A program made the position numbers and the translations under genes. Positions 1 to 64,000 of a stretch of 64,000 nt of DNA are shown one piece after another. Under the pieces are notes generated by a model that was not told the DNA's origin, searched no databases, and worked only from the letters and a program-made list of their open reading frames with translations. Numbering within the stretch: the stretch's first letter is position 1; every line of letters begins with the position of its first letter. Origin of the DNA: Nitrospirota bacterium (GTDB lineage Bacteria; Nitrospirota; Leptospirillia; Leptospirillales; Leptospirillaceae); contig JAJZXW010000021.1 of NCBI GenBank assembly GCA_021806225.1, forward strand, positions 151,471 through 215,470, given 5' to 3'.

Positions 1-84
1 TCACGGACCCTTCCGGAGCATGACCAGGCCATCCGCCGGATCATGCGTGAGCGCCGGACAGAGGTGGACCGGAATAATCAATAA
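1..84 (+). CDS. 3' end of an upstream CDS (partial, ...IRRIMRERRTEVDRNNQ*), function unknown
   Basis: Open frame 1 from window edge to TAA at 82-84. Confidence 0.45.
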   Translation, partial: SRTLPEHDQAIRRIMRERRTEVDRNNQ

Positions 85-114
85 ATAACCCTATGAGCGA
101 AAGATGGACCCACA

Positions 115-2796
115 ATGAGTGAAAGCGACGTCCTGGATGGCATGCCGGAACCGGAAGAGGCCTCCGGCCTTCCGAAGCGGTTCGACTGGGAAAGGGTCGA
201 AGCCGAATCCCTTCTCCGGTGGGCGCAATCCCCCCCTGCCGCCTCTTCTGGCGGGGAGCCTTTTTCGATGGTGGTTCCCCCTCCCAACATCACCGGCCGT
301 CTTCATATGGGCCACGCCCTCAATCTGACGATTCAGGATGTGGCCGCCCGCTACCAGCGGCAGCGGGGATGCGAGGTCCTCTGGATTCCGGGGGTCGACC
401 ACGCGGGGATCGCCGCCCAGAATGTCGTCGAAAAGCAGCTCCGCGCAGAGGGGGTGGATTTCAAGAGCCTGGGGCGGGACGCTTTCGTGGAGCGGGTCTG
501 GCGCTGGAAGGAGTCGATCGGGTCCGGGATCCTGGAGCAGATCCGGCGTCTGGGAGCCTCTCTTTCCTGGGACCATGAGCGCTTCACGATGGATCAGGGG
601 TTTTCCCAGGCGGTCCGGGAGGTCTTCGTTCGCCTCTATGAGGCCGGGGCGCTCTACCGGGCGGAACGGATGATCCACTGGTGTCCCCGCTGTCTGACGG
701 CCCTTTCAGATGTGGAGGTGACTCATCTGGACCGGGAGGGGGAGCTCTTCACCGTCCGTTATGCGGATGCGGAGCGACCGGAAGAATCCCTGTCGGTGGC
801 GACGACCCGTCCTGAGACCGTGGTGGCCGATCTGGCCCTGGCGGTCCATCCGGAGGATGCGCGTTTCAAAGCGTGGGTGGGCCGACGGGTGAGGGTTCCC
901 ATGACCGACCGGATCATCCCGGTGATCGCGGATGCCTCCGTCGACCCAGAATTCGGGACGGGGGTCCTCAAGATCACGCCGAGCCATTCGATGATCGATT
1001 TCGAGATCGGTCAGCGCCATGCTCTCGGGACCCTGTCCGTCATGGACGAGAAGGGCGTCATGAACGCCATGGCCGGTCCCCTGTCGGGCCTTCCCCGGGA
1101 CAAGGCCCGGATCCGGGCGGCCGAGGTGCTCGAATCCGATGAGGTTCTCGTGCACCGGGAGCCCCACAGGAACGCCATCGGGGTCTGTTACCGGTGCCAG
1201 ACGGAGGTCGAACCCCGTCTCTCTCTCCAGTGGTTCGTCCGGATGGGCCCTCTGGCCTCCCGGGCCCGAGAGGCCGTCTCCTCCGGGAAAATCCGCTTCT
1301 TTCCGGAAGGATGGCAAAAGACCTATTACGAGTGGATCGACAACATCCGGGACTGGTGCGTTTCGCGCCAGATCTGGTGGGGCCACCGGATTCCGGCGTG
1401 GACCTGCCAGGATTGCCACCACCTCTCGGTGCTCCGGGAGGACCCTTCCGTCTGTCCGCAGTGCGGGGGGGCGAACCTCGTCCGGGACCCCGACGTCCTC
1501 GACACATGGTTCTCCTCGGCCCTGTGGCCCTTCGCGACGATGGGGTGGCCTGACGACACGCCGGATCTCCGGAGGTTCTACCCGACCAGCCTGTTGGTCA
1601 CCGGGTTCGACATCCTGTTTTTCTGGGTCGCCCGGATGATCATGATGGGACTCTACCTCACCGACCGCGTTCCCTTCCGGGACGTCTACATCCATGCCCT
1701 GGTCCGGGACGAGTTCGGTCAGAAGATGACCAAGAGCCGGGGAAATGTGGTCGATCCCCTGGAGCTCATGGAACGCTTCGGAACCGACGCCTTCCGTCTT
1801 TCCCTGGCCCTTCTGGCCACGCCCGGCCGGGACATCCGTCTCTCGGTCGAGCGGGTGGAGGCGGCCCGGAACTTCGTCTCGAAACTCTGGAGCGCCTTTC
1901 GCTACATTTCCCTGGTCGTCCCCCCCGGGACGAGGCCGCTTGCCGATCCGGCCTCTTGCCGGGGAATCGCGAACCGGTGGATTCTCTTCGAGCTCGGCCG
2001 TCTCGAGGCCGACTATGCGAAGGCCATGGAGTCCTACCGCTACGACGAAGGAGCCCTCCTGGTCTATCGCTTCACCTGGACCCTGTTCTGCGACTGGTAT
2101 CTCGAGGCCACGAAGGTCGACTTCGAGAGGGATCCCGCCGACCCTCTTCGGGAGGAGACCGCCCGGACGCTCCTCACTGTGGGATCGATCCTGCTCGACC
2201 TGGCCCAACCGCTGATGCCTTTCGTGACGGAGGAGCTCTCCCGGCTTTTCGGGTTCGCCAACCGCTGTGCGGGCCATGCTCCGCAGGGGCCTTTTCTGGC
2301 GGGTCTGACCCCTTCCGAGTGGGGGGAACCCTTCGAGCGCATCCGGGCCATCATCGGGTCGGTGCGCCAGACGCGAAGCGTCATGAAGATCCCTCCGACC
2401 CAAGAAATTCCTGCCTTCCTGGTCCAGTCCTCCCGGGACGCGGGAGATCCCGGGACCCTCTGGCCCTTCCTTGCGCGTCTCGGACGCCTCACCCGCTCCG
2501 GCGACCCCGCTCTCGGGGGTATCCGCGCCCCCTTCCGGGACGGATACCTGGTTCTGGGGCTCGAGGGGCTGGTCGACTTTTCCCGAGAGGTCGACCGTCT
2601 GGAGCGGGAGATCGAGAAAACCGCGGGCAAGATTGCCGAAATCTCGGGTCGGCTGGGACGGGAGGACTTCGTCCGGAAGGCCCCCCCCGAGGTGGTGGAA
2701 AAGGACCGTGCCCAGGTCGTCGCTCTCGAGGAGGACAGGAAGGGGCTTGAGGTTGCCCTCCAGCAGGTCCGGACCTTTCTCGGGGACCAGCCGTGA
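115..2796 (+). CDS. valS: Valyl-tRNA synthetase
   Basis: 893 aa; PPPNITGRLHMGHAL (HIGH-type) and KMTKSRGNVVDP (KMSKS) motifs; C-terminal coiled coil. Confidence 0.97.
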   Translation: MSESDVLDGMPEPEEASGLPKRFDWERVEAESLLRWAQSPPAASSGGEPFSMVVPPPNITGRLHMGHALNLTIQDVAARYQRQRGCEVLWIPGVDHAGIAAQNVVEKQLRAEGVDFKSLGRDAFVERVWRWKESIGSGILEQIRRLGASLSWDHERFTMDQGFSQAVREVFVRLYEAGALYRAERMIHWCPRCLTALSDVEVTHLDREGELFTVRYADAERPEESLSVATTRPETVVADLALAVHPEDARFKAWVGRRVRVPMTDRIIPVIADASVDPEFGTGVLKITPSHSMIDFEIGQRHALGTLSVMDEKGVMNAMAGPLSGLPRDKARIRAAEVLESDEVLVHREPHRNAIGVCYRCQTEVEPRLSLQWFVRMGPLASRAREAVSSGKIRFFPEGWQKTYYEWIDNIRDWCVSRQIWWGHRIPAWTCQDCHHLSVLREDPSVCPQCGGANLVRDPDVLDTWFSSALWPFATMGWPDDTPDLRRFYPTSLLVTGFDILFFWVARMIMMGLYLTDRVPFRDVYIHALVRDEFGQKMTKSRGNVVDPLELMERFGTDAFRLSLALLATPGRDIRLSVERVEAARNFVSKLWSAFRYISLVVPPGTRPLADPASCRGIANRWILFELGRLEADYAKAMESYRYDEGALLVYRFTWTLFCDWYLEATKVDFERDPADPLREETARTLLTVGSILLDLAQPLMPFVTEELSRLFGFANRCAGHAPQGPFLAGLTPSEWGEPFERIRAIIGSVRQTRSVMKIPPTQEIPAFLVQSSRDAGDPGTLWPFLARLGRLTRSGDPALGGIRAPFRDGYLVLGLEGLVDFSREVDRLEREIEKTAGKIAEISGRLGREDFVRKAPPEVVEKDRAQVVALEEDRKGLEVALQQVRTFLGDQP

Positions 2797-3674
2797 TCGG
2801 CGGGCTGCTTCCCTCCGCGGTCGACCGGGCCCTGGCCGCCTTTCTGGAGGAGGATCTTCCCGAAGGGGATCTGACTAGCCGCCTCTTCTTTTCGGATCCC
2901 GCCTCGAACCGGAGTGCCGAGGCGGTCCTCGTGGCCGAGGAGCCGGGAATTCTGGCGGGAACCCCCTTCGCGGGCCGTGTTTTTGCCCTTCTCGGCGGAA
3001 CCGTGTCGATCGACTGGAAGGTTCCCGAAGGGGGTGGGGTCGGGGAGGGAGAGCTCCTGGGCCACCTCTCCGGCCCTCTTCTGGAACTTCTGTCGGGGGA
3101 AAGGCTCTGTCTCAACCTTTTGAAGCATCTCTCGGCGATTGCGACGACCACCCGGCGCTATGTGGAGGCTGCCCGGGAGAACCGTCCCCCGGGGATGCGC
3201 CCACTCCGGATCACCGAGACCCGCAAAACCCTCCCCGGCCTCCGGCTCTTCCAGAAATATGCCGTTCGGGTCGGTGGCGGCGTCTCCCACCGCTCCTCCC
3301 TCTCATCCGGGATCCTGATCAAGGACAACCATATCGTGGGGGTCGGTTCGGTCACCCGGGCCCTCCGTCTGGCCCGGGAAAAGGCCCCCCATCCCTACCG
3401 GATCGAAATCGAGGTCGACACGCCGGAGCAGGCCCTGGAGGCTGTCGCCGAAGGTGCGGAGATCCTCCTGCTCGACAACATGGGCGTTCCCCTGTTGGCC
3501 GATCTGGTGCCACGATTGCGCGCAACGCGGCCGAACGTTCTCCTGGAGGTCTCCGGGGGACTGACGGTCGAAAAGGTCCGGGAGCTCTCGGGGCTCGACA
3601 TCGATCTCTGTTCGGTGGGGGCGCTGACCCATTCTCCCGGCGACCTCTCGCTCCGTCTGGATTTTCTCGGATGA
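2793..3674 (+). CDS. nadC: Nicotinate-nucleotide pyrophosphorylase (carboxylating)
   Basis: ETRKTLPGLRLFQKYAVRVGGGVSHRSSLSSGILIKDNHI is typical of QPRTase; overlaps valS by 4 nt. Confidence 0.95.
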   Translation: MIGGLLPSAVDRALAAFLEEDLPEGDLTSRLFFSDPASNRSAEAVLVAEEPGILAGTPFAGRVFALLGGTVSIDWKVPEGGGVGEGELLGHLSGPLLELLSGERLCLNLLKHLSAIATTTRRYVEAARENRPPGMRPLRITETRKTLPGLRLFQKYAVRVGGGVSHRSSLSSGILIKDNHIVGVGSVTRALRLAREKAPHPYRIEIEVDTPEQALEAVAEGAEILLLDNMGVPLLADLVPRLRATRPNVLLEVSGGLTVEKVRELSGLDIDLCSVGALTHSPGDLSLRLDFLG

Positions 3675-4528
3675 GAGCCGGGAGAGCGGAGCGGTTCCGG
3701 AGGCTTCGCTCCGATCCGCCGGTGTTTTTCGCCCGGGAGCTCGTCTCCACGAACGACACGCTCGCAGGATGGGTTTCGGAGGGCCGCGCCCCACAAGGGG
3801 CGGCCCTTCTGAGCGCCCTCCAGACCGGTGGCCGTGGCCGGCCTGGCCACCGCTGGCATTCCCGGAGGGGGGATCTCACGATGAGCCGATGGATCCACCC
3901 CGGTGAGGAGATCCGGATCGGGGTCTCCGGCCTCCCCCTGGCCGTCGCCGCCGCCATTCTTCTGACCCTCGACGCCCTGGGAGTCCGGGGTACCTTCTGG
4001 AAATATCCCAACGACCTGTATGCCCTTATGTCTTCGGCGGAGCCGGCGGGGGGGGTCGGTAAACTCGGCGGCCTTCTGGTCGAGCCGGTGCGCGATGCGG
4101 CCGGAGTTCCGGCCGGCTGGATTGCGGGCATCGGACTCAATCTCCGTCCCATCCCGGAAGAGCCGGACCCCCGGGACGCCCGGTCCGGAGGGCCGGAGAT
4201 GAAGCCGGCCAGTCTTGCCGGGCTCACCGGTCCGGAGGGCCGCGCCTTGGGTCCACTGGCTCTGGCCGAACGTCTTACACGAACCCTCGGGACTCTTCTG
4301 GCCCGAGCCACTCCCGGGGAAGTCCGGACCATTCTCGACGAGAGGCTTCTCTGGAAAGACCGCTGGGTTGTCTACTCCCTCCATGGACAATCCGGGATCG
4401 CGAGGATCGAGGGCCTGGAAGCGGACGGGTCGCTCCGGGTGCGGGAAGAGAGCGGAAGGATAGGCCGCCTCGGACCCGCCATACGGAATCTGCGGCCTGT
4501 TTCGGTCGAGGGGGGGCAGGGTGGTTAG
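3671..4528 (+). CDS. birA: Biotin--[acetyl-CoA-carboxylase] ligase
   Basis: GRGRPGHRWHS biotin-ligase motif, KYPNDLY, GIGLNL. Confidence 0.88.
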   Translation: MRAGRAERFRRLRSDPPVFFARELVSTNDTLAGWVSEGRAPQGAALLSALQTGGRGRPGHRWHSRRGDLTMSRWIHPGEEIRIGVSGLPLAVAAAILLTLDALGVRGTFWKYPNDLYALMSSAEPAGGVGKLGGLLVEPVRDAAGVPAGWIAGIGLNLRPIPEEPDPRDARSGGPEMKPASLAGLTGPEGRALGPLALAERLTRTLGTLLARATPGEVRTILDERLLWKDRWVVYSLHGQSGIARIEGLEADGSLRVREESGRIGRLGPAIRNLRPVSVEGGQGG

Positions 4529-5333
4529 TCCTGGGCGCGGCATCACGATCAAGGTCGGCCTCTCCCGGATATCGGTCGCCCTGCACGAAGAGGGCAGGAT
4601 TCTCCGGATGCGCACCCGAAAGACGCCCCCCCCGGGCGAAGCCGCGCAGTTGCTCCCCTTTTTTTCCGGTCTCTGGCCCGATTTGTCGGAGAAAGACCTT
4701 TCGGCGGCCCTGGTCTGCGTCGTCCCTGATCTTTCCGGACCGGTCTCGACCCTTTGGAAGGAACGGTCGGGCCAGCTTCCGGAGCATTTCAATCTCTCGG
4801 GAGCTCCCTTTGCGGTGGGCTACCGTCCTCCGGAAAAACTCGGAGCGGACCGGGGCGCTGCCGTCTGGGGGGTCCTCGTCCGATTTGGAAGGGCCCTGGG
4901 CTCCGCCTTCATGGTCGCCGATTTCGGGACCCATACGGTCACCACCGTCTGCTGCGGGGGACGGCTTCTGGGAGGGGCGATCCTTCCGGGCCTCTTTCTC
5001 ATGGAGGGGAGCCTGGGAGCGGGACGGGTCGACCTTTCAGGGGGAGGCCGTCTTCTGGACAGGGAGCGTCTCACCCAATGCCGGGCTCTGGGACGCTCAA
5101 CGGGGGACAGTGTTTTCTCGGGAGTGGTTCTGGGCAGCGTCCTGGCTGTAGAGGGCCTCGGAAGGAGAGCGGAGGAGGAGCTGGGAGTCCCCCTCCGGCT
5201 TGTTCTGACCGGCGGGCTGGCTCCCGTCGTGGCTCCGCTCTTCAGATCGGAGGCTCTTGCGAATCGCCAGGCGGTTCACTATGGGGCGTGGAGCTTTCTT
5301 TCGGGAAATCGGGACCGCTTTCCGGAGAGCTGA
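4521..5333 (+). CDS. coaX: Type III pantothenate kinase
   Basis: GADRGAAVWGV, ADFGTHTVTTV and GGAILPGLFLMEGSL match the CoaX pattern. Confidence 0.85.
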   Translation: MVSPGRGITIKVGLSRISVALHEEGRILRMRTRKTPPPGEAAQLLPFFSGLWPDLSEKDLSAALVCVVPDLSGPVSTLWKERSGQLPEHFNLSGAPFAVGYRPPEKLGADRGAAVWGVLVRFGRALGSAFMVADFGTHTVTTVCCGGRLLGGAILPGLFLMEGSLGAGRVDLSGGGRLLDRERLTQCRALGRSTGDSVFSGVVLGSVLAVEGLGRRAEEELGVPLRLVLTGGLAPVVAPLFRSEALANRQAVHYGAWSFLSGNRDRFPES

Positions 5334-5434
5334 TTGCTGGGCGCTGGTTTGACGATCAGATAGACAAGAGCCGTTGTCATGAGGAAACCGAGGATGCTGA
5401 GAAGACCAAAAAGAAGAGGAATGATGGTGTCCAT
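5279..5434 (-). CDS. 51-aa single-TM small protein, antisense to the coaX 3' end
   Basis: MDTIIPLLFGLLSILGFLMTTALVYLIVKP...; minus-strand AAAGGAGG-TCTCCC-ATG is a strong Shine-Dalgarno. Confidence 0.5.
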   Translation of the reverse strand: MDTIIPLLFGLLSILGFLMTTALVYLIVKPAPSNQLSGKRSRFPERKLHAP

Positions 5435-5637
5435 GGGAGACCTCCTTTCAAAGGACTCTTCGGAGAAATCCAAAAATTCTTGAGCCTATGACAGAGATCA
5501 TGGTCCGTTTCGTCCCCGGGTGGAAAAATGAAGGCTTTGGGAGGTTCCTGTTCCGGGGCCGGGGGGGGTGGATCTTTGATCTGCGGCATGCTAAGATGCC
5601 TTGGCCAGATTCTCTGGCGGCGATGGGGTTCGCCTGT

Positions 5638-5734
5638 CCCTGTCCGTTTAGGACAGGGTGATGACTCCTACCATGGGTGGACAGGCACGCGTATGGTGGG
5701 AATCGATCCGGATCCTGTCGGTGGACAGCTGTCC
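5638..5734. promoter_or_regulatory. Cluster of GGACAG/CTGTCC inverted repeats upstream of efflux operon
   Basis: CCCTGTCC-GTTTA-GGACAGGG (5638-5658), GGACAG (5679-5684), perfect palindrome GGACAGCTGTCC (5723-5734). Confidence 0.45.
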
Positions 5735-5873
5735 GGTTCAGACCCTGCCCGAATTTCCCTCCTCCGCAACGCGTCTCTCTCCAGCCACCATTGATGAACG
5801 GACAACTTCTCCGGGGTTCCTCCGTACGCGGCGACCCGGATGAACCTGTTGATGTGTGCCGGAGAAAATTCCG

Positions 5874-6821
5874 ATGGCCGAGACTCCTGAAAATGGACCG
5901 TCCCTCCGCTCCTGGAGGGTTCTCGTTCCCCTGGTCGGACTCCTCGGGACCCTCCTTTGGGGAGTCGATGTCCTGCAGGACCACGCGCGCTACGTCCGGT
6001 CGGTCGACTGCTATGTCCAGGGCAAGATCACCCTGGTCTCGTCCCCGGTCGGAGGGAGGCTCCTCGACCTGAAGGTCAACGAGGGCGATCCCGTCCGCTT
6101 CGGTGAGCTGATCGCCACCATCGACACCACCGGCGACCGGTACAACAGGCGGCACGACTCTTCCGGGAACCTCTCCCCTTACCGGACCCTTGAGCGCGAC
6201 CTGGCCCAGGAGGTCAGGATCGAGCGGGAGATGGCCGACGCCCGGGATCATTACCATCGGGGGCGGGATCTTCTCAAGAGCCGTTTCATCTCGGCCCAGG
6301 ATCTCGAGGATCTCGAAACTACCTATCGAAAGAAGATGGCCCAGCTCGCCGAGATCCACCGCCTCGTCGATGCTGACCGGGAGGCGCTGGCCATCTCCGA
6401 GGTTCATCCGCGTAACCGCACCGTCTTCGCCTCCATTGCAGGACAGGTTGCCCAGAGGCTCGTGAATCTTGGTGAAACGGTCCGTCCCAACCAGCCTCTG
6501 GTCAGCATCATCGATGCCAGAAGCCGGGAGAGCCTCTGGCTCGATGCCTATCTCCGGGAGACCCAGGTATGGAAGGTCCATGCCGGACAGAAGGTCAGGA
6601 TCCGCATCGACGCCTTTCCGCGCCTCCGCTTCACGGGAAGAGTTCTGGAGTTCATACCCGCCGCGAGCCAGGCCTTCGCCCTCCTTCCGACCCAGAATGC
6701 AGCCGGCACCTTCGTGAAGGTCGTCCAGAGAATCCCGGTCAGAATCGTCTTCGACGACCTGAAGGGACAGGCGATCTTCCCCGGCATGTCGGCCGAGGTG
6801 GCCATTGTCCGCAAGAGCTGA
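5874..6821 (+). CDS. HlyD/EmrA-family membrane fusion protein
   Basis: N-terminal TM, biotinyl-lipoyl-like half motifs (VSSPVGGRLLDLKVNEGDPVRFGELIATID), coiled coil; ATG preceded by GGAG. Confidence 0.88.
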   Translation: MAETPENGPSLRSWRVLVPLVGLLGTLLWGVDVLQDHARYVRSVDCYVQGKITLVSSPVGGRLLDLKVNEGDPVRFGELIATIDTTGDRYNRRHDSSGNLSPYRTLERDLAQEVRIEREMADARDHYHRGRDLLKSRFISAQDLEDLETTYRKKMAQLAEIHRLVDADREALAISEVHPRNRTVFASIAGQVAQRLVNLGETVRPNQPLVSIIDARSRESLWLDAYLRETQVWKVHAGQKVRIRIDAFPRLRFTGRVLEFIPAASQAFALLPTQNAAGTFVKVVQRIPVRIVFDDLKGQAIFPGMSAEVAIVRKS

Positions 6822-8172
6822 CCGCCTTCCCGCTCCGCTGATCGGGGGGACTCTTGCCCTCTGGACAGGGATCCTGATCGTCCTTCTTCCTCTCCGGGCC
6901 GTCAAGGCGGCCGAGGAGGGGGTTCCCGTCGACCGGAAAACGGTCGTTCAGGCGGCCCTCGCTTCCCACCCGCTCGTCTCCATCGCCTATGCTCGTTCCC
7001 GGGCCCAGACCGAAAAGGTGGGGGTGGCCCTGGCCGATTACTATCCCCATCTGACCCTCTCTCTTGACCAGCTTTTCCTCAATTCAGCCTTTGTCGGAGG
7101 CGTCTTCCCGGACTACCAGCCCATCGCGCCCGAGATGCTGAATCCCACCCTGACCCAGGACATCACCACCTTCGGCCGGCGCCATTACCGGATCAGGGCG
7201 GAACGCTTCCTTCTCCGGAGCCGGAAAGAGGAGCTCGCCGAGGCCCGCCTCGCGGTCTCGTTCCGGGCCAACCTGGCCTACGACCAGCTGGCGATGTTCG
7301 AGCACCTCGTCCGGGGGGCCCGCAAAAATGAGGAAGATGCCGCGCTCCATTTGCGGATGGCACAGGAACGACTGGCCCGAGGATTTGGAGTCGTCACCGA
7401 CGTCACCATGGCCCGACTGCTCCTCGAAAAGACCCGCCTTGCACGGATTCGCCAGGAAAATGCCCTCGAGAAGGCCCGGGCCGACCTGGTCTACGCCATG
7501 GGGAGAGAAGCGCCGGTCCCCTACCGGACGGACGGCTCCCCCCGTCAACCGGGACCCGACTGGCCGTTGAGCGAGCTGACCGCTTTCGCCCTGCGTCATC
7601 GTCCCCTGATCCTGGCGGCCCGGGCCAGGGACCGGGAGTCGGAAAACCGGGTCGACGAGGTCCGGACCCGCAACTATCCCCACCTCTCCCTCTTTGCCCA
7701 GGGCTTCCTTCTGTGGGGGGTCCCGCCGACGATCTCGGGCGCTCCTCCCGGTTCGGGAGGGCTGGGGCTCTTCCTTCCGACCTTCCAGAGCGGACTCGCC
7801 CTGTCGGTTCCGATTTTCGTGGGGGGCGAGATCCTCCACGACACGGAGCGGGCCCGCATGGAGGCGAAAAAAGAGTCGGAGAAGACCCGTCTCGTGCGGC
7901 TTCGCATCATCCGGAACGTCCGGAAGCTCTTCGACGATCTCGAGACGCAACGGGAGACCCTGGCGCTGGACCAAGTCCGCTATGCCCATGCGCAGGAAAA
8001 TCAGCGTCTTGTGGAACGGCGGTTCGCCCGGGGACTGGTAGACGGGGTGACGGCAGTCGACGCCGAGACGGAGGTCCTGACCAGCCGTGAACGCCTGATC
8101 GCGGACCGCTTCCGGCTTTCCATGATCCAGGACGGACTCGACCGCGAGATCGGATACCCGAGGGATTTCTGA
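6805..8172 (+). CDS. TolC-family outer membrane efflux protein (TTG start)
   Basis: Signal peptide, two OEP-like repeats, overlaps HlyD gene. Confidence 0.87.
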   Translation: MSARADRLPAPLIGGTLALWTGILIVLLPLRAVKAAEEGVPVDRKTVVQAALASHPLVSIAYARSRAQTEKVGVALADYYPHLTLSLDQLFLNSAFVGGVFPDYQPIAPEMLNPTLTQDITTFGRRHYRIRAERFLLRSRKEELAEARLAVSFRANLAYDQLAMFEHLVRGARKNEEDAALHLRMAQERLARGFGVVTDVTMARLLLEKTRLARIRQENALEKARADLVYAMGREAPVPYRTDGSPRQPGPDWPLSELTAFALRHRPLILAARARDRESENRVDEVRTRNYPHLSLFAQGFLLWGVPPTISGAPPGSGGLGLFLPTFQSGLALSVPIFVGGEILHDTERARMEAKKESEKTRLVRLRIIRNVRKLFDDLETQRETLALDQVRYAHAQENQRLVERRFARGLVDGVTAVDAETEVLTSRERLIADRFRLSMIQDGLDREIGYPRDF

Positions 8173-8262
8173 CTGCTGAATATGCGCTTTTGAGAGCGAC
8201 CCTTTTCGGGGCGGAAAACGAGATTTCCCGAGGCGCTTCCTCTCCAGAAACGATTGTCCGGC

Positions 8263-8291
8263 TTGCCTTTCTTCTCCCGTTTGCGTATGAT
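8263..8291 (+). promoter_or_regulatory. Sigma70-like promoter for mdh (TTGCCT-N17-TATGAT)
   Basis: -35 8263-8268, -10 8286-8291, in intergenic DNA. Confidence 0.5.
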
Positions 8292-8437
8292 CCTAAGCAC
8301 TCGTGTGTCGGATCCCTGAGGGTCTGAGTGATACCTCCGGATGGCCCAGCCGTTCCGGGAAGGCCCTTACGCCTTCACGTCAAGAAAAACCGGACGGATC
8401 ATGTCCACGCCTTCCGGAAGGAATGAAGGAGAGTTTT

Positions 8438-9400
8438 GTGCGAACAGTGAAAAAGAGACGCAAGGTCAGTATTATCGGGGCGGGAAACGTGGGAGCGACC
8501 ACGGCCCAGAAGATCGTTGAGAACGGACTGGCCGACGTCGTTCTCCTGGATATCCGGGATGGGGTGGCCCAAGGAAAGGCCCTCGACATCCTTGAGGCGG
8601 GACCTCTCCTGGGGTTCGACACCCGGATCCGGGGCACGGGGCGCTACGAGGACATCGCCGACTCCTCCGTGGTCGTGGTGACCGCAGGCTTTTCCCGCAA
8701 GCCGGGGATGTCCCGGGACGACCTTCTGACGAAAAACGGTGAAATCATTCGGGATGTCGCCTTCAACGTGCGGAAGTTCGCCCCCGACAGCATCGTGATC
8801 GCCGTGACCAATCCCATGGACCTCATGGCCTACGTCCTCTGGCGCGTGACCGGCTTTGCCCGTGAACGGGTGATCGGGATGGGGGGCGCCCTCGATTCTT
8901 CCCGCTTCGCCTACTTCCTGTCCGAGGAGACCCGGACCTCGGTTTCGAACATCCAGAGTCTGGTCATGGGTGGGCATGGAGACCAGATGGTTCCGCTCCT
9001 CGATTTTTCGACGATCGCCGGCGTTCCCGTCCGGAAGATGGTTCCGGCCGACCGGCTGGCGGCGATCGTCCAGCGGACCCGTGACGGCGGCGCCGAGATC
9101 GTCCACCTGATGAAGGACTCTTCCGCCTATTTCGCTCCTGCGGCCGCGACCTACTCGATGATCGAATCGATTCTTCACGACCGCCACCGGATCATTCCGA
9201 GCTCGGTTTTCCTTCAGGGCGAATACGGGATCAAGGAGGCCTTCGTCGGGGTTCCCGTCCGACTCGGAAACCAGGGGCTCGAGGAGATCGTGGAGCTTCC
9301 CCTGTCGGAGGATGAATCCCGGCAGCTTCGGAACTCCGCCTCGGCGATCTCCGAAGGGATCGATGCCCTCAAGCGGCTTTTTCACGATTTTTCGGAATAG
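8438..9400 (+). CDS. mdh: Malate dehydrogenase
   Basis: VSIIGAGNVGATTA, VVVTAGFSRKPGMSRDDLL, GMGGALDSSRF; GTG start preceded by AAGGAG. Confidence 0.95.
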   Translation: MRTVKKRRKVSIIGAGNVGATTAQKIVENGLADVVLLDIRDGVAQGKALDILEAGPLLGFDTRIRGTGRYEDIADSSVVVVTAGFSRKPGMSRDDLLTKNGEIIRDVAFNVRKFAPDSIVIAVTNPMDLMAYVLWRVTGFARERVIGMGGALDSSRFAYFLSEETRTSVSNIQSLVMGGHGDQMVPLLDFSTIAGVPVRKMVPADRLAAIVQRTRDGGAEIVHLMKDSSAYFAPAAATYSMIESILHDRHRIIPSSVFLQGEYGIKEAFVGVPVRLGNQGLEEIVELPLSEDESRQLRNSASAISEGIDALKRLFHDFSE

Positions 9401-9463
9401 GGACGTGTCCTCCGGGGGCGTCAGGCCGTTTCTTCCCGGGCCGGACCCGCAGGAGATGGTCAA

Positions 9464-10042
9464 GTGCTGACGTTTCTGCGGAAGAAAACCGTCGTCGTTC
9501 TCGTCTCCCTTGTCCCGCTGATCGCGGCCATTCTTCTCTTCGGGTTCCTGGCCAGGCGCCATGTCTCCGACCGCGGTACCGTGCCGACAGATACCCATCC
9601 CCTTCCGAAACCGGCGGTGATCATCCGGAATTTTACCTATTCCCGGACCTATCGTTCCCGGACGCGATGGTTCGTGCGGGCGAAATCGGCCACTGTCGGA
9701 GAGGACCACTCCCGGACCAGGCTCTCCGAGCTGTCCGCCCACATCATTCTGACCACGTCCCTGATGCTCGACATCAGAAGCCAGGAGGGGGTCATCGACC
9801 AGCCAGGACACCAGTTCCTGGTCTCCGGACGCTCCATCCCGGTCTCCGCTGCCTTTTCCAGCGGGCTGCTTCTTGTGGCCCGGCAATTGCATTACCACGA
9901 CGCCTCCGATACCATCACAACAAGGGGGCCCGTGACCCTCGTCAGCCGGGGGGTGGTGATCCATGGAGTCGGGCTTTCATCGGTTCCGAAGACGCAATCC
10001 TTTACCCTTGCGAGGGATGTGCATGCCGTCTTTGCCGGTTGA
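9464..10042 (+). CDS. lptC: LPS export periplasmic protein LptC
   Basis: N-terminal TM plus LptC-like beta domain; adjacent to lptA/lptB. Confidence 0.75.
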   Translation: MLTFLRKKTVVVLVSLVPLIAAILLFGFLARRHVSDRGTVPTDTHPLPKPAVIIRNFTYSRTYRSRTRWFVRAKSATVGEDHSRTRLSELSAHIILTTSLMLDIRSQEGVIDQPGHQFLVSGRSIPVSAAFSSGLLLVARQLHYHDASDTITTRGPVTLVSRGVVIHGVGLSSVPKTQSFTLARDVHAVFAG

Positions 10043-10664
10043 CATGGGCCGGGGAGGGCGATTCGCCCGGGGTTTCGCGGGGATTCTTCTTCTGGCCGCA
10101 CTGGGACTCGGTCGGCCCGGAGAGGCCGGGGCCGGCCCTCCTCCCCCGAAGGGAAAGTCGAAGGACAAGGCTCCGGTCTCGATGGTCGTTCGGGCCGATC
10201 ACATGCTGGCCCGGAACATCGAGAACGAAATCACCTTTTCAGGCCATGTGCACTTGGTCAAGGGAACCCTCCGGCTCCACGCGGACGATCTGGTCGTCTA
10301 TCTGAAGAAGGCGGGGAAGGGGAAGACCTTGATGGAGCAGTCGAAGGGCGGGTCGTCGAGCCAGCGCGTCGAGACCATGGTCGCGACGGGCCACGTCGTG
10401 ATCCATACGCCGAGGCGTATCGCCTATGCCGGCAAGGCCGTCTACATCCAGGCGGCCCATGTGTTCGTCCTTACGGAGGAGCCGGTGGTGATTCAGAACG
10501 GGGACCGGATGTCGGGAGAGCGCATCACCTTTTTTACGAGGCTCAACAAGAGCGTGATCCAGGGACACAGTCTGATGCTGCTGTCTCCCCACAAAAGAAA
10601 GAAATCCTCCGTTTCGGGGAAGGGATCCGGGATGGGGCAAGAGAGGGGCGCCGATGTCCATTGA
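10023..10664 (+). CDS. lptA: LPS transport periplasmic protein LptA (OstA-like)
   Basis: Signal peptide, [39 protein letters not shown]; synteny. Confidence 0.85.
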
Positions 10665-11400
10665 GGCCATCGGGCTCGAAAAGGCCTATCACAAGCGGAA
10701 GGTTGTCAACGGAGTCAACCTCCACGTCAATCCCGGAGAGGTCGTGGGACTCCTGGGGCCGAACGGGGCCGGAAAGACTACCTCCTTCTACATGATCGTG
10801 GGGCTTGTGCGTCCGGACGGAGGAAGGATCATGATGGGGGGGAAGGACATCTCGAAGGAGCCCATGCACAAGCGGGCCCGCCTCGGCATCAGCTATCTTC
10901 CCCAGGAATCCTCGATCTTCCGCAAGCTTTCCGTCCGGGACAACATCATGGCTGTCCTCGAGTTCATGGATCTCACCCCTGCGGAACGGGAGGAGCGCCT
11001 CCAGACCCTCCTCGCCGAGCTGAACGTCACCCACCTGACAGAGAGCAAGGCCTACACCCTCTCCGGAGGGGAACGGCGACGGGTGGAGGTCGCACGGGCT
11101 CTGGCCACGAAGCCCGAGTACATCCTTCTCGACGAGCCCTTCGCCGGCATCGACCCCATCGCCGTCATCGAAATCCAGAAAATCATCGCCCAGCTCAAGT
11201 CCCGTGGCATCGGGGTCCTCATCACCGACCACAACGTCCGGGAGACGCTCGAGATCACCGACCGGGCCTATGTCATCAACCAGGGGCAGATCCTGGAGGA
11301 GGGAACTCCCCGCCAGATTGCCTCGAGTCCACGCGTCAGGGAGTTCTACCTCGGAGAGAGATTCCTTCTGAACGCCGACATGGCGCAGGTGTCTGGATGA
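10654..11400 (+). CDS. lptB: LPS export ABC transporter ATP-binding protein
   Basis: Walker [10 protein letters not shown], signature [23 protein letters not shown]. Confidence 0.96.
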
Positions 11401-12890
11401 AGCAGCAGCTCGAGGTCCGCCTCTCCCAGAAAATGGTCATGACCCCCCAGCTTCAGCAGGCGATCCACCTGCTGATGCTGAACCGGCTCGACCTGGCCCA
11501 GGAGATGCAGGACATCGTCCTCGAGAACCCGGTGCTGGAGATCGAGGAGGACGCCCAGGAACCGGAGGAGTGGTCCTCCGAAGGCTCCGACGGGGAAAGC
11601 CTCCATTCAATGGGGGAGGACACCCGTCCGGAGAATCCTGTCGCGGAGGATGAGGACCGGGTCCCCGACCCCCTTTCCAACTGGGAGTATTCGGTCGACG
11701 AAAATCTCGACGAGGAAGCCTTCCACCGGGAAGAGCGGACCCTGAGGGAGGCGGACTCTGGGGAGTTTTCCTTCGAGAAGGTCCTGGCCGCCCCTACCAC
11801 CCTGGCCGACCACCTCGAATGGCAGCTGTCCTTTACCACCCTCACCCCCGTCGAACGCGCCCTGGCCACCTACCTGATCGGAAACCTCGACGAGGACGGA
11901 TACCTTCATCTCGACTCCGCCGAGGTCCCCTCCGGACTTCTTGAAGGAGCTTCCTTTCCCCACGTCATCGAGACGATCCAGGAATTCGATCCTCCCGGAG
12001 TGTGCGCCCGCTCCCTCAAGGAGTGCCTGATGATCCAGGCGCGCCATCTGGGGCAGGACAAGAATCTCCCGGGACAGATCCTGGCCGACTATTTCGAGGA
12101 TTTCCTGGAGATGGGGACCAAGGCGATCGCCCGGGGACTCAAGGTGCCCGTCGGCGAGGTGGCGGAGGCGATCGCCTTCATCCGTTCGCTCGAGCCGAAG
12201 CCGGGCCGTCCCTACTATCGGGAGAGTCCCTCGATCGTCGTTCCTGACCTCCGTTTCTACGAGGACGACGACGGGATCCTGCGAGTCGCAATGAACGAGC
12301 AGGGCCTTCCCAAGCTCCGGATCCAGCCCTCCTACAGGGCCATGCTCAAGTCGGCTCCCAAGAAGGAAGAGCTCCGCGACTACCTCGAGGAGAAGATGCG
12401 GGCAGCCCAGTGGTTCCTCAAAAGCGTCGACCAGCGGCGCCGGACCATCCTCCGTGTGGGAGAGAGCATTCTCAAGCACCAGGAAGCGTTCTTCCGGAAG
12501 GGGCCCACGGCGCTCCGCCCTCTGGTACTCCGGACGATCGCCCAGGAGCTGGGGCTGCACGAGTCGACCATTTCTCGGGTCACCAACCAGAAATATGCCG
12601 AGACCCCCTTCGGGGTGGTCGAGCTCAAGTATTTCTTTTCGGGCAGCGTGCCGTCCTCCTCCGGCGGAGGAGATCATTCGGCCGTCAGCGTCCGGGAGCA
12701 AATTCGGCAGCTGGTGAAGGCCGAACCCCCGGAGGATCCCCTCACGGACCAGGAAATTGTGGAAAAGCTGGCCGGAAGCGGGGTGGTCATCGCCCGGAGG
12801 ACGGTCGCCAAGTATCGCACCGAACTCGATATCCCCTCCGTCAGCCAGCGCCGGCGAGGACCCTGGGACCCCAGGACCCAGAAAACCTAG
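11397..12890 (+). CDS. rpoN: RNA polymerase sigma-54 factor
   Basis: Q-rich N-terminus ([23 protein letters not shown]) and RpoN box [18 protein letters not shown]. Confidence 0.97.
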
Positions 12891-12923
12891 AGCACCGTAA
12901 CGATCACCATTCATGGAGGAACG

Positions 12924-13448
12924 ATGGAAATTCTTTTGACAGGACGACATATTGACCTCACCGATGCGATCCGCAACCAGGTGACAGAAAAACTTCACAG
13001 GGTGGCGCGCCTCGTCAGCGAGCCCGCCAAGGCCGAGGTGGTTCTGGCGGTGGAAAAGTATCGCCAGAAGATCGAGATTACCCTGCACACCCACGGGAAG
13101 ATGATCCATGCGGAATCGGTGACCTCCGATCTCTACGGCTCGCTCGATCTCGTGGTGGACAAGCTCGAGCGCCAGATCCACCGCTTCAGGGAGAAGTTCC
13201 TCACCAACCGGACCGGATCCCGCCATGAAGAGGTGTTGTCGCATCTTTCGGAGACAAAGCCCTTTCAGCTTCCCGCGCTCGTCAAGACCAAGAAGTTTCC
13301 CGTGAAGGCCATGTCCCTCGACGACGCCATCGTCCAGATGGAGCTCCTGGACAAGGACTTCTTCCTCTATCTCGATCCGGAAAGCTCGTCGATGCGGCTC
13401 CTCTATCGGCGGCGGGATGGTTCACTGGGACAGATCGAGCCGGTCTGA
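12924..13448 (+). CDS. hpf: Ribosome hibernation promoting factor (long form)
   Basis: GRHIDLTDAIRNQVTEKL..., C-terminal domain KAMSLDDAIVQMELLDKDFFLYLD. Confidence 0.94.
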   Translation: MEILLTGRHIDLTDAIRNQVTEKLHRVARLVSEPAKAEVVLAVEKYRQKIEITLHTHGKMIHAESVTSDLYGSLDLVVDKLERQIHRFREKFLTNRTGSRHEEVLSHLSETKPFQLPALVKTKKFPVKAMSLDDAIVQMELLDKDFFLYLDPESSSMRLLYRRRDGSLGQIEPV

Positions 13449-13490
13449 CCGGCCGCCGGACCGTGGCCCGGATCCGGTCGGGGAGGGGGA

Positions 13491-14399
13491 ATGAGCCTCA
13501 GTTTTCTGTTTGTGACCGGCTTGTCCGGCGCAGGGAAGAGCCAGACCCTCCGCGTTTTGGAGGATCTTGGCTACTTCTGCGTCGACAATCTGCCCATTCC
13601 GCTGGTCTCCCAGTTCGCGGCCCTTGCGAACAGGGGACCCGCCAAGTTCGACCGGGTGGCAATCGGTGTCGACATCCGGGAGGGAGCCTTCTTCCAGGAG
13701 TTCTGGCAGTCCTTTGACCGCTTGAAGGTGGAGGGGCATGGGGTTGAGGTGCTTTTCCTCGACGCGGGGGACGATGTCCTGATGCGCCGCTTTTCCGAGA
13801 CCCGCCGTCCGCATCCGCTCTCGCTTGCAGCGGGGCTTCCCCTCCTGGAGGCGATCCGGGAGGAGCGCCAGCGCCTGTCCGCCCTCCGGAAACGGGCGGA
13901 CAGGGTCGTGGAGACCAGTCTTCTGTCGGTGGCGGAGCTCCGGATTCTCATGGGAAAGTCCTACGGCGTGCCGGAGCCGGAGGGAGGCATGGTGGTTTAT
14001 CTCCTCTCCTTCGGATTCAAGTTCGGACTGCCGATGGATGCCGACATGGTCTTCGACGTCCGCTTCCTTCCCAATCCGAACTACGATCCCCGCCTCCGTC
14101 CCCGGACGGGGAAGGACGTGGAGGTCTGGTCCTTTCTCCAGGAGCGCGGAGCCGAATCCTTTCTGGGGGAATTTTCGGGATTTCTCCTTTCCCTCCTGCC
14201 CCGCTTCGCGGAGGAAAGGCGCTCGACCCTGACGATCGCCGTCGGGTGCACGGGGGGCCGTCACCGTTCGGTCGGAATCGCGGAACATCTCGGCATCCGG
14301 CTCGAGAAGGTGGGCTACCGAATCCGGGTCGCCCATCGGGACATCGACAAGGACTCAAAACGATACAGGCCGGACACGGAAGAGGTCGGCCAGGGGTGA
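13491..14399 (+). CDS. rapZ: RNase adapter / P-loop nucleotide-binding protein RapZ (YvcJ)
   Basis: TGLSGAGKSQTLRVLEDLGYFCVDNLP; VGCTGGRHRSV. Confidence 0.96.
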   Translation: MSLSFLFVTGLSGAGKSQTLRVLEDLGYFCVDNLPIPLVSQFAALANRGPAKFDRVAIGVDIREGAFFQEFWQSFDRLKVEGHGVEVLFLDAGDDVLMRRFSETRRPHPLSLAAGLPLLEAIREERQRLSALRKRADRVVETSLLSVAELRILMGKSYGVPEPEGGMVVYLLSFGFKFGLPMDADMVFDVRFLPNPNYDPRLRPRTGKDVEVWSFLQERGAESFLGEFSGFLLSLLPRFAEERRSTLTIAVGCTGGRHRSVGIAEHLGIRLEKVGYRIRVAHRDIDKDSKRYRPDTEEVGQG

Positions 14400-14403
14400 T
14401 GAA

Positions 14404-14964
14404 ATGACCACGACAAATCGGGGAGGGAGAAAGGCGGCCGCTCTTCTGGCCGCCCTTTTGACGCTTGCCGTCCTCTCCTCCTGCGCGACGGAAAAGAAAA
14501 AGACCAAACCCATTTACTCCTACCAGCTCCCGTGGTCAGGAAGCGATCTGGTGCGGGCGGCGACGGTGCCCATTCCCTCCGGGGAGGCCTACGACGGATC
14601 GGCGCGCCTTGAGGCCTACCTCGAAGCGAAAAGTCGGGTCAAGGCGCTCTACATGCAGGCGATCCGGGCCCTGCCGCTGGCAGGAACGGTCACCGTGGGC
14701 CAGGTGCTCGACCAGAAGCCGGCCGTACGAAAGCGCGTCGAGACCTTTCTCGACCATGCCCGGATCCGGGAGGTGGCCTACCATCCGGGGCAGGGGCTCT
14801 ATCTCGAGGAGGTGACCTACCTCGGGTCGGACTTCCAGTCGCTTCTCGGAGTGACACTTCATCTCGTACCCCGCAAGAAGAAGACTGTCCGTGGCGCAAA
14901 CACCGCAAAGGCGGGGCCGGGCGGATCGGGAGGCGGCATGCCGATGATGCCGATGATGCCGTGA
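14404..14964 (+). CDS. Putative lipoprotein with Met/Pro-rich C-terminus
   Basis: Lipobox-like LAVLSSC; tail GGMPMMPMMP; stop overlaps aroC start. Confidence 0.7.
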   Translation: MTTTNRGGRKAAALLAALLTLAVLSSCATEKKKTKPIYSYQLPWSGSDLVRAATVPIPSGEAYDGSARLEAYLEAKSRVKALYMQAIRALPLAGTVTVGQVLDQKPAVRKRVETFLDHARIREVAYHPGQGLYLEEVTYLGSDFQSLLGVTLHLVPRKKKTVRGANTAKAGPGGSGGGMPMMPMMP

Positions 14965-16151
14965 TCCGATTCCTCACGGCAGGGGAATCCCACGGCCCCG
15001 GACTGACCGGGGTGATCGAGGGGCTTCCGGCCGGCCTCGAGATTGCTCCTGACGATCTGGCAGGGGACATGGCGCGCCGGAAAATGGGCTATGGACGCGG
15101 CGGACGCATGGCCATCGAGACCGACGCCGTCCGCTTTGTCTCCGGGGTACGGAGAGGGCGGACGCTGGGGGGGCCGGTCACCGTCTGGATCGAGAACCGC
15201 GACTTCAAAAACTGGGAGCTGCTCATGGGGGCCGATCCGGGCCCCGAGAACGGCGAACGGGCCGTTCATGTCCCCCGGCCGGGCCATGCCGATCTGGTGG
15301 GAGGGGTAAAGTATGGCCACCGGGATCTCCGGAATGTCCTCGAGCGGGCAAGCGCCCGGGAGACGGCCACCCGGGTCGCGCTCGGCGCCGTTGCCCGAAA
15401 GTATCTCGGCCTTTTCGGGGTTTCGGTCCGTTCCTGCGTCCTTTCCATCGGCGACGTCTCCTTTCCCGGACCGCCGGAAGACCTGTGGGACGAACCAGCG
15501 ATCCTTCGGGAGCGGACGATGGCCTCCGAGGTCTTCTGTCCCGACCCCGAAACGAGTGCGCGGATGGTCGAGGCGATCCGCGCGGCCAAGAAGGCGGGGG
15601 ACACGCTGGGGGGAATTTTCGAGGTGCGGGCGACCGGCCTTCCGATAGGGCTCGGGAGCTATTCCCAGTGGGACCAGCGCCTCGACGGCCGGTTGGCTCA
15701 GGGACTCCTCTCGATCCAGGCGATCAAGGGGGTCGAGTTCGGGCTGGGCTTCGCGGCCGCCCGCCTTCCCGGCTCCCGAGTCCACGATCCCGTCCTGCGG
15801 GAGGGGGAGCGGCTGATCCGTTCCTCCAACGGGTCGGGGGGACTGGAGGGCGGTGTCACCAACGGCCTGCCCCTCGTGGTGCGGGTCGCGATGAAGCCGA
15901 TCGCCACCCTGTATTCCCCCTTGCCCTCGGTGGACCTCCGGACGGGGGAGGAAAGCCCGGCCTCGGTCGAGCGCTCGGACATCTGCGCCGTCCCCGCCGC
16001 TTCGGTGGTCGGGGAGGCGATGGTCTGCCTGATCCTGGCCCAGGCCTTTTCCGAGAAGATCGGGGGGGATTCGGTGGAGGAGGTCCGGGAGCACTTCGCG
16101 GTCCTCAGGCGGCTCGAGAGGGAGCGTCTCGCCCCCTGGAGGGCGACGTGA
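14961..16151 (+). CDS. aroC: Chorismate synthase
   Basis: IRFLTAGESHGPGLTGVIEGLPAG; RASARETATRVALGAVA. Confidence 0.97.
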   Translation: MIRFLTAGESHGPGLTGVIEGLPAGLEIAPDDLAGDMARRKMGYGRGGRMAIETDAVRFVSGVRRGRTLGGPVTVWIENRDFKNWELLMGADPGPENGERAVHVPRPGHADLVGGVKYGHRDLRNVLERASARETATRVALGAVARKYLGLFGVSVRSCVLSIGDVSFPGPPEDLWDEPAILRERTMASEVFCPDPETSARMVEAIRAAKKAGDTLGGIFEVRATGLPIGLGSYSQWDQRLDGRLAQGLLSIQAIKGVEFGLGFAAARLPGSRVHDPVLREGERLIRSSNGSGGLEGGVTNGLPLVVRVAMKPIATLYSPLPSVDLRTGEESPASVERSDICAVPAASVVGEAMVCLILAQAFSEKIGGDSVEEVREHFAVLRRLERERLAPWRAT

Positions 16152-16702
16152 CTGCCCCGCTATCGAGGTTCATCATCCTGGTGGGGCCCCGGGGATCGGG
16201 GAAGACCACCCTGGGACATGCCCTGGCGAGGTCTATCGACGTCCCCGTCTACGACACCGACCGGATGGTCGAGGAGCGGACGGGGGAGCCGGTGTCCCGG
16301 CTGTGGGAAAGGGAGGGGGAGGGAGTCTTCCGGGAGTGGGAGTCCCGGGTCCTTCAGACGCTCGGGGAGTTCCCACCCGGGGTCGTCTCGACGGGAGGGG
16401 GGATCGTCCTGTCCGCCGACAACCGACAGCTGCTTTCCGGGCTGGGGCCAGTCTTCTACCTCCATGTCCCGGTCGAGCAGCTGGTGACCCGCCTTTCGAA
16501 CGCCTATGAGAAGAGACCCCGTCTCAGGGGCGAGATGCCCCTTTCCGAGGAGATCCGGCAGGTGACCCTGGAGCGTGACCCCCTCTACCGGGAGGTTGCC
16601 ACTCATGTCGTCGAGACGGGGGGGCATTCGATCGCCGGCACGGTCGAGGAGATCCTGAGGCTTCTCCGGACCACCCACTCATCCGGCGGAGGACGGAGAT
16701 GA
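16148..16702 (+). CDS. aroK: Shikimate kinase (GTG start)
   Basis: ILVGPRGSGKTTLGHALA, YDTDRMVEERTG, STGGGIV; the track ORF begins too far upstream. Confidence 0.93.
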   Translation: MTAPLSRFIILVGPRGSGKTTLGHALARSIDVPVYDTDRMVEERTGEPVSRLWEREGEGVFREWESRVLQTLGEFPPGVVSTGGGIVLSADNRQLLSGLGPVFYLHVPVEQLVTRLSNAYEKRPRLRGEMPLSEEIRQVTLERDPLYREVATHVVETGGHSIAGTVEEILRLLRTTHSSGGGRR

Positions 16703-17787
16703 CCACGGTTTCGGTCCGTTCCGCCTCCGGTCCCTACGACATCCTGATCGAAAAGGGGCTTCTTCCGGGTCTTGGCCCGTCGCTCCGGACGATCTTTCCC
16801 TCCGCCACCCGAATCGGTCTTGTTTCCAATCCGGTGGTCTGGGGGCTCTATGGCGACCGCATCCAGGGCTCTCTCGAAAAGGCCGGATTCCGGACGGTCG
16901 TGGCGCTCCACCCGGACGGGGAGCGCTTCAAGACCATGGAGAGTCTGATGGCTCTCCTGACTGTCTTTCTCGAGGCGCGATGGGAGCGCCGGGAGCCTCT
17001 TCTGGTCGTGGGCGGCGGGGTGACAGGGGACATGGGGGGGCTCGCGGCGGCCCTGCTCCTGCGGGGGGTGCCGCTGATCCACATGCCCACCACCGTGGTC
17101 GCCCAGGTGGATTCGTCGATCGGAGGGAAGACCGGTGTGGACCATTTCCTGGGGAAGAACCTGATCGGGGCCTTCAATCCCCCTCGGGCCATCTTCGCGG
17201 ATCCCGCGCTTCTCGCTACCCTCCCCCTCCGGGAGCGGCGGGCCGGTTTGGGCGAGGTCCTGAAGTACGCCTTCATCGGGGACACTGCTCTGCTCTCCCT
17301 GCTTGAGGAAAGAGTGGAAGAGCTGGCCGGTGAAAAATTCGACGGGATCCTGTGGGAGAAGGTCGTATCCCTTTGCGCCGTCGACAAGGCCCGGATCGTT
17401 TCTGAAGACGAACGGGAGGCGGGTGAGCGCATGCTCCTGAACTTTGGCCATACCTTCGGCCACGCGCTGGAGGGCGCCCTGGGCTTTGAGGGGATCCTCC
17501 ACGGGGAGGCGGTGGCGATCGGCATGCTCTCCGCCGCCGCGATCTCGGAGGCGGCCTCCATCGCCGCTCCGGGAATCTTCTCCTTCATGAAGTCCCTGAT
17601 CGGCCGGGCGGGCCTTCCGGTCGCCTGGCCCCGGGAGATTCCCTTTGCGCAGATTCAGCCCTACCTCGTCCGGGACAAGAAAACGTCCGGAGGTCAGGTC
17701 GCCCTGATCCTTCCCGAGGTCCCGGGCCGAGTCCGGATCCTCAGGGAGTACGACACGAACCTTCTTCCGAACGGACTTTTCTCATGA
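16699..17787 (+). CDS. aroB: 3-dehydroquinate synthase
   Basis: VVGGGVTGDMGGLAAALLLRGVPLIHMPTTVVAQVDSSIGGKTGVDH. Confidence 0.97.
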   Translation: MTTVSVRSASGPYDILIEKGLLPGLGPSLRTIFPSATRIGLVSNPVVWGLYGDRIQGSLEKAGFRTVVALHPDGERFKTMESLMALLTVFLEARWERREPLLVVGGGVTGDMGGLAAALLLRGVPLIHMPTTVVAQVDSSIGGKTGVDHFLGKNLIGAFNPPRAIFADPALLATLPLRERRAGLGEVLKYAFIGDTALLSLLEERVEELAGEKFDGILWEKVVSLCAVDKARIVSEDEREAGERMLLNFGHTFGHALEGALGFEGILHGEAVAIGMLSAAAISEAASIAAPGIFSFMKSLIGRAGLPVAWPREIPFAQIQPYLVRDKKTSGGQVALILPEVPGRVRILREYDTNLLPNGLFS

Positions 17788-19010
17788 CCCCGAGCCGGAC
17801 CCGCACAGACACTCCCGAGCTCCAGAAAGAGCTCAAGCTCCTGAAGGGTCTCCTCCGGATCACGATCTCGGTGGACTCCCTCTCCGTTCTACTCGACAGC
17901 GCGATTCGTCTCCTCCTCGAGATCCTTCCGGCGGACGGGGTCTTCATCTATCTTCTGGAGGAGGACGCGCCCGTGCTGACTCTTCGGGCCGCCTCCCGCT
18001 ACCTCCCCGACTTGGTCGGGCATTTCTCGATCCGTCTGGGGGAGGGGCTGACCGGATGGGTCGCCCAGGAGGAGTCGCCCGTCGTCATCCCGGAGCGAGC
18101 CTACGAGGATCCCCGGGCCAAGATCTTCCAGATGCTCCCTGAGGACCGCTTCGAATCCTTCCTTTCCGTTCCGCTCCGGACCAAGGACCGCCTGGTGGGG
18201 GTCATGAATCTCCATTTCCGGGCACCCTTCTCCCCCAACAACACCGAGATCGAGCTCCTGATGCTGCTCTCCCAGGAGATGGGCTTCATGATCCGCCACA
18301 TCCTGCTCTTCGAGGAGGCACAGAAGAAGGCCCGGCAGATCGAGGCGCTTTCCCAGGTGAGCCAGTCCATCACCTCGAGCCGGTATCTCGAGGAGATCCT
18401 GCACCTCATCGTGACGGTCACCGCCGAGATGACCAACTCCACCCTCTGTTCGATCATGATCTACGATCCGGAAAAGGGCCTGGTGGTCCGGGCGACGCAG
18501 ACCCTGTCCGACGAATATCGGAAGAAGCCCCCTCTCCAGGTGGGAGAGAGCATCGCCGGGGTCGTCTTCGGGGAGAGGCGTGCGATCGCAGTGGAAAATG
18601 TCCAGAAGGATCCCCGCTATACCGCCAAGGAGCTCGCGAGAAAGGAAAACCTCGTCTCCATGCTCTCCGTGCCGATGATGATCAAGGACCGGGCGATCGG
18701 GGTCGTCAACGTCTACACCAGCCACCTGCACCACTTCACCCGGGACGAGTTCAAGGTCCTGCAGTCGGTGGCGAACCAGGCCGCCATCGCCTGGGAAAAT
18801 ACCGCCCTCTTTGAGCGGACGGTTGCGATGGAGGAGGCACTGGAGAGCCGGAAGCGGATCGACCGGGCCAAGGGGATCCTCATGAAGAAACACCGGATCA
18901 CCGAGGAGGATGCCTACCGAATTCTCCAGAAAAAAAGCATGAACATGCGAAAGTCGATGCGTGAGATCGCGGATGCGGTCCTTTTGGCGCACGACCTGAA
19001 GGTGGACTAG
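17784..19010 (+). CDS. GAF-GAF-ANTAR domain regulator (putative RNA-binding antiterminator)
   Basis: Two GAF-like units; C-terminus RIDRAKGILMKKHRITEEDAYRILQKKSMNMRKSMREIADAVLLA is ANTAR. Confidence 0.85.
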   Translation: MTPSRTRTDTPELQKELKLLKGLLRITISVDSLSVLLDSAIRLLLEILPADGVFIYLLEEDAPVLTLRAASRYLPDLVGHFSIRLGEGLTGWVAQEESPVVIPERAYEDPRAKIFQMLPEDRFESFLSVPLRTKDRLVGVMNLHFRAPFSPNNTEIELLMLLSQEMGFMIRHILLFEEAQKKARQIEALSQVSQSITSSRYLEEILHLIVTVTAEMTNSTLCSIMIYDPEKGLVVRATQTLSDEYRKKPPLQVGESIAGVVFGERRAIAVENVQKDPRYTAKELARKENLVSMLSVPMMIKDRAIGVVNVYTSHLHHFTRDEFKVLQSVANQAAIAWENTALFERTVAMEEALESRKRIDRAKGILMKKHRITEEDAYRILQKKSMNMRKSMREIADAVLLAHDLKVD

Positions 19011-19033
19011 CCGCGCAGGGGGAGACGAGGGAT

Positions 19034-19390
19034 ATGGATCAGGGGTTGATGGTGGTGGGAGCGGTTCTTGTCGGGATCGCGGCGCTTTTCGGGCTGATTC
19101 TTTGGGGGCTCGAGGTGGCAAGGAAGGACTTCCCGCAGGTTCTGGGCTTCGTGCATCCGACCCTGGCCATGGCTGGACTCATCATGCTGGTCGCCCGGTT
19201 CTTCATCCGGGGCGGCGCGCCCTGGTTCAATGTCGGACTGGCCCTCCTGGTGGTGGCCGCCGCCGGGGGGCTGGTTCTCGTGGCCCGTGGATTCCGCCGC
19301 CGCGCCATGATCCGGACGGTCACCGCGATGCACGGTCTCCTGGGGCTTACGGGGCTGGGATTCGTGATCTATCAGCTGACGCACCGCTAG
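19034..19390 (+). CDS. Hypothetical membrane protein
   Basis: 118 aa with several hydrophobic segments, intact frame. Confidence 0.65.
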   Translation: MDQGLMVVGAVLVGIAALFGLILWGLEVARKDFPQVLGFVHPTLAMAGLIMLVARFFIRGGAPWFNVGLALLVVAAAGGLVLVARGFRRRAMIRTVTAMHGLLGLTGLGFVIYQLTHR

Positions 19391-19408
19391 GAAGGGGCAA
19401 AGGAGACG

Positions 19409-20194
19409 ATGAGGCAGAGGGATGGGAAGCCGGACGGCCTCACCCGCGGACGTAGTCCGTGGATATTCCTGGCCGGCCTCGCCGTCTTTCTGGTCGCCGC
19501 CTCAGGGGGCGCGGACGCCGGGGAGATTTCCCGGATCTTCCCGGAGCTTTCTGTCGACGGAAAGACCTGGGACTACGACTATGCGCGGGGGCTCTCGCTC
19601 TCCGACCGGTTTCTCGAGCAGGCCCGGCGTCTTTCCGGCTATTCCTGCCGGACCCGGACCTTTTATAGTCAAAGGCGACTCGAGCTCTTCCGGAAAAACC
19701 GTCCGGTGGTCCAGCGTCCCAGCGAAGATTTCAATCTGACCGTGACCTACCACCCCCTGACCACCTTCGTCCGGCTCATCCTCCCGCGCAAAGGGGCAAC
19801 GGTCTTCTACCGGTCGGTGACCCGGGTGACGGCGGTCCACCCCTTTTCCTTCCTCCCGCTGACCCTTTCCCTCTCCCCCCACAGCGGTCTGATCACCTCC
19901 CGCTTCGGCCACACCATCGACCACTCGGACTTTTTAAGCTTCGACAAGCGGGTCCTGCGACCGGCCTGTTTGACCCACTCCTGTCTCTACCTCGGCTCCG
20001 GCCGCTTCCGGGGAAAAGCGGTGGAGATCCTGAACATCGCCCCCGACCAGCTCGAGGCACGACCTGTCTTCGGAAGGATGTGGCTTCTTCTCGACCAATC
20101 CACCACCCTTCCCGTCTCCATTGTAACGATCGGGCCCGACGACCGGTTCTGGGAACGCATCGACTACGGGGACTGCCGACTCTCCTTCCGCTGA
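19409..20194 (+). CDS. Hypothetical exported protein (DUF3108-like?)
   Basis: Signal-peptide-like N-terminus; intact ORF. Confidence 0.65.
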   Translation: MRQRDGKPDGLTRGRSPWIFLAGLAVFLVAASGGADAGEISRIFPELSVDGKTWDYDYARGLSLSDRFLEQARRLSGYSCRTRTFYSQRRLELFRKNRPVVQRPSEDFNLTVTYHPLTTFVRLILPRKGATVFYRSVTRVTAVHPFSFLPLTLSLSPHSGLITSRFGHTIDHSDFLSFDKRVLRPACLTHSCLYLGSGRFRGKAVEILNIAPDQLEARPVFGRMWLLLDQSTTLPVSIVTIGPDDRFWERIDYGDCRLSFR

Positions 20195-20216
20195 TCCGCC
20201 GTCCCGGGATCCTCTC

Positions 20217-20660
20217 TCAAGCGCCTCTTTTTCGGGAGGAGCCCTTCCCTTTTGGCGGGTTCATCTCCGTGTCCACGGTGATCACCGTCTTGAGGTTCCC
20301 CCGCACGTTGAAATCACCCGTGACTTCGAGAAATCCCGGAGAAAGAAGGGAGGAGAGATCCCGGAAAATACGGTTGACAGACCCTTCGTGAGAGATTCGC
20401 TGGTCCCGGAAGGCATTCAGGTAGAGCTTGAGGGATTTGAGCTCCACGATATAGGGGCCCGGTTCGTAGACGATCCGGATGATGGCAAAGTCCGGATATC
20501 CGGATCGGGGGCAGAGGCAGGTGAATTCGGGGAAGGTCATGGTGACACGGTATCGTTGCCCTTCCTCGGGGTTTGGCCAGCGTTCGAGGTGGTTCTCCGC
20601 GATGGCCCGGCTTCCGTAGGCGGCGTCGGGAGAAGGGGGAAGGGGGGAGTTGGTGGACAT
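20217..20660 (-). CDS. queF: NADPH-dependent 7-cyano-7-deazaguanine reductase
   Basis: [17 protein letters not shown] and [20 protein letters not shown]. Confidence 0.94.
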
Positions 20661-20886
20661 GGGCATCCTCTTCATGGAAGGGAACATCGGGGAGGCCGGC
20701 CGGCGGCCTTGCGTTCACACCGATCTATCCTAACATGGATCCGGTCCTCCGGACGACCGTTCAAAAACGACGCCCATTCGGAGGGATCCAGGAATTATGG
20801 GGACGCCTTTGTTCTTGACATCATGCGATTCTTATGGGATACAGATCCATGATGTTTGTGGGTGTCGGCGATAGGGAAGGGGGGCA

Positions 20887-23800
20887 TTGGGGGTGAGGAT
20901 CCGGTTCGTCTGGATCGTTCTGGCCGGAGGTCTCTTCCTTCTTGCAGCCTTTCTTCTCGTTCCGGGTGATTCCCAGTACGTCCGGCTGGCGATCGACGCC
21001 GGGGATTACGATTACGCCTCCTCCCTGCTGGCCTCCCGCCTCAGGAGGCCCCATCCACCCCTCTGGGTCCTGAGGGAGGCGGCACGCGTGGCGGCCCTCA
21101 GGGGGTATCCGGCCCGGGCCGCCTCCGATCTCGAACGGCTTCTCCAGAGGGATCCGGGCTCCTATCGCGACCGGCTGGAGCTGGCTCGGCTCTACCTCGA
21201 CCTCTACGAGCCGGAGAAGGCCGCCCGCGAATTCGACATCCTCCTGCGGACGAAACGCCTCCCCGAACGGGAAATGCGCCGGCTGGCCCGCTCCTACGAT
21301 CTCATGAACCTCCCCTCCTCCGCCCTTTCGATCCTCCATCGCCTGGCCGCCGCCCACCCCGGGGACATGAGCTACTGGAAGGCGATCCTCGTCTACGACA
21401 CCCAGACGGGTAACGACGCGGACATGGTCCGGACCCTCCGGACCCTCACCCATCGTTTCCCGGAGCGGATCGACTATCTGGCGATGCGGCTGACCCTGGC
21501 CTACCGTCAGGGTCGCGACCGGGAGGTCCTTCGGATGATGGACCGGCTCCGCGCCCGCGGGGCCGACCCCGATCCGGTCCTGGTTCCCGCCCTGCGGGCC
21601 CTTTTTCGACTCAGGCAGCCGGCGGAGGCCTACCTTCTCTACCGGGCCCTGGCGCCGGAGGTGGCCCGGGACGAGGTCATCGCCTCCGCGGCCTGGCTCT
21701 TCACGCGCAAAAAATACCTGGGCTGGGCCCTCTCCGCCTTCGAGGAGCTTGTCCGCCGCCACCCGGAGGGTGGAAAACGGTGGGAGGAGGCCCTTTGGCT
21801 CTCCGACAAGATGGGGTGGTACTCCCGTACACGGACCCTTCTCGAGGAACGACAGGAGGCGATTCCCGTCGACCGGGAGCGTTTCCATGCCGAACTGCTC
21901 GATCTTGATCTTCGCCAGGGGCTGACCGGGGTGGCCCAGCGGGATCTTCTCGGATGGCTGGGGGCCCCCGGAGGCCCTGTTCTTTCTGATCTCAGGCTGG
22001 GGTGGCAGAGCGCCGAAGACAAGGGGAACCTGCCGCTTGCGGCGGCCAGGATGCGCCAGGCCCTCTCCCTTTATCCGGGGAGCAGTCCCGTTTTCGAGGA
22101 CTTGGTCCGGACCTTCCTGGATATGGACCGGCCTGATCAGGCCGGGGCCCTGCTGGCGGCCCGGGGGATCGCCACGGGCCGCCGTCCGCTTCTTCGCCGC
22201 GCCATCCGGGCCTTCGCCGAAGCCGGCTCCATCCCTCCCCGGATGGGACTTACCTTGCGGCTTCTGCGGGGAGACTCCCGGCAGAGATTCCAGAATGACC
22301 AGTATGCACTCTTCCGGCTCTATGCCGACAGCTCCCCCCGCCCCGACCTCGCCCCCCTGGAGGCGGCACTGGGCCGCCATCCAGGTCTGTCGGCCGTCCT
22401 TGGGATGGAACTGGCGCGGATCCTGATCTGGGAGAGACACTTCGGCCAGGCCCGCCGGGCGATCGATCGGATATCCCGCGTCTGGCCTCAGAATCGGGCC
22501 ATTCTCTTCCAGGCTTCGGACTGGTTTGTGGCGGCCGACCAGCTCTCCATCGCCCTCGCCTACGACAAACGGATCGTCAGACTTGTCCCGGACGATCCCC
22601 AGGGGCTGGCCCTCCTGATCAGGGACCGGCGGTGGGCCGGTCGGGAGGCGGGGCTCGCCGCCTCCTATCTGCGACTGCTCGGGCTGGCCCCCGGGAACCG
22701 GGAGGCTCTGGTCTTTCTCGCCGATGACGCCTATTACCACGGAGACTTCCGGAAGGCTATCGGATTCTACAGGCGGGCGGTGGCGTCCGGAGACACCGGC
22801 TACGCCGTCCTCTATCATTTGGGCATGGCCTTCCGCCGGACGGGGAATGTCCGCATGGCCCGTCGGATGTTCCGTCTCTCGCGGCATAGCCTCGATCGGA
22901 CGGAGGAGGCGCGGGGACCGCTCTCCCGGCGGGGGGACCCGGTCCCGGTGGGCGCGCGTCTCGCCTCCGATCCCGTGTCGCCCAAGGGCCCCCCCCCGGA
23001 TCCGGAGGAAGAGAGGCGACGCCTCCTCTATGCCATCAAGATCGCGGCGGCCTTGGGCCACGACCGTCAGGCCTATCGCGACACGCAGGACTATCTGGCG
23101 CGCTACCCGGGAGACCGGGAGGGGCTCTACTGGAAGGCGCGACTTTTGTGGAAGCGGCGGGACGGGGCGCGGGCGCTCGACGCGCTCGCGCAATGGCTCG
23201 CCCTTCGTCCGGACTCGAAGGATTTTCTCGTCTTCCGGGCGGAGATCCTGACTGGAACCGGACATCTGGCCCGGGCCCAGCGCCTCCTGTGGCGCCTTCA
23301 CCGCCGCTACCCCGCCGACCGGGTCATCTGGGGCGATCTCCTCGACACCTACCGCCGACAAGGGCGTCTCGCCCGCGCCCAGGCCTTCGACTCCCATATC
23401 TTCTCCCAGGGGGAGACCCAGGCCCCCCGGGTCTCCTCGGGACTTCTCTCCCTATATAACATGGACCAGTTCTCCCTGCACAACCAGAACTTTGAGGTCT
23501 TCTACCCGGGAGGGGCCTCCTACAGCTTCGACACGAAGCTCGAGAGCCCCCGGACCGGTCCGGCAAACTATTTCGTGGGACGGACCGAGTACCTCGGCGC
23601 GGGAGAGCGGGCAGGATGGGGAACAAACGATTACACCTACGCCGGGATTCTGTGGTCGCCGGTGCCGGGATGGCAGGTCACGGGGGAGGCGGGGGACACC
23701 CGGCTCACCAACTCCCCTGGCTTCTACGCAAATGTCACCGGGACTGAGGGGCCCTTCACCCTCAACGTCCAGGGATTCGACAACATGATTTGGGGGGATT

Positions 23801-24324
23801 TTGGAGAATCCATCGTCCGGGACGGACTCCAGACCGGCTACATGGCCTCCCTCTCCTGGGTCCTTTCCCCCCGCCTCACCGTGTCGGCCGAGTCCTGGCT
23901 CTTCGACTACACCCTCGATGACCGGACGCTCCCATTCGGGGAACTCCACAACACAGAGGGAGTGGCCGACCTGACCCTCGACACCCGCCCCCAGATCGAT
24001 CTCGTGGGGGGGTACGAGGACTGGAGCGTCCTCTTCGCTTCTCCGGAGACCGCATCCCTCGTGCCGATTCTGGCCCGACAGCGCTTCGTCTTCGCCGCCC
24101 TTGTCTACCAGACGCGGATCCGAAACCGCCTGAACTTCAACATCCAGGCGGGCGGCTACGAGGACTTCGTCACCTCCCGGCCCGCCTACGAGGGCGGGAC
24201 GGGGATTTCCTACCGCTTCTCCCGCTTTCTCGAGGTCTTTGCGAGCGGGGACTACTTCAACCAGTCTGTCCTTTACACCGGTGCCTCGCAGGAGGCCGTC
24301 TGGGGGGTCAACTTATGGTTCTGA
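20887..24324 (+). CDS. pelB: PelB-like TPR / outer membrane beta-barrel export protein
   Basis: 1145 aa: N-terminal TM, TPR array, C-terminal barrel-like region ending in F (WGVNLWF*); heads pel cluster. Start codon uncertain (TTG 20887 or GTG 20893). Confidence 0.85.
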   Translation: MGVRIRFVWIVLAGGLFLLAAFLLVPGDSQYVRLAIDAGDYDYASSLLASRLRRPHPPLWVLREAARVAALRGYPARAASDLERLLQRDPGSYRDRLELARLYLDLYEPEKAAREFDILLRTKRLPEREMRRLARSYDLMNLPSSALSILHRLAAAHPGDMSYWKAILVYDTQTGNDADMVRTLRTLTHRFPERIDYLAMRLTLAYRQGRDREVLRMMDRLRARGADPDPVLVPALRALFRLRQPAEAYLLYRALAPEVARDEVIASAAWLFTRKKYLGWALSAFEELVRRHPEGGKRWEEALWLSDKMGWYSRTRTLLEERQEAIPVDRERFHAELLDLDLRQGLTGVAQRDLLGWLGAPGGPVLSDLRLGWQSAEDKGNLPLAAARMRQALSLYPGSSPVFEDLVRTFLDMDRPDQAGALLAARGIATGRRPLLRRAIRAFAEAGSIPPRMGLTLRLLRGDSRQRFQNDQYALFRLYADSSPRPDLAPLEAALGRHPGLSAVLGMELARILIWERHFGQARRAIDRISRVWPQNRAILFQASDWFVAADQLSIALAYDKRIVRLVPDDPQGLALLIRDRRWAGREAGLAASYLRLLGLAPGNREALVFLADDAYYHGDFRKAIGFYRRAVASGDTGYAVLYHLGMAFRRTGNVRMARRMFRLSRHSLDRTEEARGPLSRRGDPVPVGARLASDPVSPKGPPPDPEEERRRLLYAIKIAAALGHDRQAYRDTQDYLARYPGDREGLYWKARLLWKRRDGARALDALAQWLALRPDSKDFLVFRAEILTGTGHLARAQRLLWRLHRRYPADRVIWGDLLDTYRRQGRLARAQAFDSHIFSQGETQAPRVSSGLLSLYNMDQFSLHNQNFEVFYPGGASYSFDTKLESPRTGPANYFVGRTEYLGAGERAGWGTNDYTYAGILWSPVPGWQVTGEAGDTRLTNSPGFYANVTGTEGPFTLNVQGFDNMIWGDFGESIVRDGLQTGYMASLSWVLSPRLTVSAESWLFDYTLDDRTLPFGELHNTEGVADLTLDTRPQIDLVGGYEDWSVLFASPETASLVPILARQRFVFAALVYQTRIRNRLNFNIQAGGYEDFVTSRPAYEGGTGISYRFSRFLEVFASGDYFNQSVLYTGASQEAVWGVNLWF

Positions 24325-24863
24325 AAAAGATTTCCGCCGCTTTTCTGCTCCTTGTCGTTGGTTTCGTCCTCTCCGCCTGCGCCTCGGGGAGCCGGGCCTC
24401 GGGCCATCTTCCCGCCTCTCCGGTTCCCCTTGCGGTCTATGTCCAGCCCTTCGCCAACCTGACCACCACCCCGGACGCGGGGAGGTCCGTGACCGTCCTG
24501 CTCGAGTCCGAGCTCCGGCGCCATCGGGAGTTCCAGGTTGTCGGAGCCGAAGCCCTTCCCGTTCCCCTGCCGGCCACCGTTTCCGCCACCAGCCTGAGCC
24601 CGGTCCAGAGGGAGAGGCTCATAGCCGCCGGGGTCGGGGCCTTCCTCTCCGGCTCCGTGATCGAGTATGCCTATCGCTCGGAGCTCGAAAGCGAGCCGGT
24701 GGTGGGCCTCGCCTGGACGATGACCGACCTGTCGACGGGACGGGTGCTGTGGTCCACCTCACTGTCGGGGGTGGGAGGGTGTTTTCTGGGGTGCCGCCAG
24801 ACCATGACCTCGCTGTCGGGGAGCCTGATCGCCCGGGAGGTTGCCCGCTTTGTGGGGCGCTAG
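24315..24863 (+). CDS. pelC: PelC-like outer membrane lipoprotein
   Basis: Lipobox VLSAC; YVQPFANLTTTPDAGRSVTVLLESEL; synteny. Confidence 0.82.
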   Translation: MVLKKISAAFLLLVVGFVLSACASGSRASGHLPASPVPLAVYVQPFANLTTTPDAGRSVTVLLESELRRHREFQVVGAEALPVPLPATVSATSLSPVQRERLIAAGVGAFLSGSVIEYAYRSELESEPVVGLAWTMTDLSTGRVLWSTSLSGVGGCFLGCRQTMTSLSGSLIAREVARFVGR

Positions 24864-24867
24864 GGTC

Positions 24868-25743
24868 GTGCGAAGGGGGGGGAGTCTTTCCGGACTTTTT
24901 CTCCTGATGCTCCTTTTGGGCTCCTGCCGGACGATCCCTCCCTCCGTTCCCGGAGCCGGGGTCCGTCCGCCCGCCCCCACCTTTGCCGTCTACTACGGGG
25001 AGCGGCCCCGCCCCATGGCGCTTGCCCGCTTCGACTGGGCGATCGTTCCGGACGACGTCCCGCTTCCCTCCGGAGGAAAGACCGTCTACTTCGCCTATCT
25101 CTCGGTGGGGGAGGTCGACGCTGGAAGCGCCGTGGCCCGGGCTCTCACCGCTCTTCCGGGAGGGGTGGAATCCGTTTCTCTGGGCAGGAACGCCTTCTGG
25201 CGTTCGACAGTGGCCGACGTTCGCAAAGAGGCACTTAGGCAGGTTCTTTTGGCCAGGGTCGTCCGGGATGCGAAACGGGGGTTCGGCGGGCTCTTCCTCG
25301 ACACACTGGACTCCCCCCTCGCCTACCGGGAAGCCCATCCGCGCCGGGGGCGGGGGATCCGGCGGGCCCTTCTCTCCCTGATCGGCATCGTCCACGCCTC
25401 CTACCCGGGGCTCCGGATTGTCGTCAACCGGGGATTCGAGATCCTCCCGGAGATCGCTCCGGATCTCGCCGGAGTCCTCTACGAGGACTTCTGCTCCCGC
25501 TACGACGAAAAGACCCGGCGCTACGTCGTGGTCCCGGAGGCGGAGCGGGCGCGCATTCTTCCGGCGATCATGCGCGCCCGAAGAAGAAACCCCTCCCTGG
25601 CCCTCCTGGCGCTCGACTACGACGACCCCGCGCATCCGGTCTTCCGGAGGCGCTGTCGCGCTCTCGCACACTCTCTGGGATTCGCCCACTTCGATTCGGA
25701 CGTGGCCCTCGACCGGATCGGACGGCCGGAGGGCGGACGTTGA
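24868..25743 (+). CDS. Stand-alone PelA hydrolase domain (GH114-like), predicted lipoprotein
   Basis: Lipobox LLLGSC; YLSVGEVD, GLFLDTLDS, VVNRGFEILPE, LALDYDDP motifs. Confidence 0.85.
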   Translation: MRRGGSLSGLFLLMLLLGSCRTIPPSVPGAGVRPPAPTFAVYYGERPRPMALARFDWAIVPDDVPLPSGGKTVYFAYLSVGEVDAGSAVARALTALPGGVESVSLGRNAFWRSTVADVRKEALRQVLLARVVRDAKRGFGGLFLDTLDSPLAYREAHPRRGRGIRRALLSLIGIVHASYPGLRIVVNRGFEILPEIAPDLAGVLYEDFCSRYDEKTRRYVVVPEAERARILPAIMRARRRNPSLALLALDYDDPAHPVFRRRCRALAHSLGFAHFDSDVALDRIGRPEGGR

Positions 25744-27905
25744 AGAGCCGTCCCGGAAAGATGCCTGGGGGCGAGCACCTCTTCCGCCTGCTTCCCTATG
25801 CCGAGGGGGCAGGGGGGATCATCCTCCTCACTGCCTTTTTCGTTACCTTCTACGGACGCCCCTCGCTTCTCTACCCGGAATTTCATCCCTTTCTTGTCGT
25901 GGTTCTCCTTGTGGCCGGACGGTACGGCTTCGCCCCGGGCCTCTTCACCGCCCTTTTCGCCATATCGGACGACTATCTCCTTCTTCTGTGGCAGAACCGG
26001 GGGGAGTCTCTGCGTCCGGAGACCTTCTCCTTCCTCTGGCCGTCGGCATTCCTCTTCACGGGGATGATCCTGGGGGAGATGCGTGATGCCGGGACCCGGA
26101 AATACCGGGAGCTCGAGGAACGATTCCTCGAGACGGAGGAGTCCGCCCGGACCGCGGCCTTCGAGCGGGACGTCCTCCTCCAGGCCAAGAAGGAGCTCGA
26201 GCGGCGGATCTTCCTCGATCCCAACGCCGTGAACGACCTCTTCGACGTCTTTCGCTCCCTCGAAAAAGACGAGATCGAGAGCCTCTCCGCCTCCCTCCTC
26301 TCGCTGGTCGTCTCCTACGCTGGGGCCGACCGGGCCGCGCTCTACCGAAGGGAGCGCCGGGCCTTCCGGCTCGACCTCGAGGGGGGATCGGGCGCCTCTC
26401 CCCGGTCGCTGGACCTCCGTTACGCTCCCTTCGCGCGGGCCTACGAGGCAGGGGAGGCGGTCACGCTCCAGAGCCATGGGATCCTCCCGGGGATCCCCCT
26501 TCCGGAGGGAGGGACCCTCCGGCCATTGGGAGTCTATCCGATACGGGGAAGGGAGGATGAGGTGGAGGCCCTTCTCGCGGTCTGGCACGCGCCCTTCGAA
26601 AAGATTGTTCCCGAGTTCTTCCAGACCCTTGGGATGATCGTGGAACGGGCGAGCGCCCGTCTCACCTTTCTCCGGCGCCAGAGGGAAACCCAGGAGGGGG
26701 TGGCTCTCGATTCGGAGACGGGATTCCTGCGTCCCTTCTTCTTCGCCCGGAGGGCCGCGGAGGAGCTGGGGAAGGCCATGCGCTACGGTACCGAGCTCTC
26801 CCTTCTTTTCGTCGCCTTCTCCGCCTCCTCTGAGGAGGGTGCCGATCTTCCCGTGGCGCTTCGTGCGATGCGGGAGGTCGCCCGTGCTCTTCTCCGGGAA
26901 GTCGACCTGGCGGGTCTCGCTCCGGAGCGGGACGGGGTCTCCTTCGCCCTCCCCCACACCGGTCCGGATGGAGCCGCCGTCGTCGCGGAAAAGCTCAGGA
27001 GGCTCTGGGCGGAGAAGACTGAGGCCAATCCTTTTCTGGCGGAGACGGATCTCGATCTGCGCGTGGAAAGCTTCTCCCCCGGTCCGGGGGAAGACTTCCG
27101 GGCTTCCTACGCATGGATCATGCGCCTCCTGGACCGGAGGACGGCATTCGATCCTTCGGCCCGGGTCTGGGGGGAGGCCGGGTTCAGACAAACCGTGGAG
27201 CGGGAGCGTCGGGAGGCGACGGGTCCGATGGGGCTTGTACGGATCCGTTTTTCGTCGCCGTCCTGGGAGGACGCCCTGGCGCTCCGGCGTGCGCTCGACC
27301 GGGTCCGGGGAGGAGACCGCCTGCTCCCGCACGAAGCCCAGGTGGGTCTGGCCCTCGACGGACGGACCCTCTGGCTTCTTCTGCCCGAGGGAGAGCCGGA
27401 GCGCCTTCAGAAGATCCGGACAAGTATCGAGGCTCTCTGGGAGGAGACGGAGATTCCCAGGCTCAAGCAGGGCATCTTTCTGTTCGACGTCTCCTCCGTG
27501 TCTCCGGGCGAGGGGCCGCTTCCGCCCCTTCTTGCGGAGACGGGGGACGAAGGGACGAAGGATGTGCCATCTCCCGCCGTCGCTCCGGAGACGGCCCCCT
27601 TTCATGGAGCGAAGGATTCCGGGCCGGAGATGCCGGAGGAAAGTCGAAAAGAGGACGGAGCCCCGGGAGATCTGGCGGAGGCGGTGGAGAGCATCCTTCT
27701 CGGCCGGGGAGAGGAGGGAATGACCCGCCGGGATCTCGCCAAGACCTCCCGGCGCTTCGCCCGGCTTCCGGATGCGGAGCAGACGGCCCTGCTCGAAGCC
27801 CTGCTCCGGGAGGGACGTCTGGTCCGGGAGGAGAGGGTCGGCAGGGGGCGTCCCCGGGTTGCCTATCGCCATTCGTCGTTCGGAAAGGAGCCCTCGGATG
27901 GTTGA
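25740..27905 (+). CDS. pelD: PelD-like c-di-GMP receptor, enlarged (TM-GAF-GGDEF*-GGDEF*-wHTH-like)
   Basis: N-terminal TMs, GAF-like segment, degenerate GGDEF with upstream RxxD (REVD, 26895-26906); extra C-terminal units. Confidence 0.83.
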   Translation: MKSRPGKMPGGEHLFRLLPYAEGAGGIILLTAFFVTFYGRPSLLYPEFHPFLVVVLLVAGRYGFAPGLFTALFAISDDYLLLLWQNRGESLRPETFSFLWPSAFLFTGMILGEMRDAGTRKYRELEERFLETEESARTAAFERDVLLQAKKELERRIFLDPNAVNDLFDVFRSLEKDEIESLSASLLSLVVSYAGADRAALYRRERRAFRLDLEGGSGASPRSLDLRYAPFARAYEAGEAVTLQSHGILPGIPLPEGGTLRPLGVYPIRGREDEVEALLAVWHAPFEKIVPEFFQTLGMIVERASARLTFLRRQRETQEGVALDSETGFLRPFFFARRAAEELGKAMRYGTELSLLFVAFSASSEEGADLPVALRAMREVARALLREVDLAGLAPERDGVSFALPHTGPDGAAVVAEKLRRLWAEKTEANPFLAETDLDLRVESFSPGPGEDFRASYAWIMRLLDRRTAFDPSARVWGEAGFRQTVERERREATGPMGLVRIRFSSPSWEDALALRRALDRVRGGDRLLPHEAQVGLALDGRTLWLLLPEGEPERLQKIRTSIEALWEETEIPRLKQGIFLFDVSSVSPGEGPLPPLLAETGDEGTKDVPSPAVAPETAPFHGAKDSGPEMPEESRKEDGAPGDLAEAVESILLGRGEEGMTRRDLAKTSRRFARLPDAEQTALLEALLREGRLVREERVGRGRPRVAYRHSSFGKEPSDG

Positions 27906-28956
27906 GGAGAAAAGGCCGGAAGGGTCCGGGAATCCCCGGGGGACGGAGAACCGGAAGCTCTTTCTGTCTGTCTCCGTGGCGGGAGGGGCAGCCGGATCCG
28001 CGGCGGGGGCGGGGGGGCTCCTTTTCCGGTGGCTGTCGCCCCCGGAGGCGCTTCTTCTCCTGGGAGGAGCGACCCTCCTCTGGTGGTTGGGATCTCGAGC
28101 GGTTCCGCCGGCTCTTCGCCCGCTTTACCGAGCCCTTCCGCTCGTGGCACCCCTGGCCGGTCCGGTCCTGGCCGCCACAGGACTGCTCTTTTTTCGCCTT
28201 TTTCGAAGGAGCGACTACCTCGCCGACGATCCGACCTATCTCCTCATCTTCGATCCTCCCCGGGTGAATCCCCCCCGGAAGACCCTCACCCTGGAAGAGG
28301 TCCTGGAACGCGACCGGAAGATCGTTCCCGCGGGCGACATCCTGCGCTGGGGAGAGATCCCGCTCAAACAGGCCCTCATCGACCGCCTGGCGGGCGGGGA
28401 GATCTCCCCCCGCGTGATCCGCATCCTCCGGGGAGCCGGAAACGATCCGGAGGAGGAGGTCCGCCTCTTTGCGACCACCATCCTGACCCGGATCGAAAAA
28501 AGCTTCCAGGAGCGGATCCGGAGCCTGGGGGAGAACCCGGATCCGCTCCAGCCCTATGGCGCCCTTGGCCGGGCATCCCTCGAGTACGCCGAGTCGGGTC
28601 TCGTGGGGGAGCGCCTCGCACGTGCCCTCATCCGTTCCGCCCTCGAGGAATACGGGAAGGCGCTTTTGTCCGGAGAGGATCTCCCATCGACGGAACTCCT
28701 CCGTGTCGGTTCCGCAGCCGCCGCCCGCCGGGACAGGGCGCTCGTGGTCCGGATTCAGGATCGGCTGAGTGAGAAGGGGTCCCGGGAGGAGATCGCGGAG
28801 CTCGAGCGGATCCTTCTCTATGAGGAAGGTCAATGGGAAAGACTTGCTGAAATGCTGGACGAAGGGGAGGCGGGACCGGCGGAGCGGCGGCCATTGCCCG
28901 ACCACCTTGCTCTTTGGCGGGAGACGACGCTCCGGGTAGGGGAGGGGAGGCCATGA
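27898..28956 (+). CDS. pelE: PelE-like TM/TPR protein
   Basis: N-terminal TM segments, conserved position between pelD and pelF. Confidence 0.78.
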   Translation: MVEEKRPEGSGNPRGTENRKLFLSVSVAGGAAGSAAGAGGLLFRWLSPPEALLLLGGATLLWWLGSRAVPPALRPLYRALPLVAPLAGPVLAATGLLFFRLFRRSDYLADDPTYLLIFDPPRVNPPRKTLTLEEVLERDRKIVPAGDILRWGEIPLKQALIDRLAGGEISPRVIRILRGAGNDPEEEVRLFATTILTRIEKSFQERIRSLGENPDPLQPYGALGRASLEYAESGLVGERLARALIRSALEEYGKALLSGEDLPSTELLRVGSAAAARRDRALVVRIQDRLSEKGSREEIAELERILLYEEGQWERLAEMLDEGEAGPAERRPLPDHLALWRETTLRVGEGRP

Positions 28957-30476
28957 CGGAGACCAGAAGCCAGCAGAGCCAGCACAGGGAGGTCCCGGAC
29001 GTCTGCCTGATCCTGGAGGGAACCTACCCCTATGTGACGGGAGGGGTCTCCTCCTGGACCCACCAGCTGATCACCCGTCTTCCGGAGATCCGGTTCCATC
29101 TCTACTGCCTGATCGCGGAAAAGGAGCCAGGGCCCTGGCTCTACCCGCGGCCATCCAACGTGGTCGGGGTCACGAACCTCTCCCTGGGGCGGATGGCGGA
29201 GGTGGGGAGGGGGAAGGGCCGGGCGCTGGCCCCGGACGAAGAGGAGGCGCTGGTCGGGGTGGTGCGGACCTTCCACAGGGAGCTTCTCGCGGGCGATCCC
29301 GAAGCCTTCGGAGCCCTCTTCGCGGCCTTCGGGAAGGCGGGCCTCTCCCCCGAGCTTTTCCGGACCCTGTCGGCCGGGCGAAAGGCCTGGAGCCTGATCC
29401 GGGAGTTCTATGGAGAGCAGTTCGCGGGTGAGTCCTTCCTCGATTTCTTCTGGATGTGGCGGACGACCCACCTTCCCCTCTTTGCCCTTCTCTCGGCCCC
29501 CCTTCCGCAGGCCCGACTCTACCACGCCCTGGCATCGGGATACGCGGGGATGCTCGGCGTCATGGGGAAGCTCTCCTGGAACCGGCCCCTGATCCTGACC
29601 GAACACGGCCTCTACACCCGGGAGAGAAAGATCGAGATCGCCCTCGCCCAGTGGATCGGGACCTCCCGGGAGCCGGAGGTCGCGATCCGGCCGATCCGTG
29701 AGACGGTCAAGGGGTTCTGGATGCGGATCTTCGAGCAGCTCGGCCGCATCGTCTACCATTACTCCGACCAGGTGGTGACCCTCTTCGAGGGGAACCGCCG
29801 GATCCAGATCCGGGACGGGGCAAGCCCGGGGAAGACCCGGGTGGTCCCCAACGGGATCGCCCTCCCCGAGACCATCCCTCCCCGCCGCCCCCGCGCTCCG
29901 GAGGAGACACGCACCGTGGCCCTGATCGGACGGGTGGTCCCCATCAAGGACGTGAAGACCTTCATCCAGGCCTGCCGCCTCGTGGGGGACCAGGATCTCC
30001 GGGCACGCTTCCTCGTCATGGGACCTCTCGACCAGGATCCGGACTACACCGAGGAGTGCCGGGCTGTCGTCGAGATGCTGGGACTTTCTGACCGGCTCCG
30101 CTTTACCGGCTCGGTGCGAGTGGAGGAATACCTTCCCCGGATCGACCTTGTGGTCCTGACCTCGCTCTCCGAGGCCCAGCCGCTTGTGATCATGGAGGCG
30201 GCCGCATGGGGGATCCCCGCCGTCGCGACCCGCGTGGGGGCCTGCGACGAGCTCGTGAACGGCCGGACCCGGGAGGACCGGATGCTGGGCCCGGGGGGGA
30301 TCGTCACCTCGGTCGGTAATCCCGACGAAACCGCCCTGGCGATCCTGCGCCTTCTCGGGGACGAGCCCCTCCGGCTTCGGATGGGGCGTTCGGCCCGGGC
30401 CCGGATGGAGCGCTTCTACCGGGAGGAGGAGCTCTTCGCGACCTACCGGGAGCTCTATCGTGAAGGAGGACTCTGA
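28953..30476 (+). CDS. pelF: PelF GT4-family glycosyltransferase
   Basis: EGTYPYVTGGVSSWTHQLI; VVPNGIALPE; ALIGRVVPIKDVKTFIQA; LTSLSEAQPLVIMEA. Confidence 0.95.
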   Translation: MTETRSQQSQHREVPDVCLILEGTYPYVTGGVSSWTHQLITRLPEIRFHLYCLIAEKEPGPWLYPRPSNVVGVTNLSLGRMAEVGRGKGRALAPDEEEALVGVVRTFHRELLAGDPEAFGALFAAFGKAGLSPELFRTLSAGRKAWSLIREFYGEQFAGESFLDFFWMWRTTHLPLFALLSAPLPQARLYHALASGYAGMLGVMGKLSWNRPLILTEHGLYTRERKIEIALAQWIGTSREPEVAIRPIRETVKGFWMRIFEQLGRIVYHYSDQVVTLFEGNRRIQIRDGASPGKTRVVPNGIALPETIPPRRPRAPEETRTVALIGRVVPIKDVKTFIQACRLVGDQDLRARFLVMGPLDQDPDYTEECRAVVEMLGLSDRLRFTGSVRVEEYLPRIDLVVLTSLSEAQPLVIMEAAAWGIPAVATRVGACDELVNGRTREDRMLGPGGIVTSVGNPDETALAILRLLGDEPLRLRMGRSARARMERFYREEELFATYRELYREGGL

Positions 30477-33400
30477 TGGCCGGGATCGGTTTTGTCCTGA
30501 GGAAGCTCGCGGCCCGCGAGGATCTCTCGTCGCTGGCTTCGGGATTTCTTCTTTCGGCGATCGTCGCCGCGGGACCCTGGCTTCTCACGACGGTCGGCCT
30601 TCTGGTCGTGAGCTACGCGAGCCTGGGGATCTTTCCCCGGGTCCGGGATTATCTGCTCTTTCGCTCCCTCGTGACCTTCGCCTTCGCCCTCTCCCTGATC
30701 CTGGTTTCATTTCTCCAGCTCCCCGCCACCCGGTTCGTCGCCGACCGCTTTTTCGAGCGGCGCTTCTCCGAAAGCCGGGGAATCTACCTCACCGCGGTCG
30801 TCCTCACGCTGGCCCTGGGGGTTCCGGTCGCCCTTCTCTGTACGCTGGTCCTGCGCCTTCCCCTGGCCGTCGGACTCGGCTTCTTCGATCTTCTGGTGAT
30901 CCTGATGCTCCTGTGGATCACGACGGCCTTCGTCTCGACGCTCCGGGACTACCGCTCCGTCGGGTTGGCCTTCCTGGCCGGTGTGGCGGTCAGCGTGGGG
31001 GCCACCCTCTGGGGGGGGCGCCACGGAGGTGTGGCCGGAGCCCTCTGGGGCTATCTCCTGGGAGAAGGACTGATCGTCGCGCTCCTGGCAGCCCGAATCG
31101 CCGTCGAGTTTCCGGGCCCGGTCGGCATCCACCGGGGCTTCCTCGCCTCCCTCGGGAGACGCAAGGGGCTCATGCTTCTCGGGGCGGTCATGACGCTCGG
31201 GATCTGGATCGACAAGATGCTCTTCTGGTTCGGACCGGGGGGGGAGCAAATCCGGGGCTTCGTCCACGTGAACCGCCTCTACGACATCGCCATGTTCTTC
31301 GCCCTGATCACGATCATCCCCACGCTGGCCCTCTTCGTCTTCTATTTCGAGACAGGCTTCTACGAGCGCTACCGTGCGGTCTTTGCCCTTCTGGAGGGCC
31401 GCCGGCCCCTCTCCGAGGTGCAGGAGGCCAAGGAGAGGATGGTCGCCTTCATCCGGCAGGGGCTGGGTTACATCCTGAAGATCCAGGGGGCGGTGACCTT
31501 CGTGGCGGTCCTGAACGCCCACGGGCTTCTCGCGCTCTTCCACGCCGATCTCCTGGCGCTCCCGATCTTCCGGATGGGGGCCCTGGGGGGGCTCTGCCAG
31601 GTCATCGTCACCATCGAGATCACCCTGTTGCTCTACTTCAACCAGCAGCGGATGGTGGCGCGTCTCTCCTGGGTCCTCCTCCTGGCGAATGCGGGTCTGA
31701 CGGTTCTCTTCTGGGAGATCAGTCCCCGTCTCGAGGGGTTCGGATATCTCTCGGCCTGCCTGCTCTCCGCGGTCTACGGCTACCGCCTCCTCGACCAGGG
31801 GGTGATCGATTTTGAGTTTACAGTCTTCATGAGCCCGCCCGAGGCGGGGACGGAAGGGGTGGACGGGGCCGGAGAATCATCTCCTCCTCCCCCCTTCTCC
31901 GCCGCTCCGGGCCGGGGTCCAGGGGCTTCCGGGGTGCTGGCGGGAGTTCTGGCGCTTTTTCTTGCCGGAAGCCTTCTCTTCCCCTCCCGGGCCGGGGCAA
32001 AGGAGACGGGGACGTGGCGACCCCTTTTGCGACACTGTCTCGTCCTCTACTATGGACCGGAGCGGGAAACCGACGACCGCAACAACTTCCGGGCCTACTG
32101 GGAGTTCCCCCTGAACTATCTGGGGTTCGACGCGGACTACCGGAACATGCGCCGGGGATTTCCGGATCCCGCGCGGCTCGGAAGATACCGCGCGGTCTTC
32201 CTCCAGATCGACAAGAACCCCCTTCCTGATTCGGCAGGGTTCTGGCGCTTCCTCGACGCCCTTCTGGACAGGAAGATTCCGTTCGCCCTCCTCGAGGACT
32301 TCCCGGAACGGGTCAAGGGCGATCCCCGGTACGCCGAGGCCGGAGGGCTCCGGGCGAAGGTCCTCCTCCGGATGGGGCTCCGTCTCCGGGGGGTGTGGGA
32401 CAACAATCCCTTCGATCTCTCCTACGGCCACCGGGATCCCCGGATGGAAGGCTTCGAGGCAACGCTTCCGGCCGTTCCCCCGCTCTTTAGGCCGCTTGAA
32501 AGCATCGGTCCGGAAAACCGTGTCTTTCTGGGTGTCCGGAGCGCTGAATTCCGGAACGAAGGGGTGGAGAGCGTCTACGGGATGCTCGCGCCCTGGGGAG
32601 GACTGATTCTCGATCCATTCATGATCCGCTGGCCCTCGCTCGATGCGACCCACACCCTCTGGATCGTGAATCCCTTCCGGTTTCTCGAGTCGGTCCTGGG
32701 GGGCCGCAGGACGCCCCGGATGGATCTCACGACCTTAAACGGAAACCGGATCTTTTACAGCCAGGTCGACGGGGACGCCTTCGAAACCCTCTCCCGCTAT
32801 CGGAGGCGCCGCATGGCGGCCGAGGTCCTCTACCGGGAGATCTTCCGTCCCGTCCCGCTGCCCTTCACCGTCTCGGTGATCACGAGCCAGATCGATCCCG
32901 TGGTCCAGGGATCCGCGGCCCGGGTTTACTGGGCCCGTCGGATCTTTGCGCTTCCGAATGTCGAGGCAGGCTCCCACACCTTCAGTCATCCCTTCTACTG
33001 GACCCCCACCCGGAAACAGCGGGACGAGGGGCCGGTCCATATCAGGATTCCCCACTATCGCCTTAACATGGCGACCGAAATCGACGGATCGATCGCGTAC
33101 ATCGACCGCCATCTCCTTCCACCGGGCAAGAAGGTGAAGATCCTTCAGTGGAGCGGGGACACGCGGCCTGGACCCGACGCCCTGCGCCGGCTTTCCGGCA
33201 CGGGGATCCTCAACATGAACGGGTCGGACACCCGCTTCGACAGCGAGGCTCCCTCCTACACCTTCGTCTTTCCCTATTTCCGGCGGGTGGGGCCCTACCT
33301 CCAGTACTTCAACAGCGATGTGAACGACTATATCCTGACCAACGACTGGCGGGGTCCCTACTATGGCTACCTGAACGTAATCAAGACCTTCCGGAGGACG

Positions 33401-34042
33401 GCCCGCCCCCGGCGGGTCGATCCGATCGACGTCTACTTCCACTTCTACGCGGGCCAGCGCGAGTCAGCCCTGAACGCGCTCCGGCAGGTTCTGGCCTGGG
33501 TCGGGCGCCAGCCGATCGCCCCGCTCTTCGCCTCGGACTTCGTCCGGGTCGAGCAGGGGTATATCGGGGCCCGCATCGGGGTCCGGACGGGAAGAGGGGG
33601 GATCCGCTACCGCATCGCGGACTACGGTCGGGACACGACGGTGCGCTTCGACCACGCAGCCGATCTCTATCCGGACCCTGAAATCTCGCGGGGGGTGATT
33701 GGATGGCGCCACCGCCTGGGATCGCTTTATCTCTATCTCGCTCCGGAAAGGGGGCAGGCCACGATTGCCCTGTCGCGAAATCGGCCTCCGGGAGTTCGCC
33801 TTTCCCGGGCGACGGGGTATGTGAGGCTATTGTCGAAGCCGTCCCAACGGGAGGTGGATTTTGTGTATGATGGATGGAGGACGGGGGACCGGGTGGTTTG
33901 GAAGGGGCTGGCCCCTTCGGCCCGATACCGCCTCGAGTGCGGGGGAGGGGATCCGCCCGTCCGGCTTCAGGCCGGACCGGGGGGCCGGCTCGTTCTGGAG
34001 AGACTTGTCCCGGGAGCGCGGTACCGGCTCCTCCGGGAATGA
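30476..34042 (+). CDS. pelG: PelG polysaccharide exporter fused to PelA-type deacetylase region
   Basis: aa 1-~450 PelG-like multi-TM; extra TM at 31934-32000; C-terminal FYSQVDGDAF and GSHTFSHPFYW deacetylase motifs; one uninterrupted frame. Confidence 0.88.
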   Translation: MAGIGFVLRKLAAREDLSSLASGFLLSAIVAAGPWLLTTVGLLVVSYASLGIFPRVRDYLLFRSLVTFAFALSLILVSFLQLPATRFVADRFFERRFSESRGIYLTAVVLTLALGVPVALLCTLVLRLPLAVGLGFFDLLVILMLLWITTAFVSTLRDYRSVGLAFLAGVAVSVGATLWGGRHGGVAGALWGYLLGEGLIVALLAARIAVEFPGPVGIHRGFLASLGRRKGLMLLGAVMTLGIWIDKMLFWFGPGGEQIRGFVHVNRLYDIAMFFALITIIPTLALFVFYFETGFYERYRAVFALLEGRRPLSEVQEAKERMVAFIRQGLGYILKIQGAVTFVAVLNAHGLLALFHADLLALPIFRMGALGGLCQVIVTIEITLLLYFNQQRMVARLSWVLLLANAGLTVLFWEISPRLEGFGYLSACLLSAVYGYRLLDQGVIDFEFTVFMSPPEAGTEGVDGAGESSPPPPFSAAPGRGPGASGVLAGVLALFLAGSLLFPSRAGAKETGTWRPLLRHCLVLYYGPERETDDRNNFRAYWEFPLNYLGFDADYRNMRRGFPDPARLGRYRAVFLQIDKNPLPDSAGFWRFLDALLDRKIPFALLEDFPERVKGDPRYAEAGGLRAKVLLRMGLRLRGVWDNNPFDLSYGHRDPRMEGFEATLPAVPPLFRPLESIGPENRVFLGVRSAEFRNEGVESVYGMLAPWGGLILDPFMIRWPSLDATHTLWIVNPFRFLESVLGGRRTPRMDLTTLNGNRIFYSQVDGDAFETLSRYRRRRMAAEVLYREIFRPVPLPFTVSVITSQIDPVVQGSAARVYWARRIFALPNVEAGSHTFSHPFYWTPTRKQRDEGPVHIRIPHYRLNMATEIDGSIAYIDRHLLPPGKKVKILQWSGDTRPGPDALRRLSGTGILNMNGSDTRFDSEAPSYTFVFPYFRRVGPYLQYFNSDVNDYILTNDWRGPYYGYLNVIKTFRRTARPRRVDPIDVYFHFYAGQRESALNALRQVLAWVGRQPIAPLFASDFVRVEQGYIGARIGVRTGRGGIRYRIADYGRDTTVRFDHAADLYPDPEISRGVIGWRHRLGSLYLYLAPERGQATIALSRNRPPGVRLSRATGYVRLLSKPSQREVDFVYDGWRTGDRVVWKGLAPSARYRLECGGGDPPVRLQAGPGGRLVLERLVPGARYRLLRE

Positions 34043-34068
34043 ACGCACATTTTATGAAGGAGGCACGC

Positions 34069-34665
34069 ATGACTCACTCCGCTCTCACCGGAAGGCTCCG
34101 GGCGTCCAAGGCGGTGGCCGCGGCAGGATTTCTCCTGGCGGCCAGCGCCTTTTCCGCCTGCGCTCTCTTCGAACCCTCCCCGCCTTTCACCAAGTCGGAG
34201 ACGCGCTGGGCGGACCGGGAGATCCTCTTCCGTGACGTGGTGCACCACAAAAAGTCCATGGAGGGCCAGCGGGTGGTCCTGGGAGGCAAGATCGTCACGG
34301 TGAAGCGGGGCACTCCCGAATCCCTGATCTTCGTGCACGAGTATCCGCTCGACAAGGAGTTCAATCCAAAGACCGACCGGGCCTCGCGGGGTGATTTTGC
34401 GATCGAGACCGATCTGCCGCTTCCCGCCGATCGCTACAAGCCGGGCCACACGGTCGAGGTGATCGGGGAGATCCGGGCGCCGATCCCGGTGGCGATGGGA
34501 GCGCACCGGACGGAGACGATTCCGCTCGTCCGGGCGCATCACCTCCATGCCCAGGCTCCGGCTCCTCCTCCCGATCCGATGATGATGGATCCCGGCTTCA
34601 TGGACCCGGGGATGATGGGACCCGGCTTCTACGGCCCGGGGATGATGGGACCCGGCTTCTTCTGA
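34069..34665 (+). CDS. Slp/YeaY-family outer membrane lipoprotein with Met/Gly/Pro repeat tail
   Basis: Lipobox FSAC; Slp-like body; AAGGAGG before ATG. Confidence 0.8.
   Translation: MTHSALTGRLRASKAVAAAGFLLAASAFSACALFEPSPPFTKSETRWADREILFRDVVHHKKSMEGQRVVLGGKIVTVKRGTPESLIFVHEYPLDKEFNPKTDRASRGDFAIETDLPLPADRYKPGHTVEVIGEIRAPIPVAMGAHRTETIPLVRAHHLHAQAPAPPPDPMMMDPGFMDPGMMGPGFYGPGMMGPGFF
34575..34664 (+). repeat. 30-bp tandem repeat (about 3 units, first degenerate) encoding DPGMMGPGF-type units
   Basis: CCCGGGGATGATGGGACCCGGCTTCT recurs at 34605 and 34635. Confidence 0.8.
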
Positions 34666-34717
34666 GGCGCTCGAAGGTCGCTTGAATTGCGGGGGGGGAT
34701 CGTGGCAAGATTCCCCT

Positions 34718-35158
34718 ATGCCGATCACCACGCCCTTCCGGGTCCGATACTCCGAAACCGATGCCCAACGGCGGGCGCATCATTCCCACTATCCGGTCTG
34801 GTTCGAAATGGGACGGGCCGAGTACTGCCGTGCCAAGGGCTTCGACTACCGGGCGATGGAGGAGGGGGGGATCTTTCTTGTGGTGGCCAAGCTCGAATGC
34901 CGCTATCTGGGGGCCCTCCAGTACGACGATCTCGCGGAAATCGAAACCCGCCTGGTCCGGGTGGGCCGGCGGATCCTCGAGTTCTCCTACCGGGTGACGG
35001 ACACCGACACGGGGGTTCTGGCCGCGGTCGGATCGACGGTCCTGGTGACGGTGGACCGGGAGGGTCGGGTCGTCTCCCTTCCCGATGGGGTTTTTCGTCT
35101 TCTCGCGCCCTGCGAGGAGGTTGCGGAAAGGGCCCCGGAGCCGGCCACGGAACCCTGA
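34718..35158 (+). CDS. Acyl-CoA thioesterase (YbgC / 4-hydroxybenzoyl-CoA thioesterase family)
   Basis: FRVRYSETDAQRRAHHSHYPVWFEMGRAEYCR hot-dog motif. Confidence 0.9.
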   Translation: MPITTPFRVRYSETDAQRRAHHSHYPVWFEMGRAEYCRAKGFDYRAMEEGGIFLVVAKLECRYLGALQYDDLAEIETRLVRVGRRILEFSYRVTDTDTGVLAAVGSTVLVTVDREGRVVSLPDGVFRLLAPCEEVAERAPEPATEP

Positions 35159-35184
35159 GGACAGTCCTTCATATCGTCTTTCTC

Positions 35185-35260
35185 AGGCGGATAGCTCAGT
35201 CGGTAGAGCACAGCTCTTACACAGCTGTTGTCGCGGGTTCGATCCCCGCTCCGCCTACCA
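35185..35260 (+). tRNA. tRNA-Val (UAC), CCA encoded
   Basis: AGGCGGA/TCCGCCT acceptor, CAGCT-CTTACAC-AGCTG anticodon arm, GCGGG-TTCGATC-CCCGC T arm. Confidence 0.93.
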
Positions 35261-35328
35261 TATTTTAAATCATTTTTCTATTTCCTCTTTCATAACATTG
35301 ATTTATTGGGATATTTTGGGGACATCGG

Positions 35329-35354
35329 CTCCGAAAAACATCACCTTTTCGGAG
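35329..35354 (+). promoter_or_regulatory. 9-bp perfect inverted repeat ahead of integrase fragment
   Basis: CTCCGAAAA-ACATCACC-TTTTCGGAG; right arm overlaps the GGAGG before ATG 35362. Confidence 0.6.
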
Positions 35355-35361
35355 GCGCCCC

Positions 35362-35547
35362 ATGGCAACAATCACCAAGCGCGGCGATCTTCAATGGAAG
35401 GTGAAGGTCAGAAGAATGGGTTTTCCTCTTCAGTCCAGGTCCTTCGACGCGAAGGCCGAATCCGAGGCATGGGCTCGCCTGGTCGATGGGAAAAATTGGT
35501 GCCTGTCTCTATATTGCGACTTTTCCGACTATCCCGGCAGGCAATAA
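35362..35547 (+). pseudogene. Truncated tyrosine-integrase N-terminal (arm-binding) fragment
   Basis: MATITKRGDLQWKVKVRRMGFPLQSRSFDAKAESEAWARLV, then unrelated sequence and stop; adjacent to tRNA. Confidence 0.75.
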
Positions 35548-35598
35548 GGTATGCCATGATTCTCCTCGTCGATCACCCCTGTGAAGGAGGAAAGAACG

Positions 35599-36021
35599 AT
35601 GAGAGACACGCAGCTGTCACAGAATTTGTCTTCGACACTGGGACTCATGAAGATGAAAGGCCAAATCATCGCTCAACATGAGGAGCGTTTGCGCCAGGCT
35701 CAGCTCAAGAGCGACGTGGCAGCGCTGAGCGAGCTTATTGCAGACGAAATCCAGTTTGTGTTCTTGGACGGATCGGTCACGACGAAAGAAATGGACCTGG
35801 AAGCTCACCGCACCGGAAATATTCGAGTCCAGTCGATCGACTTTTCGGAAGGCGATATTCGTTGCCTGAGCGATTCGGTGGTGACGGCAACAGTTAAAGC
35901 GGCGATGGTCGTTGTTTTTCAGGGGGAAGAAGTTCGGGGCAACTACCGATACTGCCGTACATGGTTGGAACGGAACGGCAGATGGCAAATCGTTGCTGGT
36001 TGCGTAAGTCGGTGTCTGTGA
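35599..36021 (+). CDS. SnoaL/DUF4440-like NTF2-fold protein
   Basis: IIAQHEERLRQAQLKSDVAALSELIADEIQFV...; AAGGAGG upstream of ATG. Confidence 0.72.
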   Translation: MRDTQLSQNLSSTLGLMKMKGQIIAQHEERLRQAQLKSDVAALSELIADEIQFVFLDGSVTTKEMDLEAHRTGNIRVQSIDFSEGDIRCLSDSVVTATVKAAMVVVFQGEEVRGNYRYCRTWLERNGRWQIVAGCVSRCL

Positions 36022-36071
36022 ATCTAGCAGTTGATAAATTCAAGAATTCATCTACCCTTTGGGGGTCGGCA

Positions 36072-36430
36072 ATGATCGAGAAGAGTTTTGCAGAGGAATT
36101 TGCAAGAAGCTGGATTGATGCTTGGAACAGCCATGATCTGGAGCGAATTCTTTCCCACTATTCAGACCAGTTCGAAATGTTTTCCCCTAAAATCATCCAG
36201 ATTGCAGGGGAGCCCTCTGGAACACTCAAGGGCAAAGATGCGGTCGGAAAATACTGGACAATGGCTCTCGGTCTTGTTCCCGACTCAGGTTCGAGCTCAT
36301 CGCCTTGCTGATCGGTGTCAACAGTCTCATTCTCTCCTACAAGGGGACTCAAGGCCGGATGGCGGCAGAGGTTTTTTACTTTGGTTCCGATCATAAGGTC
36401 AAAAGTGCCTATGCGCATTATGCCGTATAA
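36072..36430 (+). pseudogene. Frameshifted SnoaL-like NTF2-fold protein
   Basis: ARSWIDAWNSHDLERILSHYSDQFEMFSP...LGLVPD then frame change near 36284-36291 to RFELIALLIGVNSLILSYKG...KVKSAYAHYAV*. Confidence 0.7.
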
Positions 36431-36534
36431 GGAAGCCACAGGGGACCTGATTTCTGGAATTCGACGGACTGGACTTGAAAGATACCATCTTTTTCTTTTT
36501 TAATTTCTGCCGGTTACCCAAAAAGGAGAATCCC

Positions 36535-37014
36535 TTGAGCGAAGCCTTCGATCCTCTCATCCGATTAAGATCTCCCCGCGAAAGACTGGGGGGATATGCC
36601 ATTCTGCCCAGGCTTATCGACAAGGTCCGGCTTCACCATCTCGGCATTCTTCCCGACGAGTACTGCCAAAAACTCCTTTCGTCGGATCAAAGTGCCGCCC
36701 TGGATGGGTGCTTCTTAAAATTCGCCGGAATAGATCCTGAAAGCCTCCGGAAAACGATCCTTTCTGTATCCGAAGACCAGGAGGTCGCCGACTGGGTCGA
36801 ACGAAACGCCCTTTCCCATACCCAGACGGAGAAAGAAGCCTGGGAAACGGAGCTCGTTCGAAGGTTTTCCGATCCGACCCCCGAGCGAATCGCCATTAGA
36901 TCCAGGCTTTACCCTGAACTTGCCGAAAAGCTTGGGGCGAAGACCTTAGGAGCTCTGGATCCCTTTAAGATGATCGATTTGGACGAAGGACGGATTTCCA
37001 TCGGGTCTCTGTAG
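36535..37014 (+). CDS. DUF5069-family protein (TTG start)
   Basis: LRSPRERLGGYAILPRLIDKVRLH; AAAAAGGAG before TTG. Confidence 0.75.
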   Translation: MSEAFDPLIRLRSPRERLGGYAILPRLIDKVRLHHLGILPDEYCQKLLSSDQSAALDGCFLKFAGIDPESLRKTILSVSEDQEVADWVERNALSHTQTEKEAWETELVRRFSDPTPERIAIRSRLYPELAEKLGAKTLGALDPFKMIDLDEGRISIGSL

Positions 37015-37324
37015 CGAACTCCCCCAATCTTCCCTGAGGGTTTAATCGGACTCCGCTTCTGCGATCGGAAAGAGTTCCGGCGTGACGGCCATCCCGATAA
37101 AAAAGTCCAATCCTTTGAAATCTGCATTCATGGTCACTTCATCAGAGAAATGACATGTCCTCCGATTTTGAAACTCCCGGATCCGTTCGTCGACACGGGG
37201 ATTCCAGGGCACAGCAACTCCCGGGGAACGGGAGAAATAGGTCAGCGGCTTTGTCCTCAGGGAGTTTTTCACCCGCTAAGGCCGCAGGGTCCCCCTGGCT
37301 AAAGGATAAGGCTGGCGGGGAGAG

Positions 37325-38023
37325 TCAGGTGCTTGCGTCAAACCCGGTCTCGACGTGGGTCCCGTCGCAAAAGGGCTTGTTCTGCGAGGCGCCGCATCGG
37401 CAGAGGGTGACCCGGTTTCGCACTTCGTAGGGCTGCCCCCCGGCTCCGGTCACCGGGATATTGCCCCGGACCCAGATCGGGCCGGAGCAGCCCCGGGAGG
37501 GATCCTCGACCAGCGCGATCGAGGGTGGGAGCTCCGGTTCGACAAGTCGTCCGGCCTCCGTGTCCCGGGCCACGAGCCGGCCGGCCGGGCAATCCTGCAC
37601 CTCCCGGAGAAAATGGGCCTGCGCCGCCGGATCGTCCGTCCGGCGCACGAGATTCCAGACCCGCCCGTGGGGGTCGCAGAAGCGGGCCAGGGCGCAGAGC
37701 TCCGTGGCATCGAGGAGGTCGTACCGGGGACCCTCGAAGGTCTCCGCCTGTTCTTTGAAGGGGGCCACGGAGGCCGTTTCCGTCCCGTCGAAATCGACCC
37801 CTGCGTGGGAGCCGTCGCAGAAGGGCTTGCTCGCGCTGACCCCGCAGCGGCAGAGGGCATAGGCTTCTTCTGCGGAAAGGGTGGCCCCTCTCTCCCAGCG
37901 GACGGACTCTCCCGCCCGGTTGGTGCCGATCGTCTCGGCATGGAGGGGAATATTCCCCGTGACCAGATAGGGGCCGTTCTTCTGGATCTCGATCCGGCCT
38001 GCCGTTTCGGGCTTCCTGTTCAT
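37325..38023 (-). CDS. Tandem CDGSH-type iron-sulfur protein
   Basis: CRCGVSASKPFCDGSH and CRCGASQNKPFCDGTH; SD-like GGGAGG before ATG. Confidence 0.9.
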   Translation of the reverse strand: MNRKPETAGRIEIQKNGPYLVTGNIPLHAETIGTNRAGESVRWERGATLSAEEAYALCRCGVSASKPFCDGSHAGVDFDGTETASVAPFKEQAETFEGPRYDLLDATELCALARFCDPHGRVWNLVRRTDDPAAQAHFLREVQDCPAGRLVARDTEAGRLVEPELPPSIALVEDPSRGCSGPIWVRGNIPVTGAGGQPYEVRNRVTLCRCGASQNKPFCDGTHVETGFDAST

Positions 38024-38068
38024 GGGGGCCTCCCGGTTGGGGGGTGTCCGGTGCATAAAGCCGTGGGA

Positions 38069-38767
38069 TCAGGCCAGGTCGAAGAGGAGGATCTCGGCTT
38101 CGGGGGCCCCGGCCAGCGTGATCCGGGATTCCTCCGTGATGGCCGCCCCGTCCCCTTCCGAAAGGGGACGGCCGTTCACCGTGCAGGCGCCCGAGGCGAC
38201 CTGCACCCAGAGCCTCCGGCCGGGACGGGTCTCGTGGGAGACCGTGGCACCCTCCTCGAGGAGGGCGGCGTAAAGCCGCGCGTCCTGGTGGAGCGTGAGC
38301 GAGCCCTCCCGTCCGTCGGGGGAGGCCACGAGGCAGAGGCGGTTTCTCTTGTCACGCCGGGAGAAATGCTTCTGCTCGTACCCTGGGGGAAGTTCCGGCG
38401 TCCGGGGCAGAATCCAGATCTGGAGGAAGTGGACCGGCTCTTGGGAGGAGGGGTTGGACTCGCTGTGGCGCACGCCGGTGCCGGCGGTCATCCGCTGGAC
38501 GTCGCCGGGGCGGAGGACCGCGCTTTCGCCCATGCTGTCTGTGTGGGCCAGGGCGCCCGAGAGGACATAGCTGATGATCTCCATGTCGCGATGGCCATGG
38601 GTGCCGAAGCCTCGGTCGGGCTGGACACGGTCCTCGTTGATGACCCGGAGCGCACCGAACTGGACATGGCTAGGGTCGTGATAGTCTGCGAAGGAGAAGG
38701 TGTGACGGCTGTCGAGCCAGCCATGGTCGGCGTGGCCTCTCTCGGAACCTTTGCGAAGGACGATCAT
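38069..38767 (-). CDS. Pirin-family protein (quercetinase-like)
   Basis: RHTFSFADYHDPSHVQFGALRVINEDRVQPDRGFGTHGHRDMEIISYVLSG. Confidence 0.93.
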   Translation of the reverse strand: MIVLRKGSERGHADHGWLDSRHTFSFADYHDPSHVQFGALRVINEDRVQPDRGFGTHGHRDMEIISYVLSGALAHTDSMGESAVLRPGDVQRMTAGTGVRHSESNPSSQEPVHFLQIWILPRTPELPPGYEQKHFSRRDKRNRLCLVASPDGREGSLTLHQDARLYAALLEEGATVSHETRPGRRLWVQVASGACTVNGRPLSEGDGAAITEESRITLAGAPEAEILLFDLA

Positions 38768-38878
38768 GGAGCCTCCGGAAAAGAGGTGTGTGATGCCCGG
38801 CCGGTTGCAGCGCCGGCAGGCCGTCATGAAATCCACTATACCCCCTTCGGGATCTTCTGGATAGTAGATTCCGATTGG

Positions 38879-38889
38879 ATACCTGGTAT
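38879..38889. promoter_or_regulatory. Candidate operator ATACC-T-GGTAT between pirin and HxlR genes
   Basis: 5-bp arms around one central base in divergent intergenic DNA. Confidence 0.4.
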
Positions 38890-38894
38890 ATGCT

Positions 38895-39299
38895 GTGACC
38901 ATGACGACGACCCTCTCCCCCCGCCGGGAGCCGCCCCCTCCGGACTGTCCCCTGGATCTTATCCTGAGGCTCCTCTCCGGGGCCTGGACGCCCAAGATCC
39001 TCTGGTATCTCTGCGACGAGCCCCGGCGCTTCGGGGAGCTTCGCCGGGAGATCGGCGGCATCACACCCAAGGTTCTGACTGCCCGCCTCCGGACCCTGGA
39101 GGCGCAGGGGGTTGTGGCCCGGGAGGTGCTGCCCCTCTCTCCGCCCCAGGTCACCTACCGATTGACCCCGGTGGGGCGGGAGCTTCGCCCGGTACTCGAT
39201 GAGATGGCACGGGTGGGGGCGAAACTGGGGGAGGCGGCGAAGAGGCGCGAGGACAGCCGGGAACGGGACGCCCCGGTCTCGGGGTCCGTCCGGAGATGA
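38895..39299 (+). CDS. HxlR-family transcriptional regulator (ATG 38901 also possible)
   Basis: CPLDLILRLLSGAWTPKILWYLCDEPRRFGELRREIGGITPKVLTARLRTLEAQGVV. Confidence 0.92.
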   Translation: MTMTTTLSPRREPPPPDCPLDLILRLLSGAWTPKILWYLCDEPRRFGELRREIGGITPKVLTARLRTLEAQGVVAREVLPLSPPQVTYRLTPVGRELRPVLDEMARVGAKLGEAAKRREDSRERDAPVSGSVRR

Positions 39300-39389
39300 C
39301 CGCTGCCGCTCCGGCGGCCGATCGGTCTGTTGCCGGATGGAGAGTCCGGCGCGCCAGGACTCCCTGTCCGATCGAGGGAGGAGACATCC

Positions 39390-40622
39390 ATGAAATTTTT
39401 TCATGCCGCTGACATCCATCTCGACAGCCCGCTCAGAAACCTGGCACTGGAAGACCCTGAGCAGCAGGGCCGCCTCCGGAGGGCGACCCGGGAAGCCTTT
39501 TCTGCACTGGCGGATCGGGCCATCGAGGAAGGGGTGTCCCTGATCCTTCTGGCCGGCGACCTCTACGACCACGACAACCCAAACATGCAGGTGGTCCATT
39601 TTCTGAGACGGGAGCTATCCCGACTGGCCGCCCGCGGGATCCGGGTGGTGATCGTCCGGGGAAACCACGATGCCGCCAACCGGATCACCCGTTACCTCGA
39701 CCTCCCCTCCAACACGACCGTCCTCTCAGACAAGGCTCCGGAGACGGTGGTCCTGGAGGAGCACGGCGTGGCGGTGACCGGCCAGAGTTTTACTCCCGGT
39801 CCGGTTACGGACAACCTTGCCCTGGGTTTTCCCCCGCCCGTGTCGGGGCTCTTCAACATCGCCCTCCTCCATACCTCGCTCGCCGGCTCCCCCGACCACG
39901 ACAGTTACGCCCCCTGCACCCTGGGCGATCTCTGCGCCCGGGGTTACGACTACTGGGCCTTGGGCCACATCCACAAACGGGAGATCCTTTCGCGGGAGCC
40001 CTTCGTCGTTTTTCCCGGCAACCTCCAGGGCCGCGACGCGAAGGAAACCGGACCGAAGGGGGCAATGCTGGGCGAGACCGACGGCCATCGCCTGACCTCC
40101 CTCGACTTCATCCCCCTGGACGTCGTGCGATGGCATCTCCTTTCGGTCGACCTCACGGGACTCGTCCATTCCCGGGAACTGGCCGCTCCCCTCCGGGACG
40201 GATTCGAGAGGATTCTCCGGGAGTCCGGCGGGCGGCCCGCCGCCGTCCGGGTGACTCTCTCCGGGCGCTCCTCCCTTCCCCCCGGCTTTATCGACCGGCC
40301 GGAGGCGGTCCGCCAGCTGGTGCTGGCGGTGGCGGCGGAGATTTCCCTCGACGAGCTCTGGGTCGAGCGCGTCCGGATCGATCCCGGACAGGATCCGCCT
40401 CGCCCCCGGGAGCTTCCAGACCCGGACTTCGGGGGGATTCTGGCCGAGGTGCTGAAGGACAGGGAGGGGCTGACAGCCGCCCTTCAGGCCGATCTCGCCC
40501 CGCTCCGGAAGAGTCTCCCCGAGGAGCTCCGGGAGGCTCTCGACGCCGTCCCCGCCCTGGCCGACCCGGAGTCCCTTCTCCCGCTTCTTCTTGATCTTCT
40601 CTACCGGACGGAGGAGCCATGA
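39390..40622 (+). CDS. DNA repair exonuclease, SbcD/YhaO-like
   Basis: MKFFHAADIHLDSPL, GDLYDHDNPNM, RGNHDAANR, ALGHIHKRE. Confidence 0.93.
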   Translation: MKFFHAADIHLDSPLRNLALEDPEQQGRLRRATREAFSALADRAIEEGVSLILLAGDLYDHDNPNMQVVHFLRRELSRLAARGIRVVIVRGNHDAANRITRYLDLPSNTTVLSDKAPETVVLEEHGVAVTGQSFTPGPVTDNLALGFPPPVSGLFNIALLHTSLAGSPDHDSYAPCTLGDLCARGYDYWALGHIHKREILSREPFVVFPGNLQGRDAKETGPKGAMLGETDGHRLTSLDFIPLDVVRWHLLSVDLTGLVHSRELAAPLRDGFERILRESGGRPAAVRVTLSGRSSLPPGFIDRPEAVRQLVLAVAAEISLDELWVERVRIDPGQDPPRPRELPDPDFGGILAEVLKDREGLTAALQADLAPLRKSLPEELREALDAVPALADPESLLPLLLDLLYRTEEP

Positions 40623-43600
40623 GGATCGAGCGTCTGGACCTCCTGGCTTACGGGCCCTTCCGGGAGAGGAGTCTCCGGCTGGGTCCGGGTCTCCATGTGA
40701 TCACAGGTCCGAACGAGGCGGGAAAGAGCACCACGCTCCGCGCCCTCTCGAGCCTCTTCTTCGGATACCCCGCCCGGAGCGAGGACGCCTATCTGGTGGG
40801 AACGGCCGACATGGCCCTGGGGGCGTGGCTCACCTCCCGGAATGGGGAGAGTCTTGACCTCATCCGTCGGCGGCGGGGAAAGACCCCCCTCATCCTGGCC
40901 GACGGAACCCCCTTCGATGAGGAGCGGCTCAGGAGCTTCACCGGGGAGCTTTCCCGGGAGAGCTTCGAGCGCCTCTTCTCCCTCGACCCCGTCCGCCTTC
41001 GGGCCCACGGCCAGGAACTCCAGGCCGGCGGGGGGGCTTTGGGGGAGGGGCTTGTCGAGGCCGGGGCCGGGATCGTGAGCCTTCGGAAAAAGCTCGAACT
41101 TCTGGCGGTCTCCAGAAAGGAGCTTTTTCTTCCCACCGGAAAGAATCCACGGATCAACCGGATTCTGGTCCGGCTGGGTGAGATTCGCCGGGATGTCCGC
41201 AACCGGACGGTGTCCCCCCAGGACTACGGCCGGGAGGAGGAAGAAATCCGGCGCATGGCCGGCGAGGCCGAGATCCTCCGGGGCCGGGTCGCGGCGCTCG
41301 AACGCGAGATCCGGCAGACCGAGCGGACCCTTCGGATCCTCCCTCGCCGCCAGGAGTGCGACGCGATCGCCCGGAGACTCTCGGAGCTCGGAGAGGTGCC
41401 GGCACTCCCGCCCGACTTCCCTTCGCTCCGGATCGAGGCCGAAAGCGGAGCGGCCTCCGCCCGGGCCGAACTCGAACGGGTGGAGGAGGAGCTTCGGGAG
41501 ATCGCCAGGGAACGGAGCGCCCTGGGGGATCTCCCCCGAGATCTTCCCGATGCAGAGGCGATCGCTGCCCTCGAAAAGGATTTCGGGGCCGCGGCGAAGA
41601 GCCTGTCGGATCTTCCCCGCAAAGAGCAGGAGCTCCAGACGATGGAGGAGGAGGTCCGCCGGATTCTTTTGCAGGACTCTCTTCCGGGGACCCCCGGGAC
41701 CCTGGAGCGGAGCCTGCCTTCCCTGTCCGCCCGCCGGAAGGTCGTGGCGCTTCTCGAGCGCCGGTCCCAGATCGACGGGGCTCAGGCCGAGGCCCGCAGG
41801 AACCGGGAGAAGGCCCTGGCGGCGCTCGTGCGGGCGGAGGCGGAGCGGACGGCCCTGGGTCCCGTCTCCGAAACGGCTCCCCTCGAGAGCCTTCTCTCCC
41901 GGGGAGAGCGCCTGATGGAGAGAGAGGCCGGCCGGCGGCCGGAGAGGGCCGAACTCGTCCAGCGCCGCCGGACCCTCTCGGAGACGCTCCTTTCCGTCGG
42001 AGCGAAGGACCTTCCTTCCCTCCGATCCCTTGCGGTGCCGGAGGCGTCGGGGGTTCAGCGGATGCGGGAGGCCTTCCGGGGACTCTTCGAGGAGGAGGAG
42101 GGGATCCGAGCCACCCTTTCGCGCCTCGAGCAGGAGGAGTCGGAGCGCGAACGGCGCATCGGCCGTCTCGAGGCGGCGGGCGAGGTCGTGACGGAGGCCG
42201 ATCTCAGAGCGGTCCGCAAACGCCGCGATACGGGATGGCAGCTCATCCGGAGCCGCTACCTTGAGGGTGATCAGGGGGCGGATGGGGGTCTTCAGGATTT
42301 TTTTTCAGGAGAGGAAGGTCCCGCCCGAGGGTTCGAAGGTCTTCTCCGGGAGAGCGACCGGGTGGCGGACCGGCTCGCCGACCGCTCGGAGGAGGCGGTG
42401 GAGCTCGCCCTCCTTCGGCAGCAGCGGGAGGAGTCCCGGGAGACCCGCACCCGTGAAGAGGAGCGTCTTCGCGTCCTTCTGGAGAGAAGGAAGATCCTCT
42501 CCATGGACTGGATCGCCCTGTGGCCCCCGGGGATGCTCCGGACCGCCTCCGATGGCCTTCCGGACCGTCTTCCCGAAGCGATGGCGGAATGGCTGGGAAG
42601 GCGGGAGGCCCTTTTGGCCGAAGGGGAGCGGCTCGACGGGGTCGAGGCGGCGCAGGCGGCCGAGGAGGCGGAAGAGGAGGATCTCCGGCACTCCCTGGAG
42701 GAGGTTCTCGCACGACTCGGAGCGGCTCTTCCCGATGCGGATCTTCCCGCCCTTTTGGTGCGGGGCCGCGCCATTGTGCGGGAGGCCGAAGAGCGGAGGA
42801 GGCGGGACGCGAAGCTGGAGGAAGCATATCGGCTGGCCGTCGAGAAGGAGCGAGAGGGGCGGGAGTCTCTTCAAACTCTCGGAGAGGATTTCGCGGCCTG
42901 GGGGGAGTCATACCGGAAGGCGGGACGAGAGGCCGGGATCGTGCTTCCGGAGGAGCCTGCGGAGGCCCGGGACCTTCTGGAACGTCTGGCCCGGCTTGAC
43001 GAGCTGTCCAGGACCATGGATGTCATGCGGAACCGGATTCTTAAAATGAATGAGGATGTCCGGCTCTTCGAGGCAGAGATGGCCCCCCTGGCCGGAAGAT
43101 TCCTGGGACCCGACTCTCCAGTCTCCCTTCCGGAGCGCGCCCGGGCGCTTTTCAGGGGTTTGCGGGCGCTGCGCGAAAAAGGAATCCAGAGGGAGGCGCT
43201 CGACCGGCGGGAGGAGGAGGCCCGGGGACGAAGGCTCCGCCATGAAGAGAGCCTTTCCGGCCATCTCCGGATGCTCGACCGCCTGATGGCGGAGGCGGGG
43301 ACGGAGTCTCTGGAGGAGCTCCCGAACCGCGAGCTCCGCTCCCGGGAAAAGGGAGCCCTCCTGGCCCGACGGGAGGAGGTGGTCCGGCTGGCGCTGGAGG
43401 CCGGGGAGGGCCTGAGCATCGAAGAGCTCTTCGCCTCCTGCGGGGAAACGGGCGCCGACGATCTTCGGAGTCGCCTCGATGCCCTGGGCGAGGAGCTGGC
43501 CGTCGTCCGGGAAAACAGGGAGTCGCTCCAGAGCGCTCTCGTTTCAAAGCGGAACGATCTGGAGCGGCGTCTCGAGTCCCTTCAGGCGGCGGACCTCCTT

Positions 43601-44125
43601 CAGGAGGCCGAGGTCGAGCGGGCCCGCCTCTCCGAACTGGCCGCGCGCTTTGTCGAGGGGACGGTGATGGAGGGGGTTCTCCGTAGGGCGATCGAACTCT
43701 ACCGGGACCGGAACCAGGGACCGCTGCTGGGCCGGGCCGGCCGTCTTCTCGCCGCCCTGACCCGGGAGCGCTACCGGGAACTTCGGGCGGAGTGGGGGGA
43801 GAAGGGGGAGGCGGTCCTCCTCGTGGTCCGTGAGGACGGGCGGAGCCTCGAGCCCTCCGAGCTGAGCGACGGCACCCGCGACGTCCTCTACCTTGCCCTG
43901 CGCCTCGCGGCGGTGATGCGCCACAACGAAACGACCGAACCCGTCCCCTTCGTCGCCGACGATCTCCTTCTCACCCTGGACAATCGCCGGGCTCTGGAGG
44001 CCTTCCGGGTCCTTTCCGAGGTGGCTCGAACGGGGCAGGTGCTCTTCCTGACCCACCACGCCCACATGGCGGAGCTGGCCCGGGAGGCGGTCCCTCCGGA
44101 GCACCTTGTTGTCCATGAACTCTGA
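40619..44125 (+). CDS. AAA/SMC-like ATPase, YhaN/SbcC-like
   Basis: GPNEAGKSTTLRALSSLFFGYPARSEDAY; long coiled coil; ELSDGTRDVLYLALRLA; LFLTHH. Confidence 0.92.
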   Translation: MRIERLDLLAYGPFRERSLRLGPGLHVITGPNEAGKSTTLRALSSLFFGYPARSEDAYLVGTADMALGAWLTSRNGESLDLIRRRRGKTPLILADGTPFDEERLRSFTGELSRESFERLFSLDPVRLRAHGQELQAGGGALGEGLVEAGAGIVSLRKKLELLAVSRKELFLPTGKNPRINRILVRLGEIRRDVRNRTVSPQDYGREEEEIRRMAGEAEILRGRVAALEREIRQTERTLRILPRRQECDAIARRLSELGEVPALPPDFPSLRIEAESGAASARAELERVEEELREIARERSALGDLPRDLPDAEAIAALEKDFGAAAKSLSDLPRKEQELQTMEEEVRRILLQDSLPGTPGTLERSLPSLSARRKVVALLERRSQIDGAQAEARRNREKALAALVRAEAERTALGPVSETAPLESLLSRGERLMEREAGRRPERAELVQRRRTLSETLLSVGAKDLPSLRSLAVPEASGVQRMREAFRGLFEEEEGIRATLSRLEQEESERERRIGRLEAAGEVVTEADLRAVRKRRDTGWQLIRSRYLEGDQGADGGLQDFFSGEEGPARGFEGLLRESDRVADRLADRSEEAVELALLRQQREESRETRTREEERLRVLLERRKILSMDWIALWPPGMLRTASDGLPDRLPEAMAEWLGRREALLAEGERLDGVEAAQAAEEAEEEDLRHSLEEVLARLGAALPDADLPALLVRGRAIVREAEERRRRDAKLEEAYRLAVEKEREGRESLQTLGEDFAAWGESYRKAGREAGIVLPEEPAEARDLLERLARLDELSRTMDVMRNRILKMNEDVRLFEAEMAPLAGRFLGPDSPVSLPERARALFRGLRALREKGIQREALDRREEEARGRRLRHEESLSGHLRMLDRLMAEAGTESLEELPNRELRSREKGALLARREEVVRLALEAGEGLSIEELFASCGETGADDLRSRLDALGEELAVVRENRESLQSALVSKRNDLERRLESLQAADLLQEAEVERARLSELAARFVEGTVMEGVLRRAIELYRDRNQGPLLGRAGRLLAALTRERYRELRAEWGEKGEAVLLVVREDGRSLEPSELSDGTRDVLYLALRLAAVMRHNETTEPVPFVADDLLLTLDNRRALEAFRVLSEVARTGQVLFLTHHAHMAELAREAVPPEHLVVHEL

Positions 44126-44212
44126 TCCCGGAGAGAAGGCTCCGGGCGGGATTTCTGTTTCGGCGACTCTCCCGCTACAATATCCGGAGGCGGCTCCCCC
44201 TCCTCCCTCCTT

Positions 44213-45628
44213 ATGTCTTTTATCCGTCCCTTTCGGAGGTGTGATCCTGTGATCCTTCTGGCCGTCGTTCTGGCGGGGCTGGCCGCCCTCTTCTCCCTGC
44301 TGGCCTTTTTCCGGGCGGGAGCCCTCTCCCTGGAGGGGGTGTCGCGTCTTCTCCGTGACGAGACGGAGCGGCTCCGTCAGGCGGAGGAGGAGCGGGCGCG
44401 CAATCTTCGGGCCGAGATTTCTGAGCTCCTGCGATCAGGAACCGAGCAGGTCCGGGGGATGCTCGGGGAGGCCGCCGCCCGGGAGGAGCCCCGGGCCCGC
44501 GCCCTCCGCGAGGAGCTCATGGGCGCGGTTGCCCTTCTGGGGCAGACCCTCGGGGAGTCCCTGCGTCAGGGAGGCGTGCGCCAGAAGGAGCTCCTGGAGG
44601 CGATGTCCGCCTCTCTGGCCTCCCTGACCGAGAAGAACGAGCGGGCCCTGGAGCAGCTCCGGCAGAGCGTGGAGGGGCGCCTCGACGCCCTCCGGACCGA
44701 AAACCAGCTGAAGCTCGACGAAATGCGACGCACCGTCGACGAGAAGCTCCAGACGACCCTCGAGACACGGCTCGGGGAGTCCTTCGGACGGGTAGTGGAG
44801 CAGCTCGAGCGGGTCCACAAGAGCATCGGCGAGATGCAGACACTGGCCACCGGGGTGGGAGATCTCAAGCGGGTCCTTCTGAACGTCCGCTCCCGGGGGA
44901 CCTACGGGGAGGTCCAGCTCGGCGCCCTGCTCGACCAGTTCCTCTCTCCCGAGCAGTATGTGCGGAACGCCCAGATCCGCGAGCATTCCCAGGAGCGGGT
45001 CGAGTTCGCCATCCGTCTTCCGGGGCGGGAGGCGGAGGAGGAGGTGCTTCTCCCCGTTGATGCCAAGTTCCCCCAGGAAGATTACGAGCGCCTTCTCGAT
45101 GCGACGGAGGCGGGAGATGCCGCTGCGGCGGCCCAGGCCTCAAAGGAGCTTGAAGTCCGGATCCGAAGCTTCGCCCGCACGATCCGGGAGAAGTACATCG
45201 AGCCGCCCCGGACGACCGACTTCGCCCTTCTCTTTTTGCCGACCGAAGGGCTGTACGCCGAGATTCTTCGCCGTCCGGGGCTCTTCGAACAGATCCAGCG
45301 GGAGTTTCATGTGACCCTGGCCGGGCCGACGACGCTGACAGCGATCCTCAACGCGCTTCAGATGGGGTTCCGGTCGCTCGCGATCGAGCGGCGTTCGGGA
45401 GAGGTCTGGAAAATCCTGGGTGCGGTCCGCCAGGAGTTCGGAAAATACAACGATGTGGTCGAGAGGCTGGCTGGCCAGCTTTCGACCGCCGCGAACTCCG
45501 TCCGGAGTCTGGGTACCCGGACACGGGCCATGGATCGCAAGCTCCGGGAGGTAGAGCGGCTTCCCGAGGCCGAGACCCGGGAAATTCTGGGAGAGTCCCC
45601 CGGGAATCCAGCGGAAGAGGAGGAGTGA
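44213..45628 (+). CDS. rmuC: DNA recombination protein RmuC
   Basis: N-terminal TM, coiled coil, RGTYGEVQLGALLDQFLSPEQYVRNAQIRE, PVDAKFPQEDYERL. Confidence 0.94.
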   Translation: MSFIRPFRRCDPVILLAVVLAGLAALFSLLAFFRAGALSLEGVSRLLRDETERLRQAEEERARNLRAEISELLRSGTEQVRGMLGEAAAREEPRARALREELMGAVALLGQTLGESLRQGGVRQKELLEAMSASLASLTEKNERALEQLRQSVEGRLDALRTENQLKLDEMRRTVDEKLQTTLETRLGESFGRVVEQLERVHKSIGEMQTLATGVGDLKRVLLNVRSRGTYGEVQLGALLDQFLSPEQYVRNAQIREHSQERVEFAIRLPGREAEEEVLLPVDAKFPQEDYERLLDATEAGDAAAAAQASKELEVRIRSFARTIREKYIEPPRTTDFALLFLPTEGLYAEILRRPGLFEQIQREFHVTLAGPTTLTAILNALQMGFRSLAIERRSGEVWKILGAVRQEFGKYNDVVERLAGQLSTAANSVRSLGTRTRAMDRKLREVERLPEAETREILGESPGNPAEEEE

Positions 45629-45632
45629 GGAA

Positions 45633-46259
45633 TTGGGAGAGACGGTTTCAAAGGGTCGGGTTGTGCTCATCCTGGGGGGTGTTCTGGGGGCGTGTGCGGT
45701 CGGGTACATGGTCTGGCTTTCTTTTGAGCCGAAACGCTTCCTCTCCGATCTCTCCAGGGAGACGGGGCTTCGGATCAGCGCCAGGGCCTCCTCGGGAGGA
45801 ATCCCCTATCGCCTGACCTATGAGGATCTTCGTGTCGCGCCCCCACCTGGGCGAAATTCCGGCGGGGTCACGGTGGAGGTCGACCGCCTGGTCCTTTCCG
45901 CCCGGGGGCTCCATGCGGCCCGGGTCCACTTCCGGGGGGTGCGTCTTGGGAGCCGGAATCCCCTTCGGAACCTGGCCTTTTCCGCCTTCGACATCCGAAA
46001 GGGATCCTTCTTCGTCCGGGAGGATCCGGACCGGGTCATTCTGAAGAACTTCACGATGGACGACCCCTCCCTCTCCCTTTCGGCCGACGGCTCTCTCGTC
46101 CGGGGAAGCCGGATCAACCCCTCCCGCTTCCGGATCCGCTTCGTCATGGAGGCCCATGGAGGGCTGGGACTCTTTCTGGGGCAAGGGAAACAACAGGGGG
46201 TTTTCTGGGGAGACGGGCACGGCTCCCATCTGAGTGTGGGGGGACGGACCTATTTTTAA
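45633..46259 (+). CDS. Hypothetical membrane-anchored protein (GspN/AsmA-like fold?)
   Basis: N-terminal TM plus beta-rich region; intact ORF. Confidence 0.6.
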   Translation: MGETVSKGRVVLILGGVLGACAVGYMVWLSFEPKRFLSDLSRETGLRISARASSGGIPYRLTYEDLRVAPPPGRNSGGVTVEVDRLVLSARGLHAARVHFRGVRLGSRNPLRNLAFSAFDIRKGSFFVREDPDRVILKNFTMDDPSLSLSADGSLVRGSRINPSRFRIRFVMEAHGGLGLFLGQGKQQGVFWGDGHGSHLSVGGRTYF

Positions 46260-46308
46260 GACGGACCGGAAAGGAAGGGGCGTGCGGTCGGAAGGAGGAC
46301 GGGCCGGG

Positions 46309-47982
46309 GTGAAAAGGGGGCTTTTCTGGGGCGTTTTCCTGTCCCTGGGAATTGCGCTTTTTGTGGGACGGACGCCCCGGGCATGGGGATATGCGGGATT
46401 TTCCCGAAGCTACAACCTTCCCTGCGAATTCTGTCACATTCAGTGGCCGAAGCTTTCCGATCAGGGTGAGTTTTTCCGGGACAGAGGCTTCATGCTGTCG
46501 ACCACCGGCCGGGCCAACGGTCTCGATCTGATGTTCGCGCGTCCGGAGGGGCAGAGCTACTTTCCCATCGGCTTTCATATGGCAATGGCCTATGGCGGCG
46601 CCGCAGTCGAGGGAGTCGGAATCCCCGCCTCCCGGATCGCGGCTGGCTCTGCCGACACGGCGAAGATCCCGGCGACGGAGCTCGGCGGAAACGGCAGCTC
46701 CGGAAACGGGACCTGGGGAAACGGGGCGGTGGCCCCCACACCCTGGACCCTCCTCTCGGGCGGCCTCCTCTCCCCGGATCTTTCCTTCTGGGCCGAGCCC
46801 GGAATCCGTGGGTCGGCCACCGGAAGCCCGGCCTTCGATATCTTTACCCTCTGGCTTCGTTTCGACACACTGTTGGGAACGACCCTGTTCAACCTCTACG
46901 CCGGGGTCACGGGCCAGGACGCGCCCTTCTCGAACCGGCGGGCCCTCCAGCGGGCGGGGGAAACCCCCTGGGTCATGGACGACTTCGAGCCGGGGACGGC
47001 GGAGGTGGTCAGTAATGGCGCGCTCCCTTTCGCAGGCTTCGGGGCGGCGTCCCTTCCGGCCTACTACGATGCCGACCGTTTCCAGATGAAAAACGACCAC
47101 ACCGCCCTTCGATACTTCGGCTACCTTTTCGAGAATGGCTGCGGGAGCGAGGATTCCTTTTCCCTCGATCCCTGTGAAACACGCCTGTCGGTTTCAGTCA
47201 TGCCGAACGCGGGCCTTTACGGAAACCCCGACGGGGTGACCACCGCCTCCGGGGCCTCGGCGGCGGGAATCCCCCCGGCCAACGACGGTTTTTCCTTTTT
47301 TGCCCATCTCACCCAGTCCTTCGGCGGGTGGGGGGCGACCAACGGCGAACGGGTCGGGTTCTTCTCCCTGGTCGGCCAGTCTGCCCTTTCGGAAGGGGGG
47401 GTGGGGGGAGCGAGCCCCAATGTCCTCTTCACCCGCGAAGGGGTCGACCTTTCGGCCAACCCCCTTCCTGACGGCGCACTGAACATCTTCGGGGCCTGGG
47501 AGATCGTGAACGATCCGGCAGGAGCACTCGTGGCCGATCCGGCGATCTTCGGGAGCGCTGTCCGGGCGACCTCGGGCCTCTCCTATGCGACCTGGTTCGT
47601 GGAGGCGGACTGGCAGCCGGCCTTCGGCGGGCTCTTTTCGGAAGAGGGGGCCGGCTCCAACATGCTCATCCTGACCTACAACCAGCTCCGGATGCTGGCC
47701 CAGCCGGTTTTTTCCGGGGTGTCCCAGCGCCTTCCCGGAAACTTCGACGATGTCCTGTCGATCGGTCTGGCCGACCGGTACTGGCTCTGGAGTAGCGACC
47801 GGACAGCGATCTCCCTTTTCGCCGAATGGCAATGGATGGAAAACGACGGGGTCGGGTCGGTCGCGACGGAAGGGGGCACCCGCCTGGAAGGGTATGGAGC
47901 GGCGACGGGCGCCTTCGCCAATGGCGGTTTTTTCAATGTCGAATCCAGTGTCTTTATCGCCGGGATCGACTTTTCTTACTGA
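46309..47982 (+). CDS. Monoheme cytochrome-porin, Cyc2/Cyt572-like candidate
   Basis: Signal peptide, single CEFCH heme motif followed by WPKLSDQGEFFRDRGFML, barrel-like remainder ending FIAGIDFSY*. Confidence 0.65.
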   Translation: MKRGLFWGVFLSLGIALFVGRTPRAWGYAGFSRSYNLPCEFCHIQWPKLSDQGEFFRDRGFMLSTTGRANGLDLMFARPEGQSYFPIGFHMAMAYGGAAVEGVGIPASRIAAGSADTAKIPATELGGNGSSGNGTWGNGAVAPTPWTLLSGGLLSPDLSFWAEPGIRGSATGSPAFDIFTLWLRFDTLLGTTLFNLYAGVTGQDAPFSNRRALQRAGETPWVMDDFEPGTAEVVSNGALPFAGFGAASLPAYYDADRFQMKNDHTALRYFGYLFENGCGSEDSFSLDPCETRLSVSVMPNAGLYGNPDGVTTASGASAAGIPPANDGFSFFAHLTQSFGGWGATNGERVGFFSLVGQSALSEGGVGGASPNVLFTREGVDLSANPLPDGALNIFGAWEIVNDPAGALVADPAIFGSAVRATSGLSYATWFVEADWQPAFGGLFSEEGAGSNMLILTYNQLRMLAQPVFSGVSQRLPGNFDDVLSIGLADRYWLWSSDRTAISLFAEWQWMENDGVGSVATEGGTRLEGYGAATGAFANGGFFNVESSVFIAGIDFSY

Positions 47983-48023
47983 ACCGCCTTAGAGGCGATT
48001 TTGTGATTTTCGTCCTGCTTCTG

Positions 48024-48052
48024 TTGACATTTGCGGATAACGCTCCTACAAT
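48024..48052 (+). promoter_or_regulatory. Strong sigma70 promoter TTGACA-N17-TACAAT upstream of tRNA-Asp
   Basis: -35 48024-48029, spacer 17, -10 48047-48052. Confidence 0.75.
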
Positions 48053-48163
48053 TCACACGTTGATTGCGCGCCGGGCGGTGAAAATTCCGTTGTCGGTGAT
48101 CAGCGATCGTAGCTGTCTTTGCCTGGAGGGATGCGGCCGCAGGCCGTTTGACAGGATCACTAA

Positions 48164-48240
48164 GGGGCCGTAGCTCAGCTGGTTAGAGCGCTGGCCTGTC
48201 ACGCCAGAGGTCGCGGGTTCGAGCCCCGTCGGCCCCGCCA
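48164..48240 (+). tRNA. tRNA-Asp (GUC), CCA encoded
   Basis: GGGGCCG acceptor, CTGGC-CTGTCAC-GCCAG anticodon arm, GCGGG-TTCGAGC-CCCGT T arm. Confidence 0.97.
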
Positions 48241-48437
48241 TTTTCCTGGATCCCTGCTTTTTCCCATCTGACCTCCATCGGAATGGCTCCACTGACATTA
48301 TCCTGTGCCGGAGCATGGCCCGGCAGGTTTCGGGAGACGAATCGCTTGTCCACCTCTCTTGGTCTTCCGGAGTGGCCGCCTTCCATGATAGTCCGACCCT
48401 TTTGTTCGTTAAATCCCTGCCTCGAGGAATCCGCCCG

Positions 48438-49109
48438 ATGAATCTTTTCAACTTCATGAACCAGATCAGTCTTCTTGCCGAAGCGGTCTTGGGGTTCCTT
48501 CTCTTTCTTTCGTCGCTCAGCTGGGGTGTGATCTTCTACAAATGGTACATCCTGTCGAAGACGGCTCGGGAGAACACCGGCTTCATCCGCATCTTCAAGC
48601 GGGTCGACCGCTTCTCCAAGCTTTACCAGGAGGCGGGGGACTACCGTCGCGCCACCCTCGCCTTCATGTTCCGGACCGCCTACGAAAAGATCAAGGGAAT
48701 CGAGGAGCGGGCCATGGCCCGGGGGGAGGGGATCCGGGAGAGCGACATCGAGGTGGTCCACCGGACCCTTCTTCAGTCCCGTCAGGAAGAGCTCACCCGT
48801 CTCGAGTCCTATCTCCCGATCCTGGCCACGACGGCCAACATCTCACCCTTCGTCGGCCTCTTCGGCACGGTCTGGGGTATCATCCACGCCTTTCGGGACA
48901 TCAGCCACCAGTCCTCGGTGAGCATCGCCTCGGTGGCCCCGGGCATCGCAGACGCTCTCGTGACAACGGCCGCCGGGCTTTTCGCCGCCATTCCTGCCGT
49001 GATCGCCTACAACTATTTTCTTCAGCGCATCCGTGGGGTGGAGTCCCTCGCCGAATCCTTCAACATGGAACTCCTGAACGTGATGGCCGAAGGACGGTGG
49101 AAGGAGTAG
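48438..49109 (+). CDS. tolQ: TolQ/ExbB-type proton channel protein
   Basis: PILATTANISPFVGLFGTVWGIIHAFRDI; SVAPGIADALVTTAAGLFAAIPAVIAYN. Confidence 0.94.
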   Translation: MNLFNFMNQISLLAEAVLGFLLFLSSLSWGVIFYKWYILSKTARENTGFIRIFKRVDRFSKLYQEAGDYRRATLAFMFRTAYEKIKGIEERAMARGEGIRESDIEVVHRTLLQSRQEELTRLESYLPILATTANISPFVGLFGTVWGIIHAFRDISHQSSVSIASVAPGIADALVTTAAGLFAAIPAVIAYNYFLQRIRGVESLAESFNMELLNVMAEGRWKE

Positions 49110-49113
49110 GGTC

Positions 49114-49536
49114 GTGAAGTTCGAATCGGGATCCCGGAAGGATCGCATGCTTTCCGAGATCAACATGGTGCCGTTCATCGACGTGGTCCTCGTTCTTCTG
49201 ATCATCTTCATGGTGACCACGCCACTCCTTTACCGCGGTCTCAAGATCAACCTCCCGAAGACCAGCGCCAACAGCCTCAAAAAACCCGTTCCGAAGGTTA
49301 TCGTCAGCGTGACCAAGGGCAAGCAGATCTTCGTCAACGGCCACGCCGTGACCTGGGAGGCTCTGGGAGCCCTTCTTGCCCGCCGCTACAAGGAGGACAA
49401 GCGCGTCGTCGTCTATCTGAAGGCGGACCGGAAGGTCGATTATGGGACGGTGGTGCATCTGATGGACGTCGTCAAGATGGCCGGAATCGACCGGCTCGGC
49501 ATGATTACGGCACCCAGTCCAAAAAACACGGAATAA
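49114..49536 (+). CDS. tolR: TolR/ExbD-type protein
   Basis: SEINMVPFIDVVLVLLIIFMVTTPLL. Confidence 0.94.
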   Translation: MKFESGSRKDRMLSEINMVPFIDVVLVLLIIFMVTTPLLYRGLKINLPKTSANSLKKPVPKVIVSVTKGKQIFVNGHAVTWEALGALLARRYKEDKRVVVYLKADRKVDYGTVVHLMDVVKMAGIDRLGMITAPSPKNTE

Positions 49537-49542
49537 CCTCTC

Positions 49543-50355
49543 ATGATCCGCGCAAGAGTCCGGTCGACCGGTGAAAGGGGGATCGGCTGGTTCGTCCTCC
49601 TCTCCCTCTCCCTGCACGGTCTTTTTCTGTTAAGCGTTTTTCTCCATAAAAAACCGGTCTCCCTGGGGTACCAGACCGCGACGACGGTGGACCTTGTCTC
49701 CGAAGCAGCCCTGACCCCGTCCGCCCCTCCCCCCCAGCCGAAACCCGCGGCTTCAAAGACCCCGGTCCGGAAGGTGGCGCCGCCCAAGCCCGTCAAGAAG
49801 ACCCCTCCGCCCGCCAAGAAGAGGCCGGCGATGCGGGTCGTCCGGAGGCCCCCGCACCCCAGGCCCAGGCCCCATCCCCTTCGCAAAGCCGTTCCTGCGA
49901 AGAAGGCGGCGACCCGGAATAAAAAAGCTCTTCCTCACCGAAAAGTCGCCCCCTCGCAGAAATCCGCGGTCAGCAAACGGGCCAAGGCTCCGCGGGCCCT
50001 TCGGAAAAGTCTCCCGTCCCCCCTCTCCCCGACGGTTCCGGTCAAGATGGACGTGGCGGGGGAGCGCTTTCCCACTTATCTCCAGCACCTCCTGATCTCC
50101 CGGATCAAATCGAACTGGGCTCCTCCGCCTGGGAGCCACGGATTGAACGCGACGGTGCATTTTGTGTTAAAAAAGGATGGGACGCTGGACTCGGACCCCG
50201 TCCTCGTCACATCCTCGGGGTCGCGCGTCTTTGACGATGCCGCGAAATACGCCATCCTGAGATCGGTCCCGTTTCCTCCGTTTCCTCCCTCCTACGGGAA
50301 GGATCGCGAAGTGGTGACGGTGACGCTCCAGGCCACTAAAAGACAAGGGCTCTGA
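49543..50355 (+). CDS. tolA: TolA/TonB-like protein with basic Pro/Lys-rich linker
   Basis: N-terminal TM, basic linker, C-terminal TonB-like domain; between tolR and tolB. Confidence 0.8.
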   Translation: MIRARVRSTGERGIGWFVLLSLSLHGLFLLSVFLHKKPVSLGYQTATTVDLVSEAALTPSAPPPQPKPAASKTPVRKVAPPKPVKKTPPPAKKRPAMRVVRRPPHPRPRPHPLRKAVPAKKAATRNKKALPHRKVAPSQKSAVSKRAKAPRALRKSLPSPLSPTVPVKMDVAGERFPTYLQHLLISRIKSNWAPPPGSHGLNATVHFVLKKDGTLDSDPVLVTSSGSRVFDDAAKYAILRSVPFPPFPPSYGKDREVVTVTLQATKRQGL

Positions 50356-51671
50356 TGGATAAAAGGTGTGTGCGGATTCTCGTGTCGGGATACGTACTTA
50401 TTGCATCAGTCCTCCTGTTCTCCGGACGCGCCGGGGCAGTCGACCTCTCGGTGATCACCAACGAGACGGCCCTGAACTTCAAAATCGCGCTGGTCCGGAA
50501 CATGGCCCACGGCCCCGAAAGCCTCTGGACGCGAAAGGCCGAAGACCTTGTCCGGAAGGATCTCGAGGCGACCGGCTACTTCGTGATCCTGACGCCTCCT
50601 CCTGACATCCGGTCCCTGTTCCACCGGGAGATTCTCGATGCGATCACGGCCAAGGCGCTCTCTCCCATGGGGGTGGAAGGAGTCGTCGGAACCCAGTTCG
50701 CAATGGATGCCAACGGGGTTCGCCTCCACGGGACGGTGCGGGATCCCCTGAACGGATCGGTGCTCCTCGACAAGACCTACGAGACTGGAGGTCCGGTCCG
50801 GACCATTGTCCATCGCTTTGTGGACGATGTCCTGTTCCAGTTCGCCGGAATCCGTGGGATCGCGGAGAGCCGTATCGCTTTCGTGGGGCGGACGCGCCGG
50901 GGCTATGACCTCTTCACGATGGACTTCGACGGCGACAATCTCCGGAGGATGACTTACGACCATGTCCTGGCCTTCAATCCGACCTGGTCCAGGGACAAGG
51001 GCAGGATCGTCTATGTCTCCTACCTCCGCGGCCGGCCCCAGATCATCGATTACAATCTTCGGACCGGCCACCGCACCATGCTTTTTGGCTATCCCGGGCT
51101 CAACATCACCCCCCAGTACTCCTTCGACGGCTCGAAGATGGCGGTGGCCCTTTCGAAGGGACGATCCTCCCAGCATACCCAGATATACGTCTATCGCGAG
51201 AAGAGCCACATGCTGGAGCGGATCACCTACTCCCACAGCAACAACCTCTCCCCCGCCTGGGATCCGGGGGGGAATTCCATTGCTTTCGTCTCGGACAGGG
51301 ACGGACATCCGCAGATCTTCGTCATGGATTCGGACGGCTCCAACGTCCGCCGCCTGAGCTTCGACGGAAACTACAACGTGGCGCCGGCCTGGTCTCCGCG
51401 GGGGGACTGGATCGCCTATGTTTGCATGAATGCCGTTCATCGTCCTAAGATATGCCTCACGAGTCCCGACGGCTCGGCCCATTTTCAGATTACCCACGGA
51501 ACCGGTCGGGACGACAGTCCCAGCTGGTCTCCCGACGGCCGCTTCCTGATCTATTCCCGCCAGATCCGGGGACACTCGACTCTCGTCAGGGTTTGGATGG
51601 ATGGACATGGCCGCGAAAATCTCGGACATTTTCGCCGGAGCGTCCTGACGCCGGCCTGGTCGGGGCCCTGA
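50355..51671 (+). CDS. tolB: Tol-Pal system protein TolB
   Basis: Signal peptide; repeated WSPDG/WDPGGNSIAFVSDRDGHPQIFVMDSDGSNVRRLSFDG propeller motifs. Confidence 0.94.
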   Translation: MDKRCVRILVSGYVLIASVLLFSGRAGAVDLSVITNETALNFKIALVRNMAHGPESLWTRKAEDLVRKDLEATGYFVILTPPPDIRSLFHREILDAITAKALSPMGVEGVVGTQFAMDANGVRLHGTVRDPLNGSVLLDKTYETGGPVRTIVHRFVDDVLFQFAGIRGIAESRIAFVGRTRRGYDLFTMDFDGDNLRRMTYDHVLAFNPTWSRDKGRIVYVSYLRGRPQIIDYNLRTGHRTMLFGYPGLNITPQYSFDGSKMAVALSKGRSSQHTQIYVYREKSHMLERITYSHSNNLSPAWDPGGNSIAFVSDRDGHPQIFVMDSDGSNVRRLSFDGNYNVAPAWSPRGDWIAYVCMNAVHRPKICLTSPDGSAHFQITHGTGRDDSPSWSPDGRFLIYSRQIRGHSTLVRVWMDGHGRENLGHFRRSVLTPAWSGP

Positions 51672-51734
51672 CGGGAGGCTGCGGGGGATTCTTGATGAGG
51701 GAACTGGACAATCTATGACCCGAAAGGATGGAGA

Positions 51735-52559
51735 ATGACGAAAAGAGAGACTCTGGGAGGGGTCGGCATCGCACTGGTACTGGGTCTCGGCCTCTCGGCC
51801 TGTGCGACGCCTTCGGATGTATCCGACCTCAGGGCGCAGATCGACATGGTCTCCACCCGCGTCTCCAAGATTGAGCGAAATGGAGGCGGCACGGCCGTCT
51901 CCGGCGGAAACCAGCTCGCGGATATGGAGACCCGTCTCGACAACCAGAAGCTCCGGATCGCACGTCTCCGGGACCGCGTCGAGCGTATCAACCACCGGCT
52001 CGACGAATTGATGAACAAGATCGAAACCCAAAGCGCCCAGGCGGCTACCCCGGCAGCTCCCGCCCCTGCCACACCGGCCGCCAAGGCGGCTGTGGCTCCC
52101 CCTGTCCCTCCCGCCGCCGGAGGGGCCGCTGCCGTCGTTCCCGCACCGGTCTTGGCGAAGCCCTCATCCGCGCCGATCCAGTCTCCCGACATGATCTACC
52201 ACCAGGCCTACTCCGATTACCAGCAGGGGCATTACGAGATCGCCATCAAGGAGTTCGGATCCCTGGTCGAGCAGTATCCCGATTCTCATCTGGCCTCCTC
52301 GGCCGTTTTCTGGGAAGCCCAGGCCCATTACAACCTGAAGCATTACCACCGGGCGCTGGCCCTCTACGACGCCGTCATCCACAAGTATGTGGACAGCCCC
52401 AAGAAGGCGACCGCCTACTATAAAAAAGGGCAGGCCTACGAGCAGCTGAACAACCGGAAGCTCGCGATCCACAACTATCGGCGGGTTCTGGAGCTCTTCC
52501 CTCTCGAGCAGCAGCTCGACGATCTGGCGAAGCGGCGTTTGTCCCGTCTTGACGAATAG
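51735..52559 (+). CDS. cpoB: Tol-Pal system protein CpoB (YbgF)
   Basis: Lipobox LSAC, coiled coil, TPRs YHQAYSDYQQGHYEIAIKEFGSLVEQYPDS. Confidence 0.88.
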   Translation: MTKRETLGGVGIALVLGLGLSACATPSDVSDLRAQIDMVSTRVSKIERNGGGTAVSGGNQLADMETRLDNQKLRIARLRDRVERINHRLDELMNKIETQSAQAATPAAPAPATPAAKAAVAPPVPPAAGGAAAVVPAPVLAKPSSAPIQSPDMIYHQAYSDYQQGHYEIAIKEFGSLVEQYPDSHLASSAVFWEAQAHYNLKHYHRALALYDAVIHKYVDSPKKATAYYKKGQAYEQLNNRKLAIHNYRRVLELFPLEQQLDDLAKRRLSRLDE

Positions 52560-52563
52560 CCCC

Positions 52564-54420
52564 ATGGGGATCATCCGGGAGCTTCCTCCATCGCTTGTGA
52601 ACCAGATTGCGGCCGGCGAGGTGGTGGAGCGTCCGGCCTCCGTCCTCAAGGAAATCGTGGAAAACAGTCTCGATGCGGGGGCGACTCGTATCTCCGTCGT
52701 CGTCGACGCGGCGGGCGACGGGCTGATTCATGTCCGGGACAACGGGGGGGGGATCCTTCGCGACGATCTCCCGCGCGCTTTTCTCCGCCACGCGACGAGC
52801 AAGATTTCCTCCTGGGAGGACCTGTTGTCGGCCAGGAGCCTGGGCTTCCGGGGGGAGGCGCTGGCCTCCATCGCCTCCGTTTCGAAGGTGACCGTCGAGA
52901 CCCGCCACGGCTCGGAGCCGGTCGGAACGCGCATGGTCCTCGTGCCGGGGGAGTCGCAGGTTGTGACGGACTGGAATGGGCCCGTCGGAACCTCTCTGGC
53001 CATTCGGGATCTTTTTTTCAATGTTCCGGTCCGGAAGAAATTCCTGAAATCCGCCCAGACCGAACAGGGCCATCTGACCGAGGCCCTCACCCGCATCGCC
53101 CTGGGATTTCCCGAATGCCAGTTCGACCTGGCCACCCCGACCCGAAAGATCGTCGCGCTCGAATCCAGGGAGAGCCCTTATCTCCGGATCCTCGACCTCT
53201 TCCCCTCCCTGAACGAAGAAGACCTTGCGTTCCACGAAATTCGGGGGGGGGACTGGCGGGTGCAGGTCTATCTCCTTCGCCCGGACCGGGTCAGGAAGGA
53301 CCGGCAGTCCCAGCATCTCTTCATCAACCGCCGCTGGGTGCGTCACCCCGGTCTCCTCGAAGCCATTACCCAGGGCGGAGCGGGGCGTCTGTCCCGCGAC
53401 GTGCATGTGGGCGCCTGGGTCTATCTGGAGCTCGCTCCGGAAAATCTCGATGTGAATGTGCATCCGACCAAGCGGGAGGTGCGCCTCCTGGAGGGGGACC
53501 GTCTTTTTTCGCTCGTGAGGCGGTCGGTCGAAGAAAGCTTTTCCCTCTTCGATGCGCGGGTTCCGTCTCCTCCTCCGTCCGGAATGCTGGAACCCGTCCC
53601 CACCTTGCCGGAAAGGCATGACAAAGAGGGGGAGGCCCCTCCGACACCTCCGGTGACGGCGGATTCCGGGCCTTTCTTTCTGCGGGAGACGGGAGCGGCG
53701 CCGTATGAGATGCCCCTTCGGGAGCCCCTCCGGTCCGAACGGCGGATCCCCGGTCTTTCGCCAAAGTCCCCGGAGCATCCGGTCTCCTTCGCCCGGCTCC
53801 CCGAAGTCCTGAAGGGTCTCCCTCTTTCGGGACGGGATTCTCCGTCGCGCGATCTGACGGTCCTTGGGCAACTTGCCGGAACCTACCTGGTCGTTGACTG
53901 GGGAGAGGATCTCGCCCTTGTCGACTGGCACACCGCCCACGAACGGATTAACTACGAGAAATACCGCCGTCAGGTCGATGCCGAAGGGGTGACGCGGGCC
54001 CCCCTGCTCTTCCCCGCCGTCTACCGGGTTCCCCTGTCGGTGGCTGACAGCCTGGACAGCCGTCTCGAAGAGCTCTCCCGGATCGGCTTCGACCTGGACC
54101 GGAGCGGTCCGGACAGCTTTCGAGTCCGCTCCGTTCCCTTTCTTCTCGAAGGGGAGGACCCAAGGGAGAGCCTGGAGGTCCTCCGGGAGCAGACGTCGGA
54201 TTTCGGGATCCCCGTTCTCCGCTCGGACCGGATCGACGAGCTCCTCATGACCGTTTCCTGCCACCGGAGCGTCCGGAAAAACGACGTCTTCGACCTGGCC
54301 GACGGGGATCGGCTGGTCCGGGAGCTTCTCGAAACTCCCCATCCCTATACCTGTCCCCATGGTCGCCCGACCATGATGAGGCTGTCTCGGGGGGATCTCG
54401 ACCAATGGTTCGGCCGCTAG
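52564..54420 (+). CDS. mutL: DNA mismatch repair protein MutL
   Basis: LPPSLVNQIAAGEVVERPASVLKEIVENSLDAGA; LGFRGEALASIASVSKV. Confidence 0.97.
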   Translation: MGIIRELPPSLVNQIAAGEVVERPASVLKEIVENSLDAGATRISVVVDAAGDGLIHVRDNGGGILRDDLPRAFLRHATSKISSWEDLLSARSLGFRGEALASIASVSKVTVETRHGSEPVGTRMVLVPGESQVVTDWNGPVGTSLAIRDLFFNVPVRKKFLKSAQTEQGHLTEALTRIALGFPECQFDLATPTRKIVALESRESPYLRILDLFPSLNEEDLAFHEIRGGDWRVQVYLLRPDRVRKDRQSQHLFINRRWVRHPGLLEAITQGGAGRLSRDVHVGAWVYLELAPENLDVNVHPTKREVRLLEGDRLFSLVRRSVEESFSLFDARVPSPPPSGMLEPVPTLPERHDKEGEAPPTPPVTADSGPFFLRETGAAPYEMPLREPLRSERRIPGLSPKSPEHPVSFARLPEVLKGLPLSGRDSPSRDLTVLGQLAGTYLVVDWGEDLALVDWHTAHERINYEKYRRQVDAEGVTRAPLLFPAVYRVPLSVADSLDSRLEELSRIGFDLDRSGPDSFRVRSVPFLLEGEDPRESLEVLREQTSDFGIPVLRSDRIDELLMTVSCHRSVRKNDVFDLADGDRLVRELLETPHPYTCPHGRPTMMRLSRGDLDQWFGR

Positions 54421-56321
54421 ACTCCGTCGATCTCGCGATTCTCGGTCCCACCGCCTCAGGAAAGAGCCGGCTGGCCCTGGCCCTGGCCCACGCGATGGAC
54501 GCTGAAATCGTGTCTGCCGATTCCCGCCAGATCTACCGGGAAATCTTCGTGGGGACGGGGAAGCTCCTTCCGGTGGAACGGGAGGGGATTCCTCATTACC
54601 TCCTCGACCGGTGCTCGGTCACCGAGTCCTTCAGCGCAGGAGACTTTGTCCGGGAAGCCCGGAAGGCGATCGCCGACATCAGGGCCCGGGGAAAGAGGGT
54701 CATTTTGTGCGGGGGAACGGGCCTCTATGTGGAGTCCCTTCTTTCCGGGATCGTCGATCTTCCTCCAAGGCCTCCCGGCCATTACGAAGACTATAGGGAA
54801 GGGCTTCAAGCCGTTTCGACCGAGGCGCTTTACGCCCGTCTCCGGACGAGCGATCCGGAACGGGCGGCGCACCTTCATCCGAACGATCGCTTCCGGATCA
54901 CTCGGGCTCTCTATCTGAGGGAGGAGTTTTCTCTTCCGTCATCTGAGCTTTTCGAGGCTTTCCGGACTCCGGGAATGGAGTGCGGGGAAATCCTGGGACT
55001 GGATCCGGGCCGTGAAAAGCGGATCTCTCTGATCGAGAACCGGGTCAGGGCCATGTTCGCGAACGGGTGGATCGAGGAGGTGGAGGCCCTTCTGGCGGAG
55101 GGCGTGGTGCCGGAGGCGCCCGGCTTCAATAGCCTGGGATATCGGGAGGTGATCGCCTTCCTGAAGGGCGCGTTGACCCGGCCGGCGCTGATTGAGTCGG
55201 TCATGTTGAAGACGAGGCAGTACGCCAAGCGACAGATGACGTGGTTTCGCCACATGGGGGGAATCCGGTGGATTGTCTCCGGGTCCGGGAACGGCGATCC
55301 CTTGGACCTTTTGCCAAATTATGGTACGATCGAAAAAAATTTCGCTGACACTATCGATGGAATCAGGGAAGGAGAGTTCCGCCATATGTCCGAAGGAATG
55401 AAAAGATCCACGGCCCCGAAGAAAACTGTTTCGGGAAAGGCTTCGAACAAGGAGAGAATCGGCATCATCGGTGGGTCGGGGTTGTATCATCTGAAAGGGC
55501 TCTCCGATCTTTGTCCGACTGTTGTGGAAACACCCTGGGGGCAGCCATCCGACCCTTTCATGATCGGAACAATCGGCGACGTTCCCGTGGCCTTCCTCTC
55601 CCGCCACGGGGCTGGCCACCGCTATCTTCCGGGAGAGATCAATTACAGGGCCAATATTGCGGGGTTTGTGGCACTGGGAGTTCGGAGGATCCTGTCCGTG
55701 TCTGCAGTCGGATCCCTGAAAGAATCGATCGTTCCGGGAGACATGGTGGTGGTGGACCAGTTCATCGACTGGACCAAGGGGCGTCCCTCGACTTTCTATG
55801 GTCAGGGGGCGGTCGGCCATACGGGATTTGCCCATCCGATCTGTCCTGACCTCGCGAAAACGCTGGTGGAGGCCTGTCGGGGCGTCAAGGCCCGACATCA
55901 TGGGAAGGGGACCTACCTCTGCATGGAAGGCCCGGCCTTTTCGACCCAGGCCGAATCCTTCCTCTACCGGCAGTTCAACGCCGACGTCATTGGAATGACC
56001 AACGTGACCGAGGCCCGGCTCGCCCGTGAAGCAGGCCTTTGTTACGCCACCCTGGCCCTGTCGACGGACTTCGACTGCTGGCACCCGGACCATGACGCCG
56101 TGACGGTGACCGATGTCCTGGCTGTGATGGAGAAGAATGTCTCGACGGCGAACCGGATCCTGGAAAGGGCCCTGGAGACCGTCGCTCCCTCCGGCGACTG
56201 CAAATGCCAGGAGGCGCCGGCCACGGCCCTGGTTACCCATCCCGACAGCATTCCGGTCGCCACGCGGAAAAAACTCGCGTTTCTCGGGATCCTGAAGCCG
56301 GAAGAGGGGGGGAGGCCATGA
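54405..56321 (+). CDS. miaA: Fused ORF: tRNA dimethylallyltransferase (MiaA) plus S-methyl-5'-thioadenosine phosphorylase
   Basis: ILGPTASGKSRLALALA ... RQYAKRQMTWFRHM, then IGIIGGSGLYHL ... FLSRHGAGHRYLPGEINYRANI, same frame with no stop. Confidence 0.9.
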   Translation: MVRPLDSVDLAILGPTASGKSRLALALAHAMDAEIVSADSRQIYREIFVGTGKLLPVEREGIPHYLLDRCSVTESFSAGDFVREARKAIADIRARGKRVILCGGTGLYVESLLSGIVDLPPRPPGHYEDYREGLQAVSTEALYARLRTSDPERAAHLHPNDRFRITRALYLREEFSLPSSELFEAFRTPGMECGEILGLDPGREKRISLIENRVRAMFANGWIEEVEALLAEGVVPEAPGFNSLGYREVIAFLKGALTRPALIESVMLKTRQYAKRQMTWFRHMGGIRWIVSGSGNGDPLDLLPNYGTIEKNFADTIDGIREGEFRHMSEGMKRSTAPKKTVSGKASNKERIGIIGGSGLYHLKGLSDLCPTVVETPWGQPSDPFMIGTIGDVPVAFLSRHGAGHRYLPGEINYRANIAGFVALGVRRILSVSAVGSLKESIVPGDMVVVDQFIDWTKGRPSTFYGQGAVGHTGFAHPICPDLAKTLVEACRGVKARHHGKGTYLCMEGPAFSTQAESFLYRQFNADVIGMTNVTEARLAREAGLCYATLALSTDFDCWHPDHDAVTVTDVLAVMEKNVSTANRILERALETVAPSGDCKCQEAPATALVTHPDSIPVATRKKLAFLGILKPEEGGRP

Positions 56322-57256
56322 CGCCGAAGCTTGTCATTGTGGGGACCGTCGCTCTCGACGACGTGACGACCCCCTTCGGATCTGTTCGCCGGGCCCTCGG
56401 AGGGTCGGCCTTTTACGGGGGCATTGCGGCCTCCTACTGGACGAGCGTTGGAGTTGTGGCCGTTGTGGGGAAGGACTATCCGGAGGAGGGGTTCCGGATC
56501 CTCGAAAGCCGGGCGATCGACTTCCGGGGCATCGACCGGAGTGCGGAGGAGACCTTTGCCTGGACGGGAGAGTACACCTACGATCTCAATACGGCGATCA
56601 CCCGTGACACACGCCTGAATTGCCTCCTGTCCTTCAACCCCCGCGTGGCGGAGCATTATCCCAATCCGGAGACACTGTTTCTCGCGAATATCGATCCGGA
56701 GATTCAGGGAAAGATCCTCGATTCCCTGCCCGTACGTCCCCGGCTGGTGGCCCTGGACACGATGAACTACTGGATCGAGTCGAAGAAGGACACCCTGCTT
56801 CAGGTCCTCAGGAGGATCGACCTCCTGACCATCAATGAATCCGAAGCCCGCATGCTGACAGGCGAGTTCAATCTCGTCCTCGCCGCCCGGGCCATCCGGG
56901 CTCTCGGTCCTTCGATCGTGGTCCTGAAAAAGGGAGAGCATGGGGCGCTGGTTTTCTACGAGGGGGGCGTTTTCGCCTCTCCGGCCATGCCTCTCGAAGT
57001 GGTCAAGGATCCGACCGGGGCAGGGGACTCCTTTGCCGGCGGTCTTCTCGGATATCTGACGGTCCATGGCCATCACAGTCCCGAATTCCTGAAGCAGTCC
57101 TCGATCATAGGATCGGTCATGGCCTCCTTCTGCGTCTCGGATTTCGGGGTCATCGGGACCCGGGCACTTTCCCTCGAGGAGATTTCATCGAGGATCAGGG
57201 AATTCGGCGATCTGACGGGATTCAGACAGATTGATTACGAGGAACGGAGGCTCTGA
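56318..57256 (+). CDS. PfkB-family sugar/nucleoside kinase
   Basis: ALGGSAFYGGIAASYW; DPTGAGDSFAGGLLGYL. Confidence 0.9.
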   Translation: MTPKLVIVGTVALDDVTTPFGSVRRALGGSAFYGGIAASYWTSVGVVAVVGKDYPEEGFRILESRAIDFRGIDRSAEETFAWTGEYTYDLNTAITRDTRLNCLLSFNPRVAEHYPNPETLFLANIDPEIQGKILDSLPVRPRLVALDTMNYWIESKKDTLLQVLRRIDLLTINESEARMLTGEFNLVLAARAIRALGPSIVVLKKGEHGALVFYEGGVFASPAMPLEVVKDPTGAGDSFAGGLLGYLTVHGHHSPEFLKQSSIIGSVMASFCVSDFGVIGTRALSLEEISSRIREFGDLTGFRQIDYEERRL

Positions 57257-57257
57257 A

Positions 57258-58091
57258 TTGTCCGAGCGATGGAGAATCTTCTGTCGCCCATTCTCCCCGG
57301 TGGTGTTCGCGATTCTTCTGTCAGGCTGTCATGGGAGCGTTTCTCCCAAAAATCACCACCTGGCCATCGAGCATTACAATGCCGGGCTCCGGAAGCTCAA
57401 GGAACAGAAACTTCAGGATGCCTACTGGGAGTTTGAGTACGCCAACCATCTGGATCCGGGCGTTCCCAAGGTGCATTATTCCCTGGGCCATGTTTACTAC
57501 CTCATGCATGACTTGGAAGACGCGAACAAGGAGCTCCGGAAGGCCCTCAGAAACAACCCTGACCGCTCCTCCACCTACAATTACCTGGGAGAGATCGCGC
57601 TTGAGCAGAAGAAGTACCCCGATGCACTGGAGTTTTTCCGGAAGGCCCTCGGGAACACCCTCAACCGCACTCCCTACTACCCTCTGGTGAACATCGGAAA
57701 AACTTACATGCAAATGGGGAAGTTCGAGAAAGCCAAGGAATATTTCTCGAAGGCTCTTCTGCGAAACGACCAGTTTCTTCCGGCTCATTACTGGCTTGGT
57801 AAGGTGCACATGTCGGAAGGGGCTTATGAAAAGGCCCTTCAGGACTTCTCTGCGGCCATCAGGGCAGAACCTGACTTCTCCGCAGGATATTATGAGCTCG
57901 GTCGGGCCTATCTGAAACTCGACAATCAGGAGAAGGCATCGAGAGCGTTCAAGGAGGCTGTCCGTCTCGACCCGAATTCAAAGATCGGCATCAAGGCCCG
58001 GCGGTATCTTCTGCTTCTTCCGAAGGACCTTCCTGCAGCAAGGGCCCCCGGAGCCAAAAAAGGGAACCAGAATCAGGCCGGGGGCAAGTGA
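57258..58091 (+). CDS. TPR lipoprotein (PilF-like), TTG start
   Basis: Lipobox ILLSGC followed by TPR repeats. Confidence 0.8.
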   Translation: MSERWRIFCRPFSPVVFAILLSGCHGSVSPKNHHLAIEHYNAGLRKLKEQKLQDAYWEFEYANHLDPGVPKVHYSLGHVYYLMHDLEDANKELRKALRNNPDRSSTYNYLGEIALEQKKYPDALEFFRKALGNTLNRTPYYPLVNIGKTYMQMGKFEKAKEYFSKALLRNDQFLPAHYWLGKVHMSEGAYEKALQDFSAAIRAEPDFSAGYYELGRAYLKLDNQEKASRAFKEAVRLDPNSKIGIKARRYLLLLPKDLPAARAPGAKKGNQNQAGGK

Positions 58092-58132
58092 CCACCGACA
58101 ATGGGCTCCATGACTTGAAAGAAGGGAAGCTG

Positions 58133-59320
58133 ATGTCTGAAACCGTAGAGAATGAAAGCCAGCCCGAAGAGACGAGCGCTCCATCCGCAACCTCCGAAAC
58201 AGTCGGGAAGATCCTGGAGAAGGCGCGGGTCGAAAAGGGATTGACGATCGACGATATCGACCGCATCACCCACATCAGTCCGGGATGGGTCCTTGTTATC
58301 GAACAGGGAGGCTGGCCCCAATACCCCAGCATGGTCTATGCCAAGGGTCATGTGAAGGTATATGCCCAACTTTTGGGGCTGGATGCCGAGGCCATGGGAC
58401 GGAAGTTTCAGGCGGAGTGGAATGCGACGGTCAAGCCAGATCCCAATGACGTGGCCACTCTGAGCCACTCCCCTGGAATCCATGGAATTCAGACGGGTGG
58501 GGGCTTGAATTTCAAACTGTGGGGAGTGGCGCTGTTTGCCCTGTCCGTTGTGGCGATTTTGGGCGTCCGCTATGCGATGCATCAGCACAAATCGGTTTCA
58601 GGCAAAAGCTCGAAGGTATCGATCACCCCGCTTCCAGCCCCCCGGCCCCCCGTTTCTCCCGTGACCTCCGGATCGGGAACGCCCGGTGGCGGCGAGGGAG
58701 ATCTCTTAAGCTCAACCGGGAATGATCAGGCGCAAAGGGTTCTGTCGACGCCGGCCGAGAGCCCTGCCCGGACTGATCAAAAGGGCCGGGCAGGATTCGC
58801 CGATCATCCTGGTTCCCTGCCAACCTCCCTGGGGGTCGAGAGGGGAGGGCTGAGCCTGAAGATGGTGGCCATCAGAAACACATGGGTGGTTATTTCAATC
58901 GATGACGGAACAGTGCGCCGCTTTCACCTGAAACCTGGGGAGAGCCGGACGCTCACCGGGAAAAATTTCATGACCTTTTCCACCGAGTTCGGAAACGGAC
59001 TCGTCCTTTTCCTGAATGGAAAAAGGCTAGGCCTTGCAGGGGCTACCGCCAATCCTGTCCTGCACCGGCGCTTGAATCGCATGAGTCTTCGGCCGCTCAA
59101 CGGCTCTTCCAGACCGCTCCTTTCAAAAGGGCCCTCCACGCACACCGGGCAGGGGGCCGGCATGACAGGAGCCCGTCCCTCCGTTCACAAAGCGCTTCCG
59201 GGAACGTCTCCGGCTAAGGTCCTTCCTTTCGTTCCCGAAACGGGCCAGCCTTCATCGCCTTCTCCCAGCCAGCCCTCTGTGAATTCCGGAACTCAGCCCC
59301 AATCAGGGAGGACTCCTTGA
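58133..59320 (+). CDS. RodZ-like HTH / DUF4115 protein
   Basis: VGKILEKARVEKGLTIDDIDRITHIS..., central TM, C-terminal DUF4115-like segment. Confidence 0.85.
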   Translation: MSETVENESQPEETSAPSATSETVGKILEKARVEKGLTIDDIDRITHISPGWVLVIEQGGWPQYPSMVYAKGHVKVYAQLLGLDAEAMGRKFQAEWNATVKPDPNDVATLSHSPGIHGIQTGGGLNFKLWGVALFALSVVAILGVRYAMHQHKSVSGKSSKVSITPLPAPRPPVSPVTSGSGTPGGGEGDLLSSTGNDQAQRVLSTPAESPARTDQKGRAGFADHPGSLPTSLGVERGGLSLKMVAIRNTWVVISIDDGTVRRFHLKPGESRTLTGKNFMTFSTEFGNGLVLFLNGKRLGLAGATANPVLHRRLNRMSLRPLNGSSRPLLSKGPSTHTGQGAGMTGARPSVHKALPGTSPAKVLPFVPETGQPSSPSPSQPSVNSGTQPQSGRTP

Positions 59321-60315
59321 TCAAACGATCTGTCGCACATATTCTGCTTCTTTTTCTGACTTCCTTTCTCCTGTCAGGGTGCGCTTCGAAGCCGATCGAG
59401 CTCGACTACAATCCGAATGCCGGGGAAACCCGGCCAAACCAATATCGCTCCAACGTCACCTTCGGGTTTGTGACCTTCGAGGATCTCCGGGTCGCCAAGC
59501 AGATGATGGGGGACAAGACTTTGATCGGGTGGGGGTCAAATACCTACCATACCAATGCCAATGTGCCCGAACAGGTGACGAAGGCCTTTGTCGACACCTA
59601 CCAGTATCTCGGGCTCAAGGCGATCTGGATCAAAGCGCCGCCGGACAATTTTTCCTTTTCCACGAACTCCTGGGTTCGGTCCTTGCGCTCGCTCTATCCT
59701 GAGGTCAATATTTTTGTCATCGGAAAGCTGCAGAACTATGAGTTTCTTCTGAGATCGGGAGGGCTTAGCGGACTTGCCAGCGGAACGTTTACCTCCCTGG
59801 CCGTCACGACCCAGGCGAGAGTCGAGCTGTATTATCTCGACAGTCAGACCGGCCGAATCATTTGGGGAAACACTCTTCATCATGATACCTACGACCGGAA
59901 GGTCTCCAAAATGGTTCCGACAGATTTTGCTGCGTTACGTCTCCAGGACGCCTTGCAGAACGTGGTTCTCCAGTCCGTTGACAGGATCCTGCCGAAGATC
60001 AACAAACGGGATCCCGGATCGGTGCAGGTGCTTTCGGGAGGATTTATGGCAGACGTTCCCAAGACGCCGGAGGGCAAGTCTGCCGGAACGATACCAGCCG
60101 GGAAGGGACGCCTTGAGATCATTTCAAAGCCTCAGGGGGCCCGGGTCTATGTCGACGGAATCTATTATGGACTGACCCCACTAGCTCTCGACCTCGCTCC
60201 GGGGGTTCACCTTCTGAAGGTCCACAAGGACGGATACGAAACCAGCCGTGACAAAGTCGGAATCCTGGATGGCAAAATGACTCCCTGGAATGGCGATCTT
60301 CCAAGGAAGAACTAG
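59317..60315 (+). CDS. Lipoprotein with C-terminal PEGA domain
   Basis: Lipobox LLSGC; LEIISKPQGARVYVDGIYYGLTPLALDLAPGVHLLKVHKDGYE. Confidence 0.85.
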   Translation: MIKRSVAHILLLFLTSFLLSGCASKPIELDYNPNAGETRPNQYRSNVTFGFVTFEDLRVAKQMMGDKTLIGWGSNTYHTNANVPEQVTKAFVDTYQYLGLKAIWIKAPPDNFSFSTNSWVRSLRSLYPEVNIFVIGKLQNYEFLLRSGGLSGLASGTFTSLAVTTQARVELYYLDSQTGRIIWGNTLHHDTYDRKVSKMVPTDFAALRLQDALQNVVLQSVDRILPKINKRDPGSVQVLSGGFMADVPKTPEGKSAGTIPAGKGRLEIISKPQGARVYVDGIYYGLTPLALDLAPGVHLLKVHKDGYETSRDKVGILDGKMTPWNGDLPRKN

Positions 60316-60339
60316 GTTCTGAGAAAAGTTGGCGGGGGC

Positions 60340-60368
60340 TTGCCTCTCACCGCGACTTTCGCTATTAT
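60340..60368 (+). promoter_or_regulatory. Sigma70 promoter TTGCCT-N17-TATTAT for tRNA-Thr
   Basis: -35 60340-60345, -10 60363-60368, about 25 bp before the tRNA. Confidence 0.65.
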
Positions 60369-60392
60369 CCTCATTTGTCTTTCTTCAATCAG

Positions 60393-60464
60393 GCCGGCGT
60401 AGCACAGTGGTAGTGCAGTCGATTCGTAATCGACAGGTCGTCGGTTCAATCCCGACCGCCGGCT
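60393..60464 (+). tRNA. tRNA-Thr (CGU), CCA not encoded
   Basis: GCCGGCG/CGCCGGC acceptor, GTCGA-TTCGTAA-TCGAC anticodon arm, GTCGG-TTCAATC-CCGAC T arm. Confidence 0.93.
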
Positions 60465-60566
60465 CCCGTTTTAAGCCATTCCCAGAAAATTCCTTGCCAT
60501 AAAAAAGGTTTTTGCCATTATTACGCCATAGTGAGGTCGTTCGGAAACTCTTCTCCGGAGGAAATT

Positions 60567-61430
60567 ATGGCGACGATCCGAGAAGGCGGTCCCTATCAGT
60601 GGCAAGCTCAAGTCCATCGCAAGGGCCAATCCCCCCAATACAAGACATTCAACAACAAGGCCGCCGCGGAGAAATGGGCGCGTCAGGTAGAAGCCGAAAT
60701 GGATCGGGGCGTTTTTATCCCACGGAAAGACGCTGAAAAAACAACGCTTTCTGACGCCCTGGACAGATATCTTCGGAAAGTCACAATCCACAAGAAAAAC
60801 CAGAGATCGTAAAAGATCTACGTCGAAACGTGGAAAAAGGCATTCGGCCTCCGCTCCATGGCCTCCATTTTTCAATCCGATATCGCAAACTACAGGGACG
60901 AACGGCTCAAGGTCGTCTCACCCAACATGGTCCGTCTTGAACTGGCGCTTCTCTCCCACCTGTTCACGATCGGTGTCAAGGAATGGGGCATGGCCGGGCT
61001 TGTCAATCCGGTGATGCAGATCCGGAAACCCAAGCTCCCAAGGGGCCTGGACCGCCGGCTTCTTCCGGGGGAGTTGGACCGGATCCTTTCTGCTTTTCCT
61101 CGCCGGATAGACGGGAAGGTTGGGGGAGTGGAGGAACATTCTATCACACGGGCGTTCCAGCGGGCTGTCGCCAGGGCCCGGGCGAACTACGAGAAGGAAT
61201 GGGAGGAGAAGGGGATCAAGCCGGATCCCGCCTTCCTCGTGGATCTCACTTTCCACGATCTTCGGCATGAGGCCACGAGCCGCTTCTTCGGGAAAGGATT
61301 GAATCCTATGCAGGTTGCGGCAATCACCGGCCACAAGACGTTGCAGATGTTAAAGCGGCATACTCATTTAAAGGCAGAGGACCTGGCGCTGTTGCTGAAA
61401 CAACCTCCTCCTTCCCATAGAATGGATTGA
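60567..61430 (+). pseudogene. Degenerate tyrosine integrase
   Basis: In-frame TAA 60810-60812; first half of catalytic domain missing; HDLRHEATS retained but MLKRHTHLKAEDL has His at the expected Tyr. Confidence 0.9.
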
Positions 61431-61441
61431 AAGGAGAACTC

Positions 61442-61684
61442 ATGGCCTCATTCATCGAAGCGATTCAAAAGATTCTGCAAGAAACCGTCGCTCCCGGCAT
61501 CAGCGATATTCGGGAACGCTTGGCTCGCGTCGAGGTGGAAATCAAGCGCCTCGACGACAAGATTGACAATGGACTTGCCCGTCTCGATGCAAGAATGGAT
61601 CACATGGAGGACAAGCTGACGACAGCCCCTTGAAATCCGGGAGCGCCTGGCCGCTCTGGAAGCGAAGGTGTCCGCCCACTAAAT
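61442..61684 (+). pseudogene. Small coiled-coil protein, frameshifted near its C-terminus
   Basis: MASFIEAIQKILQETVAPGISDIRERLARVEVEIKRLDDKI...TTAP*, with LEIRERLAALEAKVSAH* in another frame directly after. Confidence 0.6.
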
Positions 61685-61880
61685 TCTCCCCCCTCTCCCG
61701 ATTATTCGTATCATGATTCGGTATGTTTCCTCCGTTCCTCCCGCCGTTTTTCCTGGACCGTCCGGATTCCCGGGCTTTCTGCTGGAGCGTATTCATGGCG
61801 TCCCCTTCATATCGTGACCGTCACGCAACACATCCCTTTCTTCCGGGAACGGCCGATGGTATTCTTTCGGAAGGTTGCAA

Positions 61881-61906
61881 AAGGGATGGTCATATGACCA
61901 TCCCTT
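61881..61906. repeat. 26-bp perfect palindrome AAGGGATGGTCATATGACCATCCCTT
   Basis: Each 13-nt arm is the exact reverse complement of the other. Confidence 0.95.
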
Positions 61907-61942
61907 CTTTCCCCATGTGATCCCTCCTCTCCATTTTCGTTA

Positions 61943-62192
61943 TCATGTAAGCAAATCTTCTTTCGAGACGTCCAATCCGGTCCGGATCAGCCGTCTTGCA
62001 GCCCCGGCTCTGGAAACTCCCCATTTTTGAGCCAGCACGTTCACCTTCCAGCCCTCCTCTCCGATCGGGAGATGAAGGGAGACGGTATAAGTATCTCCTC
62101 GGCAGAGCCTTTTTCAAGAGCCCTAAGAACCGCATCTTCTCTCTTTCGTTCTTCGTCCCGAACCAGGCCCGGGTCCGTTGTTTCGTTTCCAT
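61943..62192 (-). pseudogene. Possible ribbon-helix-helix antitoxin-like fossil
   Basis: Minus strand DTYTVSLHLPIGEEGWKVNVLAQKWGVSRAGAARRLIRTGLDVSKEDLLT* without an intact start; DEERKREDAVLRALEKGSAEE upstream lies in another frame. Confidence 0.4.
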
Positions 62193-62198
62193 CCTCCT

Positions 62199-64000
62199 CT
62201 ACTTCGGCAGATCGGATACATCGAGAATCCCGTCTCCGGGTCTGCCGTTCCCGCCGGAGGGCGTCACGTTTCCTCCGGAAGCGGAAGAAGCCGCAATCGG
62301 AGTTGGCGATGAGTTCTGATTCATGTTCTCAACAATATTCTCGATGGGAGGGGGAACCGCCAGATTCGAAAAACCATCTCCAGAGCCGCCAGATCCTCCG
62401 CCGGTCCCCGGGAATATGGTCCCGGGTCCCGATAAGGTCAGGGCCGGAAGGGAGTAGTTCAACCACGAGAACCCGGTTCCGGATCCGGAGAAGTCGGCGG
62501 ACGACAAGGTCGCGGTCACGTTATGGGTACCGGCGGAGGACGAGGAAAAGGTTCCCGTCGCGCCCGTATAGGTCGCCCCCTGTCCCGGGACGAACCCGGA
62601 GAGAGTTGCCGACGAGTTCAACGTGGTGAGCGCGACGCTTGTTCCTCCGTCGTAGGTCATCGTCGGGTTCGAAAGGCCCACGGAGGAGAAGTTGAGAGGA
62701 ACTGTCGTGATGGTCCAGATTCCTGAAACCAGGCTGACGCTCCCCACGCTGGTCTGTGTGGTCGGGGCGGAGAGGGAGACGGTCGGCGTCACGGCGTAGG
62801 TGCCGGCGTTCGGTCCCGCCGTGGCGGTGATCCCGGAGGTGAGCGCGGAGCCCCCCATGGTGACGGACTGGGTGTAGGAAGTTGTCACCGTCTGCCCGTT
62901 GTAGAGCGATGTGCCGGAGGATCCCGTCACCGTGTCGACGGGCAGGTCGGAAACGAGAACCGGGGCGGTGATACCGGAGCCGACGGTGACGCCCGAACCA
63001 ATATACCAAGTGGCCGAGGGCGTCGAAAAGGTTCCGGTGGCCGCATTCCATCCCGTGAACGATCCGAGGTTGGAAAAGGTCGTACTGTTGTTGGAGGTGG
63101 AATTCGAGAAAAAGGAGCAATTGGTGCAAGGCGTCCCTCCCCCCAACTCCCTCGAAGAGGAGGACGAAAGATAGTAGGAGGTCTCCACCGTGCCGCTGTT
63201 GATCCCCACGATCCCGCCGACGTAGTTTCCCCCGCTGACGCTGAGGCTGACGCTCCCGGTGTTGTAGGAGGTTTCCACCGTGCCGCCGATGTTCTCTCCC
63301 ACGACCCCGCCGAGATAGCCTCCCCCGCTGAGGTTTCCGGTGTTGTAGGAGGTCTCCACCGTGCTGAGGTTCTCTCCCACGACCCCGCCGAGATAGCCTC
63401 CCCCGCTGACGTTTCCGGTGTTGTAGGAGGTTTCCACCGTGCCGCTGCTGCTGTTGTCCCCCACGACCCCGCCGACGTCGTTTCCTGTCCCGCTGACGTT
63501 TCCGGTGTTGTAGGAGGTCCCCACCGTGCCGCTGTTGATCCCCACGACCCCGCCAATGTTGGAGTATGCCCCCCCATTGACCGTGCCCTCCACCCCCAGA
63601 TTCTCGACTATCCCTCCCGACCCCAGGTCCCCTATGAATCCCGTCCCGCTGCTGTTCGTCGCCGTGATCGTGTACCCGGAGACGGTATGCCCCTGCCCGT
63701 TGAAGATGCCGGTGAAGAGGTAGCTGGAGGAGGATGCGTTCCCCAGGGGGGTCCAGTTGTAGTTCGTCCCGCCAGAGAACAGGTTGATATTGGCCGTGAG
63801 CGCGATGCAGACGTTCGGGTTGTTCAGATAGGTGCTTTGGCTGAAATCGATCGCCTCGAGGGCCGAGGCCGTTCCCACGTCCGTCACCGTCGGGTCGATG
63901 GTGATCGTTCCCGGGATGCCATTGGGCGCCGAGACGTCGAGCGGCGAGGCCTCGTCGAGGACGACCCGGCTCCCGTCCACGGTAATCGCTCCTCCGTTGC
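62199..64000 (-). CDS. 3' part of GLUG/YDG-repeat surface protein (filamentous haemagglutinin-like), open at window edge
   Basis: GGVVGENLSTVETSYNTGNLSG repeats, TMTYDGGTSVALTTLNSSATLSGFVPGQGATYTGATGTF; frame continues past 64000. Confidence 0.85.
   Translation of the reverse strand, partial: NGGAITVDGSRVVLDEASPLDVSAPNGIPGTITIDPTVTDVGTASALEAIDFSQSTYLNNPNVCIALTANINLFSGGTNYNWTPLGNASSSSYLFTGIFNGQGHTVSGYTITATNSSGTGFIGDLGSGGIVENLGVEGTVNGGAYSNIGGVVGINSGTVGTSYNTGNVSGTGNDVGGVVGDNSSSGTVETSYNTGNVSGGGYLGGVVGENLSTVETSYNTGNLSGGGYLGGVVGENIGGTVETSYNTGSVSLSVSGGNYVGGIVGINSGTVETSYYLSSSSSRELGGGTPCTNCSFFSNSTSNNSTTFSNLGSFTGWNAATGTFSTPSATWYIGSGVTVGSGITAPVLVSDLPVDTVTGSSGTSLYNGQTVTTSYTQSVTMGGSALTSGITATAGPNAGTYAVTPTVSLSAPTTQTSVGSVSLVSGIWTITTVPLNFSSVGLSNPTMTYDGGTSVALTTLNSSATLSGFVPGQGATYTGATGTFSSSSAGTHNVTATLSSADFSGSGTGFSWLNYSLPALTLSGPGTIFPGTGGGSGGSGDGFSNLAVPPPIENIVENMNQNSSPTPIAASSASGGNVTPSGGNGRPGDGILDVSDLPK
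63190..63575 (-). repeat. Imperfect tandem GLUG-type coding repeats (about 26 aa unit)
   Basis: Recurrent GTTGTAGGAGGTYTCCACCGTG and CCCACGACCCCGCCG blocks. Confidence 0.8.

Follow-up and report, generated by a model that had tools for sequence, protein, structure and literature searches.

Two decayed integrase loci at tRNA genes of a Leptospirillaceae contig and an apparent arm-site recognition code in their integrase family

Why should two tRNA genes on the same bacterial contig each be followed, at almost the same distance, by the beginning of an integrase gene? We addressed this question in a window of 64,000 nucleotides, the whole stretch of DNA analysed here (Nitrospirota bacterium of the Leptospirillaceae, contig JAJZXW010000021.1, positions 151,471 to 215,470). 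The right end of the window is the end of the contig, and the host genome is a draft (67% complete, 54 contigs). The original prediction held that two related tRNA-targeting elements had inserted with the same attachment-to-integrase geometry and had then decayed.

A tyrosine integrase gene adjoins the 3' end of the tRNA gene at both loci, as in genomic islands, and the coordinates of all features are collected in Table 1. The Val fragment begins 101 nt after its tRNA, as announced (tRNA end at 35260, ATG at 35362). An integrase was also found where expected after tRNA-Thr, at a distance of 99 nt instead of the 102 nt proposed (60467 to 60567, the latter being the ATG). Both genes encode tyrosine integrases, and these are related, with N-termini that are 43% identical over 44 aa (E=1e-11, for a single comparison). 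The two spacers start in a similar manner, TATTTTAAATCATT for Val and GTTTTAAGCCATT for Thr, and can be aligned weakly better than shuffled sequences, their score being reached by 18 of 1000 shuffles in global and 9 of 1000 in local alignment. Both integrases are dead remnants, since homology of the Val frame is cut at about codon 44 and the Thr gene contains a stop (TAA at 60810-60812) and misses about 58 residues (model positions 178-235), a gap that takes in the region of the first catalytic Arg. The shared insertion geometry and the decay of both elements thus stand as predicted. An intact integrase, as expected of an active element, is found at neither locus; the catalytic domain is absent from the Val copy and truncated in the Thr copy. 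PF00589 is detected in intact relatives and in the C-terminal part of the Thr integrase, with R196, HDLRH and Y331 conserved (R...HxxR...Y). The G+C content is 50-54% at 35-37 kb, against about 65% around. Taken by themselves, the Val and Thr loci are ordinary remnants. Close to the contig end, at 62199-63980, the minus strand encodes a YDG-domain protein; a homologue in genome G012 has internal repeats.

Table 1. Features of the two tRNA loci in the window (positions are those of the window).
Feature	Position	Strand	Remark
tRNA-Val(tac)	35185..35260	+	ARAGORN; attachment gene
Val spacer, 101 nt	35261..35361	+	putative integrase arm of attL plus int leader
Val leading motif TATTTTAAATCATT	35261..35274	+	family form TTTTAAGCCATT
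Val putative arm word copy 1, GGGATA	35308..35313	+	1 base off GGGACA; 47 nt past tRNA end
Val putative arm word copy 2, GGGACA	35319..35324	+	11 bp from copy 1
Val inverted repeat CTCCGAAAA/TTTTCGGAG	35329..35354	+	covers Shine-Dalgarno; predicted hairpin, folding z = -4.0
Val integrase N-terminal arm domain fragment	35362..35547	+	homologous over ~44 codons; G013 truncated at same point
Val island cargo: DUF4440 (NTF2-like) gene	35581..36021	+	
Val island cargo: SnoaL-like fragment	35961..36311	+	
Val island cargo: DUF5069 gene	36475..37014	+	homologue in G013 Val island, same distance
tRNA-Thr(cgt)	60392..60467	+	ARAGORN; attachment gene
Thr element spacer, 99 nt	60468..60566	+	
Thr putative arm word copy 1, GCCATT	60514..60519	+	1 base off GCCATA; 46 nt past tRNA end
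Thr putative arm word copy 2, GCCATA	60525..60530	+	11 bp from copy 1
Thr integrase N-terminal part (arm domain, beginning of core-binding domain)	60567..60812	+	ends in stop
Thr integrase C-terminal part	60858..61430	+	lacks residues ~178-235

Relatives of the fragment were present in 17 of the 41 genomes searched, and nearly all of them start 89-124 nt after a tRNA gene of the same strand (Val, Thr, Leu, Ala, Ser, Gly, Lys, Met, Cys, Arg, Glu, Asn, His or Gln). The comparison set comprised about 150 relatives. In GTDB genomes, 80 loci of the same layout came to light, belonging to Nitrospirae drafts, Acidithiobacillus, Burkholderiaceae, Pseudomonas, Dyella, Desulfovibrio and others; when the order containing a Pseudomonas genome was scanned, hardly any family members turned up. 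Since the same arrangement recurs beside some 16 tRNA kinds in Nitrospirota, Proteobacteria and viral contigs, the tRNA-to-integrase geometry is a family trait. The description of the two loci as twins is therefore right in assigning them to one family and lacks support in pairing them specially. The observation named beforehand as speaking against a spacing peculiar to this pair, the same spacing at other tRNA-integrase pairs, was indeed made, mostly in the range given above. The leading motif also extends beyond the window, GCCA being present within the first 22 nt of 29 of 38 host-family spacers.

Elements at tRNA-Val could be followed into congeners. Both G004 and G013 have, after the same tRNA-Val, a spacer and an arm fragment of the same type, and these two fragments are the closest relatives of the Val fragment (75% identity in G004). 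The G004 frame is open up to the contig end, and the G013 fragment stops at about the codon where that of the window does. A 38-nt, 89% identical copy of the tRNA-Val 3' half, interpreted as attR, lies about 3.9 kb beyond the G013 fragment (C88:5256-5293), and the interval contains a DUF5069/SnoaL gene, a cupin-like gene and others (names read from translations). As the DUF5069 region is about equally distant from tRNA-Val in both genomes, the Val islands of the window and of G013 are homologous. In relatives the repeated att sequence is the tRNA-Val 3' half from the anticodon loop onward. The partial tRNA-Val copy of G008 (C36:32385-32435) begins at this loop (CTTACACAG...), which would place the crossover there. 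The downstream attR proposed as a check was thus absent from the window, where no attR of either tRNA was found, and came to light as attR-like copies of the tRNA-Val 3' half in G013 and G008. In both tRNA-Val attR copies (L055 5256-5310, L110 4386-4440) the sequence GGGAC(T) is located just inside the junction, where, in these two cases only, it might serve the far end as its arm site. tRNA-Val is without an element in G002, G003, G007, G011 and G012, with flanks that differ among all of them; sequences downstream of tRNA-Val varied too much among relatives for a clean empty site to be demonstrated.

The spacers contain two direct copies of a 6-bp word located exactly 11 bp apart, in a repeat frame that reads roughly TTTG-nnnn-A. 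At offset 11, a match of at least 8/9 was obtained in 76 of 112 spacers, and any other offset from 4 to 25 gave 0-7; taking the best tandem match at offsets 10-12, the same level was reached by 81 of 112 spacers versus 25 of 1120 shuffles. The distance between the tRNA end and word 1 is clustered at 46-50, 57-59 and 69-74 bp (84 loci), and each step between clusters is one helical turn. Among the 76 loci whose distance is below 90 bp, these clusters account for half, a quarter and a sixth, respectively, with a Rayleigh p of 4e-18 for phasing at 11 bp. We found no missed upstream word copy behind the 57-59 and 69-74 clusters. The distance from the word to the ATG, for its part, is dispersed (24-102 bp). 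Because the helical phase is tied to the crossover and not to the gene, the words look like integrase arm sites, and the spacer is best read as the integrase-binding arm of the element. Repeated arm-type sites beside a core site, a mark of arm-domain recombinases, are recognised here by sequence only. Words were called mechanically, with the frame misplaced at some loci; of 62 new loci, 18 yielded none over threshold, several of them with a word visible by eye.

Two simple determinants of the word were tried and rejected. Common words are each present at several different tRNAs, so that tRNA identity does not set the word. Avoidance of the same word between genome-mates was not supported either: the host family contained 2 same-word pairs where 4.9 were expected (p 0.1), and the broad set showed the opposite trend (10 pairs against 1.8 expected).

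Tandem words upstream of a gene could also be operators of the int promoter, serving an unrelated regulator or autorepression by Int, and not recombination arm sites. A possible -35-like TTGATT is present beside the words in many spacers, and exact inverted copies of a locus's own word occur between word 2 and the ATG at 22 of 135 loci, compared to 1.5 expected from swapped words (maximum 6). However, the words are locked to the tRNA end by helical steps and not to the start codon, and the word follows the arm residues of the integrase itself (see below), which an unrelated regulator does not explain; autorepression by Int is compatible with an arm-site role. We consider operators an improbable explanation and retain arm sites as the preferred one. 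Carriers of inverted own words include L117, L118, L131, L177, L009 and L135. In some spacers the inverted copy forms a predicted hairpin over the ribosome-binding site. The CTCCGAAAA/TTTTCGGAG repeat of the Val spacer buries the Shine-Dalgarno sequence, and similar hairpins are predicted in several, not all, relatives. A Shine-Dalgarno hairpin was rejected as a family-wide feature, with a mean z of about -1 and many spacers devoid of it (Val, z -4). Where present, such hairpins may keep Int synthesis low, in some elements and not generally.

We then turn to the protein. An AlphaFold model predicts, at the N-terminus, the three-stranded sheet (strands 2-8, 11-16 and 24-28) and helix (31-46) that characterize arm domains, and the model of the whole integrase matches lambda and Tn1549 Int. 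The arm domain alone found no relative by sequence among solved structures and was unrecognised by Pfam at the curated cut-off. Strand 2 reads W-x1-A-x3-I-x5, in which, given strand alternation, every second residue would face one side of the sheet. The word tracks four residues of this sheet, namely residue 5 together with x1, x3 and x5, even between integrases whose catalytic cores are less than 50% identical. In 114 non-redundant loci, mutual information peaked between x1 and base 2 (z 15), residue 5 and base 3 (13.4), x5 and bases 5 (12.6) and 6 (10.4), and x3 and bases 3 (10) and 4 (9). Expressed as triples (x1,x3,x5), E,Q,R corresponds to GCCACA, E,R,R to GCTCCA, H,Q,R to GGCACA, Q,K,R to GGGACA, Q,Q,[I/L/H] to GCCATA and Q,[I/L],K to GTCACC.

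Rules were fixed in writing before new loci were read, and 42 new loci formed the test set; the first held-out set had offered no case for rules P7-P9 and two for P1. R, H or K at x1 was accompanied by G at base 2 in 17 of 22 cases (base rate 0.45), K at x3 by GA in 7 of 8 (0.19), QQ[ILH] by GCCATA in 5 of 5 (0.12) and R at x5 by CA in 24 of 35 (0.57), while all 7 loci with another residue at x5 had a word not ending in CA. In a third set, made of viral contigs, we obtained one over-threshold hit of HQR type with GGCACA, two further ones by eye and, in a single case, a miss (GTCACC predicted, GGCACC seen); a scan of viral contigs for H-type arms found none. The R-to-G rule is broken by WRAQ types, which have GCTACA, and the code needs context residues.

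Both remnants of the window fit the rules, Val with K,K,R and GGGACA, Thr with Q,Q,H and GCCATA. Val (L005) belonged to the training set; Thr, whose decayed repeat is below threshold, was outside it, and its fit was not blind, its spacer being known before the rules were written. Since their arm residues and words differ, Val and Thr are two specificity lineages of one family and not twins born of one event, and the notion of a recent duplicate pair has to be abandoned. For the same reason, it is hardly credible that the two loci are copies of one element that moved between tRNAs within this genome. Such a move would account for the common family, the near-identical spacing and the similar leading motif, but the nearest relatives of the Val fragment are the Val-tRNA fragments of the congeners, and those of the Thr type are Arg and Lys elements (L030 82%, L015 70%).

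An association between residues and words could simply reflect shared ancestry, related integrases having inherited related spacers. Close relatives do often have equal words, and with core identity capped at 92% the nearest core relative predicts 31% of them. If ancestry alone were at work, the nearest core relative should be the best predictor. With core identity capped at 50%, the whole word was correctly predicted by the four residues in 29% of cases, in contrast to 4% for the nearest core relative, 4% for the rest of the arm domain and 3% at random; the corresponding values per base were 64% (four residues), 49% (rest of arm), 43% (core) and 45% (random). Among pairs with cores 60-92% identical, the word was identical in 20 of 24 pairs with an identical triple and in 12 of 176 with a different one. 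Contrasts between disjoint sister pairs were significant for x3 and x5, and not for x1 versus base 2 (12/23 against 15/35); Q at x1 may accept several bases, which would explain the latter. Two natural swaps point in the same direction: the cores of L077 and L008 are 86% identical, with a different arm strand and the words GTCACC and GCTCCA, and L131 and L118, at 90% core identity, carry GTTGTA and GCGACA. As judged from these comparisons, the residue-word association survives control for relatedness, and shared ancestry as its sole cause is largely refuted and very unlikely.

Our main reading, to which we give a probability of roughly 0.8, is that both loci would be the attL ends of decayed islands whose arm-domain integrase docked on two phased words by means of a four-residue reading. 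One family of arm-domain tyrosine integrases would have driven both integrative elements. Such an element would recombine into the 3' half of the tRNA gene, at the anticodon loop, and the next 100 nt or so would be element DNA, comprising the leading motif, the two arm sites spaced by 11 bp, the int leader and the start codon. The 6-bp word would be held in a fixed helical phase with the crossover, the N-terminal three-stranded sheet would dock on both words, and the tetramer would bridge arm and core. Residue 5 of strand 1 and x1, x3 and x5 of strand 2 would read the word in order, x1 contacting base 2, x3 bases 3-4 and x5 bases 5-6. The layout, the phasing and the residue-word association are apparent from the sequences compared; we infer from them physical contact, a role in the intasome and possible autoregulation through arm sites close to the int promoter. 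It also seems fairly probable that these four residues constitute a near-modular code for a phased 6-bp word presented twice, arm and word changing together between otherwise nearly identical integrases, so that specificity could be deduced from sequence and perhaps predicted.

Arm-binding domains, like arm sites, are familiar features of tyrosine recombinases (PMC8138268). The predicted fold, with three beta-strands and a helix before the core-binding and catalytic domains, resembles lambda Int and Tn916/Tn1549 Int (PMC8138268), in line with the match of the integrase model to lambda and Tn1549 Int. Unlike in those arm-domain recombinases, the arm domain studied here escapes Pfam and the word varies widely within one family. 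The loci resemble Islander tRNA-targeting islands, in which the integrase gene lies beside the restored tRNA gene and the far end is marked by a displaced 3' tRNA fragment (PMC4383910), except that those of the window are remnants without attR there. The arm sites of Cluster K phages are 11-bp repeats next to the core, and their integrases differ at residues 17 and 19, proposed to be recognition residues, where arm-site position 7 differs (PMC3203893). That case concerns one position in closely related phages, whereas the present one involves four residues, five bases, many words, taxa and tRNAs, and a control for relatedness. IntS of ICEMlSymR7A has five arm-type motifs in attP, and attP-bound Int limits intS transcription (PMC11963761); consensus and arrangement differ from ours. 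We found no systematic arm code in the open-access papers that we searched, and we do not claim priority.

The family pattern, an apparent arm recognition code, is of more interest than the two window loci. Arm-site specificity decides which integrase is paired with which element and the control of direction, and is described case by case in the open-access papers that we searched. A code derived from natural variation would allow arm sites to be found by sequence, would mark the part of attP needed by an integrase and would guide the design of swaps; the natural pairs that combine 86-90% identical cores with distinct arm domains and words lend themselves to such a test.

Some further features of the family were noted. 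In a second layout, read from sequence, the integrase is located at the attR end and points away from a reversed tRNA fragment, with the arm words kept (L074, L078, L116, L125, L126, L128 and L129 among others). Within the first 20 nt past the tRNA, Proteobacterial members (L115-L189) have a AAATCAAnnnCTTA-like sequence in place of the AAGCCATT of the host family. Finally, one relative genome, G001, harbours 13 matches to the integrase family at E below 1e-20.
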